64,000 bases of DNA. It comes from an uncultured Ferrovum sp. (GTDB lineage Bacteria; Pseudomonadota; Gammaproteobacteria; Burkholderiales; Ferrovaceae). Location of the stretch: contig CAITLJ010000019.1 of NCBI GenBank assembly GCA_903893215.1, positions 1 through 64,000 of the forward strand, in the 5' to 3' direction. Of this stretch, positions 1 through 64,000 are shown one piece after another (position 1 is the stretch's first letter; each line of letters opens with the position of its first letter). The notes under the pieces were generated by a model, which worked only from the letters and a program-made list of their open reading frames with translations, was not told where the DNA came from and ran no database searches. Position numbers and translations under genes: made by a program.

Positions 1-66
1 GCACGCAGCCAATGGAAGGGGAGTGACGCAGGTCACCCGCCGCTTTCCATCCGCCCAGGCGCGCAG

Positions 67-175
67 TGATCTTTTAACCAGCGATGTAGGTACGTTTCTG
101 TTAGGTGGAATACCCATCGAATACCTACGTCGATCTGTATTTTTATACCTACTTCAATCGTTAGATCGCCATTGG
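67..175 (-). repeat. Dispersed 109-bp repeat, copy A
   Basis: The reverse complement of this stretch aligns without gaps to 15956-16064, with about 95 of 109 positions identical by eye. Each copy contains GTAGGTA or GTAGGCA motifs that can pair with a downstream TACCTAC, so alternative hairpins are possible. It lies downstream of the yedK stop codon. One frame is open across both copies, but about 11 of the 14 differences lie in changed codons, which argues against a conserved peptide. The family is not recognised. Confidence 0.85.
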
Positions 176-196
176 GGTCAAGCGCCAAACGGGGCC

Positions 197-273
197 GTGC
201 GCCGTGGGCCGTAAGTCGTGCGCCGTAAGTCGAGGGCCGTAAGTCGTGCGCCGTAAGTCGTAAGTCGTGCGCC
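197..273. repeat. Heptanucleotide tandem repeat array, 11 units
   Basis: Eleven consecutive 7-bp units are readable: GTGCGCC, GTGGGCC, GTAAGTC, GTGCGCC, GTAAGTC, GAGGGCC, GTAAGTC, GTGCGCC, GTAAGTC, GTAAGTC, GTGCGCC. They sit between dispersed repeat copy A and the end of the yedK-like gene. A second heptamer array with a different unit lies at 50694-50735. No coding function is apparent. Confidence 0.85.
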
Positions 274-283
274 ATGTGACGCT

Positions 284-937
284 TCACGCTTTTTTTTCGA
301 TCTGCAGCAGCCCGGCATCCGGCGGTTTGATCAGCGCGCTGGCTTCGGGCAGCGATCCATGCAGCCATTGGTCAAGATCCTCCAGTTCAATGGCGACAAC
401 GCTGCGCTTGTCCTGATTGTCGGGCCCAAGCTTCGGGTCCGGTTTGTGCATGCGTCGCATGATCGGGTGGTGATCCGCGTTGATGGTCAGCATTGTGTAA
501 CTGTTCACCTGCTCACCTGTCACCGGATTGACCCATGTCGTCCAGAGTCCGGCCAGTCCCCAAGGGGCACCGTCTGCACGCCGGAACCGCCACCACACAT
601 TTCTGCCCGTCTCCCAGCAAGGCTCATCAAACGCCGCGGCGGGAATGATGCAGCGCTGGCCACGGCGCCAGGCCTGTTTGAACGAGACCTTGTCCTCAAT
701 CCCCTCAAACCGGGCATTCTGCGTTGCAAACTTGAGCGGAAGCGCCTTGGCGAACGCGGGAATCAGGCCGAACTGCCCCACGGCCAGTTGCAGCGGCGAT
801 GCTGCGCCGGCAGGCCGCAGCAAAGGACCGAGCGCGCGCGGGAACACCTGCGCCTGCCAGCGCACCGGATCGCTGGGCATGACGCGCCAGTAGGCTTCGA
901 TGGCGGCTTGATCTGGTGGCAGGTAGCGGGTGCACAT
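284..937 (-). CDS. yedK: SOS response-associated peptidase family protein (YedK/HMCES-like)
   Basis: Predicted sensor of abasic sites in single-stranded DNA. This family forms a thiazolidine crosslink through the Cys exposed after removal of the initiator Met. The start at 937 is chosen because it gives Met-Cys-Thr-Arg-Tyr, placing the essential Cys at residue 2. The longer open frame to 1033 would bury this Cys and overlap lplT. The product is 217 aa, the usual family length (E. coli YedK about 222). Asn74 and Glu105 fit the active-site positions. The histidine region reads HHPIMRRMHKP instead of the common IHxRMP, a pattern I associate with a betaproteobacterial subfamily. The gene is 8 bp behind lplT on the same strand. 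No LexA box was seen. Confidence 0.85.
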   Translation of the reverse strand: MCTRYLPPDQAAIEAYWRVMPSDPVRWQAQVFPRALGPLLRPAGAASPLQLAVGQFGLIPAFAKALPLKFATQNARFEGIEDKVSFKQAWRRGQRCIIPAAAFDEPCWETGRNVWWRFRRADGAPWGLAGLWTTWVNPVTGEQVNSYTMLTINADHHPIMRRMHKPDPKLGPDNQDKRSVVAIELEDLDQWLHGSLPEASALIKPPDAGLLQIEKKA

Positions 938-945
938 CGCCCCGG

Positions 946-2298
946 TCAGGCGTAAACAGTGTTGCGGTAGCGTCGCCACAGCACGGCCATCAGGCCACTG
1001 ATGAAGCCCCCCAGCAATACCACCGATACCCACAGCGCCGCCTCTTCCGGGCTGAATTCACGCCCGAGCAGATGCTCGAGACCCAGTCCCTGCAGCGTGT
1101 CATGAATCGGGTCCTGCGCGCGCAGGATGCCGGCATAGGCGCCCAACATAAGCAGGATACTCAGGTTCTCGTTGAAGTTTTGCACGGCAATGCTGTGACC
1201 GGCTCCCATCAGCAGGTGGCCACGGTGCTGCAGCAGGGCATTCATCGGCACCACGAAGAAACCGCTGGCCATGCCCGCCAGCACCAGCAACACGATGGCA
1301 GGCACCTGGGTATGCACCAGCAGCATGGCCAGGATGATGCCGCCCATGGCGATGCCCACCGGCAGCACGCTGAGTGAGCGCTCCAGCTTGACCACCCGGG
1401 CAGCGACCACCGCACCAATGGCAATACCCACTGCCGACCACGCGGTCAGCTGCGTGGCCTGTTCCAGCGTGAGATCCAGATGCAGGTCGGCCCACACCAG
1501 TACCAGCAGGCGGATGCTGGCACCGACGCCCCAGAACAGGGTGGTGACCGCCAGCGAAACCTTGCCTAGCGGATCGCGCCACAGGCGAACCAGGCAAACC
1601 CAGAAATCGCGCAGCAGGAACCAGGGCGTCCGCCGTTCCGGCGCATGGTCGATCGCCATCTGCGGAATGTAGAGGTTGACGAAAGCTGCAGCAAGATAGA
1701 GGACCGTCAGCACCAGCAGCGAAAAGCGTGCCGGTGACAGGTCGAGGTGTACCACGGCAAGCAGGCGGTCGTGGATGTGCAGCAATGCCGGATTGTCGGG
1801 GCTGAGCAGCTTGCCTCCGATCACGGCCCCCAGAATGATCGCCAGCACGGTGAGACCTTCCATCCAGCTGTTGGCCAGCACCAGTTTAGAGGGCGGCAGG
1901 TACTCGGTGAGAATGCCGTACTTGGCCGGGGAGTAGGCGGCAGCACCCAGCCCCACCACGGCGTAGGCCAGCATGGGATGCACGCCGGCAAGCATGGCAA
2001 GACAGCCACACAACTTGATCGCATTGCTGATCAGCATCACCCGGCCTTTTGGCAGGGCGTCCGAAAATGCGCCCACGAAGGGGGCCAGCACGATGTACGA
2101 AACCACAAAAAACTGCTGCAGGATCGGCGTGAATTCGGGCGGCGCGTCGAGTTCGCCCAACAAGGCGATGGCGGCGAACAGCAGCGCGTTATCGGCGAGC
2201 GCTGACAGGAACTGAGCCAGCAGGATGATATAGAAACCGAGGGTCATCAGGCTTTGCAGGGCACCACCGGGGCACCAGAGTGTTCGGAAAGCTTTCAC
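946..2298 (-). CDS. lplT: Lysophospholipid transporter LplT (MFS)
   Basis: Inner-membrane major-facilitator protein. The family flips lyso-phosphatidylethanolamine to the cytoplasm for re-acylation. Diagnostic stretches close to E. coli LplT are AQFLSALADNALLF near residue 28, GAAAYSPAKYGIL near 137, GFFVVPMNALLQ and MGAGHSIAVQNFNEN. About 12 hydrophobic helices are visible over 450 residues. The start is uncertain. The GTG at 2298 gives the full frame, while the ATG at 2247 begins just before the first helix; neither has a strong ribosome-binding site. In E. coli the partner acyltransferase Aas is adjacent, but here the neighbours are yedK and a divergent hydrolase. Confidence 0.88.
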   Translation of the reverse strand: MKAFRTLWCPGGALQSLMTLGFYIILLAQFLSALADNALLFAAIALLGELDAPPEFTPILQQFFVVSYIVLAPFVGAFSDALPKGRVMLISNAIKLCGCLAMLAGVHPMLAYAVVGLGAAAYSPAKYGILTEYLPPSKLVLANSWMEGLTVLAIILGAVIGGKLLSPDNPALLHIHDRLLAVVHLDLSPARFSLLVLTVLYLAAAFVNLYIPQMAIDHAPERRTPWFLLRDFWVCLVRLWRDPLGKVSLAVTTLFWGVGASIRLLVLVWADLHLDLTLEQATQLTAWSAVGIAIGAVVAARVVKLERSLSVLPVGIAMGGIILAMLLVHTQVPAIVLLVLAGMASGFFVVPMNALLQHRGHLLMGAGHSIAVQNFNENLSILLMLGAYAGILRAQDPIHDTLQGLGLEHLLGREFSPEEAALWVSVVLLGGFISGLMAVLWRRYRNTVYA

Positions 2299-2562
2299 TG
2301 ACGCGCAACGGGCCGTACATGGGTGAAAGTAGTGCGTTCATGGCGCGCAGGATTTGTTGCGCTGCGGCGCAGATTGCAGGTGGCACCGGGGTCCTCCGGA
2401 ACCCTGCTGTTATAGCATGGTTGCGCAGGCTGCCCCAAGCGGCCAGCCACCACAAGCATAAGCGCCAGTTCGACGCGCGAAGATAAGCCTGATCATTGGG
2501 CGGACAGGCCGCCGTTATGATCGGGGCTGGTCTTTTTTTTTCCTGCGCCAGGCGCCCCCCTC

Positions 2563-3498
2563 ATGGCCCATCTCTTTCCCGATTTTGCGCGCGCCCGCAT
2601 CCGCACCAGCGGTGCCGAAATTCATGTCCGTGTGGCCGGCGATGGACCACCGCTGCTGCTCCTGCATGGGTATCCGCAGACCCATGCGATGTGGCATCGC
2701 CTGGCGCCGGTGTTGGCACGTGACTTCACGGTGGTGGTGCCTGACCTGCGTGGCTATGGCGACAGTTCGCGCCCCTCCAGCGGACTGCGGTGTGCCAATT
2801 ACGCCAAACGCGTGATGGCACTTGATCAGGTTGAGGTGATGGCTGCGTTGGGCTTCGAGCGCTTCATGGTGGCTGGGCATGATCGCGGTGGCCGCGTCAC
2901 CCACCGCATGGCACTCGACCATCCTGAACGCGTGTTGCGTGCGGCGGTGATTGATATCGTGCCGACACTGCAGGTGTTCGACCAGGTGGATCAGGAAACC
3001 GCCACACGTTACTTCCACTGGTTTTTTCTGGCCCAACCCCATCCCTTACCCGAGCGCATGATCGGCGCCGATCCGGAGCACTGGCTGCGCGGCCGTCTGG
3101 CAGCATGGGGGCGCACCAAGCGCGCCTTCCATCCGGCGGCCGTGGCGGAGTACGTGCGCTGCTTCAGTCATCCCGACAGTCTGCGCGCCACCTGTGATGA
3201 TTACCGTGCCGGTGCCGGGATTGATCTGGAGCACGACCGTGCAGAAACCGGCCGGGTGACGGCGCCGCTACTGGCCTTGTGGGGTGCGCTGGGTTTTGTG
3301 GGGCAGCATTACGACGTGATCGCGAGCTGGCAGGCGGTGGCCGACGATGTGCAGGGGGTGGGGCTGCCCTGCGGCCATTTTGTGCCGGAAGAACAGCCCC
3401 GCGAAACCCTCAACCTGCTGACCGAATTTTTTCTGGGTGCTACAGCACCTCTGACGCATGCTCTGCCAGACGCGAACGTTCACCACGTTGCAGGGTGA
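2563..3498 (+). CDS. Alpha/beta hydrolase, fluoroacetate-dehalogenase-like
   Basis: Predicted cytosolic hydrolase of 311 aa. The fold markers are the oxyanion motif HGYPQT (35-40), nucleophile elbow GHDRGGR with Asp107, acid Asp131 and catalytic His272 in GHFVPEE. Beyond the triad, the residues that define fluoroacetate dehalogenases are all at matching positions: Arg108 and Arg111 (carboxylate clamp) and His152, Trp153 and Tyr214 (halide pocket). Family knowledge places the reaction as hydrolytic C-F or C-Cl cleavage of haloacetates. The actual substrate is inferred. It is transcribed divergently from lplT, with a run of nine T at 2533-2541 upstream and no clear ribosome-binding site. Its last 59 bp overlap the convergent phoH-family gene. 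Epoxide hydrolase is a less likely alternative. Confidence 0.8.
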   Translation: MAHLFPDFARARIRTSGAEIHVRVAGDGPPLLLLHGYPQTHAMWHRLAPVLARDFTVVVPDLRGYGDSSRPSSGLRCANYAKRVMALDQVEVMAALGFERFMVAGHDRGGRVTHRMALDHPERVLRAAVIDIVPTLQVFDQVDQETATRYFHWFFLAQPHPLPERMIGADPEHWLRGRLAAWGRTKRAFHPAAVAEYVRCFSHPDSLRATCDDYRAGAGIDLEHDRAETGRVTAPLLALWGALGFVGQHYDVIASWQAVADDVQGVGLPCGHFVPEEQPRETLNLLTEFFLGATAPLTHALPDANVHHVAG

Positions 3499-4843
3499 TG
3501 TGTCCGCTGTGGCCCCAATCCTTGAAACGATCCACCACATACGTCAGACCTGAACTGCCCTCGGTCAGGTAGGGTGTGTCGATCTGGGCGATGTTGCCCA
3601 GACAGACGACTTTGGTGCCCGGACCTGCGCGCGTGATCAGGGTTTTCATCTGCTTGGGCGTCAGGTTCTGCGCCTCGTCGATGATCAGGTATTTGTTGAG
3701 AAAGGTTCGCCCGCGCATGAAGTTGAGGCTCTTGATCTTGATCCTGCTGCGGATCAGGTCACGGGTGGCGGCGCGCCCCCAGTCTCCGGCTTCGTCATCC
3801 GTGCGGTTGAGCACATCCAGGTTGTCTTCCAGTGCGCCCATCCAGGGGGCCATCTTTTCCTCCTCGGTGCCGGGCAGGAAACCGATGTCCTCACCCACCG
3901 GAACGGTCACGCGAGTCATGATGATCTCGCTGTAGATCTTGTACTCCAGTGTCTGCATCAGGCCGGCCGCCAGCGTCAGCAGTGTCTTGCCGGTGCCGGC
4001 CTGGCCCACCAGCGTGACAAAATCGAGTTCCGGGTCCATCAGCAGGTTAAGGGCAAAATTCTGTTCGCGGTTGGCGCCGGTGATACCCCAGGTATTGTTG
4101 CGGCTCGACGTGTAGTCGCGCAGCGTTTGCAGCACTGCCGTGTTGCCATCGCGCGAGCGCACCTGGGCCACAAATGGACGCTCGCCTTCCTGCCAGACGA
4201 ACTCGTTGACCAGCAGGCCGGCGCAAAGCGGACCTTCGATGCGGTAGAGCGTGCGACCCTGCTCCTGCCATGATTCGATGTTGCCGCCATGGGTTTCCCA
4301 GAAATCTGCCGGCAGTTCGCGCGAGCCGGTATAGAGCAGGTCACTGTCCTCGAGCACCTTGTCGGTGGTGTAGTCCTCGGCGGCAATCCCCAGGGCATGC
4401 GCCTTGATGCGCATGTTGATGTCCTTGCTGACCAGGATCAGCGGACGTTTGCTGTTGCGGCGTTGCAGGGCGAGGGCGACGCCCAGGATCTGGTTGTCGG
4501 CCTTGAGTCCTGCCACCAGGGTATTCGGCATGTCGGCCGCCAGCGCCTCGGTCTGCAGGAACAGATGGCCAGTGGCCTGGCGCTGCCCGGTGATCGACAG
4601 GGACAGTCCGGCCAGCATGTCGGCCTCGGGTTGCCGCACCAGTTCATCGAGAAAACGGCTGACCTGGCGGGCGTTGCGCGCAACTTCGGTCATGCCCTTC
4701 TTGTTGTTGTCGAGCTCCTCCAGCACCACCATCGGCACGAACACATCGTGCTCCTGAAACTGGAACAGGCTGGTCGGATCATGCATCAGCACATTGGTGT
4801 CGAGTACGAACAGTTTGGTGTTGCTCGGGGTTTTACGCGGCAT
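3440..4843 (-). CDS. phoH: PIN-domain PhoH-family ATPase/ribonuclease
   Basis: Two-domain cytoplasmic protein of 467 aa. An N-terminal PIN nuclease domain (about residues 10-140) begins FVLDTNVLMHDP, with the acidic residues expected for metal binding. The C-terminal PhoH P-loop ATPase domain has Walker A GQAGTGKT and Walker B YLIIDEAQN, followed by LGNIAQID. Proteins of this PhoH2 architecture are thought to be RNA helicase-ribonucleases, often linked to stress. The start ATG at 4843 gives a complete PIN domain. The 3' end overlaps the convergent hydrolase gene by 59 bp, so transcripts would be antisense there. About 90 bp separates it from bcp upstream on the same strand. Confidence 0.9.
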   Translation of the reverse strand: MPRKTPSNTKLFVLDTNVLMHDPTSLFQFQEHDVFVPMVVLEELDNNKKGMTEVARNARQVSRFLDELVRQPEADMLAGLSLSITGQRQATGHLFLQTEALAADMPNTLVAGLKADNQILGVALALQRRNSKRPLILVSKDINMRIKAHALGIAAEDYTTDKVLEDSDLLYTGSRELPADFWETHGGNIESWQEQGRTLYRIEGPLCAGLLVNEFVWQEGERPFVAQVRSRDGNTAVLQTLRDYTSSRNNTWGITGANREQNFALNLLMDPELDFVTLVGQAGTGKTLLTLAAGLMQTLEYKIYSEIIMTRVTVPVGEDIGFLPGTEEEKMAPWMGALEDNLDVLNRTDDEAGDWGRAATRDLIRSRIKIKSLNFMRGRTFLNKYLIIDEAQNLTPKQMKTLITRAGPGTKVVCLGNIAQIDTPYLTEGSSGLTYVVDRFKDWGHSGHITLQRGERSRLAEHASEVL

Positions 4844-4891
4844 CGCAGACGGAATCCTGAACAGTGGAGGCGGGGCAGGGCCCCGAGGCTA

Positions 4892-4930
4892 GAAAGCAGG
4901 GCCGGAAAGCAGGGCCGGAAAGCAGGGCAG
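4892..4930. repeat. 13-bp tandem repeat, 3 copies
   Basis: The unit GAAAGCAGGGCCG occurs twice exactly (4892-4904 and 4905-4917) and a third time with one change (4918-4930). The array fills the short spacer between the bcp stop codon and the phoH-family start. Confidence 0.85.
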
Positions 4931-4935
4931 GGTAC

Positions 4936-5397
4936 TCAGCCCAGGGTGGCAACGAACTCCAGCACGGCCTGTGCATGTCCTGGCACCTTCACGCCGCGCC
5001 ATTCCTTGCGCAGCACCCCCTGGGCATCGATCACGAAGGTGCTGCGCTCCACACCGCGCACCTGCTTGCCGTACATGTTTTTCATTTTCATCACGTCGAA
5101 CTGGGTGCACACCGCTTCGTCGGTGTCACTCAGCAGTTCGAAGGGAAAATCCATCTTGGCCTTGAATTTGTCATGGGCTTTCAGGCTGTCGCGCGAAATA
5201 CCGAAGATGCTGCAGCGATGCGCCTTGAAATCCTCGATCAGTGACTTGAACTGCAGTCCTTCGTCGGTGCAGCCGGGCGTGTCATCCTTCGGATAGAAAT
5301 ACAGCACCAGCGGCGCACCACGCATGGCGTGCAACTGGAACGATTGGCCACCGGTGGCGGGCAGGGTGAAGTCGTCTACAGGCTGGTCGAGCGTCAT
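4936..5397 (-). CDS. bcp: Thioredoxin-dependent peroxiredoxin BCP/PrxQ
   Basis: Reduces hydrogen peroxide and organic hydroperoxides in the cytoplasm. The product is 153 aa, a normal length. The peroxidatic motif PKDDTPGCT places the active Cys at residue 43. The resolving Cys found five residues downstream in E. coli BCP is absent; other cysteines are Cys62 and Cys97. The start at 5397 is chosen because the longer frame to 5574 lies within the deacetylase gene, and because ATG here overlaps that gene's TGA by 4 bp, implying translational coupling. Confidence 0.93.
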   Translation of the reverse strand: MTLDQPVDDFTLPATGGQSFQLHAMRGAPLVLYFYPKDDTPGCTDEGLQFKSLIEDFKAHRCSIFGISRDSLKAHDKFKAKMDFPFELLSDTDEAVCTQFDVMKMKNMYGKQVRGVERSTFVIDAQGVLRKEWRGVKVPGHAQAVLEFVATLG

Positions 5398-6335
5398 GCG
5401 AAGATTTCCGTCATGTTGAAAGGTTGTGTGGCATGGGTCTCGCCCTGCAGCGCGAGCAGGCCCGAGCGGCCGGGCACCGAGCCCTCTACGAAGGCATGCC
5501 GTGCGATCGGTTGATCGGTGAGTGATGCAGCAAGTTCCGCCATCGACGTCAGGCGCCACCCCTGCGCCATCCACCCGTCGAGCAGTTGCTCGAAGACCGG
5601 CAGCAACTTCATGCCTTCCAGCTCGGCGTGCAGGGTAAATACGTGGCCATAATCGGGGGCCTGTTCGGTCAGCGCGAGCACTTGCGCTGCCACCGTCGCT
5701 TCGGTGCAGCCGTCAATGCCGATCAGTTCGTCGAGGGTGGGCAAGGTCGTGGGCAACTGCATGCAGGGCAGCACCTCGCCATGCAACACTGGCAGGAACG
5801 GTGCGGTGCCGCGGCAGTCCGACGCGTAACGGATACCCTGATCCTGCAGCCAGCGCAGACCATGTACGTTCATCTGCCAGCCGGCGGCGCCGTGGGTGGC
5901 GGGGGCACGTCCAAAGATCCGGGTGAAGCGGCTGGCAGCCAGATCCATTTCGCGCCGCGTCCAGGCTTCGTCGGCCTGCATCACACCATCCTGCCAGCGC
6001 ACATGGTCCCAGCAATGGATGCCCACCTCGAAACCTGCGTCAGCCACCTGCCTCAGGATGGCGGCGCCGCGCAGTCCGATGTCCGGTCCAGGCAGCAGCG
6101 TGCCGTACAGCAGGGTCTTCAGGCCGTAATGCTCGAGCACTGAGGTCCGCGAGACCTTTTTAAGAAAACCCGGGCGGAACACCCGCTTGAGGGCCCGGCC
6201 GGTATGGTCCGGACCCAGGCTGAACAGGAAAGTGGCATTGATGCCGCGGCGGGAAAGGGCTTCGACCAGTCGGGGTACGCCTTCGCGCGTGCCGCGCAGG
6301 GTATCGACATCGATCTTGAGGGCTAGGGTGCGCAT
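5394..6335 (-). CDS. Polysaccharide deacetylase family protein, ArnD-like
   Basis: NodB-homology deacetylase of 313 aa. It closely resembles ArnD, the 4-deoxy-4-formamido-L-arabinose-phosphoundecaprenol deformylase of lipid A modification. Shared stretches include KIDVDTLRGTREGVPRL near the N-terminus, GIHCWDHVRWQ, a GWQMN region, YASDCRGTAPF and FTLHAELEG. The metal-binding Asp and His residues of the NodB fold are visible in IDVDT and HCWDH. No other arn genes are in the window, so an ArnD function proper is uncertain and the substrate could be another formylated or acetylated sugar lipid. It is transcribed with bcp, upstream and overlapping by 4 bp. Confidence 0.8.
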   Translation of the reverse strand: MRTLALKIDVDTLRGTREGVPRLVEALSRRGINATFLFSLGPDHTGRALKRVFRPGFLKKVSRTSVLEHYGLKTLLYGTLLPGPDIGLRGAAILRQVADAGFEVGIHCWDHVRWQDGVMQADEAWTRREMDLAASRFTRIFGRAPATHGAAGWQMNVHGLRWLQDQGIRYASDCRGTAPFLPVLHGEVLPCMQLPTTLPTLDELIGIDGCTEATVAAQVLALTEQAPDYGHVFTLHAELEGMKLLPVFEQLLDGWMAQGWRLTSMAELAASLTDQPIARHAFVEGSVPGRSGLLALQGETHATQPFNMTEIFA

Positions 6336-6426
6336 CCGGAATCCGCTGGGAGTTGGCTTTAACTATGACGTGAGCGGGTGGGCCGTTGCAAGTCACGCGC
6401 TTGTCATCGGGGCAGTGCGGCAGACG

Positions 6427-6435
6427 TGCTAGAAT
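6427..6435 (+). promoter_or_regulatory. Probable extended -10 promoter of bipA
   Basis: TGCTAGAAT matches an extended -10 element (TGn plus TAGAAT), 32 bp before the bipA start codon. No good -35 was found at the standard spacing. Confidence 0.45.
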
Positions 6436-6466
6436 CGTGGGTTGATCGATAACGGAAGTACATTCA

Positions 6467-8287
6467 ATGGCCCGCGCCCTTCGCAACATCGCCATCATTG
6501 CCCACGTTGACCACGGCAAGACCACCCTGGTTGACAAGCTGCTTCAGCAAACCGCCACCTTCGCCTCCCATCAGGCGGTGGTCGAACGCGTGATGGACAG
6601 CAACGATCTTGAAAAAGAGCGCGGCATCACCATTCTTGCCAAGAACTGCGCCGTGCAGTTCGAAGACACCCATATCAACATCGTTGACACCCCGGGCCAC
6701 GCCGACTTTGGCGGCGAAGTCGAGCGTGTGCTGTCGATGGTCGACGGCGTGTTGCTGCTGGTCGATGCCGTGGAAGGCCCGATGCCGCAGACCCGTTTCG
6801 TGACGCGCAAGGCGCTGGCGCTGGGTCTGAAGCCGATCGTGGTGGTGAACAAGATCGACCGCCCGGGCGCACGTCCGGACTGGGTGGTCAACCAGACGTT
6901 CGACCTGTTCGACAAGTTGGGCGCCAGCGATGAGCAGCTCGACTTTCCGGTGGTGTATGCCTCGGCCCTGCAGGGATACGCTGCACTGGACCCGACCGAG
7001 CGACCGGACGATATGCGGGCGCTGTTCGAGACAGTGATCAAGTATGTGCCGGATCGTGCCGGTGATCCCGAAGGCGGCCTGCAGCTGCAGATCACCTCGC
7101 TCGACTATTCCACCTTTGTGGGCCGCATCGGCATTGGCCGCGTGCGCCGTGGTCGCATCCGCCCCAACCAGGAAGTGCTGGTAGTGGCCGGCCCGGATGG
7201 CGTGCCGAAGCGCGGCAAGGTCAATCAGGTACTGGGATTTCGCGGCCTGGAGCGGGTACCTTTTGACGCGGCCGAAGCGGGCGACATCATCGCCATCACC
7301 GGCATTGAAGACCTGGGTATTGGCGTGACGGTGTGCGACACCGAGCACCCCGATGGTCTCACCCTGATGACGGTGGACGAACCCACCCTGACCATGAACT
7401 TTCAGGTCAACACCTCGCCGCTGGCCGGCACCGAGGGCAAGTTCGTCACCAGCCGTCAGATCCGCGAACGCCTGCAGAAGGAATTGCTGGCCAACGTGGC
7501 GCTGCGGGTGGAAGACACCGACGATACTGACGTGTTTCTGGTGTCCGGTCGCGGCGAACTGCACCTGACCATCCTGTTGGAAAACATGCGTCGCGAAGGC
7601 TATGAGATGGCCGTGTCACGTCCTCGCGTGCTGTTCCGCGAGATCAACGGCGAAAAGTGCGAGCCGATCGAAATGCTCACCGTCGACGTTGAAGAAGTCC
7701 ACCAGGGCGCGGTCATGCAGGCGCTGGGCGAGCGTCGCGGTGACCTGCAGGACATGTCGCCGGACGGTCGCGGACGGGTGCGCCTGGACTACCGCATTCC
7801 GGCCCGTGGCCTGATCGGTTTCCAGTCGGAATTCCTCACCATGACCCGTGGCACCGGCCTGATCAGCCACGTGTTTGACGACTACGCGCCGGTGCGTCCG
7901 GACATGAGCGGCCGCCACAACGGCGTGCTGATCTCGGCAGAAGGTGGCGAAGCGGTGGCTTACTCGCTCTGGAAGCTGCAGGAGCGCGGTCGCATGTTCG
8001 TCAAACCGGGTGACAAGCTGTACGAGGGCATGGTGATCGGCATTCACAGCCGCGACAATGATCTGGTAGTCAATCCGGTCAAGACCAAGCAGCTCACCAA
8101 CGTGCGTGCTTCCGGCAAGGACGAGGCGATTGCGCTTACCCCGCCGATCGAGTTGTCGCTGGAGTCGGCCATCGAGTTCATCTCGGATGATGAACTGGTC
8201 GAAATCACCCCGCAGACCATTCGCATCCGCAAGCGCTTCCTGTTGGAGCACGAGCGCAAGAAGGCGGCACGTGGTTCGGAAGGCTGA
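6467..8287 (+). CDS. bipA: Translational GTPase BipA/TypA
   Basis: Ribosome-associated GTPase of the EF-G/LepA superfamily. It assists 50S assembly and stress- or cold-related translation. The 606-aa length is typical. The G-motifs are clear: G1 AHVDHGKT near residue 11, G2 ERGITI, G3 [12 protein letters not shown] and G4 NKIDRPGA. The C-terminal BipA-specific domain is recognisable by [20 protein letters not shown]. The ATG at 6467 is preceded by GGAAG at a good distance. rmuC follows 33 bp later on the same strand. Confidence 0.97.
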
Positions 8288-8320
8288 TCGTCAGGTGATG
8301 GTCCGGCGGCGCGCAATGGC

Positions 8321-9274
8321 ATGCAGCCGCTGATCCTGGTCCTGCTGGTGCTCGCAACAGCCGCCCTCGGGTGGCTGTTGTTGCGTCTGGAGGGCACCTT
8401 GCGTCTGCTCGACCGCACGTCCAGTGGTCTCGGCACGCAGATGGGGCAGGGCCTGCAGCAGGCCAACACCACCTTTGCCGACGTGCTGCAGCGGTTGGCG
8501 GTGATCGACGAGGCGCAACGCAACCTGCAGGCACTGACCCGTGAGGTGGTCGGGCTGGAGGCCTTGCTGGGTGACAAGCGGGCGCGTGGTGCCTTTGGCG
8601 AGGTGCAACTCGAAAGCCTGGTGCAGAACGTGCTGCCGCCAGCGTTTTACCGCTTTCAGCACACGCTCTCCACCGGCGTTCGGGTGGATTGCCTGCTGAC
8701 CTTGCCCGAGCCGACCGGACAACTTGCCGTGGATGCCAAGTTTCCGCTGGAAAACTACCGACGCAGCATCGATCCGGCCAGCACGGCAGAGGCCCGTGCC
8801 GAGGGGCGCAAGCGTCTGCGTGCCGATATCAAGGCACACATCGACGCCATTGCCGGCAAATATATCCTGCCCGGCGAAACTGCAGGGGGCGCGGTCATGT
8901 TCATTCCCGCCGAGTCGCTGTTTGCCGAGATTCATGGCGAACTGGCCGACCTGGTGGACTACGCGCAGCGGCGGGACGTATGGATTGCCTCGCCCACCAC
9001 CCTGTTTGCCATCCTGCATACGCTTGCCGCCGTGATCAAGGATGCCCGCCTGCGCGCCGAGGCCGAAGAGATCCGGGTGGCGCTGGGCCATCTGGGCACC
9101 GATTTCGCACGCTTTGACCAGCGGCTCGGCAATCTGGAACGCCATTACCGTCAGATGGGCGAGGATCTCGAATCACTGCGGGTATCCGGACGCAGCCTGC
9201 TCAAGCGCTTTGGGCAAGTCAGTCGCGGTGGCCTGGGTGAGGGTGACGACCCGCGACCGCCCGGGGGGCCGTGA
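8321..9274 (+). CDS. rmuC: DNA recombination protein RmuC (short form)
   Basis: Family members limit inversions at short inverted repeats and carry a PD-(D/E)xK-type nuclease-like core. An N-terminal membrane anchor (about residues 4-22) is followed by a short helical region. The conserved core includes GAFGEVQLE, VDCLLTLPE, AVDAKFPLENY and PTTLFAILHT. At 317 aa it lacks much of the long coiled coil of E. coli RmuC (475 aa). The next gene begins 1 bp after its stop, suggesting one transcript with bipA and the SirB1-family gene. Confidence 0.88.
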   Translation: MQPLILVLLVLATAALGWLLLRLEGTLRLLDRTSSGLGTQMGQGLQQANTTFADVLQRLAVIDEAQRNLQALTREVVGLEALLGDKRARGAFGEVQLESLVQNVLPPAFYRFQHTLSTGVRVDCLLTLPEPTGQLAVDAKFPLENYRRSIDPASTAEARAEGRKRLRADIKAHIDAIAGKYILPGETAGGAVMFIPAESLFAEIHGELADLVDYAQRRDVWIASPTTLFAILHTLAAVIKDARLRAEAEEIRVALGHLGTDFARFDQRLGNLERHYRQMGEDLESLRVSGRSLLKRFGQVSRGGLGEGDDPRPPGGP

Positions 9275-9275
9275 T

Positions 9276-10151
9276 ATGCTGCACGCCATAGTGTGCGGGG
9301 GGGTGCCTTTGACGGCCAAGGACGAACGACTGCTGGAGGCTTTGCTGAAGGGTCCGGAGCAACCGGGAGTGCTGGCGCGCGCCTCGCTGCTGGTCGGCCA
9401 GCACGCGCAGCCCGGACTGGATGTCGAGCGCTACATGGCTGGCCTTGAGGAAGACATCGTCACGCTGCGCTTGCGTATGCCGAAAGACGCCAGTCGCACC
9501 TGGGTGATTGCACTGCTCAACCGCTTCCTGTTCGAGGAGCGCGGCTATCGCGGCAATCAGGACAATTACTACGATCCGCGCAACAGTTTGCTGCACTCGG
9601 TCATGGACCGCCGCTTGGGTATTCCGATCACGTTGTCGATCCTGTATCTGGAACTGGGCTGGGGGCTGGGTTTGCCGCTGCAGGGTGTGGCGTTTCCCGG
9701 TCATTTCCTGGTCAAGTGTCCGATGGAGCGCGGCATGGTGATTCTCGACCCATTCCATGGCGGCGTCAGCCTGTCGGAAGCCGGTTTGCGCGACCGTCTG
9801 CAGCAGCAGGGGCTGGACCTGCAGGCGCGGCCAGACGTGCAGGACTGGCTGCAGTTGGCCGACCGGCGCGCCATCCTGTCGCGTCTGCTGCGCAATCTCA
9901 AACGCATTTATGTGGACAGCGCCAACCTGGCCGACGCCATCCAGGTGCTCAATCTGTTGCTGGTGGTCGAACCCGGTGCGGCGCGCGAACTGCGCGATCG
10001 CGGCAACCTGTTCCGGCGCATGGAATGCTGGGGCGCGGCGGTGTCCGACCTGGAGGCGGCGCTGGCCAGCGGCGGACTCGAGACCGAGGATGCCGAAGAG
10101 GCACGTCAGGCGCTGGTGGAACTGCGCGCCCGGCCGCGTCTGCTGCACTGA
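9276..10151 (+). CDS. SirB1 family protein (transglutaminase-like with TPR tail)
   Basis: A 291-aa protein of the widespread SirB1/transglutaminase-like family, whose biochemical role is poorly known. The signature is the central stretch with YYDPRNSLLHSVMDRRLGIP and ITLSILYLELG, then GVAFPGHFLVK and ILDPFHGG. The C-terminal part (about 215-285) is helical and TPR-like, with repeated LLxLxP-type segments. The start is uncertain. The ATG at 9276 follows the rmuC stop at once and has a G-rich upstream stretch; in-frame GTG or TTG codons near 9300-9310 are alternatives. Confidence 0.8.
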   Translation: MLHAIVCGGVPLTAKDERLLEALLKGPEQPGVLARASLLVGQHAQPGLDVERYMAGLEEDIVTLRLRMPKDASRTWVIALLNRFLFEERGYRGNQDNYYDPRNSLLHSVMDRRLGIPITLSILYLELGWGLGLPLQGVAFPGHFLVKCPMERGMVILDPFHGGVSLSEAGLRDRLQQQGLDLQARPDVQDWLQLADRRAILSRLLRNLKRIYVDSANLADAIQVLNLLLVVEPGAARELRDRGNLFRRMECWGAAVSDLEAALASGGLETEDAEEARQALVELRARPRLLH

Positions 10152-10170
10152 GCCGGATCCCGTTCCCATC

Positions 10171-10806
10171 ATGCACGTGCTCGGATTCGCCGGTTTTTCC
10201 GGAAGTGGCAAGACCACCCTGATCGAACAGCTGATCCCCTTACTCGGTGCGGCCGGGATTCGCGTATCGCTGATCAAGCATGCGCACCACGACTTTGATA
10301 TCGACACGCCGGGCAAGGATTCCTGGCGTCACCGCAAGGCCGGGGCGCATGAAGTGCTGATCACTTCCGGCCAGCGCTGGGCGCTGATGCATGAACTGCG
10401 GGGGGCGCCGGAGCCTGGCCTGTCGCACCAGCTCAGGCAGCTGTCCCCCTGTGATCTGGTGGTGGTGGAAGGTTTCAAGCGCGAGTCATTCGCCAAGATC
10501 GAGGTGCGTCGGGCGGCACATCCCACACCGGCCCTGGCGCCGGAGGATCCCTGGATCATTGCCGTGGCCAGCGATCAGCCCTTGCAGGAAGGGGCGCTGC
10601 CTGTGCTGGATCTCAATGATCCGGGCAAGATTGCCGACTTCATCCTGGCCTGGTTGCGTGATCAGCGCACCGCAGTGGATGCCCTGCACCCGCTCGGCGC
10701 GGTACCTGAACGCGCCGGCGCGGACGCTGTCCATCCACGTATCTCCAACCCCACGGGTACCGGCGTCGCCGATGGCGCGGCGCAGCACCCTGACGAAGAG
10801 GGCTGA
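10171..10806 (+). CDS. mobB: Molybdopterin-guanine dinucleotide biosynthesis adaptor MobB
   Basis: GTP-binding P-loop protein that supports MobA in attaching GMP to molybdopterin. Walker A GFSGSGKTTL lies at residues 7-16. The family motifs IKHAHHDFDIDTPGKDS and LVVVEGFKRE follow. The product is 211 aa, with about 40 C-terminal residues rich in Pro, Gly and Ala beyond the usual core, probably disordered. The ATG at 10171 starts directly at the first strand. It opens a tight run mobB-moaD-moaE-sufU-amidase with gaps or overlaps of a few bases. The cofactor would serve enzymes such as SoxC encoded about 9 kb away. Confidence 0.92.
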   Translation: MHVLGFAGFSGSGKTTLIEQLIPLLGAAGIRVSLIKHAHHDFDIDTPGKDSWRHRKAGAHEVLITSGQRWALMHELRGAPEPGLSHQLRQLSPCDLVVVEGFKRESFAKIEVRRAAHPTPALAPEDPWIIAVASDQPLQEGALPVLDLNDPGKIADFILAWLRDQRTAVDALHPLGAVPERAGADAVHPRISNPTGTGVADGAAQHPDEEG

Positions 10807-10808
10807 AC

Positions 10809-11072
10809 ATGCTCACCCTGCTGTTTTTTGCGCGGCTGCGTGAGCTTGCCGGCACCGCCCGGCTTGAAATCGATGACCTGCCCCTGCCGCTGCCGTTGAC
10901 CGAGCTGACGACACAGCTGCGTGCACGCAACCCGGTGCTGGCTGAGGTGCTGACCGTCGGTCGGCCCCTGCGGGCCGCGCTCAACCAACAAATGGTCGCG
11001 CACGACAGTGTGCAGGTGATGGTTCACGACGGCGACGAGCTGGCATTTTTTCCGCCGGTGACTGGCGGATGA
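10809..11072 (+). CDS. moaD: Molybdopterin synthase sulfur-carrier subunit MoaD
   Basis: Ubiquitin-fold sulfur carrier of 87 aa ending in the essential Gly-Gly, which is adenylated and thiocarboxylated before donating sulfur to precursor Z. N-terminal LTLLFFARLRELAG and C-terminal DELAFFPPVTGG are typical. It begins 2 bp after mobB, and its stop overlaps the moaE start (ATGA), so the two synthase subunits are probably made in proportion. Confidence 0.95.
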   Translation: MLTLLFFARLRELAGTARLEIDDLPLPLPLTELTTQLRARNPVLAEVLTVGRPLRAALNQQMVAHDSVQVMVHDGDELAFFPPVTGG

Positions 11073-11554
11073 GTGCCCTGCAGCCACCCGTTGTGCGCGT
11101 GCAGGCCGCGCCGTTCGATCCGGGGACCGAACTCAACGCCTTTGCGCAGGGCGACTTTGGCATTGGCGCCGTTGCGGCGTTTGTCGGGCTGGTGCGCGAC
11201 CTCAATCTCGATCACGACGTGGTGGCACTGCATCTGGAGCATTACCCCGGCATGACCGAGCGCGCGCTGGAAGACATTGCCGCCCAGGCGGCGCAGCGCT
11301 GGTCACTGGCGCGCTGTCTGGTGATTCATCGTTATGGCGACCTGTTGCCCGCCGACCCGATCGTGATGGTGCTGTGCGCGTCGGCACATCGTGGCGATGC
11401 CTTTGCGGCGTGCGAATTTGTGATGGACTTCCTCAAGACGCAGGCACCATTCTGGAAGCGCGAGACCACGCCGGAGGGGCCGCGCTGGGTCGATGCGCGT
11501 GCCAGTGACGATATGGCGGCAGCACGCTGGCAGGCAGGGCGTGCCCATGAGTGA
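11069..11554 (+). CDS. moaE: Molybdopterin synthase catalytic subunit MoaE
   Basis: Large subunit of molybdopterin synthase. It inserts two sulfurs from MoaD thiocarboxylate into cyclic pyranopterin monophosphate. The product is 161 aa. Recognisable blocks are GAVAAFVGLVRD (substrate-binding Arg), LEHYPGMTERAL, the HRYGDLLPAD strand and KTQAPFWKRE, which carries the catalytic lysines. The start overlaps moaD by 4 bp, and the 3' end overlaps the SufU-like gene by 8 bp. Confidence 0.95.
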   Translation: MSALQPPVVRVQAAPFDPGTELNAFAQGDFGIGAVAAFVGLVRDLNLDHDVVALHLEHYPGMTERALEDIAAQAAQRWSLARCLVIHRYGDLLPADPIVMVLCASAHRGDAFAACEFVMDFLKTQAPFWKRETTPEGPRWVDARASDDMAAARWQAGRAHE

Positions 11555-12035
11555 TGCACTGGCTGCGGTCTATGATGAGCTGCTGCTGCAGCATATCCGC
11601 GAGGCGCACAATTATGGACTGGTGGAGGCGTCGGTTCCGACGGTCGAGATCAGCAATCCGATGTGTGGGGACACCTTGCGTCTGCAGCTGGACTGGCAGG
11701 GTGACCTGCTGACTCAGGCACGCTTTGAGTGCGAGTGTTGCGGCATTGCCATGGGCAATGCATCGTTGATGACCCTGATGCTGGCCGGCTTGTCGCGCAA
11801 GCGGGTCCGCCAGCGTGCCGGGCAGGCACTGGCGGTGCTGCAGGGCGCCGCACTGCCGCAGGATCTGAGCGACGACAGCGATGACGACGCGCGCCTGCAA
11901 GGCTGGCATCTGCTCGCCGGTGTGGCGCGCCAGCTGCCCGCACGTCTGACGTGCGCATCGCTGGGCTGGCAGGCGGTGGCAGCGGGGCTAGCCAACGACC
12001 TTGCGCCCGTTGCGCAAGAGATCCGTCGCGCATGA
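11547..12035 (+). CDS. sufU: SufU/IscU-like Fe-S cluster scaffold protein
   Basis: A 162-aa protein of the SufU/IscU N-terminal family. Three cysteines match the SufU zinc/cluster ligands: Cys40 in PMCGD (with Asp42), Cys65 in ECCGIAMGNAS, and Cys136 before the conserved Trp141. The extra residues between Cys65 and Cys136 match the insertion that separates SufU from IscU. A likely role is sulfur acceptance or relay from a cysteine desulfurase. The start ATG lies inside moaE (8 bp overlap), and the stop overlaps the amidase ATG (ATGA). Placement in a molybdenum-cofactor operon hints at a role in sulfur delivery, which is inference. Confidence 0.8.
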   Translation: MSDALAAVYDELLLQHIREAHNYGLVEASVPTVEISNPMCGDTLRLQLDWQGDLLTQARFECECCGIAMGNASLMTLMLAGLSRKRVRQRAGQALAVLQGAALPQDLSDDSDDDARLQGWHLLAGVARQLPARLTCASLGWQAVAAGLANDLAPVAQEIRRA

Positions 12036-13471
12036 GCGCCCCCGTCCCGTTCGGTCTGCTGGATGCGCAGACCGCCCTGCGCAGTGGTGCCTGGCGCGCG
12101 GAAGCGCTGGCTGAGTGGTGTCTCGAACGTGCCAGGGCCACGGCAAGCCTGCATGGATTTGTCGAACTTGCGGTCGAGCCCACCCTTGCAGCGGCGCGCG
12201 CCGCACAGGCGCGCTGGCAGGCCTGGCAGACCGTGCCGGCCAGCGCACCGCCGACTGTCCTCAACGGTATTCCGCTGGCGCACAAGGACCTGTTCTACCG
12301 CCCCGGCCGGGCGCCTGGTTGCGGCTCGCGCGTGCCGGTGCCCGCGCTCAGGGATTGCGAAGCGTCGGTGCTGGTGCGGCTGCGGCTGGCCGGTGCGCTC
12401 GATCTCGGCCCGCTCAACCTGTCAGAGTTCGCCTACGGTCCGACCGGCCATAACCGCTTGCTCGGTACGGCGCGCAATCCCTACAACCCGGACCATGTTT
12501 GCGGCGGGTCTTCGAGCGGCAGCGCGCTCGCTGTCGCGTCCGGTGCAGCCTATGCCAGTCTGGGCACCGATAGTGGCGGCTCGATCCGCACCCCGGCCAG
12601 CTGGTGCAATCTTACCGGCCTGAAGCCCACCCGCGGAGCCATCTCTCTGGCGGGCGTGATGCCCTTGTCGATGCACATGGATACCGTTGGTCTGTTGGCA
12701 CGCCAGGCCATCGACCTTGCCGCCCTGTTTGCCTTGCTCACCGGTGCCGACCCGTCTGATCCACGCACCGCCAACGCTGTTCCGTGGGATGGGGAAGCCT
12801 TTGCCAGCGCGCGTGCGCGGCCAATCCGTCTGGGCGTGATCGAAGAGTGGTTCTACGACGACCTGTCGCCCGCCGTCGCCGCCGGCCTGGATGCAGCCCG
12901 CAGCCTCTGGTCGGGGCCCCTGCAGGCACGTGTGGTGGCCGTGCGTGTGAAGGCGCTTGACCAGCTGATGCGCCGGGCGCGCACCTTGTTGCTTGCCGAG
13001 GCGTGGCACACCCATCGGCCGCTGCTGGAGCGGCACGATAGCCTGTATGATCCGAGGGTGCTGCAGCGTCTGCTGGTGGGTGCCACGATCGAGTCCGGTG
13101 AAGTGCAGGATGCCCTGGCGGCACTGTCCGTCAGCCAGGCCGGGTTTGTGGAGCAGGCGTTTGCCGACGCCGACGTGCTGCTGCTGCCCTGCACCCCGGA
13201 TGTTGCGCCGCGCGTGGATGCGAGCGGGCCGGAAGCCACGGCCGACATGCTCCGGCGTATCGATGGCATCACCCGCTGCCTGCGCCCGATCAATTACCTC
13301 GGCCTGCCGGCACTGAGTGTGCCCGCCGGCTTCGACACCCAGGGCCTGCCGTTTGGCATGCAACTGGTGGGTCGACCTGGCAGCGAAGCGCTGTTGCTCG
13401 CCCTGGGTGAGCGCTGGCAGGCGGCCACTGACTGGCATCGCCGTGCCGCGCCCGGGCTGGGTTTGAACTGA
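12032..13471 (+). CDS. Amidase-signature family hydrolase (GatA-like)
   Basis: A 479-aa serine hydrolase with the Ser-cisSer-Lys triad. Lys85 lies in LAHKD, cis-Ser160 in CGGSSSGS and nucleophile Ser184 in TDSGGSIRTPA. The 75- and 24-residue spacings equal those in GatA. Family members hydrolyse amides or act as the GatA subunit of tRNA amidotransferase. No gatB or gatC is present here, so a stand-alone amidase is more likely; the substrate is unknown. The start at 12032 is set by the ATGA overlap with the SufU-like gene. An in-frame ATG upstream at 11951 would run back into that gene. Confidence 0.85.
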   Translation: MSAPVPFGLLDAQTALRSGAWRAEALAEWCLERARATASLHGFVELAVEPTLAAARAAQARWQAWQTVPASAPPTVLNGIPLAHKDLFYRPGRAPGCGSRVPVPALRDCEASVLVRLRLAGALDLGPLNLSEFAYGPTGHNRLLGTARNPYNPDHVCGGSSSGSALAVASGAAYASLGTDSGGSIRTPASWCNLTGLKPTRGAISLAGVMPLSMHMDTVGLLARQAIDLAALFALLTGADPSDPRTANAVPWDGEAFASARARPIRLGVIEEWFYDDLSPAVAAGLDAARSLWSGPLQARVVAVRVKALDQLMRRARTLLLAEAWHTHRPLLERHDSLYDPRVLQRLLVGATIESGEVQDALAALSVSQAGFVEQAFADADVLLLPCTPDVAPRVDASGPEATADMLRRIDGITRCLRPINYLGLPALSVPAGFDTQGLPFGMQLVGRPGSEALLLALGERWQAATDWHRRAAPGLGLN

Positions 13472-13485
13472 ACGGGAGAAGGCAG

Positions 13486-13908
13486 ATGACGAGAGGGAAC
13501 CGAAGCCACGCCGCCGTGGCACTGCTGCTGGCAGCGCAACTGTCATGTGTGGCTGCAGCGCAGGCCGGGCAGGCCGCAGCGGGCACCGAAGCCGCCGCCG
13601 ATGGCGCAGCGGGCACCCAAGCCGCCGCCGATGGCGCAGCCCAGGACGACCCGCCCCCGGTACCGCACGCAGCCAAGGTGCTGCGCTCGGACCGCGGCAT
13701 GTCAGCACCCCGTCCGCGCCTGGACGCCAACACCATGCAACCATCCAGCCAGCCGATTCCGATCCAGCCCATCATCATGCCGCAGATCGCCGTACCGACC
13801 GGGCTGACCGTGGCGTCACCAAAGTCCGTCGTCAGCCCGTCAGCCAACCCGGCGCTCAATGCTGGCGGTGCGTCTGGCGTCAATCCGGTGGCCGTCCCGC
13901 AGCACTGA
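13486..13908 (+). CDS. Small Ala/Pro-rich secreted protein of unknown function
   Basis: A 140-aa predicted exported protein with no recognised family. Residues 1-28 form a signal peptide (basic start, hydrophobic core, AQA-type cleavage region). Next comes an Ala/Gly/Asp-rich segment made by a 30-bp tandem duplication, then a Pro-rich region with QPIPIQPIIMPQIAVP. No cysteine follows the signal, so it is not an obvious lipoprotein. A purine-rich GGGAGAAGG precedes the ATG. It lies between the amidase and rdgC genes on the same strand. Codon use matches the neighbours. Confidence 0.55.
   Translation: MTRGNRSHAAVALLLAAQLSCVAAAQAGQAAAGTEAAADGAAGTQAAADGAAQDDPPPVPHAAKVLRSDRGMSAPRPRLDANTMQPSSQPIPIQPIIMPQIAVPTGLTVASPKSVVSPSANPALNAGGASGVNPVAVPQH
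13578..13637 (+). repeat. 30-bp tandem duplication inside coding sequence
   Basis: Two copies of a 30-bp unit (13578-13607 and 13608-13637) differ at one base and encode two AGTxAAADGA peptide units in the small secreted protein. Confidence 0.85.
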
Positions 13909-13944
13909 CCACGTCCAGATTTTTTTCCGAGAATCCCCAGCCCC

Positions 13945-14844
13945 ATGCAATTCAAAAATCTGCGCATCCTGCGTTTTGTGCCCGCCACGTTCCCCGAAAC
14001 CGAAGCGCTGGAGGACCTGCTCGCCAAACGGGGTCTGGAGCCGCTCAACGCGATGGAACGCGAGCGGCACGGCTTTGTGCCCGCTGGTCCGGACGGCACG
14101 CTTGTCCACGCACGCGAGAGCTATCGCCTGCTCGCCCTCGGTGGCGAGAAAAAACTGCTGCCTTCCAGCGTGGTGCGGCAGACCACCGACCAGCGCGCTG
14201 CGCGTATCGAGCAGCAGCAGGGCCGTGCGCCCGGCAAGCGGCAGATGCGCGAACTGCGCGAGCAGGTCGAGATCGAACTGCTCAGCCGAGCGTTTACGGT
14301 GCGCAGCAGCACGCGCAGCTGGTTTGACCTGGACTCCGGCTTTTTGCTGCTCGACAGCGGCAGCACCAAATTCGAGGAGACCTTTTTCGAGGTTTGGCAC
14401 CAGACCGTGACTGCCGTGGAATTGCAGCGACTCGACACCGAAAAGTCCCCCCTGTCGGCAATGACCCACTGGGTGGCTTCGGGCGAAGCCCCCGAGGGCT
14501 TCAGCATTGACCAGGAGGCCGAATTGCGTTCCGCTGCCGAGGGGCAGGCCACCGTCAAATACCTGCGCCACACGCTGGACGGTGCCGAGGTGCGTCGTCA
14601 CATCAGCAATGGCAAGCAGTGCACCCGCCTGGCCATGACCTGGCGCGACCGCATCTCGTTTGTGCTGTGCGAGGACATGAGTGTCAAACGTCTGCAGTGG
14701 GTGGATCAGGAGTCGGATGGCAACGGCAGCGATGTCCCGGACGAAGACCGGTTTGATGTCGACTTTTCACTTTCGTCGGGCGACCTTGCCGGCCTGTGCA
14801 AGGACCTGGTCGAGGTCCTCGACGGTTATGCCCAAGGAAACTGA
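13945..14844 (+). CDS. rdgC: Recombination-associated protein RdgC
   Basis: Ring-shaped, non-sequence-specific double-stranded DNA-binding protein. It restrains RecA and is found across beta- and gammaproteobacteria. The 299-aa length is standard. Typical blocks are the N-terminal FKNLRILRF, HARESYRLLAL, the EKKLLPSSVV segment, KRQMRELREQVEIELL and, near the C-terminus, LAMTWRDRISFVL. The start ATG at 13945 follows a 36-bp spacer. The srkA start lies inside its last 17 bp. Confidence 0.95.
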   Translation: MQFKNLRILRFVPATFPETEALEDLLAKRGLEPLNAMERERHGFVPAGPDGTLVHARESYRLLALGGEKKLLPSSVVRQTTDQRAARIEQQQGRAPGKRQMRELREQVEIELLSRAFTVRSSTRSWFDLDSGFLLLDSGSTKFEETFFEVWHQTVTAVELQRLDTEKSPLSAMTHWVASGEAPEGFSIDQEAELRSAAEGQATVKYLRHTLDGAEVRRHISNGKQCTRLAMTWRDRISFVLCEDMSVKRLQWVDQESDGNGSDVPDEDRFDVDFSLSSGDLAGLCKDLVEVLDGYAQGN

Positions 14845-15865
14845 TCCGGTTTCGCTCCATCCCTTCGAGCAGCTCACGCCGGACTTTTTGCTGGACGCCC
14901 TGCAGTCAGTCGGCGTGCGCGGGGACGGTCGCCTGCTTGGCCTCAATTCCTATGAGAACCGCGTCTGGCAGGTGGGGCTTGAGGATGGCAGCAGCCTGAT
15001 CGCCAAGTTTTACCGCCCGCACCGCTGGACGCCTGGACAGATTGCCGAGGAACACGTCTTTGCCCGGCAGTTGGTGCAGGCCGAGGTGCCGGTGGTTGCG
15101 CCGATGATGTTGCCGGACGGCCAAACGCGGCACGATTATCAGGGCTTTCAGTTCGCGCTGTTTCCCCGGCGCGGCGGCCGCGCGCCCGAACTGGACCGGG
15201 CGGGCACGCTGGAACGGATGGGGTATTTTCTTGGGCGCCTGCACGCGGTGGGCGCCCAACAGCCGTTTCTGGAACGTCCTGCCTTGTCGGTGCAGGAATT
15301 TGGACTGGAGCCGCGCCGTTTTTTGCGCGCCAGTGGTCTGATTCCGGCGGAGCTGGAGCCGGCGTGGAGCGCCATCAGCCAGCAGGCACTCGACCTGGTC
15401 GGGGCGGCCTGGCTGCGCGCGCAGACCTATGGCGAGATTGAGTCCACGCGTTTGCATGGCGATTGCCACCCGGGCAATGTGCTGTGGACTGATCAGGGAC
15501 CCCATTTTGTCGATCTGGACGACGCGCGTGGTGGTCCGGCCGTGCAGGATCTGTGGATGCTGCTGTCGGGCGGGCGTGAGGAGATGCAGGCGCAGTTGAG
15601 CGAGGTGCTGCGCGGTTATCAGGCGTTCCGGGGCTTTAATCCCGCCGAACTCGCCCTGATCGAGCCGCTGCGTACCCTGCGCCTGTTGCACTACAGCGCC
15701 TGGATTGCGCGGCGCTGGGATGACCCGGCCTTTCCGCGCAATTTCCCCTGGTTTGGCGGCAATCGCTACTGGCAGGACCGTATCCTGGAACTGCGCGAGC
15801 AAGTGGCGCTGTTGCAGGAGCCGCCGCTGGCCCTCGCTCACCTGGATGGCTCTTCTCGACCCTGA
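14828..15865 (+). CDS. srkA: Stress response kinase SrkA (RdoA/YihE)
   Basis: Serine/threonine protein kinase of the APH/choline-kinase fold that counters Cpx-linked stress and cell death in E. coli. The 345-aa protein begins just inside rdgC, with ATG at 14828, and contains the N-terminal LNSYENRVWQVG. The catalytic loop is HGDCHPGNVLW and the metal-binding motif FVDLDDAR. The C-terminal region has the family pattern HYSAWIARRW followed by FPWFGGNRYWQ. Overlap with rdgC suggests translational coupling. A dispersed repeat copy lies in the convergent spacer after its stop. Confidence 0.93.
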   Translation: MPKETDPVSLHPFEQLTPDFLLDALQSVGVRGDGRLLGLNSYENRVWQVGLEDGSSLIAKFYRPHRWTPGQIAEEHVFARQLVQAEVPVVAPMMLPDGQTRHDYQGFQFALFPRRGGRAPELDRAGTLERMGYFLGRLHAVGAQQPFLERPALSVQEFGLEPRRFLRASGLIPAELEPAWSAISQQALDLVGAAWLRAQTYGEIESTRLHGDCHPGNVLWTDQGPHFVDLDDARGGPAVQDLWMLLSGGREEMQAQLSEVLRGYQAFRGFNPAELALIEPLRTLRLLHYSAWIARRWDDPAFPRNFPWFGGNRYWQDRILELREQVALLQEPPLALAHLDGSSRP

Positions 15866-15955
15866 GCTGCCCTCCGTGTGTCGCGATCTGACGTTCGAAC
15901 ATCCCACCTGGTATTTCAGAGGTACTGGCGCAAGGCCCCCGCTCCCGGTCTAAAG

Positions 15956-16064
15956 CCAATGGCGATCTAACGATCGATGTAGGCATGAAAATACATCTCG
16001 AAGTAGGTATTCGATGGGTATTCCACCGTAGAGGAACGTACCTACATCCATGGCTAAAAGATCA
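15956..16064 (+). repeat. Dispersed 109-bp repeat, copy B
   Basis: Gapless partner of copy A (67-175), in the opposite orientation about 15.8 kb away and about 87% identical by eye. GATGTAGG near its left end and CCTACATC near its right end are perfect 8-bp complements, so the element can fold into a long hairpin. It lies between the convergent srkA and cysteine-cluster genes, a position resembling that of copy A at a gene 3' end. Confidence 0.85.
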
Positions 16065-16124
16065 TTGGGAATAAAACCACATGGGGCCGGGTAGCAGTCC
16101 TCGCGGGCCCCACCGATGCTGGTA

Positions 16125-16388
16125 TCAGAGTGGATCCGGGGTTGTCAGGGATTCCAGCATCCGCAGCCCGTCGAGGGCTTGCGTGCGATCGGTGCCACAC
16201 ATGTCTGGGTGCGGACGCAGGCTGACGCAAACGGCTGGCCGCGTCGGAAGCCCGAACAGGGCGCAGCGCAGGTCGGCGGTCAGTTGTGGGCAGACCATCC
16301 CTGCCGGCTTGCCGGACGGCAGGCCGGGGATGGGGCTGGAAATGGACGGAGCGATGCAGCACGCGGCGCAGCCGGTGCGGCAGTCCAT
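16125..16388 (-). CDS. YkgJ-family cysteine cluster protein
   Basis: An 87-aa cysteine-cluster protein, probably metal- or Fe-S-binding. Cysteines occur in DCRTGCAACCIAPSIS at the N-terminus, then VCPQ, LRCALFG, AVCVSL and MCGT, the order seen in short betaproteobacterial YkgJ-like proteins. Proteins of this type have no settled function. It is 25 bp downstream of fpr on the same strand and likely shares its transcript. Confidence 0.8.
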   Translation of the reverse strand: MDCRTGCAACCIAPSISSPIPGLPSGKPAGMVCPQLTADLRCALFGLPTRPAVCVSLRPHPDMCGTDRTQALDGLRMLESLTTPDPL

Positions 16389-16413
16389 GGCGGCAGGCTG
16401 CCCGGGATGCCGA

Positions 16414-17190
16414 TTATTTTTCGACGAAGGCGCGCTCGATCACGTAATCGCCCGGCGCGCCGATATGGGGCGAAATCTTGAAACCAAGATCATCGAGGAT
16501 CTGGCTGGTGTCCTTGAGCATGGCCGGACTGCCGCAGATCATGGCGCGGTCGGTTGTCGGGTTGATCTGTGGCAGACCCAGATCGGCGCAGAGCTTGCCT
16601 GAGGTGAGCAAATCGGTGATGCGACCCTGGTTGCGGAATTCCTCGCGCGTCACTGTGGGGTAGTACAGCAGCTTGCTGCTGATGTCTTCGCCCAGAAATT
16701 CATGCGCTGGCAGTTCCTTGCTGATGAAGTCGGCATAGGCCAGCTCGCTGACCAGACGCACGCCATGCACCAGGATCACCTTTTCAAAACGCTCGTAGGT
16801 TTCGGGGTCCTGGATGATGCTCATGAAGGGCGCAAGACCGGTGCCGCTGCCAAACATGAACAGGTTCTTGCCGGGCACCAGATCGTGAATGATCAGGGTA
16901 CCGACCGGCTTCTTGCTCACCAGCAGGTCATCGCCCGGCTTGAGGTGCTGCAGACGTGACGTGAGCGGGCCGTCCTGCACCTTGATGCTCAGAAATTCCA
17001 GCGTTTCCTGATAATTGGGGCTGGCAATGCTGTAGGCGCGGGTGAGCGGCTTGCCATCCACCTCCAGACCGATCATCACAAAGTGACCATTTTCAAACCG
17101 CAGCCCCGGATCACGCGTGGTGGTGAAGCTGAACAGGGTGTCGTTCCAGTGGTGAACGCTCAGGACTTTTTCGGTATTCAGGTTGGACAT
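16414..17190 (-). CDS. fpr: Ferredoxin/flavodoxin-NADP+ reductase
   Basis: FAD enzyme of 258 aa that exchanges electrons between NADPH and ferredoxin or flavodoxin in the cytoplasm. The FAD-binding motif RAYSIASPNY is near residue 51. The NADP-binding stretch MFGSGTGLAPFMS and MICGSPAMLKD follow. The C-terminus ends YVIERAFVEK, as in bacterial subclass-I Fpr proteins. The start at 17190 gives the standard N-terminus. The next gene on the strand is the cysteine-cluster protein. Confidence 0.95.
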   Translation of the reverse strand: MSNLNTEKVLSVHHWNDTLFSFTTTRDPGLRFENGHFVMIGLEVDGKPLTRAYSIASPNYQETLEFLSIKVQDGPLTSRLQHLKPGDDLLVSKKPVGTLIIHDLVPGKNLFMFGSGTGLAPFMSIIQDPETYERFEKVILVHGVRLVSELAYADFISKELPAHEFLGEDISSKLLYYPTVTREEFRNQGRITDLLTSGKLCADLGLPQINPTTDRAMICGSPAMLKDTSQILDDLGFKISPHIGAPGDYVIERAFVEK

Positions 17191-17255
17191 GGTGGTCGGG
17201 TAAGCAGACGAACGTTGAATTATAGGGGAGCCGCGCCGTGGTGCGGAAATAGGTG

Positions 17256-17277
17256 GCGAATCGTAGCTTAGATTCGC
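17256..17277. other. Short intergenic hairpin upstream of fpr
   Basis: GCGAATC (17256-17262) and GATTCGC (17271-17277) form a perfect 7-bp stem with an 8-nt loop, between the end of prfC and the start of fpr. There is no strong T-run on the minus strand, so termination is uncertain; it may simply separate two transcripts. Confidence 0.4.
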
Positions 17278-17299
17278 GGGTTATTTTGACGCCCGTGTC

Positions 17300-18904
17300 T
17301 CATAGCTTGACCGAGTGTTCGCGCGTGGTGTGGAACACCAGATCCGGCCAGCGCTCCTGCACCAGCGACAAATTGACCCGGTTGGGTGCCAGATACGCCA
17401 GGTTGCCGGCGGCGTCATAAGCGATATGCTGACCGACCGCGCTCTCGAATTCCTCCAGGCGACGCGCCTCGGGGGCGGTCACCCAGCGCGCGCTGGCCAC
17501 TGACGCGCCTTCAAACATGGCATCCACGCCATATTCTGCGGCCAGGCGGCTGGCCACCACATCGAACTGGAGCTCGCCCACGGCACCCAGGATGATGTCC
17601 GCACCAGTGATCGGCTTGAACACCTGCACGGCACCCTCTTCACCGAGCTGCTGCAGGCCTTTTTGCAGTTGCTTCATCTTGAGCGGGTTACGGATGCGGA
17701 TGGTGCGAAAGTAGTCCGGCGCAAAATACGGAATGCCGGTGAACTGCAGCAGTTCGCCTTCGCTAAAGCTGTCGCCAATCTGCATCGCGCCGTGGTTGGG
17801 TAGTCCGATGATGTCGCCGGCATAGGCTTCCTCGACCTGCTCGCGACTGGAGGCCATGAAGGTCACCACCGAGCTTGCGCGGATATCCTTGCCGATGCGC
17901 AGGTGGCGCAGCTTCATGCCACGCTCGAAGCGACCCGAGCACACGCGCAGGAAGGCAATGCGGTCGCGGTGGGCGGGATCCATGTTGGCCTGGATCTTGA
18001 ACACGAAGCCGCTAAACGGGGCTTCGGTGGGCGCCACCTCGCGGACTGACGCGTTACGCGAGCGCGGTGAAGGTGCCCAGTCGATCAGGGCATTCAGCAC
18101 CTCGCGCACGCCAAAGTTGTTGATGGCAGAGCCAAACAGCACCGGGGTCTGCTTGCCAGCCAGAAAGCGCTCCAGATCGAACGCGTGCGAGGCGGCCTCG
18201 AGCAACTCCACCTCGCTGCGCAGCTGGGCGATTTCCATCGGGAACAGCTGGTCCAGGCGTGGGTTGTTGATGCCGGCAATTACCTCCACGTCCTGGTTGG
18301 CGCTCTCCTCGCCCGGAGTGAACAGCAGCACTTCGTCGCGCAGAAGGTGATACACACCGCGGAAGCGCTTGCCGAAGCCGATCGGCCAGGTGACCGGTGC
18401 GCACTCGATGCCCAGTGTGGATTCCACTTCGTCGAGCAATTCCAGGCTGTCGCGAATTTCGCGGTCCAGCTTGTTCATGAACGTCACGATGGGCGTGTTG
18501 CGCATGCGGCATACGTTGAGGAGCTTGATCGTCTGCGCTTCCACGCCTTTGGCCGCGTCAATGACCATCAGTGCCGAATCCACGGCGGTAAGCACGCGAT
18601 AGGTGTCCTCGGAAAAATCCTGGTGACCGGGCGTGTCGAGCAGGTTGATCACGTGATCCCGGTACTCCACCTGCATTACCGAGCTGGCCACCGAAATGCC
18701 GCGCTGCTTTTCGATTTCCATCCAGTCCGAGGTGGCATGGCGCGCGCTCTTGCGCGCCTTCACGGTCCCGGCCAACTGGATGGCGCCCGAGAACAGCAGC
18801 AATTTTTCGGTGAGCGTGGTCTTGCCGGCATCCGGGTGGGAGATGATGGCAAAGGTGCGGCGCCGGCTCACCTCCTGGGTGATCTGGCTGGGAGCTTCAG
18901 TCAT
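17300..18904 (-). CDS. prfC: Peptide chain release factor 3
   Basis: GTPase that recycles RF1/RF2 after termination. The product is 534 aa. G1 [14 protein letters not shown] is near residue 23, followed by [25 protein letters not shown] and NKLDREIRD. The RF3-specific C-terminal domain is present (for example [11 protein letters not shown]). The start ATG at 18904 is upstream of the G1 motif by the usual distance. It is divergent from soxC. Confidence 0.97.
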
Positions 18905-18954
18905 GGTTGCGTTTGCGACGACGAGGTCGCAATATTCAGCGAGATTAACCTGCG

Positions 18955-18960
18955 ATTATA
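18955..18960 (-). promoter_or_regulatory. Possible -10 element of prfC
   Basis: On the minus strand this reads TATAAT, a perfect -10, about 50 bp upstream of the prfC start codon. No convincing -35 is present at 16-18 bp spacing. Confidence 0.4.
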
Positions 18961-19051
18961 ACGCGGGACGAAAGCTGCATTGAGGAGGAGTTTTGGCCAC
19001 GTGGATGTTATTTGTCCGGATGCAACGCAAAACGCGCCCCGGCGTGGCGCG

Positions 19052-20344
19052 ATGAGCCCGTTTCTCGATCGCCGGGTGTTCCTGCGCCGTGGCGCGCAAC
19101 TGGCGCTGGCGCTTCCCGTGGCTGCCCAGGCCGGCCCGGCGCTGGCGGCGGCCAGCGACGCCGGCGCAATCGACGCGCATGGCGCGCACACGGACCCGGG
19201 ACCGGCAACGCTCGACGCGCCCAGTCAGGGCGTGGCCGGTGCCGGCTTCAGCAATTACGGCATGCCTGCCGCCGCGGAGCGGCGCGTAATTCGCCTGACC
19301 GGCAGCAATCGCGACGTGCCGGGTAATGGCGTGTCCTGGACGCCGCTGGAGTCACTGGAAGGCATCCTTACCCCGTCGGGCCTCCACTTCGAGCGGCATC
19401 ACAACGGGGTGCCGCAGGTCGATCCGCAGCAGTTCAAACTCACGCTGCATGGCCTGGTGGCCCGACCGCTGCGCTTTGATCTGGCTGCCTTGCTGCGCTA
19501 TCCACTGCAATCGCGCCTGCTGTTTGTTGAATGTGGCGGCAACAGCAACGCAGGCTGGCATGCAGAGCCAATGCAAAAACCGGCAGGTTCGGTGCACGGA
19601 CTGGTGTCCTGCTCGGAATGGACCGGCGTCCCCTTGCGCCTGCTGCTGGCCGAGGCTGGCGTGGACCCACGCGCCAGCTGGGTGATTGCCAGCGGGCTGG
19701 ACGCGGCAGCCACCGAGGTGAGCCTGCCGCTGGCCAAACTGCAGGGCGATGCCTTGCTGGCGCTCTATCAGAACGGCGAACGCCTGCGTGCCGAGAATGG
19801 CTACCCGCTGCGTCTGATCCTGCCTGGCTGGGAGGGGGTCACCCAGATCAAGTGGCTGCACCGGCTGGAGGTGACCGATCGGCCAGTGATGTCGCGCAAC
19901 GAGACCGCACAGTACAGCGAGTTGCGCCCGGACGGCCGTGCCGATCAGTTCACCTTCGTGATGGGGCCCAAATCACTGATCACGTCACCTTCATTTGGAC
20001 AGCATCTGCCTGCACCTGGCGTGTATGAAGTGCGCGGGCTGGCCTGGAGCGGGCACGGCGCAGTGGCGGCGGTGGAGGTGAGCGCCGACGGTGGTCGCAA
20101 CTGGTCATTGGCCCGCCTGGAGCCGCCTGTGCTCGACCGCTGTTTCACGCGGTTCCGCGCGGCCTGGCGCTGGGACGGCAAGCCGGCGGTGCTGCAAAGC
20201 CGGGTGCGCGACACGCATGGCAATGTTCAGCCCGGTCGCGCTGCACTGGTGGCCGAGCGCGGGCGCAATGGGTATTTTCATTACAACGCCATCGTGAGCT
20301 GGGCGGTGGACGCCGACGGCGTACTCAGCCATGTCTATGTGTGA
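19052..20344 (+). CDS. soxC: Sulfane/sulfite dehydrogenase molybdenum subunit SoxC
   Basis: Periplasmic molybdenum cofactor enzyme of the sulfite-oxidase fold, 430 aa. In Sox thiosulfate oxidation, SoxCD removes electrons from the sulfane sulfur bound to SoxY. A twin-arginine-like leader (RRVFLRRG, then a hydrophobic stretch to about residue 33) suggests Tat export of the folded protein. The molybdenum-ligand Cys is Cys161 in VECGGNS. The C-terminal dimerisation domain holds AAVEVSADGGRNW. The start at 19052 gives this leader; the longer frame from 18980 adds unrelated residues. The stop overlaps the soxD start (TGATG). No soxXYZAB genes are in the window. Confidence 0.85.
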   Translation: MSPFLDRRVFLRRGAQLALALPVAAQAGPALAAASDAGAIDAHGAHTDPGPATLDAPSQGVAGAGFSNYGMPAAAERRVIRLTGSNRDVPGNGVSWTPLESLEGILTPSGLHFERHHNGVPQVDPQQFKLTLHGLVARPLRFDLAALLRYPLQSRLLFVECGGNSNAGWHAEPMQKPAGSVHGLVSCSEWTGVPLRLLLAEAGVDPRASWVIASGLDAAATEVSLPLAKLQGDALLALYQNGERLRAENGYPLRLILPGWEGVTQIKWLHRLEVTDRPVMSRNETAQYSELRPDGRADQFTFVMGPKSLITSPSFGQHLPAPGVYEVRGLAWSGHGAVAAVEVSADGGRNWSLARLEPPVLDRCFTRFRAAWRWDGKPAVLQSRVRDTHGNVQPGRAALVAERGRNGYFHYNAIVSWAVDADGVLSHVYV

Positions 20345-20994
20345 TGTTCGCGCGTGGACGCATAGGTCATTGCTTGAGTGCGCAGCCATGTCTGGGTGTG
20401 ACGCGCGTGCCTGCCCGTAAGCGGTATGTCTTGCGTCGCTGGCTGCTGCTTGGCCTGTCCTGTGCGGGCCTGCTGGCATGCAGCGCCGTCCGGCCGCCTG
20501 TGGTTGCCGCTGGCTGGCTGCAAGCCGGCTCGACGCCGGCCCTGGGTTGGTCAGTGTCCAGCCAGCAGCTGGCGACATTGCGGCCAGCAATCTACCCGGA
20601 CGGTCATGGATTGCCGCCCGGACAAGGTTTGGCGGGCAACGGCGCGCGCCTGTATGCCACCCAATGCGCATCCTGCCATGGTGCGCAGGGGGAGGGCGGT
20701 ACTGCCCCCGAACTGGTGGGCGGCGAAGGTCCGCTGACGCGGCCGGACGCCGACAAGACCTTGCTGACTTACTGGCCCTATGCCACGACGCTATTCGATA
20801 CCGTTGCGCGTAGCATGCCGCCTGCTGCACCGGGTCACCTGAGTGCCGACCAGCTCTACGCGCTGTGCGCCTGGCTGCTGGAGCGCAACGGCCTGTGGCC
20901 CGCCGATACGCCGCTCGACGCGACGGGACTGGCAAGCGTGCGCATGCCCAACCGGGCGGGCTTCATCGCGCACAGGCCGACCGATGGACCATGA
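20344..20994 (+). CDS. soxD: SoxD-like cytochrome c, probable lipoprotein
   Basis: Electron-accepting partner of SoxC. One c-type heme motif CASCH is visible, with candidate axial Met residues downstream (SMPPAAPGH). The N-terminal hydrophobic stretch ends in a lipobox-like GLLAC, suggesting attachment to the periplasmic face of a membrane. The product is about 216 aa with one heme, much shorter than the diheme SoxD of Paracoccus. ATG at 20344 overlaps the soxC stop; a GTG at 20398 would give a more ordinary-length signal peptide and is a real alternative. Confidence 0.75.
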   Translation: MFARGRIGHCLSAQPCLGVTRVPARKRYVLRRWLLLGLSCAGLLACSAVRPPVVAAGWLQAGSTPALGWSVSSQQLATLRPAIYPDGHGLPPGQGLAGNGARLYATQCASCHGAQGEGGTAPELVGGEGPLTRPDADKTLLTYWPYATTLFDTVARSMPPAAPGHLSADQLYALCAWLLERNGLWPADTPLDATGLASVRMPNRAGFIAHRPTDGP

Positions 20995-21035
20995 TACCCA
21001 ACAGGGCAGCGCCTTGCCCGGTCAGGCAGTCACGT

Positions 21036-21590
21036 TCAGGAATGTGCGGCGCGCACGGGTTGATTGACCAGCAGGTCGGACAACTCTTCCGCGTGTTCTT
21101 CCTCGGTGGCAAGGATCGAACGCAGCAGGTGGCTGGTGGTGGGGTCGTCATGCGCGAGGTACTGGATCAATTCACGATAGCTGTCGATGGCGATGCGCTC
21201 TGCGATCAGGTCTTCCCGGATCATCTCGGTCAGCGTCTTGCCGGTCACGTACTCGGCATGGCTGCGTGCACTCAGCGTATCCGGCGAGAAGTCCGGTTCC
21301 CCGCCCAGCTGCACAATCCGCGCGGCCAGTTGGTCGGCATGCTCCTGCTCCTCTGCAGAGTGGGTCAGAAATTCCTCGGCGGTGCTTTTTGAATCGAGGC
21401 CCTTGGCCATGAAATGATGGCGTCGATAACGCAGCACGCAGACCAGCTCGGTGGCGAGTGCGGTGTTGAGGTGCTGGATCACGGTGGCGCGATCCGCAGC
21501 ATAGCCCGGGGTGACGGCGCCATCCTCGATGTGCTTGCGGGCGCGATCGCGCAGGGTGGGAATGTCGCTCAGGGTGATCTGGGTATTCAT
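21036..21590 (-). CDS. Bacterioferritin-like diiron protein
   Basis: Four-helix-bundle ferritin-like protein of 184 aa. Diiron ligands are apparent: Glu in TELVCVLRY, ExxH in EEQEHADQ, Glu in IAERIAIDSY and a second ExxH in TEEEHAEEL. Iron storage/oxidation or peroxide detoxification is the family role. It resembles bacterioferritin-related Dps-like proteins, but I cannot place it in a named subfamily. The start ATG at 21590 is preceded by AAAGGCGA; the longer frame from 21644 lacks support. It is convergent with soxD and follows the PQQ dehydrogenase gene. Confidence 0.75.
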   Translation of the reverse strand: MNTQITLSDIPTLRDRARKHIEDGAVTPGYAADRATVIQHLNTALATELVCVLRYRRHHFMAKGLDSKSTAEEFLTHSAEEQEHADQLAARIVQLGGEPDFSPDTLSARSHAEYVTGKTLTEMIREDLIAERIAIDSYRELIQYLAHDDPTTSHLLRSILATEEEHAEELSDLLVNQPVRAAHS

Positions 21591-21677
21591 GGAAGTCGCC
21601 TTTGGAGGGAGTCTGCGCAGTGTGCGCAAATGGCCGGCTTCCATCGGTTGGGCAACGCACAGGAGTGCGCCGGTGGA

Positions 21678-23504
21678 TCAGGGCCTGGGTAGTCCGAACG
21701 CCACCACGGCATCACCGGTCTTGAACCCGAACAGCGAGTTGCCACCCACGGCGACTGCCACCAGCTGGTCGCCGCCGACCGAATAGCTGATCGGCGGTGC
21801 GTTCACGCCAGCTTCGAGCGCCACGTCCCAGAGCTTTTGGCCCTTGGCCGCATCAAACGCGGCCAGATGCTGATGTCCCACACCACTGAACACCAGGCCA
21901 GTGGCGGTGGAAAGCACTCCGCCGATCAGCGGTTCGTCCACCTTTTCCTGCCAGGCCAGGCGACCACCATGGCGCAGGTCAATGGCGGTCAGGGTGCCAG
22001 CCTTTTCCTCACCATCCTGGGTGGACACATAGGTAAAGGGCCGGCCTTGCGCATCCTTTTCTTCATGCAGCACGTAGCGCGTGGGCAGGTGCAAGGCCGG
22101 TACGAACAGCAGCCCCTGCGTAGGGTTGTATGCGCACGGCGACCAGTTGGAACCGCCGGCGATGCCGGGGGCAATCAGCACGCCGTCACCCGTGGTGGGG
22201 GGGGTGAGCATGTTGCGCTGGGGCACGAAGGGCGCGGATTTGAACAGCAGCTTGCCGTTGCGGCGGTCGTGCACATACACCCACCCCAGCTTGCTGGCCT
22301 CGGCCACGGCGGGAACCTCATGGCCATGCTGGCGCAGGGTCAGCAGTACCGGCGGGGTGACCACGTCGTAACCCCAGCGATCGTGTGGCACCTGCTGAAA
22401 CGCCCAGACCAGATGACCGTTGCGGGTATCGAGCGCCACCAGCGAAGAGGTGTGCAGGTTGTCACCCGGTCGGGTGCTGTCTGCCATCTGTGGCGAGGGG
22501 TTGCCGGTGCCGAACAGCAGCAGATGGCGCTGGGTGTCTACGGCTGCGCCGCCATAAATCGAGCCGCCGCCATACTTCCAGTTATCGCGAAACTGGCCCA
22601 GGCTGGCCTTCTCGCCGGCAATGTCGCGATGCATGGGCACGCCATCGCCGGTGGCATTGTGGAAGTTGCCCTCCCAGCCGGCGCCGGTCACCTCCCATTT
22701 CCACAATGGTGCACCTGTCCGGGCATCATAAGCGGCCATGAAACCGGACTGGCTGCGGGTGGCGCTGATGCCGACCACGGCCAGTCCCTGGTCGGGATGG
22801 AGTCCGTAACCGACACCATTCACGGCAACGAACACCTTGCCGTCAAACACCACCGGGGCCATCGCGATGCCGATACCGGTGGACCCGGAGGCATCGACCT
22901 TGCCGAGCGGGTCGTCCTTGTTCAGGCTGCTGGCCTGTTCGGTGTCGCCGCTCTGCTCCGCCACGGCGACGTCCCATACCTTGGCCCCCGTCTGCGCGTC
23001 CAGCGCAAGCAGACGGCCATCCACCGTGCCGACATAGACCAGGCCGCCTTCCACGGAAACACCGCGGTTGGCCGGGCCACAGCACAGCTTTTTCCAGCGC
23101 GACACGTGCTTGTACTTCCACAACTCGCGTCCGCTGGCAGCGTCGACGGCGGCCACACCGCTGAATGGAAGGCTGATGTACATCACGCCATCGCGCACCA
23201 CCGGCGTGGTCTGGAAGGTGGCATTCACCCCGGAGTGGTAAGTCCAGCGCGGCACCAGCGTGCTGACATTGCCTCCGGTGATCTGACCCAACGCGGAGTG
23301 GCGCTGGTTTGCAAAGCCCTGACCATGCAGCGTCCATCCACCGTCATCGACCGTGCCGGTATCCGCTGCCATCGCCATGGGCGCGATGCAACAGCACGCC
23401 AGCAACAGCCCCAGCGCGGCTGGCTGCAGTTGGTGTGGCTGCAGGTTCAGCGAGCGCAGTCGGGGGGCGCGGCGCAAAAGGGCCGGAGAGACAATCGGGG
23501 GCAT
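21678..23504 (-). CDS. PQQ-dependent alcohol-dehydrogenase-type quinoprotein
   Basis: Periplasmic eight-bladed propeller oxidoreductase of 608 aa with a long N-terminal signal segment ending near AMAA (residue 47). The methanol/ethanol quinoprotein hallmarks are the vicinal disulfide Cys141-Cys142 in KKLCCGPANRG, GTGNPSPQ, DNLHTSSLVALD and the repeated W-docking motifs. At the site that reads W-D-Y-A/D in methanol dehydrogenases, this protein reads W-G-Y-D (residues 377-380), so the usual catalytic Asp may be replaced by Gly. The substrate cannot be named. AAGGA lies 7 bp before the ATG. No dedicated cytochrome gene is adjacent, though soxD is nearby. Confidence 0.82.
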   Translation of the reverse strand: MPPIVSPALLRRAPRLRSLNLQPHQLQPAALGLLLACCCIAPMAMAADTGTVDDGGWTLHGQGFANQRHSALGQITGGNVSTLVPRWTYHSGVNATFQTTPVVRDGVMYISLPFSGVAAVDAASGRELWKYKHVSRWKKLCCGPANRGVSVEGGLVYVGTVDGRLLALDAQTGAKVWDVAVAEQSGDTEQASSLNKDDPLGKVDASGSTGIGIAMAPVVFDGKVFVAVNGVGYGLHPDQGLAVVGISATRSQSGFMAAYDARTGAPLWKWEVTGAGWEGNFHNATGDGVPMHRDIAGEKASLGQFRDNWKYGGGSIYGGAAVDTQRHLLLFGTGNPSPQMADSTRPGDNLHTSSLVALDTRNGHLVWAFQQVPHDRWGYDVVTPPVLLTLRQHGHEVPAVAEASKLGWVYVHDRRNGKLLFKSAPFVPQRNMLTPPTTGDGVLIAPGIAGGSNWSPCAYNPTQGLLFVPALHLPTRYVLHEEKDAQGRPFTYVSTQDGEEKAGTLTAIDLRHGGRLAWQEKVDEPLIGGVLSTATGLVFSGVGHQHLAAFDAAKGQKLWDVALEAGVNAPPISYSVGGDQLVAVAVGGNSLFGFKTGDAVVAFGLPRP

Positions 23505-23720
23505 CGCAATCCTTGCAGAAGATCAGATCAGAGTCGCAGGATAACAAACCGCACCCGGCGCACACACTATCGCCTGCTAAGGATTTCCATGATTGTCGGT
23601 GCTGCAGCGCGGTACCTGCACTGGAGACTGGCAAGTCAAGACGAGTTTCTGCAAACTCTGCTAACACGTGTGAAAATGGTGTTCACGACTGGCCTCGGGC
23701 CTCACGTATCGACTGACAGA

Positions 23721-24794
23721 ATGAGCATTTCACTGATAGGTCGACTTCCGGCCGGACCACTCGACCTGATCGGGGACGTACATGGCGAGATGCAGGCGCT
23801 GGCCGACCTGCTTGCCGTGCTCGGCTACGACGCGCAGGGACATCATCCGCGTGGCCGCACCCTGGTGTTCGTTGGAGACTTGTGCGACCGCGGACCCGAC
23901 AGCCCGGCGGTGGTCGATTGGGTCAGGCGGGCCTGCCAGGCCGGCACGGCCGTCGCCGTGATGGGCAATCATGAGCTCAACCTGCTGCGCGGGCAGCGCA
24001 AGGACGGTAACGACTGGCTCCACGGCAATCTCAGTACCGATGGCCAACGCTACTTGCCCATGCGGATGCTGGCCGAGGGTAAGGCGGCGGAAGTGCTGGC
24101 TTTTTTCGATACCTTGCCAATCGCGCTGGAACGCCCCGATCTGCGCGTGGTACACGCGGCCTGGCACACGCCTTCCATCGCCCGGCTGCGAGGTCTTCAC
24201 GGCGTGCCGAGTGCCGAATTCCGGCGCCTGGAGGTGGCATTCCGCAGCGACCCCGACAATCAGCGCCTGGCATTGGCGGCGGGCGAAGAGCGCGGCCCGT
24301 GGCGTGCACAACTGCTCGACGCCCGGGCGAGCCTGCCCAACCTGCCGCAGGTGGCGCGTTGGGACGCACTGCGCCAGATGGGCAACCCGATCCGGGTGCT
24401 CACGTCCGGGGTGGAACATCCGCAGGGAGACCCGTTTTTTGCCGGTGGCCAGTGGCGCTTTGTGCAGCGTGCCAGCTGGTGGGACAGCTACCTCGATCCG
24501 GTTCCGGTGGTGGTCGGTCATTACTGGCGCCGTTTTGTGCCGCCAGGTGCGCCTGCCGTGCAGCGCCAGGGGCATGACATGTTTGCCGACGTGCCGTCGC
24601 GCCGCTGGCATGGCGCCTGCGGCCAGGTATTCTGTGTCGACTTTTCGGTGGGAGGCCGCTTCCTGGAACGTCAGCACGGCCGCGATCGCCAGTTTGACGG
24701 GCGTTTGGCCGCGCTGCGCTGGCCGGAACGTAGCCTGTTTTTTGACGATGGCTCGAGTTGCCCGACCGAAGCCTATGGAGGAATGCGTTTGTGA
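23721..24794 (+). CDS. Metallophosphoesterase (calcineurin-like)
   Basis: A 357-aa phosphatase of the Ser/Thr-phosphatase-like or diadenosine-tetraphosphatase-like superfamily. Dinuclear metal motifs are in order: GDVHG near residue 18, GDLCDRGPDS, GNHE, then His in VVHAAWH and GHYW. The substrate is unknown; PrpE/ApaH-type nucleotide or protein phosphatase roles are possible. The very long open frame that runs into it from 21837 is antisense to the PQQ dehydrogenase and not real. ATG at 23721 is preferred; an in-frame ATG at 23676 is an alternative. Its stop overlaps the GTG start of livG, so it may be co-transcribed with the importer genes. Confidence 0.8.
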   Translation: MSISLIGRLPAGPLDLIGDVHGEMQALADLLAVLGYDAQGHHPRGRTLVFVGDLCDRGPDSPAVVDWVRRACQAGTAVAVMGNHELNLLRGQRKDGNDWLHGNLSTDGQRYLPMRMLAEGKAAEVLAFFDTLPIALERPDLRVVHAAWHTPSIARLRGLHGVPSAEFRRLEVAFRSDPDNQRLALAAGEERGPWRAQLLDARASLPNLPQVARWDALRQMGNPIRVLTSGVEHPQGDPFFAGGQWRFVQRASWWDSYLDPVPVVVGHYWRRFVPPGAPAVQRQGHDMFADVPSRRWHGACGQVFCVDFSVGGRFLERQHGRDRQFDGRLAALRWPERSLFFDDGSSCPTEAYGGMRL

Positions 24795-25558
24795 GTGCCA
24801 CCACAATATTGAGCTGTCACCAGTTGCGCCGCGAGTTTCGTGGCTTCACGGCAGTTGATGGACTCGACCTGCAGGTGGCAGAGGGCACCATCCATGCCCT
24901 GATCGGGCCAAACGGGGCGGGCAAGACCACCGTGTTCAATCTGCTCACCCGGTTCCTGCCGGTCAGCGGCGGCAGCATCCGTCTGCGCGACGAGGACATC
25001 ACGCGCCTGAGCGCCGAGCAGGTGGTCGGTCGGGGACTGGTCCGCTCCTTCCAGATTTCAGCGGTATTTGGCCACCTGAGCGTGCTGGACAACCTGCGTG
25101 TGGCGCTGTTGGCGCGTGCTGGCGGCGTGCACCGATTTTGGCAATCCGGCCGCGCGCTGAATGCCTTCACCGACGAAGCCCAGGTCTTGCTACGGGACTT
25201 TGCGCTGGAAGGGCTGGCGTCCGCGCTGGCGGTGTCCCTGCCCTACGGACGTAAACGCGCCCTTGAGTTGGCCACCACCCTGGCGCGCAATCCGCAAGTG
25301 CTGCTGCTCGATGAGCCAACCCAGGGCATGGGGGTGGAGGATGTGGCGCGAACCTGCGAACTGATCCGCCGCGCAGCCGAGGGCCGCACCGTCTTGATGG
25401 TGGAACACAACCTGAACGTGGTGGCGAGCCTGGCGGACCGCATCACGGTGCTGGCGCGTGGCCGCCGGCTGGCAGAGGGCTCCTACCAGGAAGTCGCCGC
25501 CGATCCTCTGGTGCGCGAAGCCTATCTGGGTCATGCCAGCGAGGTGGCGCATGCGTGA
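24791..25558 (+). CDS. livG: ABC transporter ATPase, LivG-like
   Basis: Cytoplasmic ATPase of a branched-chain amino-acid/urea-type (HAAT) importer, 255 aa. Walker A is GPNGAGKTT; the signature is replaced by the variant SLPYGRKRALELA typical of some LivG proteins; Walker B is VLLLDEPTQGM; the H-loop is VEHN. The start GTG at 24791 (GTGA overlap with the phosphoesterase stop) has GGAGG 9 bp upstream. livF follows with an 8-bp overlap. Confidence 0.9.
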   Translation: MSATTILSCHQLRREFRGFTAVDGLDLQVAEGTIHALIGPNGAGKTTVFNLLTRFLPVSGGSIRLRDEDITRLSAEQVVGRGLVRSFQISAVFGHLSVLDNLRVALLARAGGVHRFWQSGRALNAFTDEAQVLLRDFALEGLASALAVSLPYGRKRALELATTLARNPQVLLLDEPTQGMGVEDVARTCELIRRAAEGRTVLMVEHNLNVVASLADRITVLARGRRLAEGSYQEVAADPLVREAYLGHASEVAHA

Positions 25559-26297
25559 GTCCGCCCTGGTGACCGCTGCCGCCAGCAACGCAGCCGCCAT
25601 GCCGCTGCTTCAGGTGCGTGATCTGCACGCCTGGTATGGCGAATCGCACGTGCTCCATGGCATCCGTTTTGAGGTGCCGGAAGGGCAGTTGATCAGCCTG
25701 CTCGGTCGCAATGGCTCCGGTCGCTCGACCACGCTGCGCGCAATCCTGGGGTTGGTCGGACGCCGGCAGGGGTCGGCGCGCATCCACGGCGTCGAGACCA
25801 TTGCGCTGCCGACGCACCGGATTGCCCGGCTCGGGGTGGGGTGGTGTCCGGAGGAGCGTGCGATTTTTTCCAGTCTCAGTGTGGAAGAAAACCTGCACCT
25901 GCCACCCAGGCTCGCCGAGGGCGGAATGCCGCTCGACGAGCTCTATACCCTGTTTCCGCAACTGGCCGAGCGCCGTCGCAGTCAGGGCACCCGCCTGTCT
26001 GGTGGCGAGCAGCAGATGCTGGCACTGGCACGCATACTGCGCACCGGTGCGCGCCTGTTGCTGCTCGATGAAATCACCGAGGGGCTGGCACCTGTGATCG
26101 TGGAACGCATCGAAGCCACCCTGCAGTTGCTGAAGTCCCGGGCCTATACCATCGTGCTTGCCGAGCAGAATCTGGGGGTGGCCTCACGCCTTGCCGACCA
26201 CATTGCCCTGATCGAGCATGGCCAGGTGGTGGAGGCTTTTGCGGCCAGCGAATTGCCAGCGCGCCGCGCCGATGTCGAGGCACGGCTTGGGGTATGA
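25551..26297 (+). CDS. livF: ABC transporter ATPase, LivF-like, with Walker A Lys-to-Arg change
   Basis: Second ATPase of the HAAT importer, 248 aa from the ATG at 25551 (ATG at 25599 is an alternative). The signature LSGGEQQMLALARI, Walker B LLLLDEITEGLAP and H-loop-like LAEQN are intact. The P-loop, however, reads GRNGSGRST, so the invariant Walker A lysine is Arg58 (codon CGC). Lysine at this position contacts the nucleotide phosphates in nearly all ABC ATPases, so ATP hydrolysis at this site may be weak. The LivG partner keeps its lysine. The stop is followed directly by a strong hairpin. Confidence 0.88.
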   Translation: MRESALVTAAASNAAAMPLLQVRDLHAWYGESHVLHGIRFEVPEGQLISLLGRNGSGRSTTLRAILGLVGRRQGSARIHGVETIALPTHRIARLGVGWCPEERAIFSSLSVEENLHLPPRLAEGGMPLDELYTLFPQLAERRRSQGTRLSGGEQQMLALARILRTGARLLLLDEITEGLAPVIVERIEATLQLLKSRAYTIVLAEQNLGVASRLADHIALIEHGQVVEAFAASELPARRADVEARLGV

Positions 26298-26317
26298 GCT
26301 GGTCGCGGACGACCAGC
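26298..26317 (+). other. Intercistronic hairpin between livF and the binding-protein gene
   Basis: GCTGGTCG and CGACCAGC form a perfect 8-bp stem closed by a CGGA tetraloop, starting at the base after the livF stop. No T-run follows, so it is not a classic terminator; an RNA-processing or stabilising role is inferred. Confidence 0.7.
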
Positions 26318-26379
26318 GGCCCCAAATCTGAATTACCCTGCAGGCGGGCGAGAGCCCCCATAAAAACGAGGAGTGCAAC

Positions 26380-27588
26380 ATGAAACACCTGAATTTTCGA
26401 ATCGCGCCTGTCGCCCTTGCTGTTTTGATTGCCTGCGCGGCGGCCACCCCGGCACAGGCGGGTCCCAACGGTATTCGCATCGGCGTGCTGACCGACATGT
26501 CCGGTACCTACGCTGCGCTGGCCGGCAACGGCTCGGTGGTGGCTGCCCAGATGGCCATCGATGACTTTGGTGGCAAGGTGTTGGGCAAGCCGATCACCCT
26601 GGTGTCGGCCGATCACCAGAACAAGCCCGACATTGGCGTGGCCAAGGCGCGTGAGTGGTTTGATACCCAGGGCGTTGACATGGTGAACGACCTGGTCACC
26701 TCGAGTGTGGCGATTGCCGTCCAGAAACTGGGCGCCGAAAAGCACCGCATCACCATCGTCAACGGCGCGGGCTCGACTGCCCTGACCAACAAGGAATGTT
26801 CGGCCTACGGCGTGCAGTACGCGTACGACACGTATTCGATCGCCAAAGGCACCGCCACGGCGCTGCTCAAGCAGGGGCTGGACAGCTGGTTCTTCCTGCA
26901 GGCGGATTATGCGTTTGGTGCGGCCCTGCAGGGCGATGCCGCCAGAATCGTCACCAGTCTGGGCGGCAAGGTGCTCGGCACGGTCAAACACCCGTTCCCG
27001 AGCAGTGACTTCTCGTCCTATCTGGTGCAGGCGCAATCCTCGGGTGCCAAGGTGATCGGTCTGGCCAACGCCGGTGGCGACTTCACCAATGCCGTCAAGC
27101 AGGCGCGCGAATTTGGCATCAAGCAGACCATTGCCGGCCTGCTGGTGTTCGACTCCGACATCAAGGCGCTGGGATTGCAGACCGCCCAGGGCATGAAGTT
27201 CACCACCGGCTACACCTGGGAACTGAACCCCGAGACCGAGGCATTCGGCAAGCGCTTCTTCGCCAGATTCCACGCCATGCCCACCATGGTGCATGCCGGT
27301 GTCTACTCCAGCACGATGCACTATCTGGAGGCGGTGAAGGCTGCCAATACCGACAACCCCGAAGCCGTGATGAAAAAGATGCGTGACACCCCGGTGAACG
27401 ACTTCTTTGCCAAGGGCGGACGCATCCGTGAGGACGGCCGTTTCGTGCACGACATGTATCTGGTGGAAGTGAAGACCCCGGCCGAATCGAAGTCGACCTG
27501 GGATCAACTCAAGTTGCTGGCTACCATTCCGGGCGATCAGGCCTACCAGCCGCTGGCGGAAGGTCAGTGTCCGCTGGTGCGCAAGTGA
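26380..27588 (+). CDS. Periplasmic substrate-binding protein of a HAAT-type ABC importer
   Basis: A 402-aa periplasmic-binding protein of the Leu/Ile/Val-binding superfamily. It has a signal peptide of about 27 residues (MKHLNF.. to PAQAGP). The mature N-terminus has the family pattern IRIGVLTDMSGTYAALAGNGSV, here in two conserved blocks. It lacks enough distinguishing features to choose between branched-chain amino acids, amides or aromatic acids. Absence of FmdD-type urea motifs makes urea less likely. GAGGAG lies 8 bp before the ATG. It is flanked by both ATPases upstream and both permeases downstream. Confidence 0.9.
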   Translation: MKHLNFRIAPVALAVLIACAAATPAQAGPNGIRIGVLTDMSGTYAALAGNGSVVAAQMAIDDFGGKVLGKPITLVSADHQNKPDIGVAKAREWFDTQGVDMVNDLVTSSVAIAVQKLGAEKHRITIVNGAGSTALTNKECSAYGVQYAYDTYSIAKGTATALLKQGLDSWFFLQADYAFGAALQGDAARIVTSLGGKVLGTVKHPFPSSDFSSYLVQAQSSGAKVIGLANAGGDFTNAVKQAREFGIKQTIAGLLVFDSDIKALGLQTAQGMKFTTGYTWELNPETEAFGKRFFARFHAMPTMVHAGVYSSTMHYLEAVKAANTDNPEAVMKKMRDTPVNDFFAKGGRIREDGRFVHDMYLVEVKTPAESKSTWDQLKLLATIPGDQAYQPLAEGQCPLVRK

Positions 27589-27589
27589 G

Positions 27590-28498
27590 ATGAGTGACAT
27601 CCCGCTGCAGGCTGTGCTGTCGCAGGTGATGCTGGGGCTCAACAACGGGGCGTTCTACGCCCTGCTCAGCCTCGGGTTGGCCGTGATTTACGGCATGCTC
27701 GAAGTGGTCAATTTTGCGCATGGCGCGCTGTACATGATGGGCGCCTTTGGTGCGTTGATCGGACTCGAATACCTCGAAGCGTGGACCGGCATCCCGGGGC
27801 TGCGGCTGACCTTCTGGTGGGCACTGTTGCTGGTGCCCCTGGTGGTGGGCGCATTCGGCGTGTTGGTCGAAGCCCTGCTGCTGCGGCGCATCGCGCGACT
27901 GGAGCCGATTTACGGCCTGCTGCTGACCTTTGGTCTGGCGCTGATCCTGGAGGGCGTATTTGCCAATGGTTTCAGCGCTGCCGGTGAGCCCTACAACGGC
28001 AAACCCGAGGCGCTGGAGGGGGTGGTCAACCTGGGATTCATGTTCTTTCCAAGGTACCGCCTGTTTTCCATGCTGGTGGCCGTGCTGTCCTGCGTCGCCG
28101 TGTGGTGGGTGATCGAGCGCACCCGGTTGGGTGCACAACTGCGTGCCGGCACCGAGAATCCTGCCGTGACCAGTGCCTTCGGGATCAATGTGCCACGCCT
28201 GCGCAGCCTTACCTATTTTCTTGGCGCGGCGCTCGCCGGACTGGCGGGGGTGGTGGCAGCGCCGATCTACTCGGTGGGACCGCACATGGGCGCCGAACTG
28301 ATCATCGTGGTATTCGCCGTGGTGGTGATTGGTGGCATGGGTTCGATCCTGGGGGCGGTGATGACCGGTCTGGCGCTGGGTGTGCTCGAGGGCCTGGTCA
28401 AGGTGGTGTACCCGCCAATGGCGAATACCGTGGTGTTCGTGATCATGGCGCTGGTGCTGCTGTGGCGGCCGGCCGGCCTGTTTGGACGGGAGGCCTGA
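27590..28498 (+). CDS. livH: Branched-chain amino-acid-type ABC permease LivH
   Basis: Integral membrane permease of 302 aa with about eight hydrophobic helices. The conserved start is GLNNGAFYALLSLGLAVIYGM and VNFAHGALYMMGA. The EAA-like loop reads ENPAVTSAFGINVPRLR. It begins 1 bp after the binding-protein stop and is followed by livM 1 bp after its own stop, so the importer is one transcription unit. Confidence 0.93.
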   Translation: MSDIPLQAVLSQVMLGLNNGAFYALLSLGLAVIYGMLEVVNFAHGALYMMGAFGALIGLEYLEAWTGIPGLRLTFWWALLLVPLVVGAFGVLVEALLLRRIARLEPIYGLLLTFGLALILEGVFANGFSAAGEPYNGKPEALEGVVNLGFMFFPRYRLFSMLVAVLSCVAVWWVIERTRLGAQLRAGTENPAVTSAFGINVPRLRSLTYFLGAALAGLAGVVAAPIYSVGPHMGAELIIVVFAVVVIGGMGSILGAVMTGLALGVLEGLVKVVYPPMANTVVFVIMALVLLWRPAGLFGREA

Positions 28499-28499
28499 G

Positions 28500-29501
28500 A
28501 TGGCTGCCCTTCCGCAACACACCGCAGCCCGCCCGCAGCTGGCGGCCACACTCGCGCACCCCGCGGTCCAGTGGTTTTTGCTGCTGCTTGCCGGCCTGGG
28601 ATTGCCATTTCTGGTCTACCCGGTGCTGGCCATGGAAATGCTGTGCTTCGCCCTGTTTGCCAGCGCGTTCAACCTGCTGATGGGCTACGCCGGCCTGCTG
28701 TCCTTCGGCCATGCCGCCTTTTTCGGCACGGGCGCCTATCTGTTCGGCTATGCCAGCAAGATGCTGGCATTTGGCCCGCTTGCCAGCCTTGCCTGCGGCA
28801 CGCTGGCCGCCGCAGCGCTGGGTGTGGTGTTCGGCAGCATCGCCATCCGCCGGCAGGGTATCTACTTCGCCATGGTCACGCTGGCGCTGGCACAGATCGT
28901 GTATTTCGCGCTGGTGCAGGCGCCATTCACCGGGGGTGAAGACGGCATGCAAGGCATCCCGCGCGGCATGGTGTTCGGCATGTTCGACCTGCAGGGCGAA
29001 CAGACCGTGCTGGGACAGACTGCGCCGTGGTGCCTCTATCTGCTCGTGCTGGTGCTTTGCCTGGCTGGTCATGCGCTGATCGCCAGGCTGCTGGCGTCGC
29101 CCACCGGTCTTGCCTTGCGCGCGGTGCAGGACCACGAGGCGCGCGCCCGCTCGCTCGGCCTGCAGGCTGACCGCATCAAATTCTGGGTGTTCGTCACCTC
29201 GGCTGCGCTGGCCGGCCTGGCCGGCGCCATGAAGGCGCTGGTGCTGGGACTTGCCTCGCTGACGGATGCGGCCTGGAACATGTCCGGCGAAGTGGTGCTG
29301 ATGACCCTGATCGGCGGTGTCGGTACCTTGCTTGGACCGGCGGTGGGGGCGTTTTTCCTGCGCTATCTGCACCATGCACTGGCCGGGCTGGGTGGTTGGG
29401 TGACCGTGCTGATCGGTGCCATCTTCGTGATCTGCGTGCTGTTGTTCCGTCGCGGCATGGTCGGCGAATGGCGGGCTTGGCGAGGGGCCGCTCGCGTATA
29501 G
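28500..29501 (+). CDS. livM: Branched-chain amino-acid-type ABC permease LivM
   Basis: Second membrane subunit, 333 aa, with about ten hydrophobic helices. Family markers are FNLLMGYAGLLSFGHAAFFG, then IYFAMVTLALAQIVYF and the cytoplasmic loop DHEARARSLGLQADRIKFW. The start ATG at 28500 is 1 bp after livH. It ends the importer operon; yaeQ begins 36 bp later and may or may not share the transcript. Confidence 0.93.
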   Translation: MAALPQHTAARPQLAATLAHPAVQWFLLLLAGLGLPFLVYPVLAMEMLCFALFASAFNLLMGYAGLLSFGHAAFFGTGAYLFGYASKMLAFGPLASLACGTLAAAALGVVFGSIAIRRQGIYFAMVTLALAQIVYFALVQAPFTGGEDGMQGIPRGMVFGMFDLQGEQTVLGQTAPWCLYLLVLVLCLAGHALIARLLASPTGLALRAVQDHEARARSLGLQADRIKFWVFVTSAALAGLAGAMKALVLGLASLTDAAWNMSGEVVLMTLIGGVGTLLGPAVGAFFLRYLHHALAGLGGWVTVLIGAIFVICVLLFRRGMVGEWRAWRGAARV

Positions 29502-29537
29502 TGCGGGCTTCCTCATTGCATCCGGAATTGTCGCCTT

Positions 29538-30095
29538 ATGGCCCTGCGCGCCACCGTCTACAAGATCGAACTCCAGGTCAATGACCTCGATCGACAGGTG
29601 TTCGACAGCTACCCGCTGTCGCTGGCCTGCCATCCGTCCGAGACCGAGGAGCGGCTGATGGTGCGCCTGCTGGCGTTCGCCCTGCACGCCGGCGATGGCC
29701 TGGCATTCGGGCGCGGCATTTCAAGTGACGAGGACGCCACCATCTGGCAGCACGATCTGACCGGAAAGATGCTGGCGTGGATCGAGGTGGGGTTGCCGGA
29801 TGAACGGCTGCTGCGGCGTGCCTGCGGACGTGCCGATCAGGTTGTGCTGTACACTTATGGCGGACGCTCGGCTGCACTTTGGTGGACGCAGAACGAGCCC
29901 TTGCTGGCAAAGCAGGACAATCTGACAGTGATCGATTTGCCTACCGAGTTCACCCAGGCGCTGGCTGCCCGCGCCGAGCGCAACGTGATCGTGCAGGTCA
30001 CCGTGCAGGACCGCGAGGTATGGCTGAGCGTGGGTGAGCAGACGCTGCATGTGCTTCCTGATGTGCGCAAGGCAGCGGTCGAGCGTCGGCGCTGA
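29538..30095 (+). CDS. yaeQ: YaeQ family protein
   Basis: A 185-aa conserved proteobacterial protein with a PD-(D/E)xK-like fold and no firmly known activity. E. coli YaeQ was isolated as a suppressor of rfaH defects. Conserved stretches are MALRATVYKIELQVND, HPSETEERLMVRLLAFAL, ISSDEDATIW and IEVGLPDE, with the putative active-site Glu and Asp in these motifs. The length matches the family (about 181-185). Confidence 0.92.
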   Translation: MALRATVYKIELQVNDLDRQVFDSYPLSLACHPSETEERLMVRLLAFALHAGDGLAFGRGISSDEDATIWQHDLTGKMLAWIEVGLPDERLLRRACGRADQVVLYTYGGRSAALWWTQNEPLLAKQDNLTVIDLPTEFTQALAARAERNVIVQVTVQDREVWLSVGEQTLHVLPDVRKAAVERRR

Positions 30096-30144
30096 CCATA
30101 ATGGGTGGGCAATGCACGATGAACAAGCGATGCAGGAGACCGGC

Positions 30145-31179
30145 ATGAAAGGACGACAGGGTGTGATGATGCTTGCGGCCGTCGGTTTGCAGGCCTGCAG
30201 CCTGATACCGGAGCATCACGCGGCAACACCGCTGCCAATGTTGACTGCGTCACAGATGCTGGCTGCACAGGCGGCCGAACACCTTGCGCGCGCGCAGGCG
30301 CTGCAGGCGCAGCGCCTGCTGGTGCAGGCCGGTGATGAATATCGTGCCGCCCTGCAACTGCAGCCGGACTCGCGCGAGGCTGCCACCGGGCTTGCGAATG
30401 TGCTGGGGCAGAGCGGCCAGCTACGTCAGGCGCAGGCGCTGCTGCAGCAACTGGTGACGCGCTATCCGCAGGATGCGGGGCTGGCCAACAACCTGGGTTA
30501 CGCGCTTTACCTGCAAGGCAACTATGCGCAGGCAGTCAGCGTGCTGACGCAGGCTGGCCAGCTCGAACCTGCAAACCAGCGCACCCAGAACAACCTGAGA
30601 CTGGCAGAATCCGCGTTGCAACGTGCGGTGCACGAAGCGACACAAGCGGTCACGCCGGATCCCGTTCCTGCCGACGCCGCGCCGCTGCCCCGCCAGTCGG
30701 GCAGCCAAGCGGGCAGCCAGTCGGGTAGCCAGTCAGAGCCGACCCAGGAAGTGGCGATGGCCGTGTCAGAGCAGCAGGAACCGATCGGCCGGCTGGCACG
30801 CTGGGCTGACGCGCGGGTCCTGCCACTGCAATCCTCGCGTGCAGGCACGGCACCCGCGCATCGCACCCCGCTGGCGATGCCACTCGCCATGCTCAGGCCG
30901 CCGGCCGCGCCCGGCAGACATGCCGTGCCGGTTAAGAGTGCCCAGCAAGGCTTGTTGCGACTGTCGCTCGGGCTGGGTGTGGCAGGGGCTTATGTGGCGC
31001 ACCCTGTACCGTTGGCGGCAGTCACGCCGGCAAGGATGCCGGGCAACCTGCACCTGCAGATGGCCACGACCTTTCCGTCGGCCCTGCAACTCAACTGGAT
31101 GGTGGGACGCTCCGACGTGCGCAGCACGTCCGCTCCAACCGGTCGCCCGCGGATCGCTGGAAGCCACGCCCCAGGCTGA
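30145..31179 (+). CDS. TPR-repeat lipoprotein of unknown role
   Basis: Predicted lipoprotein of 344 aa. The start ATG at 30145 has GGAG 9 bp upstream, and the signal peptide ends in a lipobox-like VGLQAC. Residues about 50-165 form tetratricopeptide repeats (for example AGDEYRAALQLQPDSREA and NNLGYALYLQGNYAQAV), resembling TadD-like pilus-assembly lipoproteins. After that comes a low-complexity linker with Gly-Ser-Gln repeats, then a C-terminal region of unknown type. No other tad/flp genes are nearby. It is convergent with the ParA-like gene, 10 bp apart. Confidence 0.65.
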   Translation: MKGRQGVMMLAAVGLQACSLIPEHHAATPLPMLTASQMLAAQAAEHLARAQALQAQRLLVQAGDEYRAALQLQPDSREAATGLANVLGQSGQLRQAQALLQQLVTRYPQDAGLANNLGYALYLQGNYAQAVSVLTQAGQLEPANQRTQNNLRLAESALQRAVHEATQAVTPDPVPADAAPLPRQSGSQAGSQSGSQSEPTQEVAMAVSEQQEPIGRLARWADARVLPLQSSRAGTAPAHRTPLAMPLAMLRPPAAPGRHAVPVKSAQQGLLRLSLGLGVAGAYVAHPVPLAAVTPARMPGNLHLQMATTFPSALQLNWMVGRSDVRSTSAPTGRPRIAGSHAPG

Positions 31180-31189
31180 CCGGCGCGCT

Positions 31190-32146
31190 TTAGTCGGGAT
31201 AGGGCAGGGTACGCAACTGGTGTTCCGACGCCAGTTGTTGCGCCACCGGCTGCTCGGCAATGGTCGACACAAAAGGCGCGCGGGCCTGCAACTGCTGGAA
31301 CGGAGCGGTTTGTGGTGCCGACTGTTGCGCCTGTGCCTGCTGGTCACTGTGCGTCGGGTAGGCTGCCGGCTGCGTGATGACTGGCGCGAGGGGGCTGGGT
31401 GCCTGTGGCGGCGGGGTGTTTGTCGATATGCCTGAGGTGATGGTGGATGGCGGTTGGCCCACCAGCGGTGCAAAATCGGCGGCGGTCCGGGTCAGCCAGG
31501 TCTTCACCCGCTGGCGTTCCAGAAATCCCAGCGCGCCATGCTCCTTTTCGGACGCATTGATCGCCGCCCAGAAGCTCAGGCTGAACTGGTCGATCTTTTG
31601 CATGGTCCCGTCGGGCAATTTGCGCAGTCGCACCACCTGCGCACCCCGATTGCGGGCACGCTGCAGTTCGCCGGAGGCTTCCAGCATGTCGAACGCCTCG
31701 CCGCGCAGTTCATTCAGCACGATCACCAGCTGCATGCGGCCACCGAACTGGTTGAGCAACCCGCGCAACAGATCGACACTGTCGCGGCCACAGTCCATCA
31801 CATGCCAGTACTTGAGCTGCAGGGCCATGTCGCCAGCCAGTTCGATCAGGTTCGAATCTTCGATCCAGCGTGCCAAAAAGGCATGCGTTTGCGCAGCCAG
31901 ATCGACCACCACCTGACGCTCCTGCGCCAGCGCCGCCTCGGCCACCCGGTCCAGCGCATCGTATTGATCCAGTACCACGGGCGTGGTGAACTCGGTGTAG
32001 AAGCGCAGCAGGGCGCCATGCGAGCGATCCGTATCGAAGCCTACGAATGGCAGGGCATTGTCGACCATGAATTGGGCAAGCAGACGCGCCACCACGGACT
32101 TGCCTACGCCGCCTTTTTCGCCACCAATGAAGTGGATCTGACTCAT
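31190..32146 (-). CDS. MinD/ParA-type ATPase with Pro/Gln-rich tail
   Basis: A 318-aa deviant-Walker ATPase. Residues 8-17 (GGEKGGVGKS) carry the signature lysine of the MinD/ParA family, GFDTDRSHG the switch region and QVVVDLAAQT the Walker B strand. The last 90 or so residues are rich in Pro, Gln, Ala and Thr and probably disordered. There is no C-terminal amphipathic MinD helix. Relatives are annotated as nucleotide-binding or mobilisation proteins; the function is unknown. The ATG at 32146 shares one base with the stop of the helicase-nuclease gene (TGATG), so translation is probably coupled to it. The longer frame to 32428 is antisense-like spill into that gene. Confidence 0.75.
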   Translation of the reverse strand: MSQIHFIGGEKGGVGKSVVARLLAQFMVDNALPFVGFDTDRSHGALLRFYTEFTTPVVLDQYDALDRVAEAALAQERQVVVDLAAQTHAFLARWIEDSNLIELAGDMALQLKYWHVMDCGRDSVDLLRGLLNQFGGRMQLVIVLNELRGEAFDMLEASGELQRARNRGAQVVRLRKLPDGTMQKIDQFSLSFWAAINASEKEHGALGFLERQRVKTWLTRTAADFAPLVGQPPSTITSGISTNTPPPQAPSPLAPVITQPAAYPTHSDQQAQAQQSAPQTAPFQQLQARAPFVSTIAEQPVAQQLASEHQLRTLPYPD

Positions 32147-35100
32147 CACGCGTTTCCTTTTTGGTCGCTGGACACATGCGACATCGCATGCTGCACAGCG
32201 ACAATAGCAGAAGCCATCGGCCTCGTGGGAGCGCCGGTGGGCTGGGCCGACGGGCCGATGCCCAGCGTGGCGAGGCGGGCCCGCAGTTCCTCGATCACCC
32301 GTTCCGGATGGGTGATCCAGTCCGCGGCAAAGCAACGCCAGACGATCCATCCGGCACGCTCCAGCACACGCTGACGGGCCATATCCTGCGCCCAGCGCTC
32401 GGGGCCATGATACTCGTCGCCATCGCACTCGATGGCGAGGCGGCGGTCGTTGGTTCCTTCCACCACCAGATCGATACGATGCACGCCCACCTGCACCTGC
32501 GGCACCACGCGAAACCCGTTACGCACCAGCGCCGTACACAGTTCGCGCTCGAAACTGCTGGTGCACCGCCCGATCAGCCCGGCCTGCGCCTGCACCGGGT
32601 CGACCACGGGCTCGGCGGTCTTGCCGAAGTGCTCCAGCAGGCCCAGCCGCAGGTCCTTTCCGCTCAGGTCGCTTGCCTGCACCGAGCGCACCAGGATCAT
32701 GCGGTCGCGCGCGCGGCTGGCAGCCACGTTGAAGCGTTGCTCGAACATTGCGCCGGACAGCGCCCGCGCATTGGTCGGGTCGACCACCAGGCTCAGAAAC
32801 AGGATATCGCGCTCGCTGCCTTGAAAGGTACGCGCATCGCCGCAGGCGAAATTCCGCCGTTGCAATTCAATCGGGTCGCAGCGGCTGCGCACCAGTGCGT
32901 CGATGGTCTTGGCTTGCTCGATGCCAAGCAGTGACACCACCCCCAGGGTGCGTCCCTGAAAGTGCGCATCTGCCAGCATCGTTTCGATTGCGCTGGTGAT
33001 CGCTGCGGCTTCCGCCAGATTGCGGTCCTTGCTGTCGCGTTTGCCGTCCGCCACAAACATGTCGATCAGCGGTGGGTCAAGCCGTTCGGACTGGGTCGGC
33101 ACGCGCAGCGGCTGGATCGCGCCACCGTAAAACGTGCGATTGGAATAGTCGATGATGGCCGGCACACAACGGAAGTGTTCGCGCAGCATGACCTGCTCGG
33201 CGGCAAACACCCGGGCAGCGAGGTCATACAGCGATTTTTCCGGGGTCATTTCCGTGCCGAAGGGCTGATCGGCAAGAAAGCGGTCACGCAATTCCTGGAT
33301 GCGCTCCGCCGAAATGAAACCGCTGTCCGGCGACACCTGGCGGTCGTCCCCCACTACCAGGATTTTCTTGCCACGCAGCACGGCAGGCAGCGCCCACAGG
33401 TCCGACTGGCTGGCCTCGTCGACAATCACCAGATCGAAGCGGCCAAGTTCGGCCGGCAGCGACTCGGACACCCGCGCATGGCTCATGATCCAGCATGGCA
33501 CGGCGCCGGCGGCATCCAGCATGGCTTCGCGTGCATCACGGCGATAACGCAGGGCGTTCGGTCCGGTGCCCTGGCCAATTTTGCGGATTGCCACGGCATA
33601 GCCGGCCAGCGCCTGCAGCACTTTTGGCGAAGCATTCCGCTTGGTCGCCAACCAGGCGGCCTGGGCGACCAGTTGAAGATACATTCTGGCGAGGTCGCTC
33701 TCCACGTCCTGGCGGCGTCGGGTCAGGGTGAGCAATTCGTCGTATCCGTCGATCTGCGTCAGATGACCGCGAATGCGCGACCAGGTCCAGGCAGCGCGCC
33801 AGTCATCCGGCAGCGCCGGATCCGGGGTGGTGCTGTCGGCCAGACTGGCATCACCTTCCCACTCGACGGTGCGCAAACGCAAGGCGAAGCGCGGCGCACC
33901 CGCCTGCTCTACCGCGTCGGCTGCGTCGCGAACGCACTGCAGGTCATCGGCGAGGCGCTCGATGCGGCGCAACTCGGCCAGCAGTTCTGCATAGCGGGCG
34001 ACCACCCGCTCGGCACTCACCTCGGGGTGGCCCAATTGGCTGTCGATGAATCCGCGCAGACGTGCCGACACCGAACCACCGGTGCCTGCCAGCGATTCCT
34101 GCAAGGCACCCAGCCCGGCCACCGCCTGCGCCAGATCCGCCCGGGTGAGATGCCGCACCAGATGCTCGCGCACTGCATTCAGTTCTTTCACGCCACCGCG
34201 CAGCAGGTCGGCGGGCACGTGTTCAAATACCGCCTGCGCTGCTGCTGGCAACTGTACGTCTTCGGTATTGGCAATCGCCACTGCCAACTGCGCGGTCACC
34301 GCAATCTGCTCCGCCGTGCGCAGCGCATCGGTGCCTGCCTGCAGGAGCGGCAGCTCCAACGTACCGGCGAACTGGTTCCAGCGCACCGTGAACGACAGGA
34401 TCTGATCGCGCAGGTCCACAAAGCGCAGCACATGACGCCAGTCGTCCGGCGTGGCGGGGGCGAGGCCAGCCACCCGGATAGCCGCCAGTTGGGCCTTGAG
34501 CTCGGCGCTGGCAATCGTCATCAGGCCGAGCGGCTTGCCGGTCTGGGTGGCGCGGGTGAGCGCCTCGCGCAAACGCGGGTTGTTGAAACCACTGTCCGGC
34601 AATTCCACCGGCCGCTTGAGAAAATCGAGCCTGGCCTCACTCAGTGCCGTGACGTCAGTGGACAGTGCGGCGAAGGCCGCCAGTTCTGCGGAGAAGGTCA
34701 CATTGCGGCTCTTATGGCGTAACGCCAGTGCCCAGGGGGCCTGCGCCGCTTCCAGCTGTTCCACGCGCTGGATGGCTGCCTCCAGCTGTGGCAACAAGGC
34801 ATGGGCTGCCGCCAGCACACTTGCGGTGGTGGACTGCAGGGGCAGCAGCTCGCCGCGGGTCACCTCACCTTCGATCGTGCGGATCTGCGCAAGCAGGCCG
34901 TGAAGCGCGGCGATTTCGGCCGAACCTGGCAGCTGGTCGGCGCGCGGCGTGCGCAACAGCAGATAGGGCAGGTCGCGTCCGATTCGACGCCGGGCCGCAC
35001 GCAGCCGGGTCTCGGCATCGGTATCGAGCGGTGGGGCGTGATGATCAAGCAGGCTCAGCGTATCGTCAAACCACCCGTGGCGGGCGGCCTCGCTGACGTA

Positions 35101-36636
35101 GCGGGTGGCCAGCGCGTGCGTGGCGATGCGCACGCCATCCAGGTCGGCACCGGACAATTGCTGCATGGCGATCGCGTCAATACGCTGGTCGACCGCACGT
35201 ATGTCCTCGTGCGCAGTCTCGATGGTGGCGCGCAACAGGTCGAGGTTTTCGCGTGCCTGCTCAGGCTGCAATTGCGACAGCCGATGCTGGATGATGGCCA
35301 CCGCCGCCTCGAACTGGCGCACGCTGCGGCGGTCGCTGGCGAGCAGGCCCACGGTTAGCGGGCGCACCTCGGCCGGGATTTTCTGTTGCAGCACGCGCAG
35401 GGCGGTCTCGCCGCGCGCTGTGACCAGCACACGCCGACCGGTGGCCAGGTAATGACAGATGATGTTGGCGATGGTGTGCGTCTTGCCGGTGCCGGGTGGT
35501 CCCTGCACCGTCACGCCAGCCGCGTGTTCCAGCCGTTGCGCGATGGTCACCTGCTCCTGATTGTAGGGCAGCGGAAAATACAGGTCCTGCGCTGTGCCAC
35601 TGAGCGGGTCGCTGCGGCTGGATACCCCACGGAAATTCACCGCGACCGGCTGGTTGGCCAGCTCGGCGGGGGGCGTGACCAGCGCCGCCGGGCCGGGCGG
35701 CAGCGGGCCTTCCCCGGCCAGATGCTCCTGCAGGCGGAGCACATCCTCGGTGAGGTAGCTGGTGGCGCGCGGTCGCACGAACAGCGCCCAGCGATCTGTC
35801 ACGACCAGATGGTCACCAGCCACCGGCACTGGCACGGCGGCGTCCGCCATGATGCGATACACCCCCTCGCTGTCCAGCGAGCCGGCCACCATCCGCAGTA
35901 CGTCCTCGAAGCTGCTGGCATCAAAAGGATTGACCGGGCGGTCCTGCGTGCGCATCAGTTGGGCACGGCAGGCCGTATCAAGGTCGCTGGCTCCCGGAAT
36001 CTGGCTTGCGATGTAGGCGTCCAGCTCCAGCACGGTATCCGTGGCACGCGGACGCAGTTCGATGGCCAGACTGCGCTCATCGAGGTTGATTTCCATTGCC
36101 TGGGTCAGCACCGGGTATTCCAGCGGGATCGGGCCATCGGGGTGCGGCAGTCGCCAGCTGGCAATACCGATACCCCACACCAGTTCCTGCGGCTTGGCCG
36201 TTTCGTCAGCCTCGAGCTGGTGCTGCAGCGCAAACAATTCGCCATACAGGGCGATGGTGCGGCGGCGTGGCAGCTCGGCGTTGGCCCAGACCAGCCAGGC
36301 ATCGGTGTAGCTTGCCAGGATGGCGCGGCCTTGGGGTGCCGCGTAGTCCAGCAGGGAGGGCAGCGGTCCCTCGGGATCGGCGCTCACCTGCAGCAAGTCC
36401 TGCTGTTCGGTCGGCACGTCTGGCGGCGCCACCGGATCCAGTCGCGCCACGCGCAGCCAGATGTGATCGCCGGCCTCGAGCAGATTGAATTCCACCCCAG
36501 GCAGGTTGATCAGCGCCTGCGGACGTTTGACGAAGATACCGCTGGCTGGCATCCGATAGGAACGCGGGTTGATGTCGCGCGCCTGCTCGATGATGTACTC
36601 AAGCAGGCGGTGCAGCAGGTTGCGCGGGTCGGTCAC
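32146..36636 (-). CDS. Large SF1 helicase with C-terminal Vsr-like nuclease domain
   Basis: A protein of about 1,496 aa. The N-terminal ~350 residues match no domain I recognise. The helicase core starts with Walker A GPPGTGKT near residue 380, followed by a long helical insertion, DEAD-like Walker B VIVDEASQSD, GDDRQVSPD, GSERDILFLSLV and NVAASRARDRM, as in DNA2/UPF1-type SF1 helicases. The last ~110 residues form a PD-(D/E)xK fold of the Vsr/MTES_1575 type (ERELCTALVRNGF, HRIDLVV, AIECDGDEYHG). Helicase-Vsr fusions such as Hhe are known antiphage proteins. GTG at 36636 has GGAG 6 bp upstream and is preferred over the TTG at 36660. Codon use matches the chromosome. Confidence 0.8.
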   Translation of the reverse strand: MTDPRNLLHRLLEYIIEQARDINPRSYRMPASGIFVKRPQALINLPGVEFNLLEAGDHIWLRVARLDPVAPPDVPTEQQDLLQVSADPEGPLPSLLDYAAPQGRAILASYTDAWLVWANAELPRRRTIALYGELFALQHQLEADETAKPQELVWGIGIASWRLPHPDGPIPLEYPVLTQAMEINLDERSLAIELRPRATDTVLELDAYIASQIPGASDLDTACRAQLMRTQDRPVNPFDASSFEDVLRMVAGSLDSEGVYRIMADAAVPVPVAGDHLVVTDRWALFVRPRATSYLTEDVLRLQEHLAGEGPLPPGPAALVTPPAELANQPVAVNFRGVSSRSDPLSGTAQDLYFPLPYNQEQVTIAQRLEHAAGVTVQGPPGTGKTHTIANIICHYLATGRRVLVTARGETALRVLQQKIPAEVRPLTVGLLASDRRSVRQFEAAVAIIQHRLSQLQPEQARENLDLLRATIETAHEDIRAVDQRIDAIAMQQLSGADLDGVRIATHALATRYVSEAARHGWFDDTLSLLDHHAPPLDTDAETRLRAARRRIGRDLPYLLLRTPRADQLPGSAEIAALHGLLAQIRTIEGEVTRGELLPLQSTTASVLAAAHALLPQLEAAIQRVEQLEAAQAPWALALRHKSRNVTFSAELAAFAALSTDVTALSEARLDFLKRPVELPDSGFNNPRLREALTRATQTGKPLGLMTIASAELKAQLAAIRVAGLAPATPDDWRHVLRFVDLRDQILSFTVRWNQFAGTLELPLLQAGTDALRTAEQIAVTAQLAVAIANTEDVQLPAAAQAVFEHVPADLLRGGVKELNAVREHLVRHLTRADLAQAVAGLGALQESLAGTGGSVSARLRGFIDSQLGHPEVSAERVVARYAELLAELRRIERLADDLQCVRDAADAVEQAGAPRFALRLRTVEWEGDASLADSTTPDPALPDDWRAAWTWSRIRGHLTQIDGYDELLTLTRRRQDVESDLARMYLQLVAQAAWLATKRNASPKVLQALAGYAVAIRKIGQGTGPNALRYRRDAREAMLDAAGAVPCWIMSHARVSESLPAELGRFDLVIVDEASQSDLWALPAVLRGKKILVVGDDRQVSPDSGFISAERIQELRDRFLADQPFGTEMTPEKSLYDLAARVFAAEQVMLREHFRCVPAIIDYSNRTFYGGAIQPLRVPTQSERLDPPLIDMFVADGKRDSKDRNLAEAAAITSAIETMLADAHFQGRTLGVVSLLGIEQAKTIDALVRSRCDPIELQRRNFACGDARTFQGSERDILFLSLVVDPTNARALSGAMFEQRFNVAASRARDRMILVRSVQASDLSGKDLRLGLLEHFGKTAEPVVDPVQAQAGLIGRCTSSFERELCTALVRNGFRVVPQVQVGVHRIDLVVEGTNDRRLAIECDGDEYHGPERWAQDMARQRVLERAGWIVWRCFAADWITHPERVIEELRARLATLGIGPSAQPTGAPTRPMASAIVAVQHAMSHVSSDQKGNA

Positions 36637-36664
36637 AAGGTGCTCCGGAGGACTAGGCAACGGA

Positions 36665-36695
36665 AAAGAAAAAAGGCCACCCGGAGGGATGGCCT
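36665..36695 (-). terminator. Rho-independent terminator after hipA
   Basis: On the minus strand AGGCCA and TGGCCT (36690-36695 and 36674-36679) form a stem with a 10-nt loop, followed by TTTTTTCTTTT. It ends the hipB-hipA transcript just before the helicase gene, so the two modules are probably expressed separately. Confidence 0.75.
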
Positions 36696-36875
36696 GCCCG
36701 CAGGAATGCTACCCGACGGGCAGGGCATCGGCAACCGCACCAAGGGTCGCCGAGCGCTGAAAAATGGCTGGCAGACACGATCTGTACCTGAGTCACTGGC
36801 CAACTTGCACGACAGGTTTAAGCCGAGCCTGTCGGTCTGGGGGATTCAAAAAGTGACCTCCGGCGAAGCGTCCGT

Positions 36876-38159
36876 TCAAGTCGTTGACCTGACCCAGTCA
36901 GGCTGAAACTGCTGAATCTGCTCTGCTTCAGCGTCCGGCACGCCAGCCTCGCGCGCAAACTTCGGCCACCTGGCCACTGCGTCGCATACCTTTTGGAGCC
37001 TATCGCGAGGTGACGAGACGTCGTAGGTTTTGGCGAATTCAATCAGGTCTTCCGCTGTTATGCCCCACTCCTTTCCCCCGAGCCTCATCTGATGCGTTTG
37101 CGTCCATTTTCCCGTCGCCGGGTTGTGGGAAAAGCAAGCGTCATAGGCTGGCGCCAGATTCCACTTTCCCGCCTTGTCCATCAAGAACGCGAGATTTTTC
37201 GTGTGGTCGTCGCAGTTGACCGCGGCAATGTTGAACGCGCACCGGGTCCAAGCCTGGGCTACAGCCGTTGCGTCCAACTTAAGCCCAAGCACGGCCCGCA
37301 TGTACTGGTCGTAACTATGGATACGCGGCATGTTGAAGTCCAGGTGCATCAGAGCACAGAGAGACTGCATGTGCAGCTTCTCGTTGCCAATGCGGTCAAA
37401 TCGCTTGGTCATAAAGTGAGCGCGGCCACCCTCTTCGAGGATTTTGCAGTCACTCATGTCCACCCCAGCTTCAAGCGCCATCAGATAGTGGGCGTATTCA
37501 ACCCGCCCGAATCCTGCGGTGGTTCCGAGCTGTCCGTCGGCGCCGACGTCAAATTTCAGCAGCCAGTGCTCAAAGCCTTCGGGAACGTCAAATTGACCCG
37601 AGACTACCTGTTCGGTCTTCTGGTTCCAGCCGATTACGGCTTTGGCCCGCGCGCCGCCTGCTGAGCTTCCGATGTCGATAATGTCTTGAGCGATTGCAGA
37701 GAACTCACCTTTGAGAGCTCGTCTCGCGTCTTCGACAATTTGCGCCATATCAAGAGGTACCGATGCCGCATCGCCTCGCAGGTCTTGCTCTGCGGGCTCA
37801 AATTCCAGGGCGCCCATGCTTCGGCGTCCGACATTAAGCAGCCGCTGGAGCGTGGTGACGTCTGTCTTGCTGGTACCTTTTCGAGCAAGATATTCGTCAA
37901 TCAGCGCATTGCCGAATTTATCGGGGAGCGCGTCAGCCAGCAGGCCTGGAAGACCGTGGAACGTTTCCGTGGCCAGCGTTGGAAACCTGAACACACGCCG
38001 GGATTTCAGCTTCATCAGCAAAGGAGCCACTTCGAGTCCTGACGCCTCGAACTCAGGTGCAAAGCTAAAATCATAGAACCCGGGCTTTCCCGCCGCAGGG
38101 GCTACCGCACCCACGAACTTCCCGAACATGTTCACCCTGACAACCTTTACGTCAGCCAT
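36876..38159 (-). CDS. hipA: HipA-family serine/threonine kinase toxin
   Basis: A 427-aa HipA-like kinase. E. coli HipA phosphorylates glutamyl-tRNA synthetase and causes growth arrest. Visible motifs are the Gly-rich loop GSSAGGARAKA (164-174) with the regulatory serines, catalytic Asp317 in NCDDHTKN and metal-binding Asp340 in APAYDACFS. All key residues are present, so the kinase should be active. The start ATG is 5 bp downstream of the hipB-like stop. The gene is visibly more AT-rich than its neighbours, a sign of transfer. About 180 bp of sequence without an obvious gene separates its end from the terminator. Confidence 0.9.
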   Translation of the reverse strand: MADVKVVRVNMFGKFVGAVAPAAGKPGFYDFSFAPEFEASGLEVAPLLMKLKSRRVFRFPTLATETFHGLPGLLADALPDKFGNALIDEYLARKGTSKTDVTTLQRLLNVGRRSMGALEFEPAEQDLRGDAASVPLDMAQIVEDARRALKGEFSAIAQDIIDIGSSAGGARAKAVIGWNQKTEQVVSGQFDVPEGFEHWLLKFDVGADGQLGTTAGFGRVEYAHYLMALEAGVDMSDCKILEEGGRAHFMTKRFDRIGNEKLHMQSLCALMHLDFNMPRIHSYDQYMRAVLGLKLDATAVAQAWTRCAFNIAAVNCDDHTKNLAFLMDKAGKWNLAPAYDACFSHNPATGKWTQTHQMRLGGKEWGITAEDLIEFAKTYDVSSPRDRLQKVCDAVARWPKFAREAGVPDAEAEQIQQFQPDWVRSTT

Positions 38160-38164
38160 TTTGG

Positions 38165-38497
38165 CTATCCCCTGATTTTTCTCGGCGCGCGCTTGCGAGC
38201 CTGCTTCGCCCGTTTTTCCTCTTGTGCCAGTATGTCTAGCGGGCCGGGTAGCGCCGGGTCGGGGACGAGGGTTATCGCGTTTTCCAAGAGGTTCGTCGCC
38301 CGCAGAATTGCGATAAGGTTTCTCAAGGTAATTGCTCCAGTCTTTTCGAAGCGCTTCAGGGGTGTCAGCCCAATCCCGCTAGCCTCGGCAAGGTCCAGCT
38401 GGGACATGCCGGCACCGTTCGGCGAGATGCGCCAGGCCTTGACGGCCTCGGCGATGCGCAGGGCCACTTCGTCGTTGCTGAGCTGATACGCATCCAT
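38165..38497 (-). CDS. hipB: HipB-like XRE-family antitoxin/repressor
   Basis: A 110-aa DNA-binding protein with a helix-turn-helix at residues 31-65 (MSQLDLAEASGIGLTPLKRFEKTG). Its basic C-terminal tail, KRAKQARKRAPRKIRG, could neutralise or tether HipA. It probably represses its own operon through the palindromic boxes that begin 2 bp upstream of the start codon. No ribosome-binding site is seen, and box 1 occupies the place where one would lie. Confidence 0.88.
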   Translation of the reverse strand: MDAYQLSNDEVALRIAEAVKAWRISPNGAGMSQLDLAEASGIGLTPLKRFEKTGAITLRNLIAILRATNLLENAITLVPDPALPGPLDILAQEEKRAKQARKRAPRKIRG

Positions 38498-38498
38498 A

Positions 38499-38635
38499 GG
38501 CTAAAATTAGTCCGTTATGTTGGCTTCGTGCAGTTAATAGTCTAATATTAGACCAATGACGTTGTCGCATCAAGCCGGCGGGCTAAATTTAGTCTGTTAT
38601 GTCTTTGTTCGGCAGGTAACGGGCTATTTTTAGCC
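38499..38635. promoter_or_regulatory. Array of four operator-like palindromes, 41-bp period
   Basis: Four 14-bp boxes read GGCTAAAATTAGTC (38499-38512), GTCTAATATTAGAC (38540-38553, a perfect palindrome), GGCTAAATTTAGTC (38581-38594) and GGCTATTTTTAGCC (38622-38635). Starts are exactly 41 bp apart, about four helical turns, placing all sites on one DNA face. The consensus is about GGCTAAWWTTAGCC. The location just upstream of hipB points to cooperative binding by the HipB-like protein. Confidence 0.8.
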
Positions 38636-38831
38636 TGTTAGCGTGTCGAAGCGCTCAGATTGGGCCCGAGCCACCTGGTGGGGCCACGGGCGTCGAGTGA
38701 GCCGCAGGGTTGGGGGGGGGGCCTCGCTCTCGAACCCCACCATTGTCCACACGAACAACTTCTACCCTTGTGTATGACTACCCAAAATCTGCTAAGCGTT
38801 TTGCTAACAAACGCTGCCATGCGGCCACAAA
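38636..38831. other. Intergenic stretch without recognised genes
   Basis: Between the last operator box and the tRNA terminator. It contains a run of ten G at about 38713-38722 and a GC-rich palindromic patch near 38662-38690. No credible open frame, integrase remnant or duplicated tRNA 3' end was found by eye. Confidence 0.5.
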
Positions 38832-38867
38832 ACAAAAAGCCTCAACGACTCGCATCGTTGAGGCTTT
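38832..38867 (-). terminator. Rho-independent terminator of tRNA-Asn
   Basis: AAAGCCTCAACGA (38836-38848) and TCGTTGAGGCTTT (38855-38867) form a perfect 13-bp stem with a 6-nt loop. On the minus strand it is followed by TTTTTGTTTTG, right after the tRNA 3' end. Confidence 0.9.
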
Positions 38868-38886
38868 GTGTCTACAGCGTATTTGT

Positions 38887-38962
38887 TGGCTCCCCGACCT
38901 GGGCTCGAACCAGGGACCTGCGGATTAACAGTCCGTCGCTCTACCGACTGAGCTATCGAGGA
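38887..38962 (-). tRNA. tRNA-Asn (anticodon GTT)
   Basis: A 76-nt cloverleaf on the minus strand. The acceptor arm TCCTCGA pairs with TCGGGGA, including a T-G wobble. The D arm contains AGCTCAGTCGGTAGAGC, the anticodon loop CTGTTAA gives GTT, and the T arm contains GGTTCGAGCC. The CCA end is encoded (38887-38889). Confidence 0.96.
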
Positions 38963-38977
38963 ATCGCTAAAAACGAA

Positions 38978-39006
38978 ATTCTAGTATGACCAAAGTATCG
39001 AGTCAA
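38978..39006 (-). promoter_or_regulatory. Sigma-70 promoter of tRNA-Asn
   Basis: On the minus strand TTGACT (39006-39001), a 17-bp spacer and TAGAAT (38983-38978) form a near-consensus promoter. The -10 ends 15 bp upstream of the mature tRNA 5' end. Confidence 0.8.
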
Positions 39007-39029
39007 TACCTGCGGTCAAAATTGCGGTG

Positions 39030-40238
39030 TTACAGCACGGCTGCGATGGCGGTCACAATCGCGTCGATGTTTTTCTCGTTCATGGCAGCCACGCAGATGC
39101 GGCCACTGTCTACGGCATAGACCGAAAACTCGGCGCGCATCCGTTCTACCTGCGCCTTGTTCAGGCCCGAGAACGAGAACATGCCGTTCTGGCGGGCAAC
39201 AAAGCTGAAGTCATGGCCAGGGGCCGCCACCTGCAGCTTTTCGACAAACAGGGTACGCATGCGCTTGATGCGGTCGCGCATGCCGGCCAGTTCGCTTTCC
39301 CACATGCCACGCAGGTCATCGCTGCCCAGGATGGCGGCCACCACCTGCGCGCCGTGCGCCGGCGGGTTGGAGTAATTGGTGCGCACGATGCGCTTGAGTT
39401 GCGACAGCGCGCGCTGGGCATCCTCCTTGTTGGCGGTGACCAGCGAGAAGGCCCCGACGCGTTCCCCATAAAGCGAGAATGACTTCGAGAACGAGTTGGA
39501 TACCAGCAGCGGACGACGGGTCTCTGCAAAGCGGCGGATCACGGCACCGTCGTCGTCGATGGTGTTGCTGAAGCCCTGATAGGCCAGATCCAGGAAGGGG
39601 ATCAGGTCGCGCTGGCCGATCACCTCGATCACCTGGTCCCACTGTTCGGTGCTGAGGTCGACGCCGCTGGGGTTGTGGCAGCAGGCATGCAGTACGATCA
39701 CGGTGCCCGGCTTGGCACTGTTCAGCGCATCGATCAGGCCGGTGAAATTCACGCCGCGGGTCGCCGCGTCGTAGTACGGATAATTTCTTACCGTGAAGCC
39801 TGCGGCTTCAAACAGCGCACGGTGATTTTCCCAGCTCGGGTCGCTGATCCAGACTTCGGAATCCGGGCTGAAGCGGGCCAGGAAGTCGGCGCCGATGCGC
39901 AGGCCGCCCGTGCCTCCCAATGCCTGCACGGTTACCGTGCGCCCTTCGGTCACCGCGGTCGAACTGGCGCCAAACACCAGTGCCTGCACATGACGGTCGT
40001 ACACCACCAGGCCGTCGATCGGCAGGTAGGAGCGGGGGGAGGGGATCTGTGCCAGCTTGGCTTCGGCCTGACGCACGCACTCCAGCAACGGCACCTTGCC
40101 GTTCTCGTCGGTGTACACGCCAACGCCAAGATTGACCTTGCGCGGATTGGTGTCCTGGTTGAAGGCTTCGGTAACGCCAAGGATGGGGTCACGCGGGGCA
40201 AGTTCGACGTGGGAGAGCAGGGTAGAGGCAGCGGTCAT
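39030..40238 (-). CDS. tyrB: Aromatic/aspartate aminotransferase
   Basis: PLP-dependent class I aminotransferase of 402 aa. It interconverts aspartate, tyrosine or phenylalanine with their 2-oxo acids. Conserved blocks are VNLGVGVYTDENGKVP, YLPIDGL, HACCHNPSG, LDLAYQGF and the PLP-lysine motif NSFSKSFSLYGERVG. The C-terminus has GRICVAAMN. It resembles the TyrB/AspC subgroup Ia; choice between the two cannot be made by eye. It is divergent from uvrB, a common betaproteobacterial arrangement. Confidence 0.92.
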   Translation of the reverse strand: MTAASTLLSHVELAPRDPILGVTEAFNQDTNPRKVNLGVGVYTDENGKVPLLECVRQAEAKLAQIPSPRSYLPIDGLVVYDRHVQALVFGASSTAVTEGRTVTVQALGGTGGLRIGADFLARFSPDSEVWISDPSWENHRALFEAAGFTVRNYPYYDAATRGVNFTGLIDALNSAKPGTVIVLHACCHNPSGVDLSTEQWDQVIEVIGQRDLIPFLDLAYQGFSNTIDDDGAVIRRFAETRRPLLVSNSFSKSFSLYGERVGAFSLVTANKEDAQRALSQLKRIVRTNYSNPPAHGAQVVAAILGSDDLRGMWESELAGMRDRIKRMRTLFVEKLQVAAPGHDFSFVARQNGMFSFSGLNKAQVERMRAEFSVYAVDSGRICVAAMNEKNIDAIVTAIAAVL

Positions 40239-40332
40239 GGTGGGTCGGACGCGAATGGATCAGGTTGGAAGAGACTCGGACGAGCAGGCGCTTCACGCGT
40301 GCTACACTGAGACGTTGCAAGAGCAACATTAA

Positions 40333-42366
40333 ATGCTATCACAAGTGGTTGAAACTTTTCCGGACAGTCCGTTCCGCTTGCATCTGCCGTTCCAGCCGGC
40401 TGGCGACCAGCCGCAGGCGATCGCCAAGCTGGTCGAGGGCATCCACGACGGGCTGCAGTTCCAGACCCTGCTCGGGGTGACCGGCTCGGGCAAGACCTTC
40501 ACCACCGCCAATGTGATCGCCCGGATCGGGCGGCCCGCCATCATCATGGCACCCAACAAGACCCTGGCGGCGCAACTCTATGCCGAGATGCGCGAGTTCC
40601 TGCCGGAGAATGCGGTCGAGTACTTCGTCTCGTACTACGATTATTACCAGCCCGAAGCCTACGTGCCCTCGCGTGACCTGTTCATCGAGAAGGACTCGAG
40701 CATCAACGAGCACATTGAGCAGATGCGGCTGTCGGCGACCAAGTCGCTGCTGGAGCGGCCGGACTGCGTGATCGTGGCCACGGTCTCCGCCATCTACGGT
40801 ATCGGCAACCCCGAGGACTACCACAAGATGGTGCTGCATCTGCGCGAGAAAGAGCGGGTTGATCAGCGCGCCATTATCAAGCGCATGACCGAAATGCAGT
40901 ACACGCGCAACGATGTGGAGTTCAAACGGGGTACGTTTCGCGTGCGCGGCGAAGTGATCGACGTGTTTCCCGCGGAGAACAGTGATACGGCCATCCGCAT
41001 CAGCATGTTCGATGACGAACTGGAGACCCTCACGGCGTTTGACCCCCTCACCGGGCAGACGCTGCAACGCGTCGGGCGGTTCACCCTGTACCCCTCCAGT
41101 CACTATGTCACCCCGCGCCAGACCACGCTGGACGCGGTGGAGACGATCAAGCTCGAACTGTCCGAGCGTATGAGCTATTTCGCCCGCGAGCAGAAGCTGA
41201 TCGAGTTGCAGCGGATCGAGCAACGCACCCGCTTCGACCTGGAGATGATGGCCGAAATCGGCTTCTGCAAGGGCATCGAAAATTATTCGCGACATCTCTC
41301 CGGCCGTCCGCCCGGGGCGCCGCCGCCGACCCTGCTTGAGTACCTGCCAAAGCACTCGCTGATGTTCATCGACGAGAGTCACGTCACCGTGACCCAGGTG
41401 GGCGGTATGTACAAGGGGGACCGGTCGCGCAAGGAGAACCTGGTCAATTACGGCTTCCGCCTGCCTTCGGCACTCGACAACCGGCCGCTGCGTTTCGACG
41501 AGTTCGAGCGGCTGATGCCGCAGACCGTGTTCATTTCCGCCACACCGGCCAGTTACGAGCACGAGCATTCCGGGCAGGTGGTGGAGCAGGTGGTGCGGCC
41601 CACGGGCCTGGTGGATCCGGTGATCGAGGTGCGGCCGGCACAGAAGCAGGTCGACGACCTGCTCTCGGAAGTGAAGATCCGCACCACGGCCGGCGAGCGG
41701 GTGCTGGTCACCACGCTGACCAAGCGCATGGCCGAGGACCTGACCGATTATCTGGGTGACCATCAGGTCAAGGTGCGCTACCTGCACTCCGATGTGGATA
41801 CGGTGGAACGGGTGGAAATCATCCGCGACCTCCGCCTGGGCGTGTTTGACGTACTGGTGGGTATCAACCTGCTGCGTGAAGGTCTGGACATCCCGGAAGT
41901 CTCGCTGGTGGCCATTCTCGATGCCGACAAGGAAGGTTTCCTGCGCTCGGAGCGTTCGCTGATCCAGACCATCGGCCGCGCTGCCCGTCATCTGAACGGC
42001 AAGGCCATCCTCTACGCCGACAAGGTGACCGACTCCATGAAGAAGGCGATCAGCGAGACCACGCGGCGGCGTGACGTGCAGATCGCGCACAATCTGGAGC
42101 ATGGCATCACACCGCGCGGCGTGCAGAAACGCATCAAGGACATGATCGAGGGCATTTACGATCCGGATGCGGCACGCGACGGGATCAAGGCAGCGCAGGA
42201 TGAGGTGCGTTACGAGTCAATGACCGAGAAACAGCTGGGGTCGGCGCTGAAAAAACTCGAGAAGGACATGCTCGAGGCCGCGCGCAACCTGGAATTCGAG
42301 CGCGCCGCCAAGCTGCGTGATGAACTCAAGGCCCTCAAACAGCGTCTGTTCGTGTCTGGCGAATGA
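40333..42366 (+). CDS. uvrB: Excinuclease ABC subunit UvrB
   Basis: Damage-verification helicase of nucleotide excision repair, 677 aa. Walker [11 protein letters not shown] is near residue 52. The beta-hairpin [15 protein letters not shown] follows, then Walker B FIDESHVT, the SATPASYE motif and [18 protein letters not shown]. The UvrC-binding coiled coil is at the C-terminus ([18 protein letters not shown]). The ATG at 40333 gives a normal N-terminus. The upstream TGCTACACT resembles an extended -10; no LexA box was seen. Confidence 0.98.
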
Positions 42367-42417
42367 ATGCAGCCCAAAGCGCTGAGCAATATCAATGTTT
42401 CGAGGAGCACCATCGCA

Positions 42418-44448
42418 ATGAAATGGGTCACCCTGGGAGTACTCACCATGTGTTTTTTCCATACCACGGCCAATGCCGCGGACAGCAAGCCCTCCGGCGT
42501 TGATCAGCGCTATGTCGATGTCTCGGTGCGACCGCAGGATGACCTGTTCACGTATGCCAATGGCAAGTGGCTGCGCGACGTGCCGATTCCTGCCGACCGT
42601 GGCCGGTTCGGTGCCTTCGACCAGTTGCGCGACCAGTCGGAAGCCAATGTGCGTGCCATCATCGAAGGGCTGACGGCGCGCCATGACCTTCCGGCAGGCA
42701 GCGACGCGGCAAAGATTGCTGCCCTTTACCAGAGCTTCATGGACGAGGCAGGTATCGAGCAACGCGACGCCAGGCCGCTGCTGGCCCTGTTCACCCGCAT
42801 CGATGCTGCCAAGTCGCGAGCGCAGATGCCAGCACTGCTCGCCGACCTGGGCCGGCAGGGCATCACCACCCCGGTAGGTATGGGGGTGGAACAGGACGCG
42901 CGCGATTCCACCCGCTATCTGCTGCATGTGGTGCAGGACGGTACGGGACTGCCGGACCGCGATTACTACCTCAAAGCCGACGATCAAAAACTGAGCGCCG
43001 TACGCGCCGCCTATCAGACATTCATTGCCCACACGTTCGGCATGCTCGGTTTGCCTGACGCGGACCAACAGGCGGCCAGGGTGGTCGGGATCGAAACCGC
43101 GCTCGCGCGCGTGCAGATCACCAAGGTAGCTCTGCGCGACCCGGTCAAGACCTATAACAAAATGAGCGTTGAAGACTTACAGAAGCGCGCGCCAGCCTAT
43201 GACTGGCCGGCCTTGCTGGAAGCCAGTGGCATCCCCGCCAGTCAGACCCATGAGCTGATCGTGGTTACGCCTTCGTTTTTTGATGACAGCTCGCGGGTGC
43301 TGGCCGAGTTGTCGATGGACGACCTGCGCACCTACCTGAAATGGCAATCGGCCCGCGCCCTGATGCCTCTGCTCAGCAAGCGGTTTGTCGACGCGCACTT
43401 CGATTTCTATGGCAAGACCCTGCGTGGTGTGCCGGAAAACCGCCCGCGCTGGAAGCGCGGCGTCGAGATGGTCGAGAAGGGGCTGGGCGAAGCCGTGGGC
43501 CGGGAATATGTGGAGCGGCATTTTCCGCCGCAGGCCAAGGCACGCATGGACGCTTTGGTGGCCAACCTGATGACGGCCTACCGTCAGAGCATCGACAACC
43601 TGTCGTGGATGACGGCAGCCACCCGCACGGCCGCACAGGCCAAGCTTGCCAAGTACACCGTGAAGATCGGTTATCCGGTGCGCTGGCGCGACTATACCCG
43701 GCTGGAAGTGCAGGCCAACGATCTGGTCGGCAATTACGCGCGGATCGAAGCCTTCGAGACCGATCGTCACCTCGCACGGTTGGGCAAGCCGGTAGACCGC
43801 GACGAATGGGGCATGACACCGCAGACGGTCAACGCCTACTACAACCCCGGCATGAACGAGATCGTCTTTCCGGCGGCCATCCTGCAGCCGCCATTCTTTG
43901 ATTTCCAGGCGGATGACGCCGTCAATTACGGCGGGATTGGCGCAGTGATCGGTCATGAAATCAGCCACGGCTTCGATGATCAGGGCAGCCAGTTCGACGG
44001 CGACGGCAATCTGCGCGACTGGTGGACCAGCGAGGACCACACCCGGTTTGCGGCCCGGACTGATCGGCTGGTGGCCCAGTACGAACGCTACGAGCCAGTT
44101 CCAGGCTACAAGGTCAACGGCAAGCTCACCCTGGGTGAGAACATTGCCGACAATTCCGGCCTGGCCATCGCGTACAAGGCCTATCACCTGTCGTTGGGTG
44201 GTAAGGACGCGGCGGTGATCGACGGCATGAGTGGTGATCAGCGCCTGTACATGGGCTGGGTGCAGGTCTGGCGCGGCAAGGCGCGGGAATCCGAAGCCAT
44301 CCGGCTGATCAAGGTCGACCCGCACTCGCCGGCCGAGGTGCGTGGCAATGGCACCCTGGTCAACCAGCCGGGCTTTTACGAAGCCTTCGGTCTGAAGCCG
44401 GGTGATCGTCTGTACCTGCCGCAAGATCAACGGGTGACCATATGGTAA
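42418..44448 (+). CDS. pepO: M13-family metallopeptidase (PepO/neprilysin-like), copy 1
   Basis: Exported zinc endopeptidase of 676 aa. The start ATG at 42418 has GAGGAG upstream and gives a signal peptide ending near TANA-A; the frame also opens 51 bp earlier. Zinc motif HEISH is at 513-517, third ligand Glu574 in ENIADNSG (with Asp578), substrate motif NAYYNPGMNEIVFPAAIL, and the family C-terminus is DRLYLPQDQRVTIW. Its last 7 bp overlap the second copy. Confidence 0.93.
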   Translation: MKWVTLGVLTMCFFHTTANAADSKPSGVDQRYVDVSVRPQDDLFTYANGKWLRDVPIPADRGRFGAFDQLRDQSEANVRAIIEGLTARHDLPAGSDAAKIAALYQSFMDEAGIEQRDARPLLALFTRIDAAKSRAQMPALLADLGRQGITTPVGMGVEQDARDSTRYLLHVVQDGTGLPDRDYYLKADDQKLSAVRAAYQTFIAHTFGMLGLPDADQQAARVVGIETALARVQITKVALRDPVKTYNKMSVEDLQKRAPAYDWPALLEASGIPASQTHELIVVTPSFFDDSSRVLAELSMDDLRTYLKWQSARALMPLLSKRFVDAHFDFYGKTLRGVPENRPRWKRGVEMVEKGLGEAVGREYVERHFPPQAKARMDALVANLMTAYRQSIDNLSWMTAATRTAAQAKLAKYTVKIGYPVRWRDYTRLEVQANDLVGNYARIEAFETDRHLARLGKPVDRDEWGMTPQTVNAYYNPGMNEIVFPAAILQPPFFDFQADDAVNYGGIGAVIGHEISHGFDDQGSQFDGDGNLRDWWTSEDHTRFAARTDRLVAQYERYEPVPGYKVNGKLTLGENIADNSGLAIAYKAYHLSLGGKDAAVIDGMSGDQRLYMGWVQVWRGKARESEAIRLIKVDPHSPAEVRGNGTLVNQPGFYEAFGLKPGDRLYLPQDQRVTIW

Positions 44449-46529
44449 GCAGCGCCGACGTACGGGGGCGACGGTGTGCGCGCTGGCTGGCGCGCGTGAC
44501 AGGCAGTGCGGCGTTTGCGCTGATGCTGCAGCTCAACGCGATGGATCCGGCCTGTGCTGCAGACAGCAAACGGATCGGCATCTCGCCCGACTGGATGGAC
44601 CCCGCCGTTTCGCCACGTGCCGACCTGTTTCAGGCGGCCAACGGGCGCTGGCTGGCCACCCATCCGATCCCGGCCGACCGGTCCACTTACGGCATCGATG
44701 CCTATACGCAGGAGCAGACGCTGCTGCAGTTGCGCGCCCTGGTTGAGGAACTGACCGCTCGCACCGATTTGGCACCGGGTAGTGACGATGCCCGGCTGGC
44801 CGATCTTTACCGTGATTTCATGGACGAGGCCGGCGCCGATCGTCTGGGGCTGCAGCCGGTGCAGCCACTGCTTGCCATCGTTGACCAGCTGCAGTCACGC
44901 ACGCAGCTCGGTAGCGTGTTTGGCCAGGTCGCCGCCGCTGGCGTGCAGGTGCCGGTGGAACTGGATACGGTGGCGGATGAGCGGCAGAGCAGCCGCTACG
45001 CCGTCCATCTTTCCCAGGCTGGCTTGTCCTTGCCGGACCGCGATTACTACCTTCTCAACGACGCGCGCCTGCGCGGCATCCGCAAGCAGTTTCTGCCTTA
45101 CGCCGCCGCTCTGCTGGTACGCGGCGGCGTTGCGGTGGCGCAGTCCGATGCAGCAGCCCGACAGGTGCTGGCCTTCGAGACCAGGCTTGCGGCGCTGCAG
45201 TGGTCGCGCGTGCGCAACCGCGATCCGCTCCGGGTTTACAATCCGCGCTCGCTGGTCGCCCTGCAGCGCATGGCACCCCACCTGGACTGGCCCACGCTGC
45301 TCGGCGCACAGTTCGTGCCGACGGACCCCGGCACGCTGATCGTGGCGCAACCCGACTTCATTGTCGGCCTGGATCGGCTGCTCGCCCATACCCCCCTGTC
45401 CGTGATCCGCAATGCACTGCGTGTGCAGGTGTTGCGATCGGCCGCGCCTTGGCTGGATGCCGATACGGTCGCCTTGTCCTATGCGTTTGAAGCCGGCGTG
45501 CTGCGTGGCGTACCGCAACAACAACCGCGCTGGAAGCGCGGTCTCAACCTGCTGGAGGCCACCTACGGTGAGGCGCTTGGACGGCTGTATGTCGAGCGGC
45601 ACTTTCCGCCACAGGCCAAGGCCGGTGTGCAAGCCGTGGTGGATCACCTGATCACCGCCTATGCCGACAGCATTGCACAGCTTGACTGGCTGGCACCGGC
45701 CACCCGCACCGAAGCCCTGTCCAAGCTGCGCCAGATTCGCCCCAAGCTCGGCTATCCGGTTCGCTGGCGTGATTACAGCGCCTGCCAGGTCAAGCCCGGC
45801 GACCTGTTCGGCAATGTGCAGCGTGCCGGTCGCTGCGACATGCAACGGCGCAATGCGCGGCTGCGCGAGCCGGTGGACCGGGATGAATGGCAGATGACGC
45901 CGCAAACGGTGAATGCCTACTACGAACCCACCCTGAACGAGATCGTGTTTCCAGCGGCTCAACTGCAGGTGCCGTACTTTGACGTCGCCGCGGATGATGC
46001 GGCCAATTACGGCAATATCGGCTTTGTGATCGGTCATGAGCTGTCGCATGCGTTCGATGACCAGGGCAGCCAGTTCGATGGGCAGGGCAACCTGCGTGAC
46101 TGGTGGACGCCCGCTGATCACCGTCAGTTTGTTACCCGCACCGCAGCGCTGGTTGCGCAATACGACGCACTGATTCCCTTGCCGGGCAGTCATGTCAACG
46201 GACAGCTCACGCTGGGCGAAAACATTGCGGACAATGTCGGGCTGACGATTGCCTGGAAAGCCTGGCAGGCCAGCCTGCAGGGTCACGAGGCTCCGGTGAT
46301 TGACGGCTTGACGGGTGCACAGCGCTTTTTTATCAGTTACGCGCAAAGCTGGTTGGGCGAGGTACGCGAGGAAGAAGAGCGCCAGCGCCTGAAGACCGAC
46401 CCGCATGCACCGCTTGCGGTGCGCACCAACCAGACGGTGCGCAACCAGGATGCCTTTTACGAAGCTTTTGGCGTGCAGCCAGGCGACCCGATGTGGCTGC
46501 CACCTGCCCAGCGAGTGCATCTCTGGTGA
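44442..46529 (+). CDS. M13-family metallopeptidase (PepO/neprilysin-like), copy 2
   Basis: Paralogue of the preceding gene, 695 aa, overlapping it by 7 bp (ATG within ATATGGTAA). Residues 1-40 look like a signal peptide with a hydrophobic core and ACAAD end. HELSH is at 532-536 and Glu593 in ENIADNVG; the motif NAYYEPTLNEIVFPAAQL is retained. Both active sites are intact, so the duplication is old and probably functional, with different peptide preferences. The proteins end almost identically in a pattern of the LxLPxxQRVxxW type. Confidence 0.92.
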   Translation: MVSSADVRGRRCARWLARVTGSAAFALMLQLNAMDPACAADSKRIGISPDWMDPAVSPRADLFQAANGRWLATHPIPADRSTYGIDAYTQEQTLLQLRALVEELTARTDLAPGSDDARLADLYRDFMDEAGADRLGLQPVQPLLAIVDQLQSRTQLGSVFGQVAAAGVQVPVELDTVADERQSSRYAVHLSQAGLSLPDRDYYLLNDARLRGIRKQFLPYAAALLVRGGVAVAQSDAAARQVLAFETRLAALQWSRVRNRDPLRVYNPRSLVALQRMAPHLDWPTLLGAQFVPTDPGTLIVAQPDFIVGLDRLLAHTPLSVIRNALRVQVLRSAAPWLDADTVALSYAFEAGVLRGVPQQQPRWKRGLNLLEATYGEALGRLYVERHFPPQAKAGVQAVVDHLITAYADSIAQLDWLAPATRTEALSKLRQIRPKLGYPVRWRDYSACQVKPGDLFGNVQRAGRCDMQRRNARLREPVDRDEWQMTPQTVNAYYEPTLNEIVFPAAQLQVPYFDVAADDAANYGNIGFVIGHELSHAFDDQGSQFDGQGNLRDWWTPADHRQFVTRTAALVAQYDALIPLPGSHVNGQLTLGENIADNVGLTIAWKAWQASLQGHEAPVIDGLTGAQRFFISYAQSWLGEVREEEERQRLKTDPHAPLAVRTNQTVRNQDAFYEAFGVQPGDPMWLPPAQRVHLW

Positions 46530-46531
46530 AC

Positions 46532-47386
46532 ATGGCTGGTTATCTGCGGCTGTTGTTTCTGGCCGCAGTCTGGGGAAGTTCCTTCCTGTTCATGCGCCTG
46601 GCCGTGCCGGTGGTGGGGGCCGGCACAGTGGTGTTCAGTCGTCTGGTGCTGGCCAGCGTATTCCTGACCGTGGTCTGCCGCCTGGCCGGCCAGCCACTGT
46701 TGTGGCGTCAGTATTGGCGCAATTACCTGTTGCTGGGTCTGCTCAACACCGGACTGCCTTTTCTGCTGTTTGGCCTCGCCGCCGAACGGCTGCCGGCGGG
46801 CTTGCTGTCGATTCTGAATGCCACCACCACCCTGTGGGGTACGGTAGTCGGGGCGATCTGGGCGCGATCAGGACTCACACCGTTGACTGTGGCAGGTCTG
46901 GCACTTGGTTTTCTGGGTGTCGCCGGGCTGGCCGGGCTCGATCCGGCAGCGGTGCAGCAGGGCGCGCCAGTCGCCATCCTGTGTGGTCTGACTGCCACGC
47001 TTTGTTATGGCCTGGGTGCCACGGCCACCCGCTTCGGACCGAAGATTCCGCCACTTGCCACCGCGCAGGGCAGCGTCGGGGCTGCCACCTTGATGGTGTT
47101 GCCAGTGCTGTGGTTGGATCCGCCACACATGGTGCCGGGTCCCACTGTGCTGGCGGCTTTGCTGGCACTTGGCCTGCTCTGCAGTGGCGTGGCCTACATG
47201 ATTTATTTTGACCTGCTGGCCCGTTATCGGGCGCAGCAGGTGCTGAGTGTGGCGTTTCTGATTCCCTTGTTCGGCCTGTTATGGGGATGCCTGTTTCTGG
47301 GAGAACAGGTGGGGTGGAGCACACTTTGGGGGGGCGCAGCGGTGCTTGGCGGTACTGCCTTGGTGAATCGGGCACAACGCACCTGA
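46532..47386 (+). CDS. EamA/DMT-family transporter
   Basis: Inner-membrane drug/metabolite transporter of 284 aa with about ten helices in two EamA halves. It has the typical N-terminal AAVWGSSFLFMRLAVPVVG and the second-half FLIPLFGLLWGCLFLGE. The substrate is unknown, probably export of an amino acid or metabolite. ATG at 46532 is preferred; GTG at 46526 overlaps the peptidase stop. A LexA box begins 14 bp after its stop. Confidence 0.85.
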   Translation: MAGYLRLLFLAAVWGSSFLFMRLAVPVVGAGTVVFSRLVLASVFLTVVCRLAGQPLLWRQYWRNYLLLGLLNTGLPFLLFGLAAERLPAGLLSILNATTTLWGTVVGAIWARSGLTPLTVAGLALGFLGVAGLAGLDPAAVQQGAPVAILCGLTATLCYGLGATATRFGPKIPPLATAQGSVGAATLMVLPVLWLDPPHMVPGPTVLAALLALGLLCSGVAYMIYFDLLARYRAQQVLSVAFLIPLFGLLWGCLFLGEQVGWSTLWGGAAVLGGTALVNRAQRT

Positions 47387-47399
47387 CCTGCCAGTCATG

Positions 47400-47415
47400 C
47401 TGTATATTCATACAG
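47400..47415 (+). promoter_or_regulatory. LexA-binding box of dnaE2
   Basis: CTGTATATTCATACAG is a perfect CTGT-N8-ACAG SOS box. It ends 1 bp before the dnaE2 start codon. TATATT inside it can serve as a -10, which would place the transcript start at or near the ATG. Confidence 0.92.
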
Positions 47416-47416
47416 T

Positions 47417-50400
47417 ATGACTGATGCACCTCTACCTACCGATGCCTTGTCCGCAGCACAGGTCAACGTCGCCGTGCCGGACTACGCCGAACTGCATTGC
47501 ATGAGCAATTTCAGTTTTTTGCGCGGTGCTTCGCACCCGGAAGAACTGGTGGCGCAGGCGCATCAGCTGGGCTATCGCGCCATCGCCCTGACCGATGAAT
47601 GCTCGCTGGCCGGCGTGGTGCGTGCTCACGGCGAAGCCAGGCGGTTGGGCATCCAGTTGCTGATCGGAGCCGAATTTCGCTTTCCATGGATACCGGGAGG
47701 TTCCGCGCTACCCGACTGGCAACTGGTGGTGCTCGCCACAGACCGGGCTGGCTATGGCCGGCTGTGTGCCCTGATCACCCTGGCGCGACGGCGCGCACCC
47801 AAGGGTCAATACCAGATCACACTGGACGATCTGGCGGATGGCCTGCCCGGATGTCTGGTGATCTGGTACCCGGACCTGGCGGAGGCCGGTCAAGGGCACG
47901 CGTACGATGACCTGTTCGAGCAGGCGCTGTGGCTGGCCGACCGGTTCCAGGGTCGATCATGGCTGGGATGTGAGGAGTTCGGCCTGGCGGGCCGGGCACA
48001 GCGCGACCTGACCCGCCAGGCGCTGGCACTGTATGCCGCCATGCCACTGGTGGCCAGCAACGATGTGCATATGCATCGGCGCAGCCGGCGCGTGTTGCAG
48101 GACACCTTGACTGCAGTGCGGCTTGGCAAGCCGCTGGCACAAGCCGGGTATGCACTGTTTCCCAATGGTGAGCGCCACTTGCGAACGCGCGCACGGATTG
48201 CGCGCATCCACCCGCCAGGACAGGTGGCTGCCACGTTGGAAATTGCCGCGCGTTGCGATTTTTCGCTCGAACAGTTGCGTTACGAATATCCGGAAGAACT
48301 GGTGCCATCCGGCCTGACGGCCACCGAACATCTGCGCATGCTCACCGAAGCCGGCTTTCAGCGCCGTTTCGCCAATCTGGCCGAACAGGACAGTGCCCGC
48401 CATCAAAAGGTGCGTGCACAGATTGCCCATGAACTGGCCTTGATCAGCGAACTGGGCTACGAGCCATTTTTCCTCACCGTACATGACATCGTGCGCTTTG
48501 CCCGCAGCCGCGGCATCCTCTGCCAGGGGCGTGGTTCTGCGGCCAATTCTGCGGTCTGTTTTTGCCTGGGCATCACCGAAGTCGATCCCGCACGCATGGA
48601 AATGTTGTTCGAGCGTTTCGTGTCGCGCGAGCGCAAAGAGCCACCAGACATCGACGTGGACTTTGAACACGATCGCCGCGAAGAGGTCCTGCAGTACCTT
48701 TATGCCAAGTACGGTCGAGAACGCGCTGCGCTGGCCGCTACGGTCATCTGCTATCGGCCACGCAGTGCAGTGCGCGATGCCGGCAAGGCACTCGGTTTTG
48801 ATGCCGGACAGGTGGATGCCCTGGCGCGAGCACTGGCCTGGTGGGATGGTGCACGGGTGGCCGATGAACGGATCATCGAAGCTGGCCTGGATCCGCAGTC
48901 GCCCGCGTTACGGCGCCTGATGCAGGTGGTCAATGCACTGGTCGGCTTTCCGCGGCACCTGTCCCAGCATGTGGGGGGATTCGTGATCTCGCGCGGACCG
49001 CTGTCCGAACTGGTGCCAGTGGAAAATGCCGCAATGGCAGGGCGCACCATCATCCAGTGGGACAAGGATGATCTGGATGCGCTGGGACTGCTCAAGGTGG
49101 ATTGTCTGGCGCTTGGCATGCTGTCTGCGCTGCGCCGGGCGATGAACCTGGTTGGTGGATTGCAGGGCCGTCCCTTCGGCCTGGCCGATATCCCGGCCGA
49201 GGACCCGGCGGTGTATCGCATGCTGTCGCAGGCGGACTCGGTCGGCGTGTTTCAGGTGGAGTCACGCGCACAGATGGCCATGCTGCCGCGCCTGCAGCCA
49301 CGCACGTACTACGATCTGGTGATCCAGGTGGCGATCGTGCGTCCAGGACCGATCCAGGGGGGCATGGTGCACCCGTATCTGCGCCGGCGCCGCGGACTGG
49401 AACCGGTGGCCTATCCCAGTGTGGAAGTGCAAGCGGTACTCAAACGCACGCTCGGTGTGCCGATTTTCCAGGAACAGGTGATGCAGCTGGCCATTGTGGC
49501 GGCCGGCTTTTCGCCGGGAGAAGCCGACCAGTTACGCCGTGCCATGGCCGCCTGGAAACGCAAGGGCGGCATGCAGCCCTATCGTGAGCGCATCCTGTCC
49601 GGCATGCTGGCGCGCGGGTATCAACAGGCCTTTGCCGAGCAGATCTTTCTGCAGATCGAGGGCTTTGGCGAATATGGTTTTCCGGAATCGCATGCCGCCA
49701 GTTTTGCCTTGCTGGTCTATGCATCGGCGTGGCTGAAATGTCATTACCCGGCAGCTTTTACCTGCGCCTTGCTCAATTCCTTACCGATGGGCTTCTATTC
49801 TGCATCGCAACTGGTGCAGGACGTGCAAAGGCATGGCGTGACGGTATTGCCGCCCCGGGTGGAAACCAGCCAATGGGAGAGCGTGCTGACCGCAGAGCGT
49901 GCCATCCTGCTGGGGCTGCATCGCATTCAGGGGCTGGGACAGGATGCAGCTATCCGTTTGTTGGCGGCGCGTTCCGCACAGCCTTTCCGCGATGTGCAGG
50001 ATCTGGCCCGGCGTACGCTGCTCAACCGAGGTCATCTGGAAGCGCTGGCAGCGGCCGATGCCCTGGCCGGGCTGGCAGGTCACCGCCATGCAGCACGCTG
50101 GGCGGTGCAGGCGGTCGAGGCGCCTTTGCCATTGTTTGCCCACCTGGAGGAAGCCGGCATGGCGGGAGCTGGAGCTGGAGCCTTAGCCCGAGCCGAAGCT
50201 GGAGCCGAAGCTGGAGATGGAGTCGGAGCTGCCAGCATCAGCGAGGACGCAGGCGACTCCGCGTATCTGCCGGCACCGCGTGAGGGACGCGACATTCTGG
50301 CGGATTATGCCGCTTTGGGCCTGACCCTGCGCCGCCATCCGCTTGCCTTGCTGCGGGAGCGCATGCGCGAACAGCGCTTGCTCAGTGCCAGCGAATTGTT

Positions 50401-50698
50401 GCCACTGGGGGATGGCGCGATTGCCCGGGTGGCTGGAATTGTCACGTGCCGCCAGCGTCCCGGCACTGCGGCAGGCGTCACCTTCGTGACGCTGGAAGAC
50501 GAAACCGGCATGATCAATGTGGTGGTGTGGCGTGATATCGCCGAGCGCCAGCGTCGCGAACTGCTCGGCGCAAGCCTGCTTGCAGTGTATGGCGTACTGC
50601 AGCGGCAAGGCAGCGTGATCCATCTGGTGGCCCGCCGTCTGGTGGATCGCAGTGCCTGGCTGGGGGCACTCGACCTGCGCTCCCGCAACTTTCACTAA
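47417..50698 (+). CDS. dnaE2: Error-prone DNA polymerase III alpha subunit DnaE2 (ImuC)
   Basis: SOS-induced mutagenic polymerase of 1,093 aa. An N-terminal PHP domain begins YAELHCMSNFSFLRGASHPEEL. The palm holds the catalytic aspartates in PPDIDVDF (Asp411, Asp413 and Asp415). Fingers, helix-hairpin-helix and a C-terminal OB domain (GDGAIARVAGIVTCRQRPGTAAG) follow. Residues about 916-938 are an Ala/Gly/Glu low-complexity linker made of imperfect GAGCYG hexamers. A perfect LexA box abuts the ATG, and no ribosome-binding site is possible there, so translation may be leaderless. The usual partners imuA and imuB are not adjacent. The stop codon lies inside a heptamer repeat array. Confidence 0.95.
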   Translation: MTDAPLPTDALSAAQVNVAVPDYAELHCMSNFSFLRGASHPEELVAQAHQLGYRAIALTDECSLAGVVRAHGEARRLGIQLLIGAEFRFPWIPGGSALPDWQLVVLATDRAGYGRLCALITLARRRAPKGQYQITLDDLADGLPGCLVIWYPDLAEAGQGHAYDDLFEQALWLADRFQGRSWLGCEEFGLAGRAQRDLTRQALALYAAMPLVASNDVHMHRRSRRVLQDTLTAVRLGKPLAQAGYALFPNGERHLRTRARIARIHPPGQVAATLEIAARCDFSLEQLRYEYPEELVPSGLTATEHLRMLTEAGFQRRFANLAEQDSARHQKVRAQIAHELALISELGYEPFFLTVHDIVRFARSRGILCQGRGSAANSAVCFCLGITEVDPARMEMLFERFVSRERKEPPDIDVDFEHDRREEVLQYLYAKYGRERAALAATVICYRPRSAVRDAGKALGFDAGQVDALARALAWWDGARVADERIIEAGLDPQSPALRRLMQVVNALVGFPRHLSQHVGGFVISRGPLSELVPVENAAMAGRTIIQWDKDDLDALGLLKVDCLALGMLSALRRAMNLVGGLQGRPFGLADIPAEDPAVYRMLSQADSVGVFQVESRAQMAMLPRLQPRTYYDLVIQVAIVRPGPIQGGMVHPYLRRRRGLEPVAYPSVEVQAVLKRTLGVPIFQEQVMQLAIVAAGFSPGEADQLRRAMAAWKRKGGMQPYRERILSGMLARGYQQAFAEQIFLQIEGFGEYGFPESHAASFALLVYASAWLKCHYPAAFTCALLNSLPMGFYSASQLVQDVQRHGVTVLPPRVETSQWESVLTAERAILLGLHRIQGLGQDAAIRLLAARSAQPFRDVQDLARRTLLNRGHLEALAAADALAGLAGHRHAARWAVQAVEAPLPLFAHLEEAGMAGAGAGALARAEAGAEAGDGVGAASISEDAGDSAYLPAPREGRDILADYAALGLTLRRHPLALLRERMREQRLLSASELLPLGDGAIARVAGIVTCRQRPGTAAGVTFVTLEDETGMINVVVWRDIAERQRRELLGASLLAVYGVLQRQGSVIHLVARRLVDRSAWLGALDLRSRNFH

Positions 50699-50735
50699 CC
50701 ACTAACCACTAACCACTAACGACTGGCAACTGACG
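50694..50735. repeat. Heptanucleotide tandem array at the dnaE2 3' end
   Basis: Six 7-bp units read ACTAACC three times, then ACTAACG, ACTGGCA and ACTGACG. The array starts within the last dnaE2 codons and fills the spacer to the convergent mtnA stop. Confidence 0.8.
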
Positions 50736-50736
50736 A

Positions 50737-51843
50737 TCAGGCCTGGCAGTGCGCGCGCAGTTCGGCCATGCCTGTGCCCGTTGCCGGAAACACGCCATGT
50801 TCGGTGATCAGCGCACTGACCAGCCGCGCCGGGGTCACATCAAATGCCGGGTTGGCGCAGGCCACGCCCTCGGGCACCACCTGTACCTGCATGATCCCGC
50901 CAGCGGCGGTGCGTCCCTGCACCCAGGCCACCTCGGCGGCTGCCCGTTCCTCGATCGGAATCTCCTGCAGCGCATCCTGCACCGTCCAGTCGATGGTGGG
51001 GGAGGGAACCGCAGCATAGAACGGAATGCCGCAATCTTGCGCAGCCAGGGCTTTCAGATAGGTGCCGATTTTGTTGCACACATCGCCCTGTCGGCTGACC
51101 CGGTCGGCGCCGACCATCACCAGATCGACCAGCCCTTGCTGGATAAGGTGTCCGCCGGCGTTGTCGGCCACGTAGAGCACCGGAATATCGGCACCGGCCA
51201 ATTCCCAGGCGGTCAGTGCGCCCTGGTTGCGCGGTCGGGTTTCGTCGGCATACACCTGCAACGGCAGGCCGGCCTGCCGGGCCAGGAACAGCGGTGCCAA
51301 TGCCGTGCCCCAACCCGTGGTGGCCAGCCAGCCGGCATTGCAGTGGGTCAGCACGCGCACTGGTACGCCGGTGCGCGCGTGAATGTTCTGCAGCAAGCGC
51401 AGGCCGTGCTTACCAATGGCCAGGTTTTGCGCAGTATCTTCGGCACACAGCGCACTGGCCTCTGCAACTGCGACACCCAGCCGCGCTTCCGGCGGCAAGC
51501 CCAGCAAACGGTGCTGCATGCGCTGCAACGCCCAGGCCAGATTGACGGCGGTTGGCCGGGTGGCGGCCAGTTGGCGGATCCGCTGCTGCAGATGCGCGTC
51601 GCTGCTGTCCTCATGCACTGCAAATACACAACCCCAGGCCGCCACTGCGCCGATCAGCGGCGCACCACGGATCAGCATGCTGCGAATCGCCTCGGCAGCC
51701 TGATCGCAGGTGGACAAGCGTATCCAATGCAGTTCATAGGGCAGTCGGGTCTGGTCGATCACGTCCAGCCAGCGTCCTGCAGCATCCAGCCTGATCGGGC
51801 TTGGTGTCTGGGGCGGAATGGATGCGTGCATATCGGGTTTCAC
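50737..51843 (-). CDS. mtnA: S-methyl-5-thioribose-1-phosphate isomerase MtnA
   Basis: Methionine-salvage isomerase of 368 aa converting methylthioribose-1-phosphate to the ribulose form. RGAPLIGAVAAWG binds phosphate; catalytic Cys is in THCNAG and Asp in MVGADRV, both in their usual order. NKIGTYLKA and DWTVQDALQEIPIEER are also typical. GTG at 51843 overlaps the FAD-oxidase stop (GTGA); ATG at 51831 is an alternative. No other mtn genes are in the window. Confidence 0.93.
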   Translation of the reverse strand: MKPDMHASIPPQTPSPIRLDAAGRWLDVIDQTRLPYELHWIRLSTCDQAAEAIRSMLIRGAPLIGAVAAWGCVFAVHEDSSDAHLQQRIRQLAATRPTAVNLAWALQRMQHRLLGLPPEARLGVAVAEASALCAEDTAQNLAIGKHGLRLLQNIHARTGVPVRVLTHCNAGWLATTGWGTALAPLFLARQAGLPLQVYADETRPRNQGALTAWELAGADIPVLYVADNAGGHLIQQGLVDLVMVGADRVSRQGDVCNKIGTYLKALAAQDCGIPFYAAVPSPTIDWTVQDALQEIPIEERAAAEVAWVQGRTAAGGIMQVQVVPEGVACANPAFDVTPARLVSALITEHGVFPATGTGMAELRAHCQA

Positions 51844-53267
51844 TGTTCAGGCAAGGCAAACAGCTTGCCCGGGTTCATCAGGTTGCGCGGATCCCACGCA
51901 GTTTTCAGGGCGCGCATCAGGGTCAGTTCCACCGGGTCACGATACCGCGCCAATTCAGCGACCTTGAACTGACCGATGCCATGTTCAGCACTGAAGCTGC
52001 CCTCGTGCGCGGCCACCAGATCGTGCACCCACCGGGTCAGCGCGGCATGCTCGGCGTCCAGTGTGGCTGTGGTCGCCATGCCGTCGGGATCGGCCGGGAA
52101 CAGGTTGAAATGCAGATTGCCGTCCCCCAGATGACCGAAACACACCAGTCGCGTGCCTGCATGTTGGCGCAGCAGCGCAGTTTCGGCCTGTTCAATAAAG
52201 TCCGGAATGCGTGAAATCGGCAACGAGATGTCGTGCTTCAGGCTGGGGCCCTCCAGCCGCTGCGCTTCCGACAGATGTTCGCGCAGGGCCCACAGGCTGG
52301 CTGACTGCGCAGCCGTCTGCGCAATCACCGCCTGGGTGAAGCCTGCCGCTCCGGCCAGCGCAGCGAGGTGCCCGGTCAGATCGTCAGGGCTAAGCTGGTC
52401 CACCTGCACCAGCACCTGCCAGGGATGCACATCGGGCAGCGGGTCCCGCGTACCGGGCAAATGGCGCAGTGCCAGTTCCAGCGGCAAGCGGCCGATCAGT
52501 TCAAAACTGGAAATCTGTTCGCCGCAGCGGGCGCGCAACAGATGGAACAGCACCAGCGCAGCAGCCACCGAGGGCAGGCCAACCCATGCCACCTGCTGCT
52601 GCTGCGGCAGCGGAAACAGGCGCAAGGTGGCTGCAGTGATGATGCCAAGTGTGCCCTCGGCGCCAATGAAGACCTGCTTCAGGTCGTAGCCGGTGTTGTC
52701 CTTGCGCAGGCCACGCAGCCCGTTCCAGACGGAACCGTCCGGCAGCACCACCTCCAGACCCAGCGCAAGCGCACGCGCATTGCCGTAACGCAGCACCTGC
52801 ACCCCGCCAGCATTGGTGGCCAGGTTGCCGCCAATGCAGCAACTGCCCTCGCTGGCCAGGCTGAGGGGAAAGAGGCGCTGGTGCGCGTTGGCCAGTTGCT
52901 GCACAGCGTGCAGGGTCGTGCCGGCTTCGACGGTCAGCGTGTCATTTTCCACATCCACCTCGCGCACCGCGGTCAGGCGTTTCAGGCTAAGGATAAGTTG
53001 CGCATGCGGTGCAGCCGGATGGGGTACCGAGCCGCCGCACAGGCCGGTATTGCCGCCCTGAGGCACGATGGCCACTGCGTGCGCACCGCACCAGCGCACC
53101 AGTGCCTGCACGTCGGCGACCGTGCGCGGAAGGGCCACCGCCAGCGCCCGGCCGGCGGTGCGACCCCGCCAGTCACGCTCATAGGGCGCGCGATCCGCTG
53201 CCGATAGCAGGATCAGGTCGGCGCCAAAGGCCGCCTGCAGCGCTATGCCGAGCGGATCGCCAGTCAC
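51840..53267 (-). CDS. FAD-linked 2-hydroxyacid oxidase/dehydrogenase (GlcD-like)
   Basis: A 475-aa VAO/PCMH-type flavoprotein. The FAD-binding PP-loop reads PQGGNTGLCGGSVP near residue 70, followed by CCIGGNLATNAGG. The C-terminal FAD-oxidase domain has GHLGDGNLHFNLF and SAEHGIGQFK, as in D-lactate, D-2-hydroxyglutarate and glycolate dehydrogenases. The substrate cannot be chosen by eye. The GTG start at 53267 overlaps the nudC stop, and the stop overlaps mtnA, giving a tight nudC-oxidase-mtnA operon. Confidence 0.88.
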   Translation of the reverse strand: MTGDPLGIALQAAFGADLILLSAADRAPYERDWRGRTAGRALAVALPRTVADVQALVRWCGAHAVAIVPQGGNTGLCGGSVPHPAAPHAQLILSLKRLTAVREVDVENDTLTVEAGTTLHAVQQLANAHQRLFPLSLASEGSCCIGGNLATNAGGVQVLRYGNARALALGLEVVLPDGSVWNGLRGLRKDNTGYDLKQVFIGAEGTLGIITAATLRLFPLPQQQQVAWVGLPSVAAALVLFHLLRARCGEQISSFELIGRLPLELALRHLPGTRDPLPDVHPWQVLVQVDQLSPDDLTGHLAALAGAAGFTQAVIAQTAAQSASLWALREHLSEAQRLEGPSLKHDISLPISRIPDFIEQAETALLRQHAGTRLVCFGHLGDGNLHFNLFPADPDGMATTATLDAEHAALTRWVHDLVAAHEGSFSAEHGIGQFKVAELARYRDPVELTLMRALKTAWDPRNLMNPGKLFALPEQ

Positions 53268-54160
53268 TGTGCGTTACTCGCTGGCGCCTGCAGATGGGCG
53301 ACCACGGCACGGATCAGCCGGCCAGCAATACTGATCGGCGGCGGCAGCAAGGGCAGGGCCTTCAGGTCAAACCAACGCACATCCTCGATTTCATCCGGTT
53401 GCGGCACCGGCTCGCCGGACAGGTATTCGGCCGTATAAGCAATCATCAGCGAGTGCGGAAACGGCCATGGCTGGCTGTCGAAGTACTGGAAATTGCCGGC
53501 CCGGATGCCGGTTTCTTCCTGGATTTCGCGCACCAGCGCCTGCTCAAGCGATTCACCGACTTCCACGAAACCGGCCACGGCGCTATACATCCCGGGCGCG
53601 AAATGGGGGGAGCGCGCCAGCAGCAACTGGCCTTCGCGCACCACCAGGCCCATCACTACCGGCGAAATGCGCGGGTAAGCCACAAAGCTGCAGGCGGTAC
53701 ACTCGCGTCCGCGCTCATGGCTGCGCATCCGCATGGGTGCCGCACAACAACCGCAAAACTGGTGGGTACGTTCCCATTCGAGGACCTGAAAACTGCGTCC
53801 GGCCAATGCCACCCAGCCCACATCAATCTGGCTGAACAGGCTGCGTAGTCCGGTCCAGCTGAATCCGGCCGGCGCTTCCACACCATCAGCCACCTCGAGT
53901 GTCAGCACGAACCGACCGTCGAGCTTGCCAAGCAGGGCGTGGCGACGGATGGTAAGACCGTCCGGCAGGGTGCCAAGCGGAAAATGATCGGCATCGCACC
54001 ACAGCAGCCGGTTGCCCTGCCAGACAAACAGCAGGGCGTCAGCGTACACAAGCGCAGTCACGTCGATGTCGTCTGGCAGGCGATGCTGCGGCACGAAGCG
54101 GCCTTCGCCTACCCAGTCGGGAAAGTTGCCGGGGGCGTGCAGACGATAAGGCAGTGACAT
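53264..54160 (-). CDS. nudC: NAD+ diphosphatase / NAD-cap decapping hydrolase NudC
   Basis: A Nudix hydrolase of 298 aa that cleaves NADH to NMNH and AMP and removes NAD caps from RNA. A zinc ribbon is visible (FCGCCAAPM and ECTACS, four Cys). The Nudix box reads GFVEVGESLEQALVREIQEETGI, split here as GFVEVGESLE plus REIQEETG. The NudC-specific SQPWPFPHSLM lies downstream. The start ATG at 54160 heads the operon. Confidence 0.95.
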   Translation of the reverse strand: MSLPYRLHAPGNFPDWVGEGRFVPQHRLPDDIDVTALVYADALLFVWQGNRLLWCDADHFPLGTLPDGLTIRRHALLGKLDGRFVLTLEVADGVEAPAGFSWTGLRSLFSQIDVGWVALAGRSFQVLEWERTHQFCGCCAAPMRMRSHERGRECTACSFVAYPRISPVVMGLVVREGQLLLARSPHFAPGMYSAVAGFVEVGESLEQALVREIQEETGIRAGNFQYFDSQPWPFPHSLMIAYTAEYLSGEPVPQPDEIEDVRWFDLKALPLLPPPISIAGRLIRAVVAHLQAPASNAQ

Positions 54161-54339
54161 TGGTGCATTCCGGATCCGTAAGCCCTGATTCTAACAAGCC
54201 CGGGAAGCGGTCAGTGATTTCAGGCGGCCAACCGCTCTTCAGCACGCATGCTACCTGGCAACAGCCGCAGACTGCGCGCAGGTATGGTGCGGTGATTGGC
54301 TGGATGACGTGCATGCCACACATTCTGACTATTGGCGCC

Positions 54340-54366
54340 TAAATTAATCGAAAGGCTTGCCGTTAA
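54340..54366 (+). promoter_or_regulatory. Sigma-28 (FliA) promoter of the chemoreceptor gene
   Basis: TAAA (54340-54343), a 15-bp spacer and GCCGTTAA (54359-54366) match the FliA consensus TAAA-N15-GCCGATAA at 11 of 12 positions. It is 75 bp upstream of the chemoreceptor start. Confidence 0.8.
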
Positions 54367-54440
54367 GTCGTCGGAAGACACTTACAGGACGCCAATCCGC
54401 TGCAAACCGCACGGAGGGCGCATGCTCAGGAGGCAACCGG

Positions 54441-55610
54441 ATGGACCAACTCGATTTGCGCAAGGCCATGTACGCCCTGGTGGTGGTGGCGGCCTTGGTC
54501 GAAGCTGCAGCGATTGCCCTGCTGCAATCCTTGCTGCCTGGCAGCGGCCTCGCCGCCCTTTACGGGCTGGCCTTGGGCTTTGTGCCGGTACTAGCGCTCG
54601 CGGCGATGCTGGGCCAGCATTTTGGCAAGCGTGCAGAACTGGTGGTGAATGCGCTCCACGACATGGCGGCAGGTGACCTGACGCGCAAGGTGGCGCTTGC
54701 CGGCAAGGACGAGTTTTCCTGGCTGGCCTATGAATACGACACCACCCGGCGCAAGATGAAAGCCCTGGTCGCTGCCATCTCCGATGGGGCGAGCGAAGTG
54801 GCGGGACTGGCGGTCGACATCAGCCGGGCCACCCGCTCGATTGCGGACCATGCCGGTCGCCAGAATGACGCATCCGCCGATATTGCGCGCACCATCGAGG
54901 AAAGCGTGGAAAGCATCGCTGTGGTGGCCAATCATGCCGCCGACGCGCATTTCGTGGCCGGCGAAGCCGGCAAGCTTGCTCAGGCAGGTTGTGCCACGAT
55001 TGACGCCGTGAGTGTTGAAATCACCGAAACTGCGGCATCGGTGAGTCGATCTTCGGCAGCCATTCAGGATCTCGGCCGGCAATCCGAAACCATCAGTTCG
55101 ATTGTCAAGGTGATCGGTGAGATTGCCGATCAGACCAACCTGCTCGCACTCAACGCGGCGATCGAAGCCGCGCGTGCCGGCGAGCAGGGCCGCGGCTTTG
55201 CTGTGGTAGCCGACGAGGTGCGCAAGTTGGCGGAGCGCACCGGACAGGCCACCAAGGACATCACCCAAAAGATCGACGCCGTGCGTGTCGGCACGCGTCA
55301 GGCCGTCGAGGGCATGGAAGTCTGCGTGAAACGGGTGGAACACGGGGTGGAACTGACCGGAGAAGCAGGCCGCAACGTGAACTCCCTGGGCAACGATACC
55401 CAGCGCACGCTGGCGCAGATTGCTGACATTGCCTCGGCGATGAACCAGCAGCGCAGTGCAGCGCAAAGCATCGCGCAGCATGTGGAACAGATCGCCAGCA
55501 TGTCGGCCGAAAACCTGTCAGCCATCACCTCGGCCGAGGAACGGATGGGACAGATGCGCGCGCTGGCTGAACGCCTGACCGGTCAGGTGTCCGCGTTCCG
55601 GGTGGCCTGA
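54441..55610 (+). CDS. Methyl-accepting chemotaxis protein without periplasmic sensor domain
   Basis: A 389-aa chemoreceptor. Two hydrophobic helices (about residues 10-30 and 37-57) are separated by only a few residues, so there is no periplasmic ligand-binding domain. A HAMP-like segment ([12 protein letters not shown]) follows. The signalling tip reads [24 protein letters not shown], and the hairpin continues [18 protein letters not shown]. No C-terminal pentapeptide tether is seen. AGGAGG precedes the ATG at 54441. The sigma-28 promoter ties it to flagellar regulation. It may sense membrane or cytoplasmic state. Confidence 0.92.
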
Positions 55611-55614
55611 ACCC

Positions 55615-57684
55615 TCATTCCTCCGGCACGGCGTCGAGTGCGGCAAGCCAGACACTGGCGTCCGTGTCGCTCGGCGCGCGCCAGTCGCCGCGGGGCGACA
55701 AGGACCCACCGGAGCCGACCTTGGGTGCGTTGGCAAAGCAGCTGCGCTTGAACTGGCTGCCCGCAAAAAACCGCTGCAGGAACACCCGCAACACGGCGCG
55801 GATCTGGTCCATGCGATAGATGCGTGGCACCAGTTGCGCACCTGCCGGCCCCTCGCGCAAGGGGTCGCCGCCCGCACTGGCGCCCCAGGATTGGGCTGCC
55901 AGCCAGGCCACCTTGGCTGGTGTGTACCCATGGCGCAGCACCTGATACAAAAAGAAATCATGCAGGTCATAACTGCCAAGGATGTCTTCGGTACGCTGTG
56001 CGGGTTGATCGGCGCTGCTGCCCGGCACCAGTTCGGGACTGATCTCGGTCGCGATCACGTCGTGCAAGACTGCCGTGAACCCGGCGCTCCATTCGCCGGT
56101 ATCCGCTGACCATTGGATCAGGTGCCGAACCAGGGTTTTGGGCACGCTCGCGTTCACATGGTAGTGCGCCATATGGTCGCCCACCCCGTAGGTGGACCAG
56201 CCCAGGGCCAGTTCACTCAGGTCGCTGGTGCCGACCACCAGCGCGCCATGCAGGTTGGCAAGGCGGAACAGCACGCTGGTGCGCTCGCCTGCCTGCACAT
56301 TTTCGAAGGTCACGTCGTATACCGCTTGTCCCGTGGCGTAGGGATGTCCGATATCGCGCAGCATCTGCAGGCACGCCGGCCGGATGTCAATCTCGTTGGC
56401 CTGGCAGCCCAGATGCTGCATCAGGCGATGCGCCTGATCCAGGGTTCGGGCGCTGGTAGCGAAGCCTGGCAGGGTCCATGCGAGCAGATGGTTCCGTGGC
56501 TGGCCCAGACGCTGCAGGGCATGCGCTGCCACGATCAGGCCCAGCGTGGAGTCGAGTCCGCCCGAAACGCCGATCACCAGCTTGCGCAGTCCACTGGCTT
56601 CGAGCCGCCGCAACAGACCCTGGATCTGGATTTCGAGCACCTCACGACAGCGCGCATCGCGCTCAGCCAGCAGGGCTGGCACGTAGGGAAAACGTGAGCG
56701 CGGGCGCAACAGGTCGAGCCGGCCACGCAGTGGCACCGCCAGCGACAAGGGCACCACGCGCGTGTGGATGCCGTGCACCACCTGTCGGGCGTTTTCTGCA
56801 AACGTGTTCTGGCGCATGCGTTCCTGGCCAAGGCGGCCCACATCCACATCAGCCAGCAACAGCTGGCTGTCCTGCGCATAACGTTCCGATTCGGCAAGGC
56901 ACTGACCATTTTCGCAAATCAGGCCATGACCATCCCAGGCAAGGTCGGTGGTGGATTCGCCAAAACCGGCGCCGCTGAACAGGTAGGCCGCCACACAGCG
57001 TGCCGACTGCTGGCTCACCAGGCCACGGCGATATTCCGCCTTGCCGAGGCTGGCGGGCGACGCCGACAGGTTGACCAGGACCTGCGCACCGCGCAGTGCC
57101 GCCAGCGACGAGGGAGGCACCGGCACCCACAGGTCCTCGCAAATCTCCACGCCCAACGTGAATCGCAGTTCGCCTTCGCAGCGGAATAACAGGTCGGTAC
57201 CCCAGGGGATGGCGCCCCACGGTTCCAGCACGACCTCGGTGGTATCACTGGCCGCGCTGCCGGCAAACTGGCGACCCTCGTAAAACTCGCGGTAATTGGG
57301 CAAATAGGTTTTGGGTACCAGTCCCAGCACCCGACCGCCCTGCACCACGGCGGCCACATTGAACAAGGCATCTTCATGGCGCAACGGCAGTCCCACCACC
57401 ACGGCGAGCGGCAGCAGGCTGCTCGCTTCCACCACGCTTGCCAGTGCAGTCAGGGCGGCATCCAGCAGAGCCTGTTGCTGAAACAGGTCGTCGCAGCTGT
57501 AGCCGGTCAGCCCAAGCTCGGGAAACACAGCAAGACACGCCCCCTGCGCTGAAGCCGAATGAATTTGCCGGATGGTTTCGGCGGCATTGGCGGCCGGCTG
57601 CGCCAGGTGAACCCGTGGAACGGCCACGGCTACCCGGATCAGTTCGTGGCGATACAGATTGTGGAACGACAGCGGATCAGACAT
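55615..57684 (-). CDS. nadE: Glutamine-dependent NAD+ synthetase
   Basis: Two-domain enzyme of 689 aa. An N-terminal nitrilase-type glutaminase has the catalytic Glu in FPELGLTGYSCDD, a Lys in KTYLPNYREFYE, and Cys in GVEICEDLW. The C-terminal synthetase P-loop is GVSGGLDSTLGL. Ammonia is passed to deamido-NAD to make NAD+. The start ATG at 57684 gives the full glutaminase domain. The LuxR-type regulator gene lies upstream on the same strand, 59 bp away. nudC, which degrades NAD(H), is encoded close by in a separate operon. Confidence 0.95.
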   Translation of the reverse strand: MSDPLSFHNLYRHELIRVAVAVPRVHLAQPAANAAETIRQIHSASAQGACLAVFPELGLTGYSCDDLFQQQALLDAALTALASVVEASSLLPLAVVVGLPLRHEDALFNVAAVVQGGRVLGLVPKTYLPNYREFYEGRQFAGSAASDTTEVVLEPWGAIPWGTDLLFRCEGELRFTLGVEICEDLWVPVPPSSLAALRGAQVLVNLSASPASLGKAEYRRGLVSQQSARCVAAYLFSGAGFGESTTDLAWDGHGLICENGQCLAESERYAQDSQLLLADVDVGRLGQERMRQNTFAENARQVVHGIHTRVVPLSLAVPLRGRLDLLRPRSRFPYVPALLAERDARCREVLEIQIQGLLRRLEASGLRKLVIGVSGGLDSTLGLIVAAHALQRLGQPRNHLLAWTLPGFATSARTLDQAHRLMQHLGCQANEIDIRPACLQMLRDIGHPYATGQAVYDVTFENVQAGERTSVLFRLANLHGALVVGTSDLSELALGWSTYGVGDHMAHYHVNASVPKTLVRHLIQWSADTGEWSAGFTAVLHDVIATEISPELVPGSSADQPAQRTEDILGSYDLHDFFLYQVLRHGYTPAKVAWLAAQSWGASAGGDPLREGPAGAQLVPRIYRMDQIRAVLRVFLQRFFAGSQFKRSCFANAPKVGSGGSLSPRGDWRAPSDTDASVWLAALDAVPEE

Positions 57685-57743
57685 TGCAGTTTACCGACAG
57701 GCATCAGCCCCGGAGTCTGCATCACGGCTACCTGCCGTGGCAA

Positions 57744-58439
57744 TCAGTGGCAGGGGTCCACCTGCAGACCGAGCTTGCGTGCCGCCAGTACCGCCTGTAC
57801 CCGGGAGTTGACATTGAGTGCCCGCAGCACCGCCGTGGTGTGGGTTTTGACGGTGCCGGTACACAGCCCCAGCTCGCGCGCAATATTCTTGGCCGACATG
57901 CCCTCCAGCAGCAGACCCAGCACCCGGCTTTGCTTTGGGGTCAGCCCGAGATCTGCTGCGGTGGTGGCTGGCAGGTTTTCGGGCGGCGAGGGCCGCCCAA
58001 CCGGCACACGGTTGGCCGGTCGCAGGGCAGCGCCCATCTGAAACGCGGTGGCGAAGGGGGTTGGGAGGAATACCAGGCTGGATTCCGCCGCCTGCAGGGC
58101 GGCGAGGAGTACGTCCGGGGTGGCTGATTTCAGCACACATAGGGTGCCGCCGGCGCGCAGGCAGGCCTGCACGGGAGAGCGTTCGCCCGGCCGGTCGAAC
58201 AGGCCAACCAGCGGCACGCCCACAAAATGACGGCGGATGGCCAGCGTAGTGTCCTCGACAGCAGCGCCAGTCGCATCCAGATCCAGCAGCACCAATCGCG
58301 GTTTCGGGCGGGGATGGGCACCCTGAACGGCTGCCCAGTGCTCGAAGACCTGCGTGATCTGACCCGGCATTCCGGCTTCCAGCAGAAGCAGCAGACCGTT
58401 GCGAAACAGGTTGGGGGGGCAGATCACGAGCGTGGACAT
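57744..58439 (-). CDS. LuxR/NarL-type regulator with degenerate receiver
   Basis: A 231-aa regulator. The C-terminal helix-turn-helix (about 165-225) has LTPKQSRVLGLLLEGMSAKNIARELGL, shown here as LTPKQSRVLGLL plus SAKNIAREL, then GTVKTHTTAVLRAL, as in NarL/FixJ proteins. The N-terminal half keeps a receiver-like pattern (LVLLDLD, LKSAT), but the acidic pair usually present after strand 1 is replaced by Cys-Pro-Pro (VICPPNLFRNGL), so metal-dependent phosphorylation is doubtful. The start at 58439 follows AAAGG. It lies between the RND efflux operon and nadE; its target is unknown. Confidence 0.82.
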   Translation of the reverse strand: MSTLVICPPNLFRNGLLLLLEAGMPGQITQVFEHWAAVQGAHPRPKPRLVLLDLDATGAAVEDTTLAIRRHFVGVPLVGLFDRPGERSPVQACLRAGGTLCVLKSATPDVLLAALQAAESSLVFLPTPFATAFQMGAALRPANRVPVGRPSPPENLPATTAADLGLTPKQSRVLGLLLEGMSAKNIARELGLCTGTVKTHTTAVLRALNVNSRVQAVLAARKLGLQVDPCH

Positions 58440-58518
58440 GGAAGCCTTTCTGGATGGGATGGGCTGCAAACTCAAACCATAGACTGCGGCCTGAGTGTTT
58501 CAGCGCAAGCTTAAGCCG

Positions 58519-59943
58519 TCAACCCCCAGTTTGCGGACTGTCTTTCCATCCACCGCCAAGCGCTTTGACCAGATTGACGTGTGCCACACCCTGGCGCGAA
58601 TTCACGTTGAGCACGGTGAGCTGCGCGCTGAGCAGCGTGGTCTGCGCGCTGAGTACGTTCAGATAGCCGACGGTGCCGGATTTGTACTGTTCCGTCACCA
58701 GTGCCAGGGTTTCGGCTGCCGCCTCCGCAGCTGCCTGCGCGCGCTGGATTTCCTCGTCCAGCGCCGCAACGCTGCTCATTGCATCCTGCACCGACTGGAA
58801 CGATTCGAGCACCACCTCGCGGTAAGCGGCAGTGGCCTGATCCAGAGTGGCGAGGGTCTGGTCACGTAAGGCGGTATGGTTGCCGCCGTCGAGCAGATAC
58901 TGGGTGAGTTGCGGCCCGACCGACCAGAAGGATTTGGGCAGGGCCAGCCACTTGTTGGCCTGTTTGCTTTCGAAGCCGATGGTGGCATTGAGCGTGACCA
59001 CCGGATAGAACGCCGATTCGGTGGCCTGCAGCTTGTAGGCCTGCGCAGCCACCAGCCGCTCTGCATTGGCGATATCCGGGCGTCGCTCCAACAGGGTGGA
59101 GGGCAGGGCAATTGGCAAGGCTGGCCACTTGGGCGGCGCCCAAGGCCGCGCTGGAATGCGGAACTCCTGGGCGGCGTGGCCGGTCAGCACGGCAAGCGCA
59201 TGCTCCAGGGTATCCCGGCTGATCGCTGCGTCGGCCAGACTGGCGCGCGCCGACTCCAGCTGGCTGCTGGCCTGGGTGACATCGGTGCGGGCGGCCAGTC
59301 CGCCTGCATGGCGGGCATTGGTCAGGTCAAGGTTGCGCTGATCGGCGGCAACGGTGTCACGCAGCAGTTGCAGGATGGCATCGGCCGCCCGCAGCTGGAA
59401 ATAACTGCTGGCCAGTTGCGCCTGCAGGCTGAGCAGGATCGCGCCGCGGTTGTCGAGCCCGGCGCGGGCTGTGGCTTCGCTGGAGGCGATGTTGGCGTGC
59501 AATGCGCCCCATAGGTCGGGCTCCCAGCTGAAGGCACCGGAGAGCTGAAACAGGTTGCTGGCGGGTGGACTGGCCAGGGCGCCACCACTGGTCAGGATCG
59601 GTTGCTGCGAGCGGGTGGCACCGAGCGTGGCGGTCAGGCCGGGATACAGCGTGGACTGCGCTGATGCCAGCAAGCCGACCGCCTGGCGGTATTGTGCATC
59701 GGCCTGCGCCAGGGTCTGGTTGCCCTTGCTCACCTGCGCCATCAACGCGTTCAGGTCGGCGTCGCCGTAGACTGTCCACCAGGCCTCGGGTAGCGCTTGG
59801 TCAGATGGCTGGGCCAGCTTGAAACCGGCCGGAATCTTCCAGGCAGGCTGGAACGGCAGCGCAGCCGTATCGGTCTGCGTATGGGGCAGGGCGCACGACG
59901 CCACGCACAGGGTCAGGGCCAGGATCGGCAGGGTGCACTTCAT
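58519..59943 (-). CDS. RND efflux outer-membrane lipoprotein (NodT/OprM family)
   Basis: Outer-membrane channel of 474 aa for tripartite efflux. The signal peptide ends in a lipobox-like VASC (residue 17). Two repeated OEP domains are rich in Ala/Gln helices. Conserved motifs are EAWWTVYGDADLN, SWEPDLWG, RRPDIANAERLVAAQAYKLQA and the C-terminal LNVLSAQTTLLSAQ. The start overlaps the mdtC-like stop by one base, so it is the last gene of the operon. Confidence 0.92.
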   Translation of the reverse strand: MKCTLPILALTLCVASCALPHTQTDTAALPFQPAWKIPAGFKLAQPSDQALPEAWWTVYGDADLNALMAQVSKGNQTLAQADAQYRQAVGLLASAQSTLYPGLTATLGATRSQQPILTSGGALASPPASNLFQLSGAFSWEPDLWGALHANIASSEATARAGLDNRGAILLSLQAQLASSYFQLRAADAILQLLRDTVAADQRNLDLTNARHAGGLAARTDVTQASSQLESARASLADAAISRDTLEHALAVLTGHAAQEFRIPARPWAPPKWPALPIALPSTLLERRPDIANAERLVAAQAYKLQATESAFYPVVTLNATIGFESKQANKWLALPKSFWSVGPQLTQYLLDGGNHTALRDQTLATLDQATAAYREVVLESFQSVQDAMSSVAALDEEIQRAQAAAEAAAETLALVTEQYKSGTVGYLNVLSAQTTLLSAQLTVLNVNSRQGVAHVNLVKALGGGWKDSPQTGG

Positions 59944-62900
59944 CAGGCTGTCCTTCGCAAACGGTCCAGATAGAGATACACCACGGGCGTGGTGTACAGG
60001 GTGAGCAACTGGCTCACCAGCAGGCCACCAACGATCGAGATGCCCAGCGGCACGCGCAACTCGGCGCCTTCGCCAAAGCCGATGGCCAGTGGCAGCGCAC
60101 CCAGCAAGGCCGCGGCAGTGGTCATCATGATCGGCCGGAAACGCATGATGCAGGCCTCACGAATCGCCGCCTCGGCAGAACAGGCATGGGCGCGCTGCCA
60201 GGCCAGCGCAAAGTCGATCATCATGATGGCGTTCTTCTTCACGATGCCGATCAGCAGGATCACGCCGATCAACGCGATCAGGTTGAATTCACCGCCGGTG
60301 GCGAGCAGCGCGAGCAGCGCGCCAACCCCTGCAGATGGCAACGTCGACAGGATGGTGAGCGGGTGGATCAGGCTTTCGTAAAGGATGCCGAGCACGATGT
60401 AGATCGCCAGCAAGGCACTCAGGACCAGCAAGGGCTGGGTGGCGAGTGAGTCCTGGAACACCTTGGCGGTGCCCTGAAAGCCACCGATGATGCTGGCCGG
60501 GGCGCCGATGGCTGCCATGTCGTCTGCGATGGCCTTGGTAGCGTCGCCCAAGGCCACGCCCGGTGCCAGGTTGAAGCTCATGGTGGCCGCCGCAAACTGG
60601 CCCTGATGATTGACCGCCAGGGCACTGGCGGCCGTACTGCGATGGACAAAGGCCGTTAGCGGAATGCTGGTACCCGTGCTGGTGGTGACGTACGTGTTGT
60701 CGAGGGTGCGCGGACTCTCCAACTGATCGGACGCTGCCTCCAGAACCACCTGATACTGGTTGAGCGCATTGTAAATCACCGAAATCTGACGTTGCCCGAA
60801 CAGGTCATTGAGTGTTTGATCGAGCAACACCGGGTTGACCCCGAGACGGGTGGCCGCGTCGCGGTCGATCACCAGACTGTTGCTGATGCCCTTGTCCTGC
60901 TGGTCGGTGCTGACATCTGCCAGACGTTTGTCCTTTTCCAGAGCGGCCACGATTCGCGGGGTCCAGGTGCGCAGGTCTTCCAGGTTGTCGCATTGCAGGG
61001 TGTACTGGTACTGCGCGTTGCCCTGGCGCCCGCCAAAGCGCAGGTCCTGCACGCCCTGCAGGTACAGGCTTGCCCCGGGCACCTGCGCCAGCGGTTTACG
61101 CAGCCGCGCGATCACTTCATCGGCGGTCTGCTTGCGCTCCTTCAGGCCCTTCAGCACGGCAAAGATGGTGCCACCATTGCGCTGGCCGCCACCCGTGAAG
61201 CCGATCACATTGGCCACCGCCGGATCCTTGCCGAGGATATCGATATAGCGGGCCAGCTTGATGCGCATCGCCTGAAATGAAATGCTCTGGTCGGCCTGAA
61301 TCTGGCCAATCAGCCGCCCGGTGTCCTGCTGTGGAAAGAAGCCCTTCGGCACGATGCTGTAAAGGTAGATGTTCAGACTGATGGTGGCCAGCAGGATCAC
61401 CATCACCAGACGCCGATGCCGCAGCGCCATGCCCAGGGTGCGGCCATAGGCGCGCAACACCCAGCCAAACAGGCCGCGGCTCATGGCCAAGGTATCGTCG
61501 GCATCGGGGTCTGCCCGGACTACCGCGGGGTCCGCGCTGTCGGCAGCAGATGCGTCGCCGCCATGCATCGCGCCGGGGGCGCGGTGACGCTTGAGCAGGC
61601 GGGCGCAGATCATCGGCGTGGTAGTCAGCGATACCACCAGCGAGACCAGGATGGCCGCCGACAGCACCACGGCAAACTCGCGGAACAGGCGGCCGACCAG
61701 TCCGCCCATGGCCAGGATGGGAAGGAACACGGCGATCAGCGAAAAACTGATCGAGACCACGGTGAAGCCGACTTCGCGTGCGCCGCGCAACGCGGCGTCC
61801 AGTGGCTTCATGCCGGCCTCGATATGGCGCTGGATGTTTTCCAGCACGACAATGGCATCGTCTACCACGAAGCCGGTCGCCACGGTCAACGCCATCAGCG
61901 ACAGATTGTCCAGGCTGTAATCCAGCAGGTACATCACGGCAAAAGTCCCGACCAGACTGGTCGGGACCACCACGGTGGGCACCAGGGTGGCGCGGGCGCT
62001 GCGCAGGAACAGGAACACCACCAGGATCACCAGGGCCGTGGACAATACCAGCGTACGCTCCACCTCGAACAGCGATGCGCGGATGGTGGGCGTGCGGTCG
62101 AGCACCACTTCCAGTTGGGCGGCTGGCGAGATCGAAGCGCGCAACACCGGCATCAACGCCAGGGTGCGATCCACCGTGGCAATCACGTTGGCGCCCGGCT
62201 GCCGGCTGATGATCAGCAGGATGGCCGGCTTGCCATTGGCCAGGCCGGCATTGCGGATGTCCTGCACCGAATCGCTCACGGTGGCAATGTCGCCCAGCCG
62301 AACCGCCGTGCCATTGCGGTAGGCCACCACCAGTGGCCGGTAGTCGCGCGCGCGCTGTGCCTGGTCATTGGCCTGGATCTGCCAGCGCTGGTTGCCGGAT
62401 TCCACGCTGCCCTTCGGGCGGTTGACATTGGCCGCTGCGATGATCGCACGCAGCGTTTCCATCGACAGGCCGATCCGCGCCAGTGCCTGCTGGTTGACGT
62501 CGATGCGCACCGCCGGCAGCGAACTGCCGCCCACCTGGACCTGCCCCACCCCGTCCACTTGGGACAGCTTCTGCGCCAACACGGTGGAAGCGGCATCGTA
62601 CAGCTGACCCTGGCTGAGGCTGGTGGAGGTCAGGCTCATGATCAGGATCGGCGCATCGGCCGGGTTGAACTTGCGATAGGTGGGGTTGGTAGGCAATCCG
62701 CTCGGCAGCAAGGTGCGCGCGGCATTGATGGCGGCCTGTACGTCGCGCGCCGCGCCATCGATGTTGCGCTCGAGATCGAACTGCAGCGTGATCCGCGCGT
62801 TGCCGAGCGTGCTCTGCGAACTCATCTCGTTGATCGAGGCAATCCGGCCCATCGCACGCTCGAGCGGGGTGGCCACGGTGGCGGCCATGTTGTCCGGATT

Positions 62901-63062
62901 GGCACCCGGCAGCGCAGCCTGCACCGCGAGCACCGGAAAATCCACCTGCGGCAGGGGGGCGACCGGCAGCAGAAAATAGCACACCACGCCTACCAGCAGG
63001 ATGCCGAGGGTCAGCAGCGTGGTGGCGACCGGCCGCAGGATGAAAGGGCGCGACAGATTCAT
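59943..63062 (-). CDS. mdtC: RND multidrug efflux permease, MdtC-like
   Basis: Inner-membrane proton-driven transporter of 1,039 aa with 12 helices and two large periplasmic loops. The proton-relay aspartates are in [14 protein letters not shown] (helix 4). MdtB/C-type blocks include [19 protein letters not shown] near the start and [15 protein letters not shown] in helix 10. Two adjacent paralogous permeases point to a heteromeric MdtBC pump. It is 6 bp downstream of the mdtB-like gene. Confidence 0.92.
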
Positions 63063-63068
63063 GGCAAC

Positions 63069-64000
63069 TCAGCCGTTGGCCAATGCCGCCGGGGTGCCGC
63101 GCAGGCGGCGGGCCAGACTGTCAAAGGCCAGGTAAATCACCGGCGTGGTGAACAGGGTCAGCACCTGACTGACCATCAGGCCACCCACCATGGTGATGCC
63201 GAGGGGTTGGCGCAACTCGGCCCCCACGCCCTGACTCAGCATCAGCGGCACCGCTGCCAGCAAGGCGGCCATGGTGGTCATCAGGATGGGACGGAAGCGC
63301 AGCAGGCACGCGCGACGGATTGCCGCCAGCGGTGCCATGCCCTCGTTGCGCTCCGCGTCCAGCGCAAAGTCGATCATCATGATCGCGTTTTTCTTGACGA
63401 TGCCGATCAGCAGGATAATGCCGATCACCGCAAGGATACCCAGATCATTGTGGCTGAGCTGGAGCGCAAGCAGCGCCCCTACTGCAGCGGAGGGCAGGGT
63501 CGACAGGATGGTGATCGGGTGGATATAGCTTTCGTACAGCACCCCCAGCACGATGTACATGGTGATCACGGCCGCCAGCACCAGCAGCAGGGTGTTGGAC
63601 TGGGAGGCCTGATAGGCCAGTGCAGCCCCCTGGAAGCCGAGTTGCAGTGAGGCCGGTGGGTCAAGCGCGCGCACATCCTGCTCGATCAGTTGTACGGCGT
63701 CGCCCAGCGCCACCCCCTTGGCCAGATTGAACGACAGGGTGGCTGCCGGAAACTGCCCCAGATGGTTGACCGACAGCGCGCCGGGCCGCTCCGTGATGCG
63801 CGTCACGCTGTCCAGACGCACCTGACCGCCGCTTAGCGTGGGCACATAGAGCGCTGCCAGTGCTGCCATGCCCTGTTGGTAGCGTGGCGACACTTCCTGC
63901 ACCACCCGGTATTGGTTGGTCTGAGTGAAGATGGTGGAGACCAGCCGCTGGCCAAAGGCGTCATAGAGCACGTTGTCGATCGCGGCCGCGGTCACGCCAA
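63069..64000 (-). CDS. mdtB: RND multidrug efflux permease, MdtB-like (5' part outside window)
   Basis: C-terminal ~310 residues of a second RND permease; the gene continues past the right edge, so no start is visible. Helix segments include [24 protein letters not shown] (as [14 protein letters not shown]), [15 protein letters not shown] and [19 protein letters not shown]. It is closely similar to the following mdtC-like gene. The upstream membrane-fusion protein gene is expected beyond the edge. Confidence 0.9.

Follow-up and report, generated by a model that had tools for sequence, protein, structure and literature searches.

An Upf1-like helicase-nuclease beside a StbB/MobD-type ATPase in Ferrovum: probable neighbours by chance and shared inheritance, and an unlikely two-gene system

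Introduction

Upf1-like helicases of superfamily 1 (SF1) have an N-terminal stalk and a 1B domain, and Hel308 is a helicase of superfamily 2. Sections of PMC12278908 liken HamB to Hel308 and describe Hachiman HamAB as two separate proteins, a helicase that senses and a nuclease that cuts. Giant HEPN-helicase-Vsr proteins of the MTES_1575 type combine HEPN, transglutaminase and winged-helix (DUF3320) domains, as set out in parts of PMC3710099. Excerpts of PMC3098194 describe StbB of R388 as active in conjugation and class it with TraL(RP4) and MobD(pTF-FC2), ATPases that have a deviant Walker A motif of the form KGGXXK[T/S]. In titles, term counts and the beginnings of abstracts, nothing was found on the helicase clade described below, on anti-phage ProA or on PDC-S37; in PMC12839542, searched for Upf1, Vsr, SF1 and MTES, the sole match stood in the reference list.

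The locus presented here lies in a 64,000-nucleotide stretch of an uncultured Ferrovum sp. contig (hereafter the window), in which a first-pass annotation had proposed a helicase-nuclease and an adjoining ATPase as a candidate for a new two-gene system.

Results

Both genes are confirmed on the minus strand at the positions first described (Table 1), as is their overlap, TGATG, in which the A of the helicase stop codon TGA is the first base of the ATPase ATG. An aligned GTG also opens the gene in a second species of the genus, which supports the GTG at 36636 as the helicase start. The near neighbours of the ATPase are the helicase, HipBA, a TPR protein and YaeQ.

Table 1. Features of the helicase-ATPase locus (window positions; residues are those of the 1,496-aa protein)
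Feature	Position	Strand	Evidence and remarks
Deviant-Walker ATPase, StbB/TraL/MobD type	31190..32146	-	318 aa; Pro/Gln-rich tail from about residue 235
Helicase-nuclease gene	32146..36636	-	GTG start at 36636; 1,496 aa; stop TGA at 32148-32146
MTES_1575/Vsr-type nuclease domain, residues 1362-1455	32272..32553	-	PF18741, fold match, invariant residues
Motif VI, VAASRA, residues 1304-1309	32710..32727	-	Alignment
Walker B / motif II, VDEASQSD, residues 1072-1079	33400..33423	-	Alignment
Mostly helical stretch of about 600 residues between motifs I and II, about residues 436-1042	33511..35331	-	Predicted, from a model of residues 343-1496 with low overall pTM (0.41)
Walker A / motif I, GPPGTGKT, residues 379-386	35479..35502	-	Alignment
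N-terminal region, residues 1-343	35608..36636	-	Conserved in clade; without Pfam family; predicted alpha/beta
HipA-type kinase, upstream of helicase	36876..38159	-	Pfam HipA_C, 154 bits
HipB-like HTH protein, neighbour	38165..38497	-	HTH_3 and couple_hipB matches weak, below cut-off
tRNA-Asn	38887..38962	-	Borders stretch variable within genus

As judged from its sequence and predicted fold, the helicase joins an SF1 motor of the Upf1-like kind to an intact nuclease of the Vsr/MTES_1575 type; an SF1 helicase with such a nuclease had already been recognised in the first-pass annotation. Specifically, Pfam places AAA_11 and AAA_12 above cut-off in the 1,504-aa open reading frame, together with MTES_1575 (PF18741; 105.4 bits against a cut-off of 38.2), and the nuclease domain has both the conserved D of RIDLVV and IECDGD (E-x-D-G-D). 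Helicase motifs and nuclease residues alike are kept across 29 aligned sequences. In VIA-align, the nuclease part resembles I-Bth0305I (Z 12.4) and NGO0050 (Z 12.0). The best solved structure by sequence profile is Upf1 (E 1.2e-11), Foldseek on the helicase returned Ighmbp2 and Senataxin (E 1e-3), and the nearest solved structures include Upf1, Sen1, Ighmbp2 and Dna2.

The N-terminal region, initially left unassigned, stays without a family here: Pfam gave no match N-terminal to residue 366 in the 1,504-aa frame at E <= 0.1. AlphaFold models residues 1-290, mostly well predicted, as an alpha/beta domain, for which Foldseek found nothing at E <= 0.001 (best E 0.33). The top VIA-align score was Z 4.2, for 40 residues of overlap with a Z-ring associated protein, and there was a weak match to Upf1 (9qdq_A; Z 3.3, 143 residues, rmsd 8.6), so that no fold was assigned. 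We suspect a stalk plus a 1B-like barrel.

The adjoining protein had been read as a MinD/ParA-type deviant-Walker ATPase, which its KGGVGKS at residues 11-17 bears out; this KGGxGK[T/S] motif of the ParA/MinD kind conforms to the KGGXXK[T/S] type given for StbB, TraL and MobD in the excerpts cited above. Its match to Pfam CbiA (22.0 bits) falls below the cut-off of 25.4, and its best NCBIfam match, TraL (NF010461), was rejected as a family assignment at 40.3 bits against 360. Plasmid matches are mostly annotated as mobilization protein or MobD-like. In contrast to the stb/mob setting of those relatives, the gene is chromosomal, and neither relaxase nor stb neighbours were recognised in the stretches examined. 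The ATPase thus stands on its own as a StbB/TraL/MobD-type protein that is chromosomal and, as a rule, solitary. In one other genome (G371), a HipA named by eye lies upstream of an ATPase homologue; it does not match the HipA of the window and is treated as a chance neighbour.

Both genus members that have the helicase carry the ATPase adjoining it in the same orientation. In the second species, the two genes occupy the same locus in the same order and strand, separated by a 143-nt gap, and the ATPase is 235 aa long without the Pro/Gln tail; overlap and tail are thus absent from the only other species having the pair. Joint function need not follow from the overlap. Between the two species, dN/dS by a simple counting method, with dS near 1, is about 0.23 for the helicase and about 0.20 for the ATPase, which marks both as constrained genes under purifying selection. 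The dS values of helicase (1.07), ATPase (0.92) and the neighbouring yaeQ (1.03) are alike, which fits joint inheritance and a long-resident helicase gene, in line with the native-looking codon use seen in the first-pass annotation. Since yaeQ and tRNA-Asn are kept too, the adjacency of helicase and ATPase follows from shared inheritance. The HipA-type kinase was not found at the second species' locus, and past tRNA-Asn the sequence is a different one in G001 and in G003, and in part also when the window is compared with G002.

A deviant-Walker ATPase of this type stands beside the helicase in none of 62 other stretches that hold this helicase or one more distantly related, of which 56 include at least 1 kb downstream and 6 less than 1 kb. 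These 62 include near-copies, three of them from Chromobacterium, as well as remote relatives scoring as low as 284 bits (L103); a split-frame locus (L028) and three cut by contig ends (L030, L022, L014) were kept, L032 was dropped for want of a helicase frame, and L033, the same locus as L021, was not recounted. One of them, L114, holds a plasmid ParA adjoining ParB, 4.8 kb away. An ATPase-family profile run over L001-L111 matched at no other helicase locus, and each neighbour family is found at 4 or fewer of 31 helicase loci, so that the loci seen show no fixed partner. Conversely, the helicase is absent from the examined stretch of 11 of the 12 other close ATPase relatives, the twelfth being the same locus in the second species. 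Across the order, helicase and ATPase co-occur in 7 of 399 genomes, with about 6 expected. The proposal of a two-gene system was set aside for lack of adjacency or above-chance co-occurrence beyond one lineage: so far the pair has been seen only in the window genome and one congener. As a new system it is unlikely, and chance adjacency followed by shared inheritance explains it best.

The helicase itself is patchily distributed. Matches of any kind, many of them partial and distant, occur in 85 of 399 genomes of the order, and the gene is present in 2 of 5 genomes of the genus. In its tree, records with the titles Pseudomonadota, Acidobacteriota, Chlorobiota, Chloroflexota and Bacteroidota are intermingled, some of these labels belonging to short metagenome-assembled contigs that may be misbinned (e.g., a 6.4-kb Chloroflexi contig), and relatives are also found on plasmids. 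A search of IMG/VR phage records with a few patterns, drawn from one sequence each, returned no relative of helicase or ATPase.

Some distant relatives of the helicase (34-38% identity) adjoin BREX and a restriction endonuclease, and others lie near further defence genes; around the helicase gene in the window genome, no defence island was seen. PADLOC scans at E <= 1e-10 covered 106 open reading frames near helicase relatives (54 + 52) and 69 near ATPase relatives as a control. Among the matches listed for the helicase set (25 of 72 families in the 52-frame scan) are a class I pAgo (2.5e-200), PDC-M30B, PDC-M41B, an RT-associated helicase and two type II methyltransferases, while the control set gave SspH, mad8, PDC-M68A, SduA and endonuclease-effector matches (best 5.9e-57). 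The 106 frames are 105 of 207 near helicase relatives plus L028:9007-10554, a fragment of the helicase itself; L004, L010, L011, L021, L026, L027 and some frames elsewhere were left out, L019, L023 and L024, from one genus, were all kept, and the 69 were taken from 76. As the sets are unequal in size and choice and yield tallies only, no enrichment is claimed.

Discussion

The available data favour, at a probability of roughly 60%, a model in which the helicase-nuclease is a stand-alone, one-protein machine of defence or genome surveillance, and the ATPase a separate neighbour of the solitary type, inherited with the locus. Kinship and neighbourhood point to a putative defence role. The N-terminal domain and the long helical insert would recognise or load onto abnormal nucleic acid, either DNA or RNA; the SF1 motor would then travel along it, probably 5'-3' given its kinship with Upf1, burning ATP; and the tethered nuclease would cut it, this order of steps being the presumed one. 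The ATPase probably became the neighbour of the helicase in an ancestor of the genus and was passed on with the locus.

The same protein could instead serve housekeeping or stress-time repair and surveillance, with the ATPase unrelated. The company of Upf1, Sen1, Ighmbp2 and Dna2 among the solved structures speaks for this, as do the long residence of the gene and its low dN/dS, with retention in two species at 0.23; yet a patchy gene that reaches only part of the order and of its genus, crosses phyla, enters plasmids and in some relatives sits beside BREX or restriction genes makes such a role rather unlikely. A lineage-specific pair, in which the StbB/MobD-type ATPase either regulates the helicase-nuclease or directs it to the nucleoid, the pole or conjugative DNA on its way in, would draw on the shared locus, order and strand of two constrained genes, on the stop-start overlap in one of the two species and on the conjugative role of StbB and its grouping with TraL and MobD. 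The arrangement is known from one lineage only, however, where yaeQ and tRNA-Asn are kept as well and the second species has a gap and no tail, and elsewhere, in the stretches examined, the close relatives of the ATPase, and all those of the helicase, lack the other alongside, so that we consider it distinctly improbable.

That HipBA, helicase and ATPase form a variable cassette beside tRNA-Asn, brought in by a mobile element, would suit the changing sequence after this tRNA, but the dS of helicase and ATPase is about that of yaeQ and no integrase appeared among 15 window proteins scanned with Pfam, which leaves this explanation very improbable. The boldest reading combines two ideas: that the genus recruited a conjugation-type StbB/TraL/MobD-like ATPase into an operon, steering the helicase-nuclease to conjugation entry sites or the nucleoid as a one-lineage, two-gene anti-plasmid system, and, separately, that the N-terminal domain of the helicase clade is a new sensor fold. 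We regard it as a long shot.

With these findings, one two-gene candidate that is probably spurious can be dropped, and a stop-start overlap proves a poor guide to a system when relatives are compared. The helicase-nuclease itself represents a distinct Upf1-like clade, spread over several phyla and plasmids and weakly matched by the defence models tried; as a single gene, it is directly testable. Through the ATPase, a small group of StbB/MobD-type ATPases comes into view that are chromosomal, solitary and without a plasmid.

Among described families, the helicase resembles ProA and Hhe in part, at scores below their curated cut-offs. ProA (NF058533) and PADLOC PDC-S37 share with it the SF1 helicase, long insert and nuclease, the ProA profile aligning to residues 357-1481 of the 1,504-aa frame, whereas its N-terminal part is matched by neither. 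For ProA, the protein scores 223.9 bits (218.7 in the genome) against a cut-off of 1500, and the 10 genomes above that cut-off score at least 1972. PDC-S37, a profile of 1,550 positions judged by full-length match without a printed cut-off, gives 213 bits for the whole protein and 173 for the best piece in the genome, against 1150-1355 at the top six loci; only positions 298-357 and 918-1342 are matched in the window genome. Hhe (NF042953, PADLOC PDLC02194) aligns to the second half of the helicase and the nuclease, at 167.9 bits against 2000, and DUF4011, the domain in its family name, has no Pfam match in the helicase at E <= 0.1. By profile score, the helicase thus lies outside ProA, PDC-S37 and Hhe, and in a tree drawn without Hhe its clade forms a group apart from ProA and PDC-S37, across a long branch. 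The giant HEPN-helicase-Vsr proteins, as covered in the cited parts of PMC3710099, have in common with it an SF1 helicase and the same REase family, but their HEPN, transglutaminase and winged-helix (DUF3320) domains find no Pfam match here. Membership in Hachiman is not claimed; as described in the sections cited at the outset, HamAB offers a model for how a fused helicase-nuclease could work.

The helicase locus

The window is part of contig C19 of a source genome of 3.27 Mb in 84 contigs, and the closest named relative of the locus lies on an uncultured Ferrovum sp. contig (helicase identity 67%). On the minus strand, a HipB-like gene, hipA, the helicase-nuclease and the ATPase follow one another, flanked on one side by a TPR protein gene and yaeQ and on the other by tRNA-Asn, a putative aminotransferase gene (presumed from reading by eye) and uvrB. 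The overlap of the helicase and ATPase genes seen in the first-pass annotation is real, as a single A is common to the TGA stop and the ATG start. The HipBA-like pair (38497-36876) lies immediately upstream of the helicase; in genome G371, an ORF resembling a different HipA (L109:8837-10135) immediately precedes the ATPase homologue.

Genes of the locus, helicase motifs and the ATPase set (genome:contig)
Feature	Position	Strand	Conservation across clade
HipB-like gene	38497-38165	-	
hipA	38159-36876	-	
helicase-nuclease	36636-32146	-	
ATPase	32146-31190	-	
Walker A, GPPGTGKT	residue 379		wholly/largely kept
Walker B, VDEASQSD	residue 1072		wholly/largely kept
GDDRQVSP stretch	residue 1096		wholly/largely kept
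REHFRC stretch	residue 1152		wholly/largely kept
VAASRA stretch	residue 1304		wholly/largely kept
nuclease, around RIDLVV	residue 1387		wholly/largely kept
nuclease, around IECDGD	residue 1402		wholly/largely kept
nuclease, around RQRVLERAGW	residue 1421		wholly/largely kept
ATPase set	window 31190-32146; G001:C67, G126:C25, G157:C92, G192:C1, G261:C93, G280:C4, G288:C1, G371:C17, G397:C1, G555:C12, G780:C1		

An uncharacterised helicase-nuclease clade

The description of the large protein as an SF1 helicase with a Vsr/MTES_1575 nuclease holds: Pfam AAA_11, AAA_12, AAA_30 and AAA_19 score above cut-off, MTES_1575 reaches 105 bits, and in VIA-align the last 100 residues of the AlphaFold model align with the homing endonuclease I-Bth0305I over 95 residues (Z 12.4, rmsd 2.4) and with NGO0050 over 90 residues (Z 12.0, rmsd 1.8, 27% identity). 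About 600 mostly helical residues separate motifs I and II. A profile built from 29 sequences places Upf1 as the top solved structure (E 1.2e-11). The model of residues 343-1496 (mean pLDDT 72.6, pTM 0.41) retrieves Senataxin and Ighmbp2 in Foldseek at E 1e-3, where low-probability long coiled-coil chains score alike. In VIA-align, Ighmbp2, Upf1, Sen1 and Dna2 reach Z 11.6-12.8 over about 270-320 residues at rmsd 16-19, and unrelated NS3 helicases score equally high over 106-126 residues at low rmsd. The predicted structure thus shows a RecA core, and the kinship with Upf1 rests on sequence. Residues 1-343 are conserved and fairly modelled for residues 1-290; Foldseek and VIA-align returned no convincing solved structure for them, consistent with the earlier view of an N-terminus without assigned fold.

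The best curated match is ProA (NCBIfam NF058533), at 223.9 bits against a cut-off of 1500, while Hhe (NF042953) gives 167.9 against 2000 and the PADLOC model PDC-S37 gives 213. Across 200 genomes of the order, 10 exceed the ProA cut-off with 1972 bits or more, compared with 218.7 for the window gene in the same scan; for PDC-S37, the six top-scoring loci reach 1150-1355 bits and the window's best piece 173. In a tree of 68 rows (66 different; quick method, SH-aLRT support only), the 10 ProA/PDC-S37 rows (8 different) form one supported group on a long branch from the rest. The 35-row group that includes the window intermixes Pseudomonadota, Acidobacteriota, Chlorobiota, Chloroflexota and Bacteroidota (by record titles, some being short metagenome bins) with a Variovorax plasmid. 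The scores place the helicase outside ProA, Hhe and PDC-S37, and for ProA and PDC-S37 the tree does so too. The helicase belongs to an uncharacterised clade of Upf1-like helicase-nucleases.

No support for the ATPase as a conserved partner

One scan of GTDB contigs yielded 31 loci (best-segment identity 47-67%, except L032 at 37%). The ATPase is present at just one of them, L021 on a Ferrovum contig, which is identical with the G002 locus of the second species of the genus. Among the 31, any one neighbour family is shared by 4 at most. In an enlarged set of 66 stretches, drawn from the GTDB scan, the G genomes and four plasmids, 65 contain a helicase ORF, and a deviant Walker A ORF adjoins it in the window and L021/L033 (one locus) only. 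None adjoins it in the 62 other rows, 56 of which cover at least 1 kb downstream; on L114, a plasmid ParA beside ParB lies 4.8 kb from the helicase.

Close ATPase relatives (about 43% identity or more) occur in 12 other genomes: two belong to the genus, eight to the order (the relative in G192 is fragmented) and a further two to the class. Within stretches of 3.7 to 19 kb, the helicase is present near just one of these 12, in G002. In G001 the neighbours are presumably rpsP, rimM, trmD and rplS, and a further gene lies in the 590 bp that separate the ATPase from the upstream contig end; around the other relatives, surroundings vary from locus to locus. A full-length helicase match is found in none of the eight other genomes of the order with a close ATPase, and distant partial matches in three (G192, G280, G371). 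Among 399 genomes of the order (E <= 0.001), 28 match the ATPase, 85 the helicase and seven both (G000, G107, G192, G234, G240, G280, G371), against 28 x 85 / 399 = 6.0 expected. With adjacency seen in one lineage only and co-occurrence near expectation, the two-gene system proposed in the first-pass annotation is not supported.

The G002 locus keeps yaeQ, ATPase, helicase and tRNA-Asn in the window's order, with other genes in the hipBA position. Identity between the two species is 67.7% for the helicase and 73.6% for the ATPase, dN/dS is 0.23 and 0.20 (yaeQ 0.16), and dS is 1.07 and 0.92, similar to yaeQ at 1.03. The simplest reading is that both genes have been adjacent since the common ancestor and are functional. 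The features that hinted at a system are unconserved, because in G002 143 nt separate the genes and the ATPase stops at residue 235, without the tail. Within this gap, at L043:9870-9960, lie several near-copies of CCCTAACC, resembling a short repeat. Other genes come after tRNA-Asn in G001 and G003, and the G004 contig ends; the sequence beyond tRNA-Asn (the tRNA lies at 38887-38962 in the window) varies among the genus genomes seen (L130, L131, L043), and a G003 ORF at L131:3158-4372 reads like an AAA/ABC-type ATPase.

Proposed function and known systems

Defence roles have been proposed for giant SF1 helicase-Vsr proteins (PMC3710099), and the gene context of some relatives points the same way. 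An Acinetobacter plasmid relative (34% identity) directly follows brxL of a BREX locus, a Sphingobium plasmid relative (38%) lies after a restriction endonuclease, a Variovorax plasmid relative (52%) has GIY-YIG and AbiE genes nearby, and further relatives have a pAgo and additional candidates in their vicinity. No named defence system was recognised on the second Variovorax plasmid examined, and no defence enrichment is claimed, because control neighbourhoods likewise gave defence matches. On Acinetobacter johnsonii plasmid CP090417.1 (L115, 24183-28913), a distant helicase relative shares the strand of brxL at the BREX end, and many Acinetobacter pittii plasmids carry related genes.

Most likely the helicase-nuclease acts as a single-gene defence, and our verdict is that shared history, not function, has put a solitary ATPase beside it. 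What remains once the two-gene reading is dropped is an uncharacterised Upf1-like helicase-nuclease clade. Motor and nuclease in one protein could serve as an autonomous guard, in which the N-terminal domain and the insert would recognise a target, the motor would move by ATP hydrolysis and the tethered nuclease would cut.

The best NCBIfam match of the ATPase is TraL. Its plasmid relatives (35 records, identity at most about 35%, none spanning 80% of the query) come from cyanobacteria, and most of them carry annotations as mobilization or MobD-like proteins. Solitary StbB/TraL/MobD-type ATPases, about 43-59% identical, occur across the same order and class in varied gene settings, and no plasmid transfer genes were recognised near members of the set. 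StbB, TraL of RP4 and MobD of pTF-FC2 are described as one group of ParA/Soj/MinD-type ATPases with a KGGXXK[T/S] motif, and R388 StbB is reported to act in conjugation (PMC3098194); the window ATPase is of the same type, but solitary and apparently chromosomal. For the helicase-nuclease, Hachiman offers the same principle, but split over two proteins (PMC12278908).
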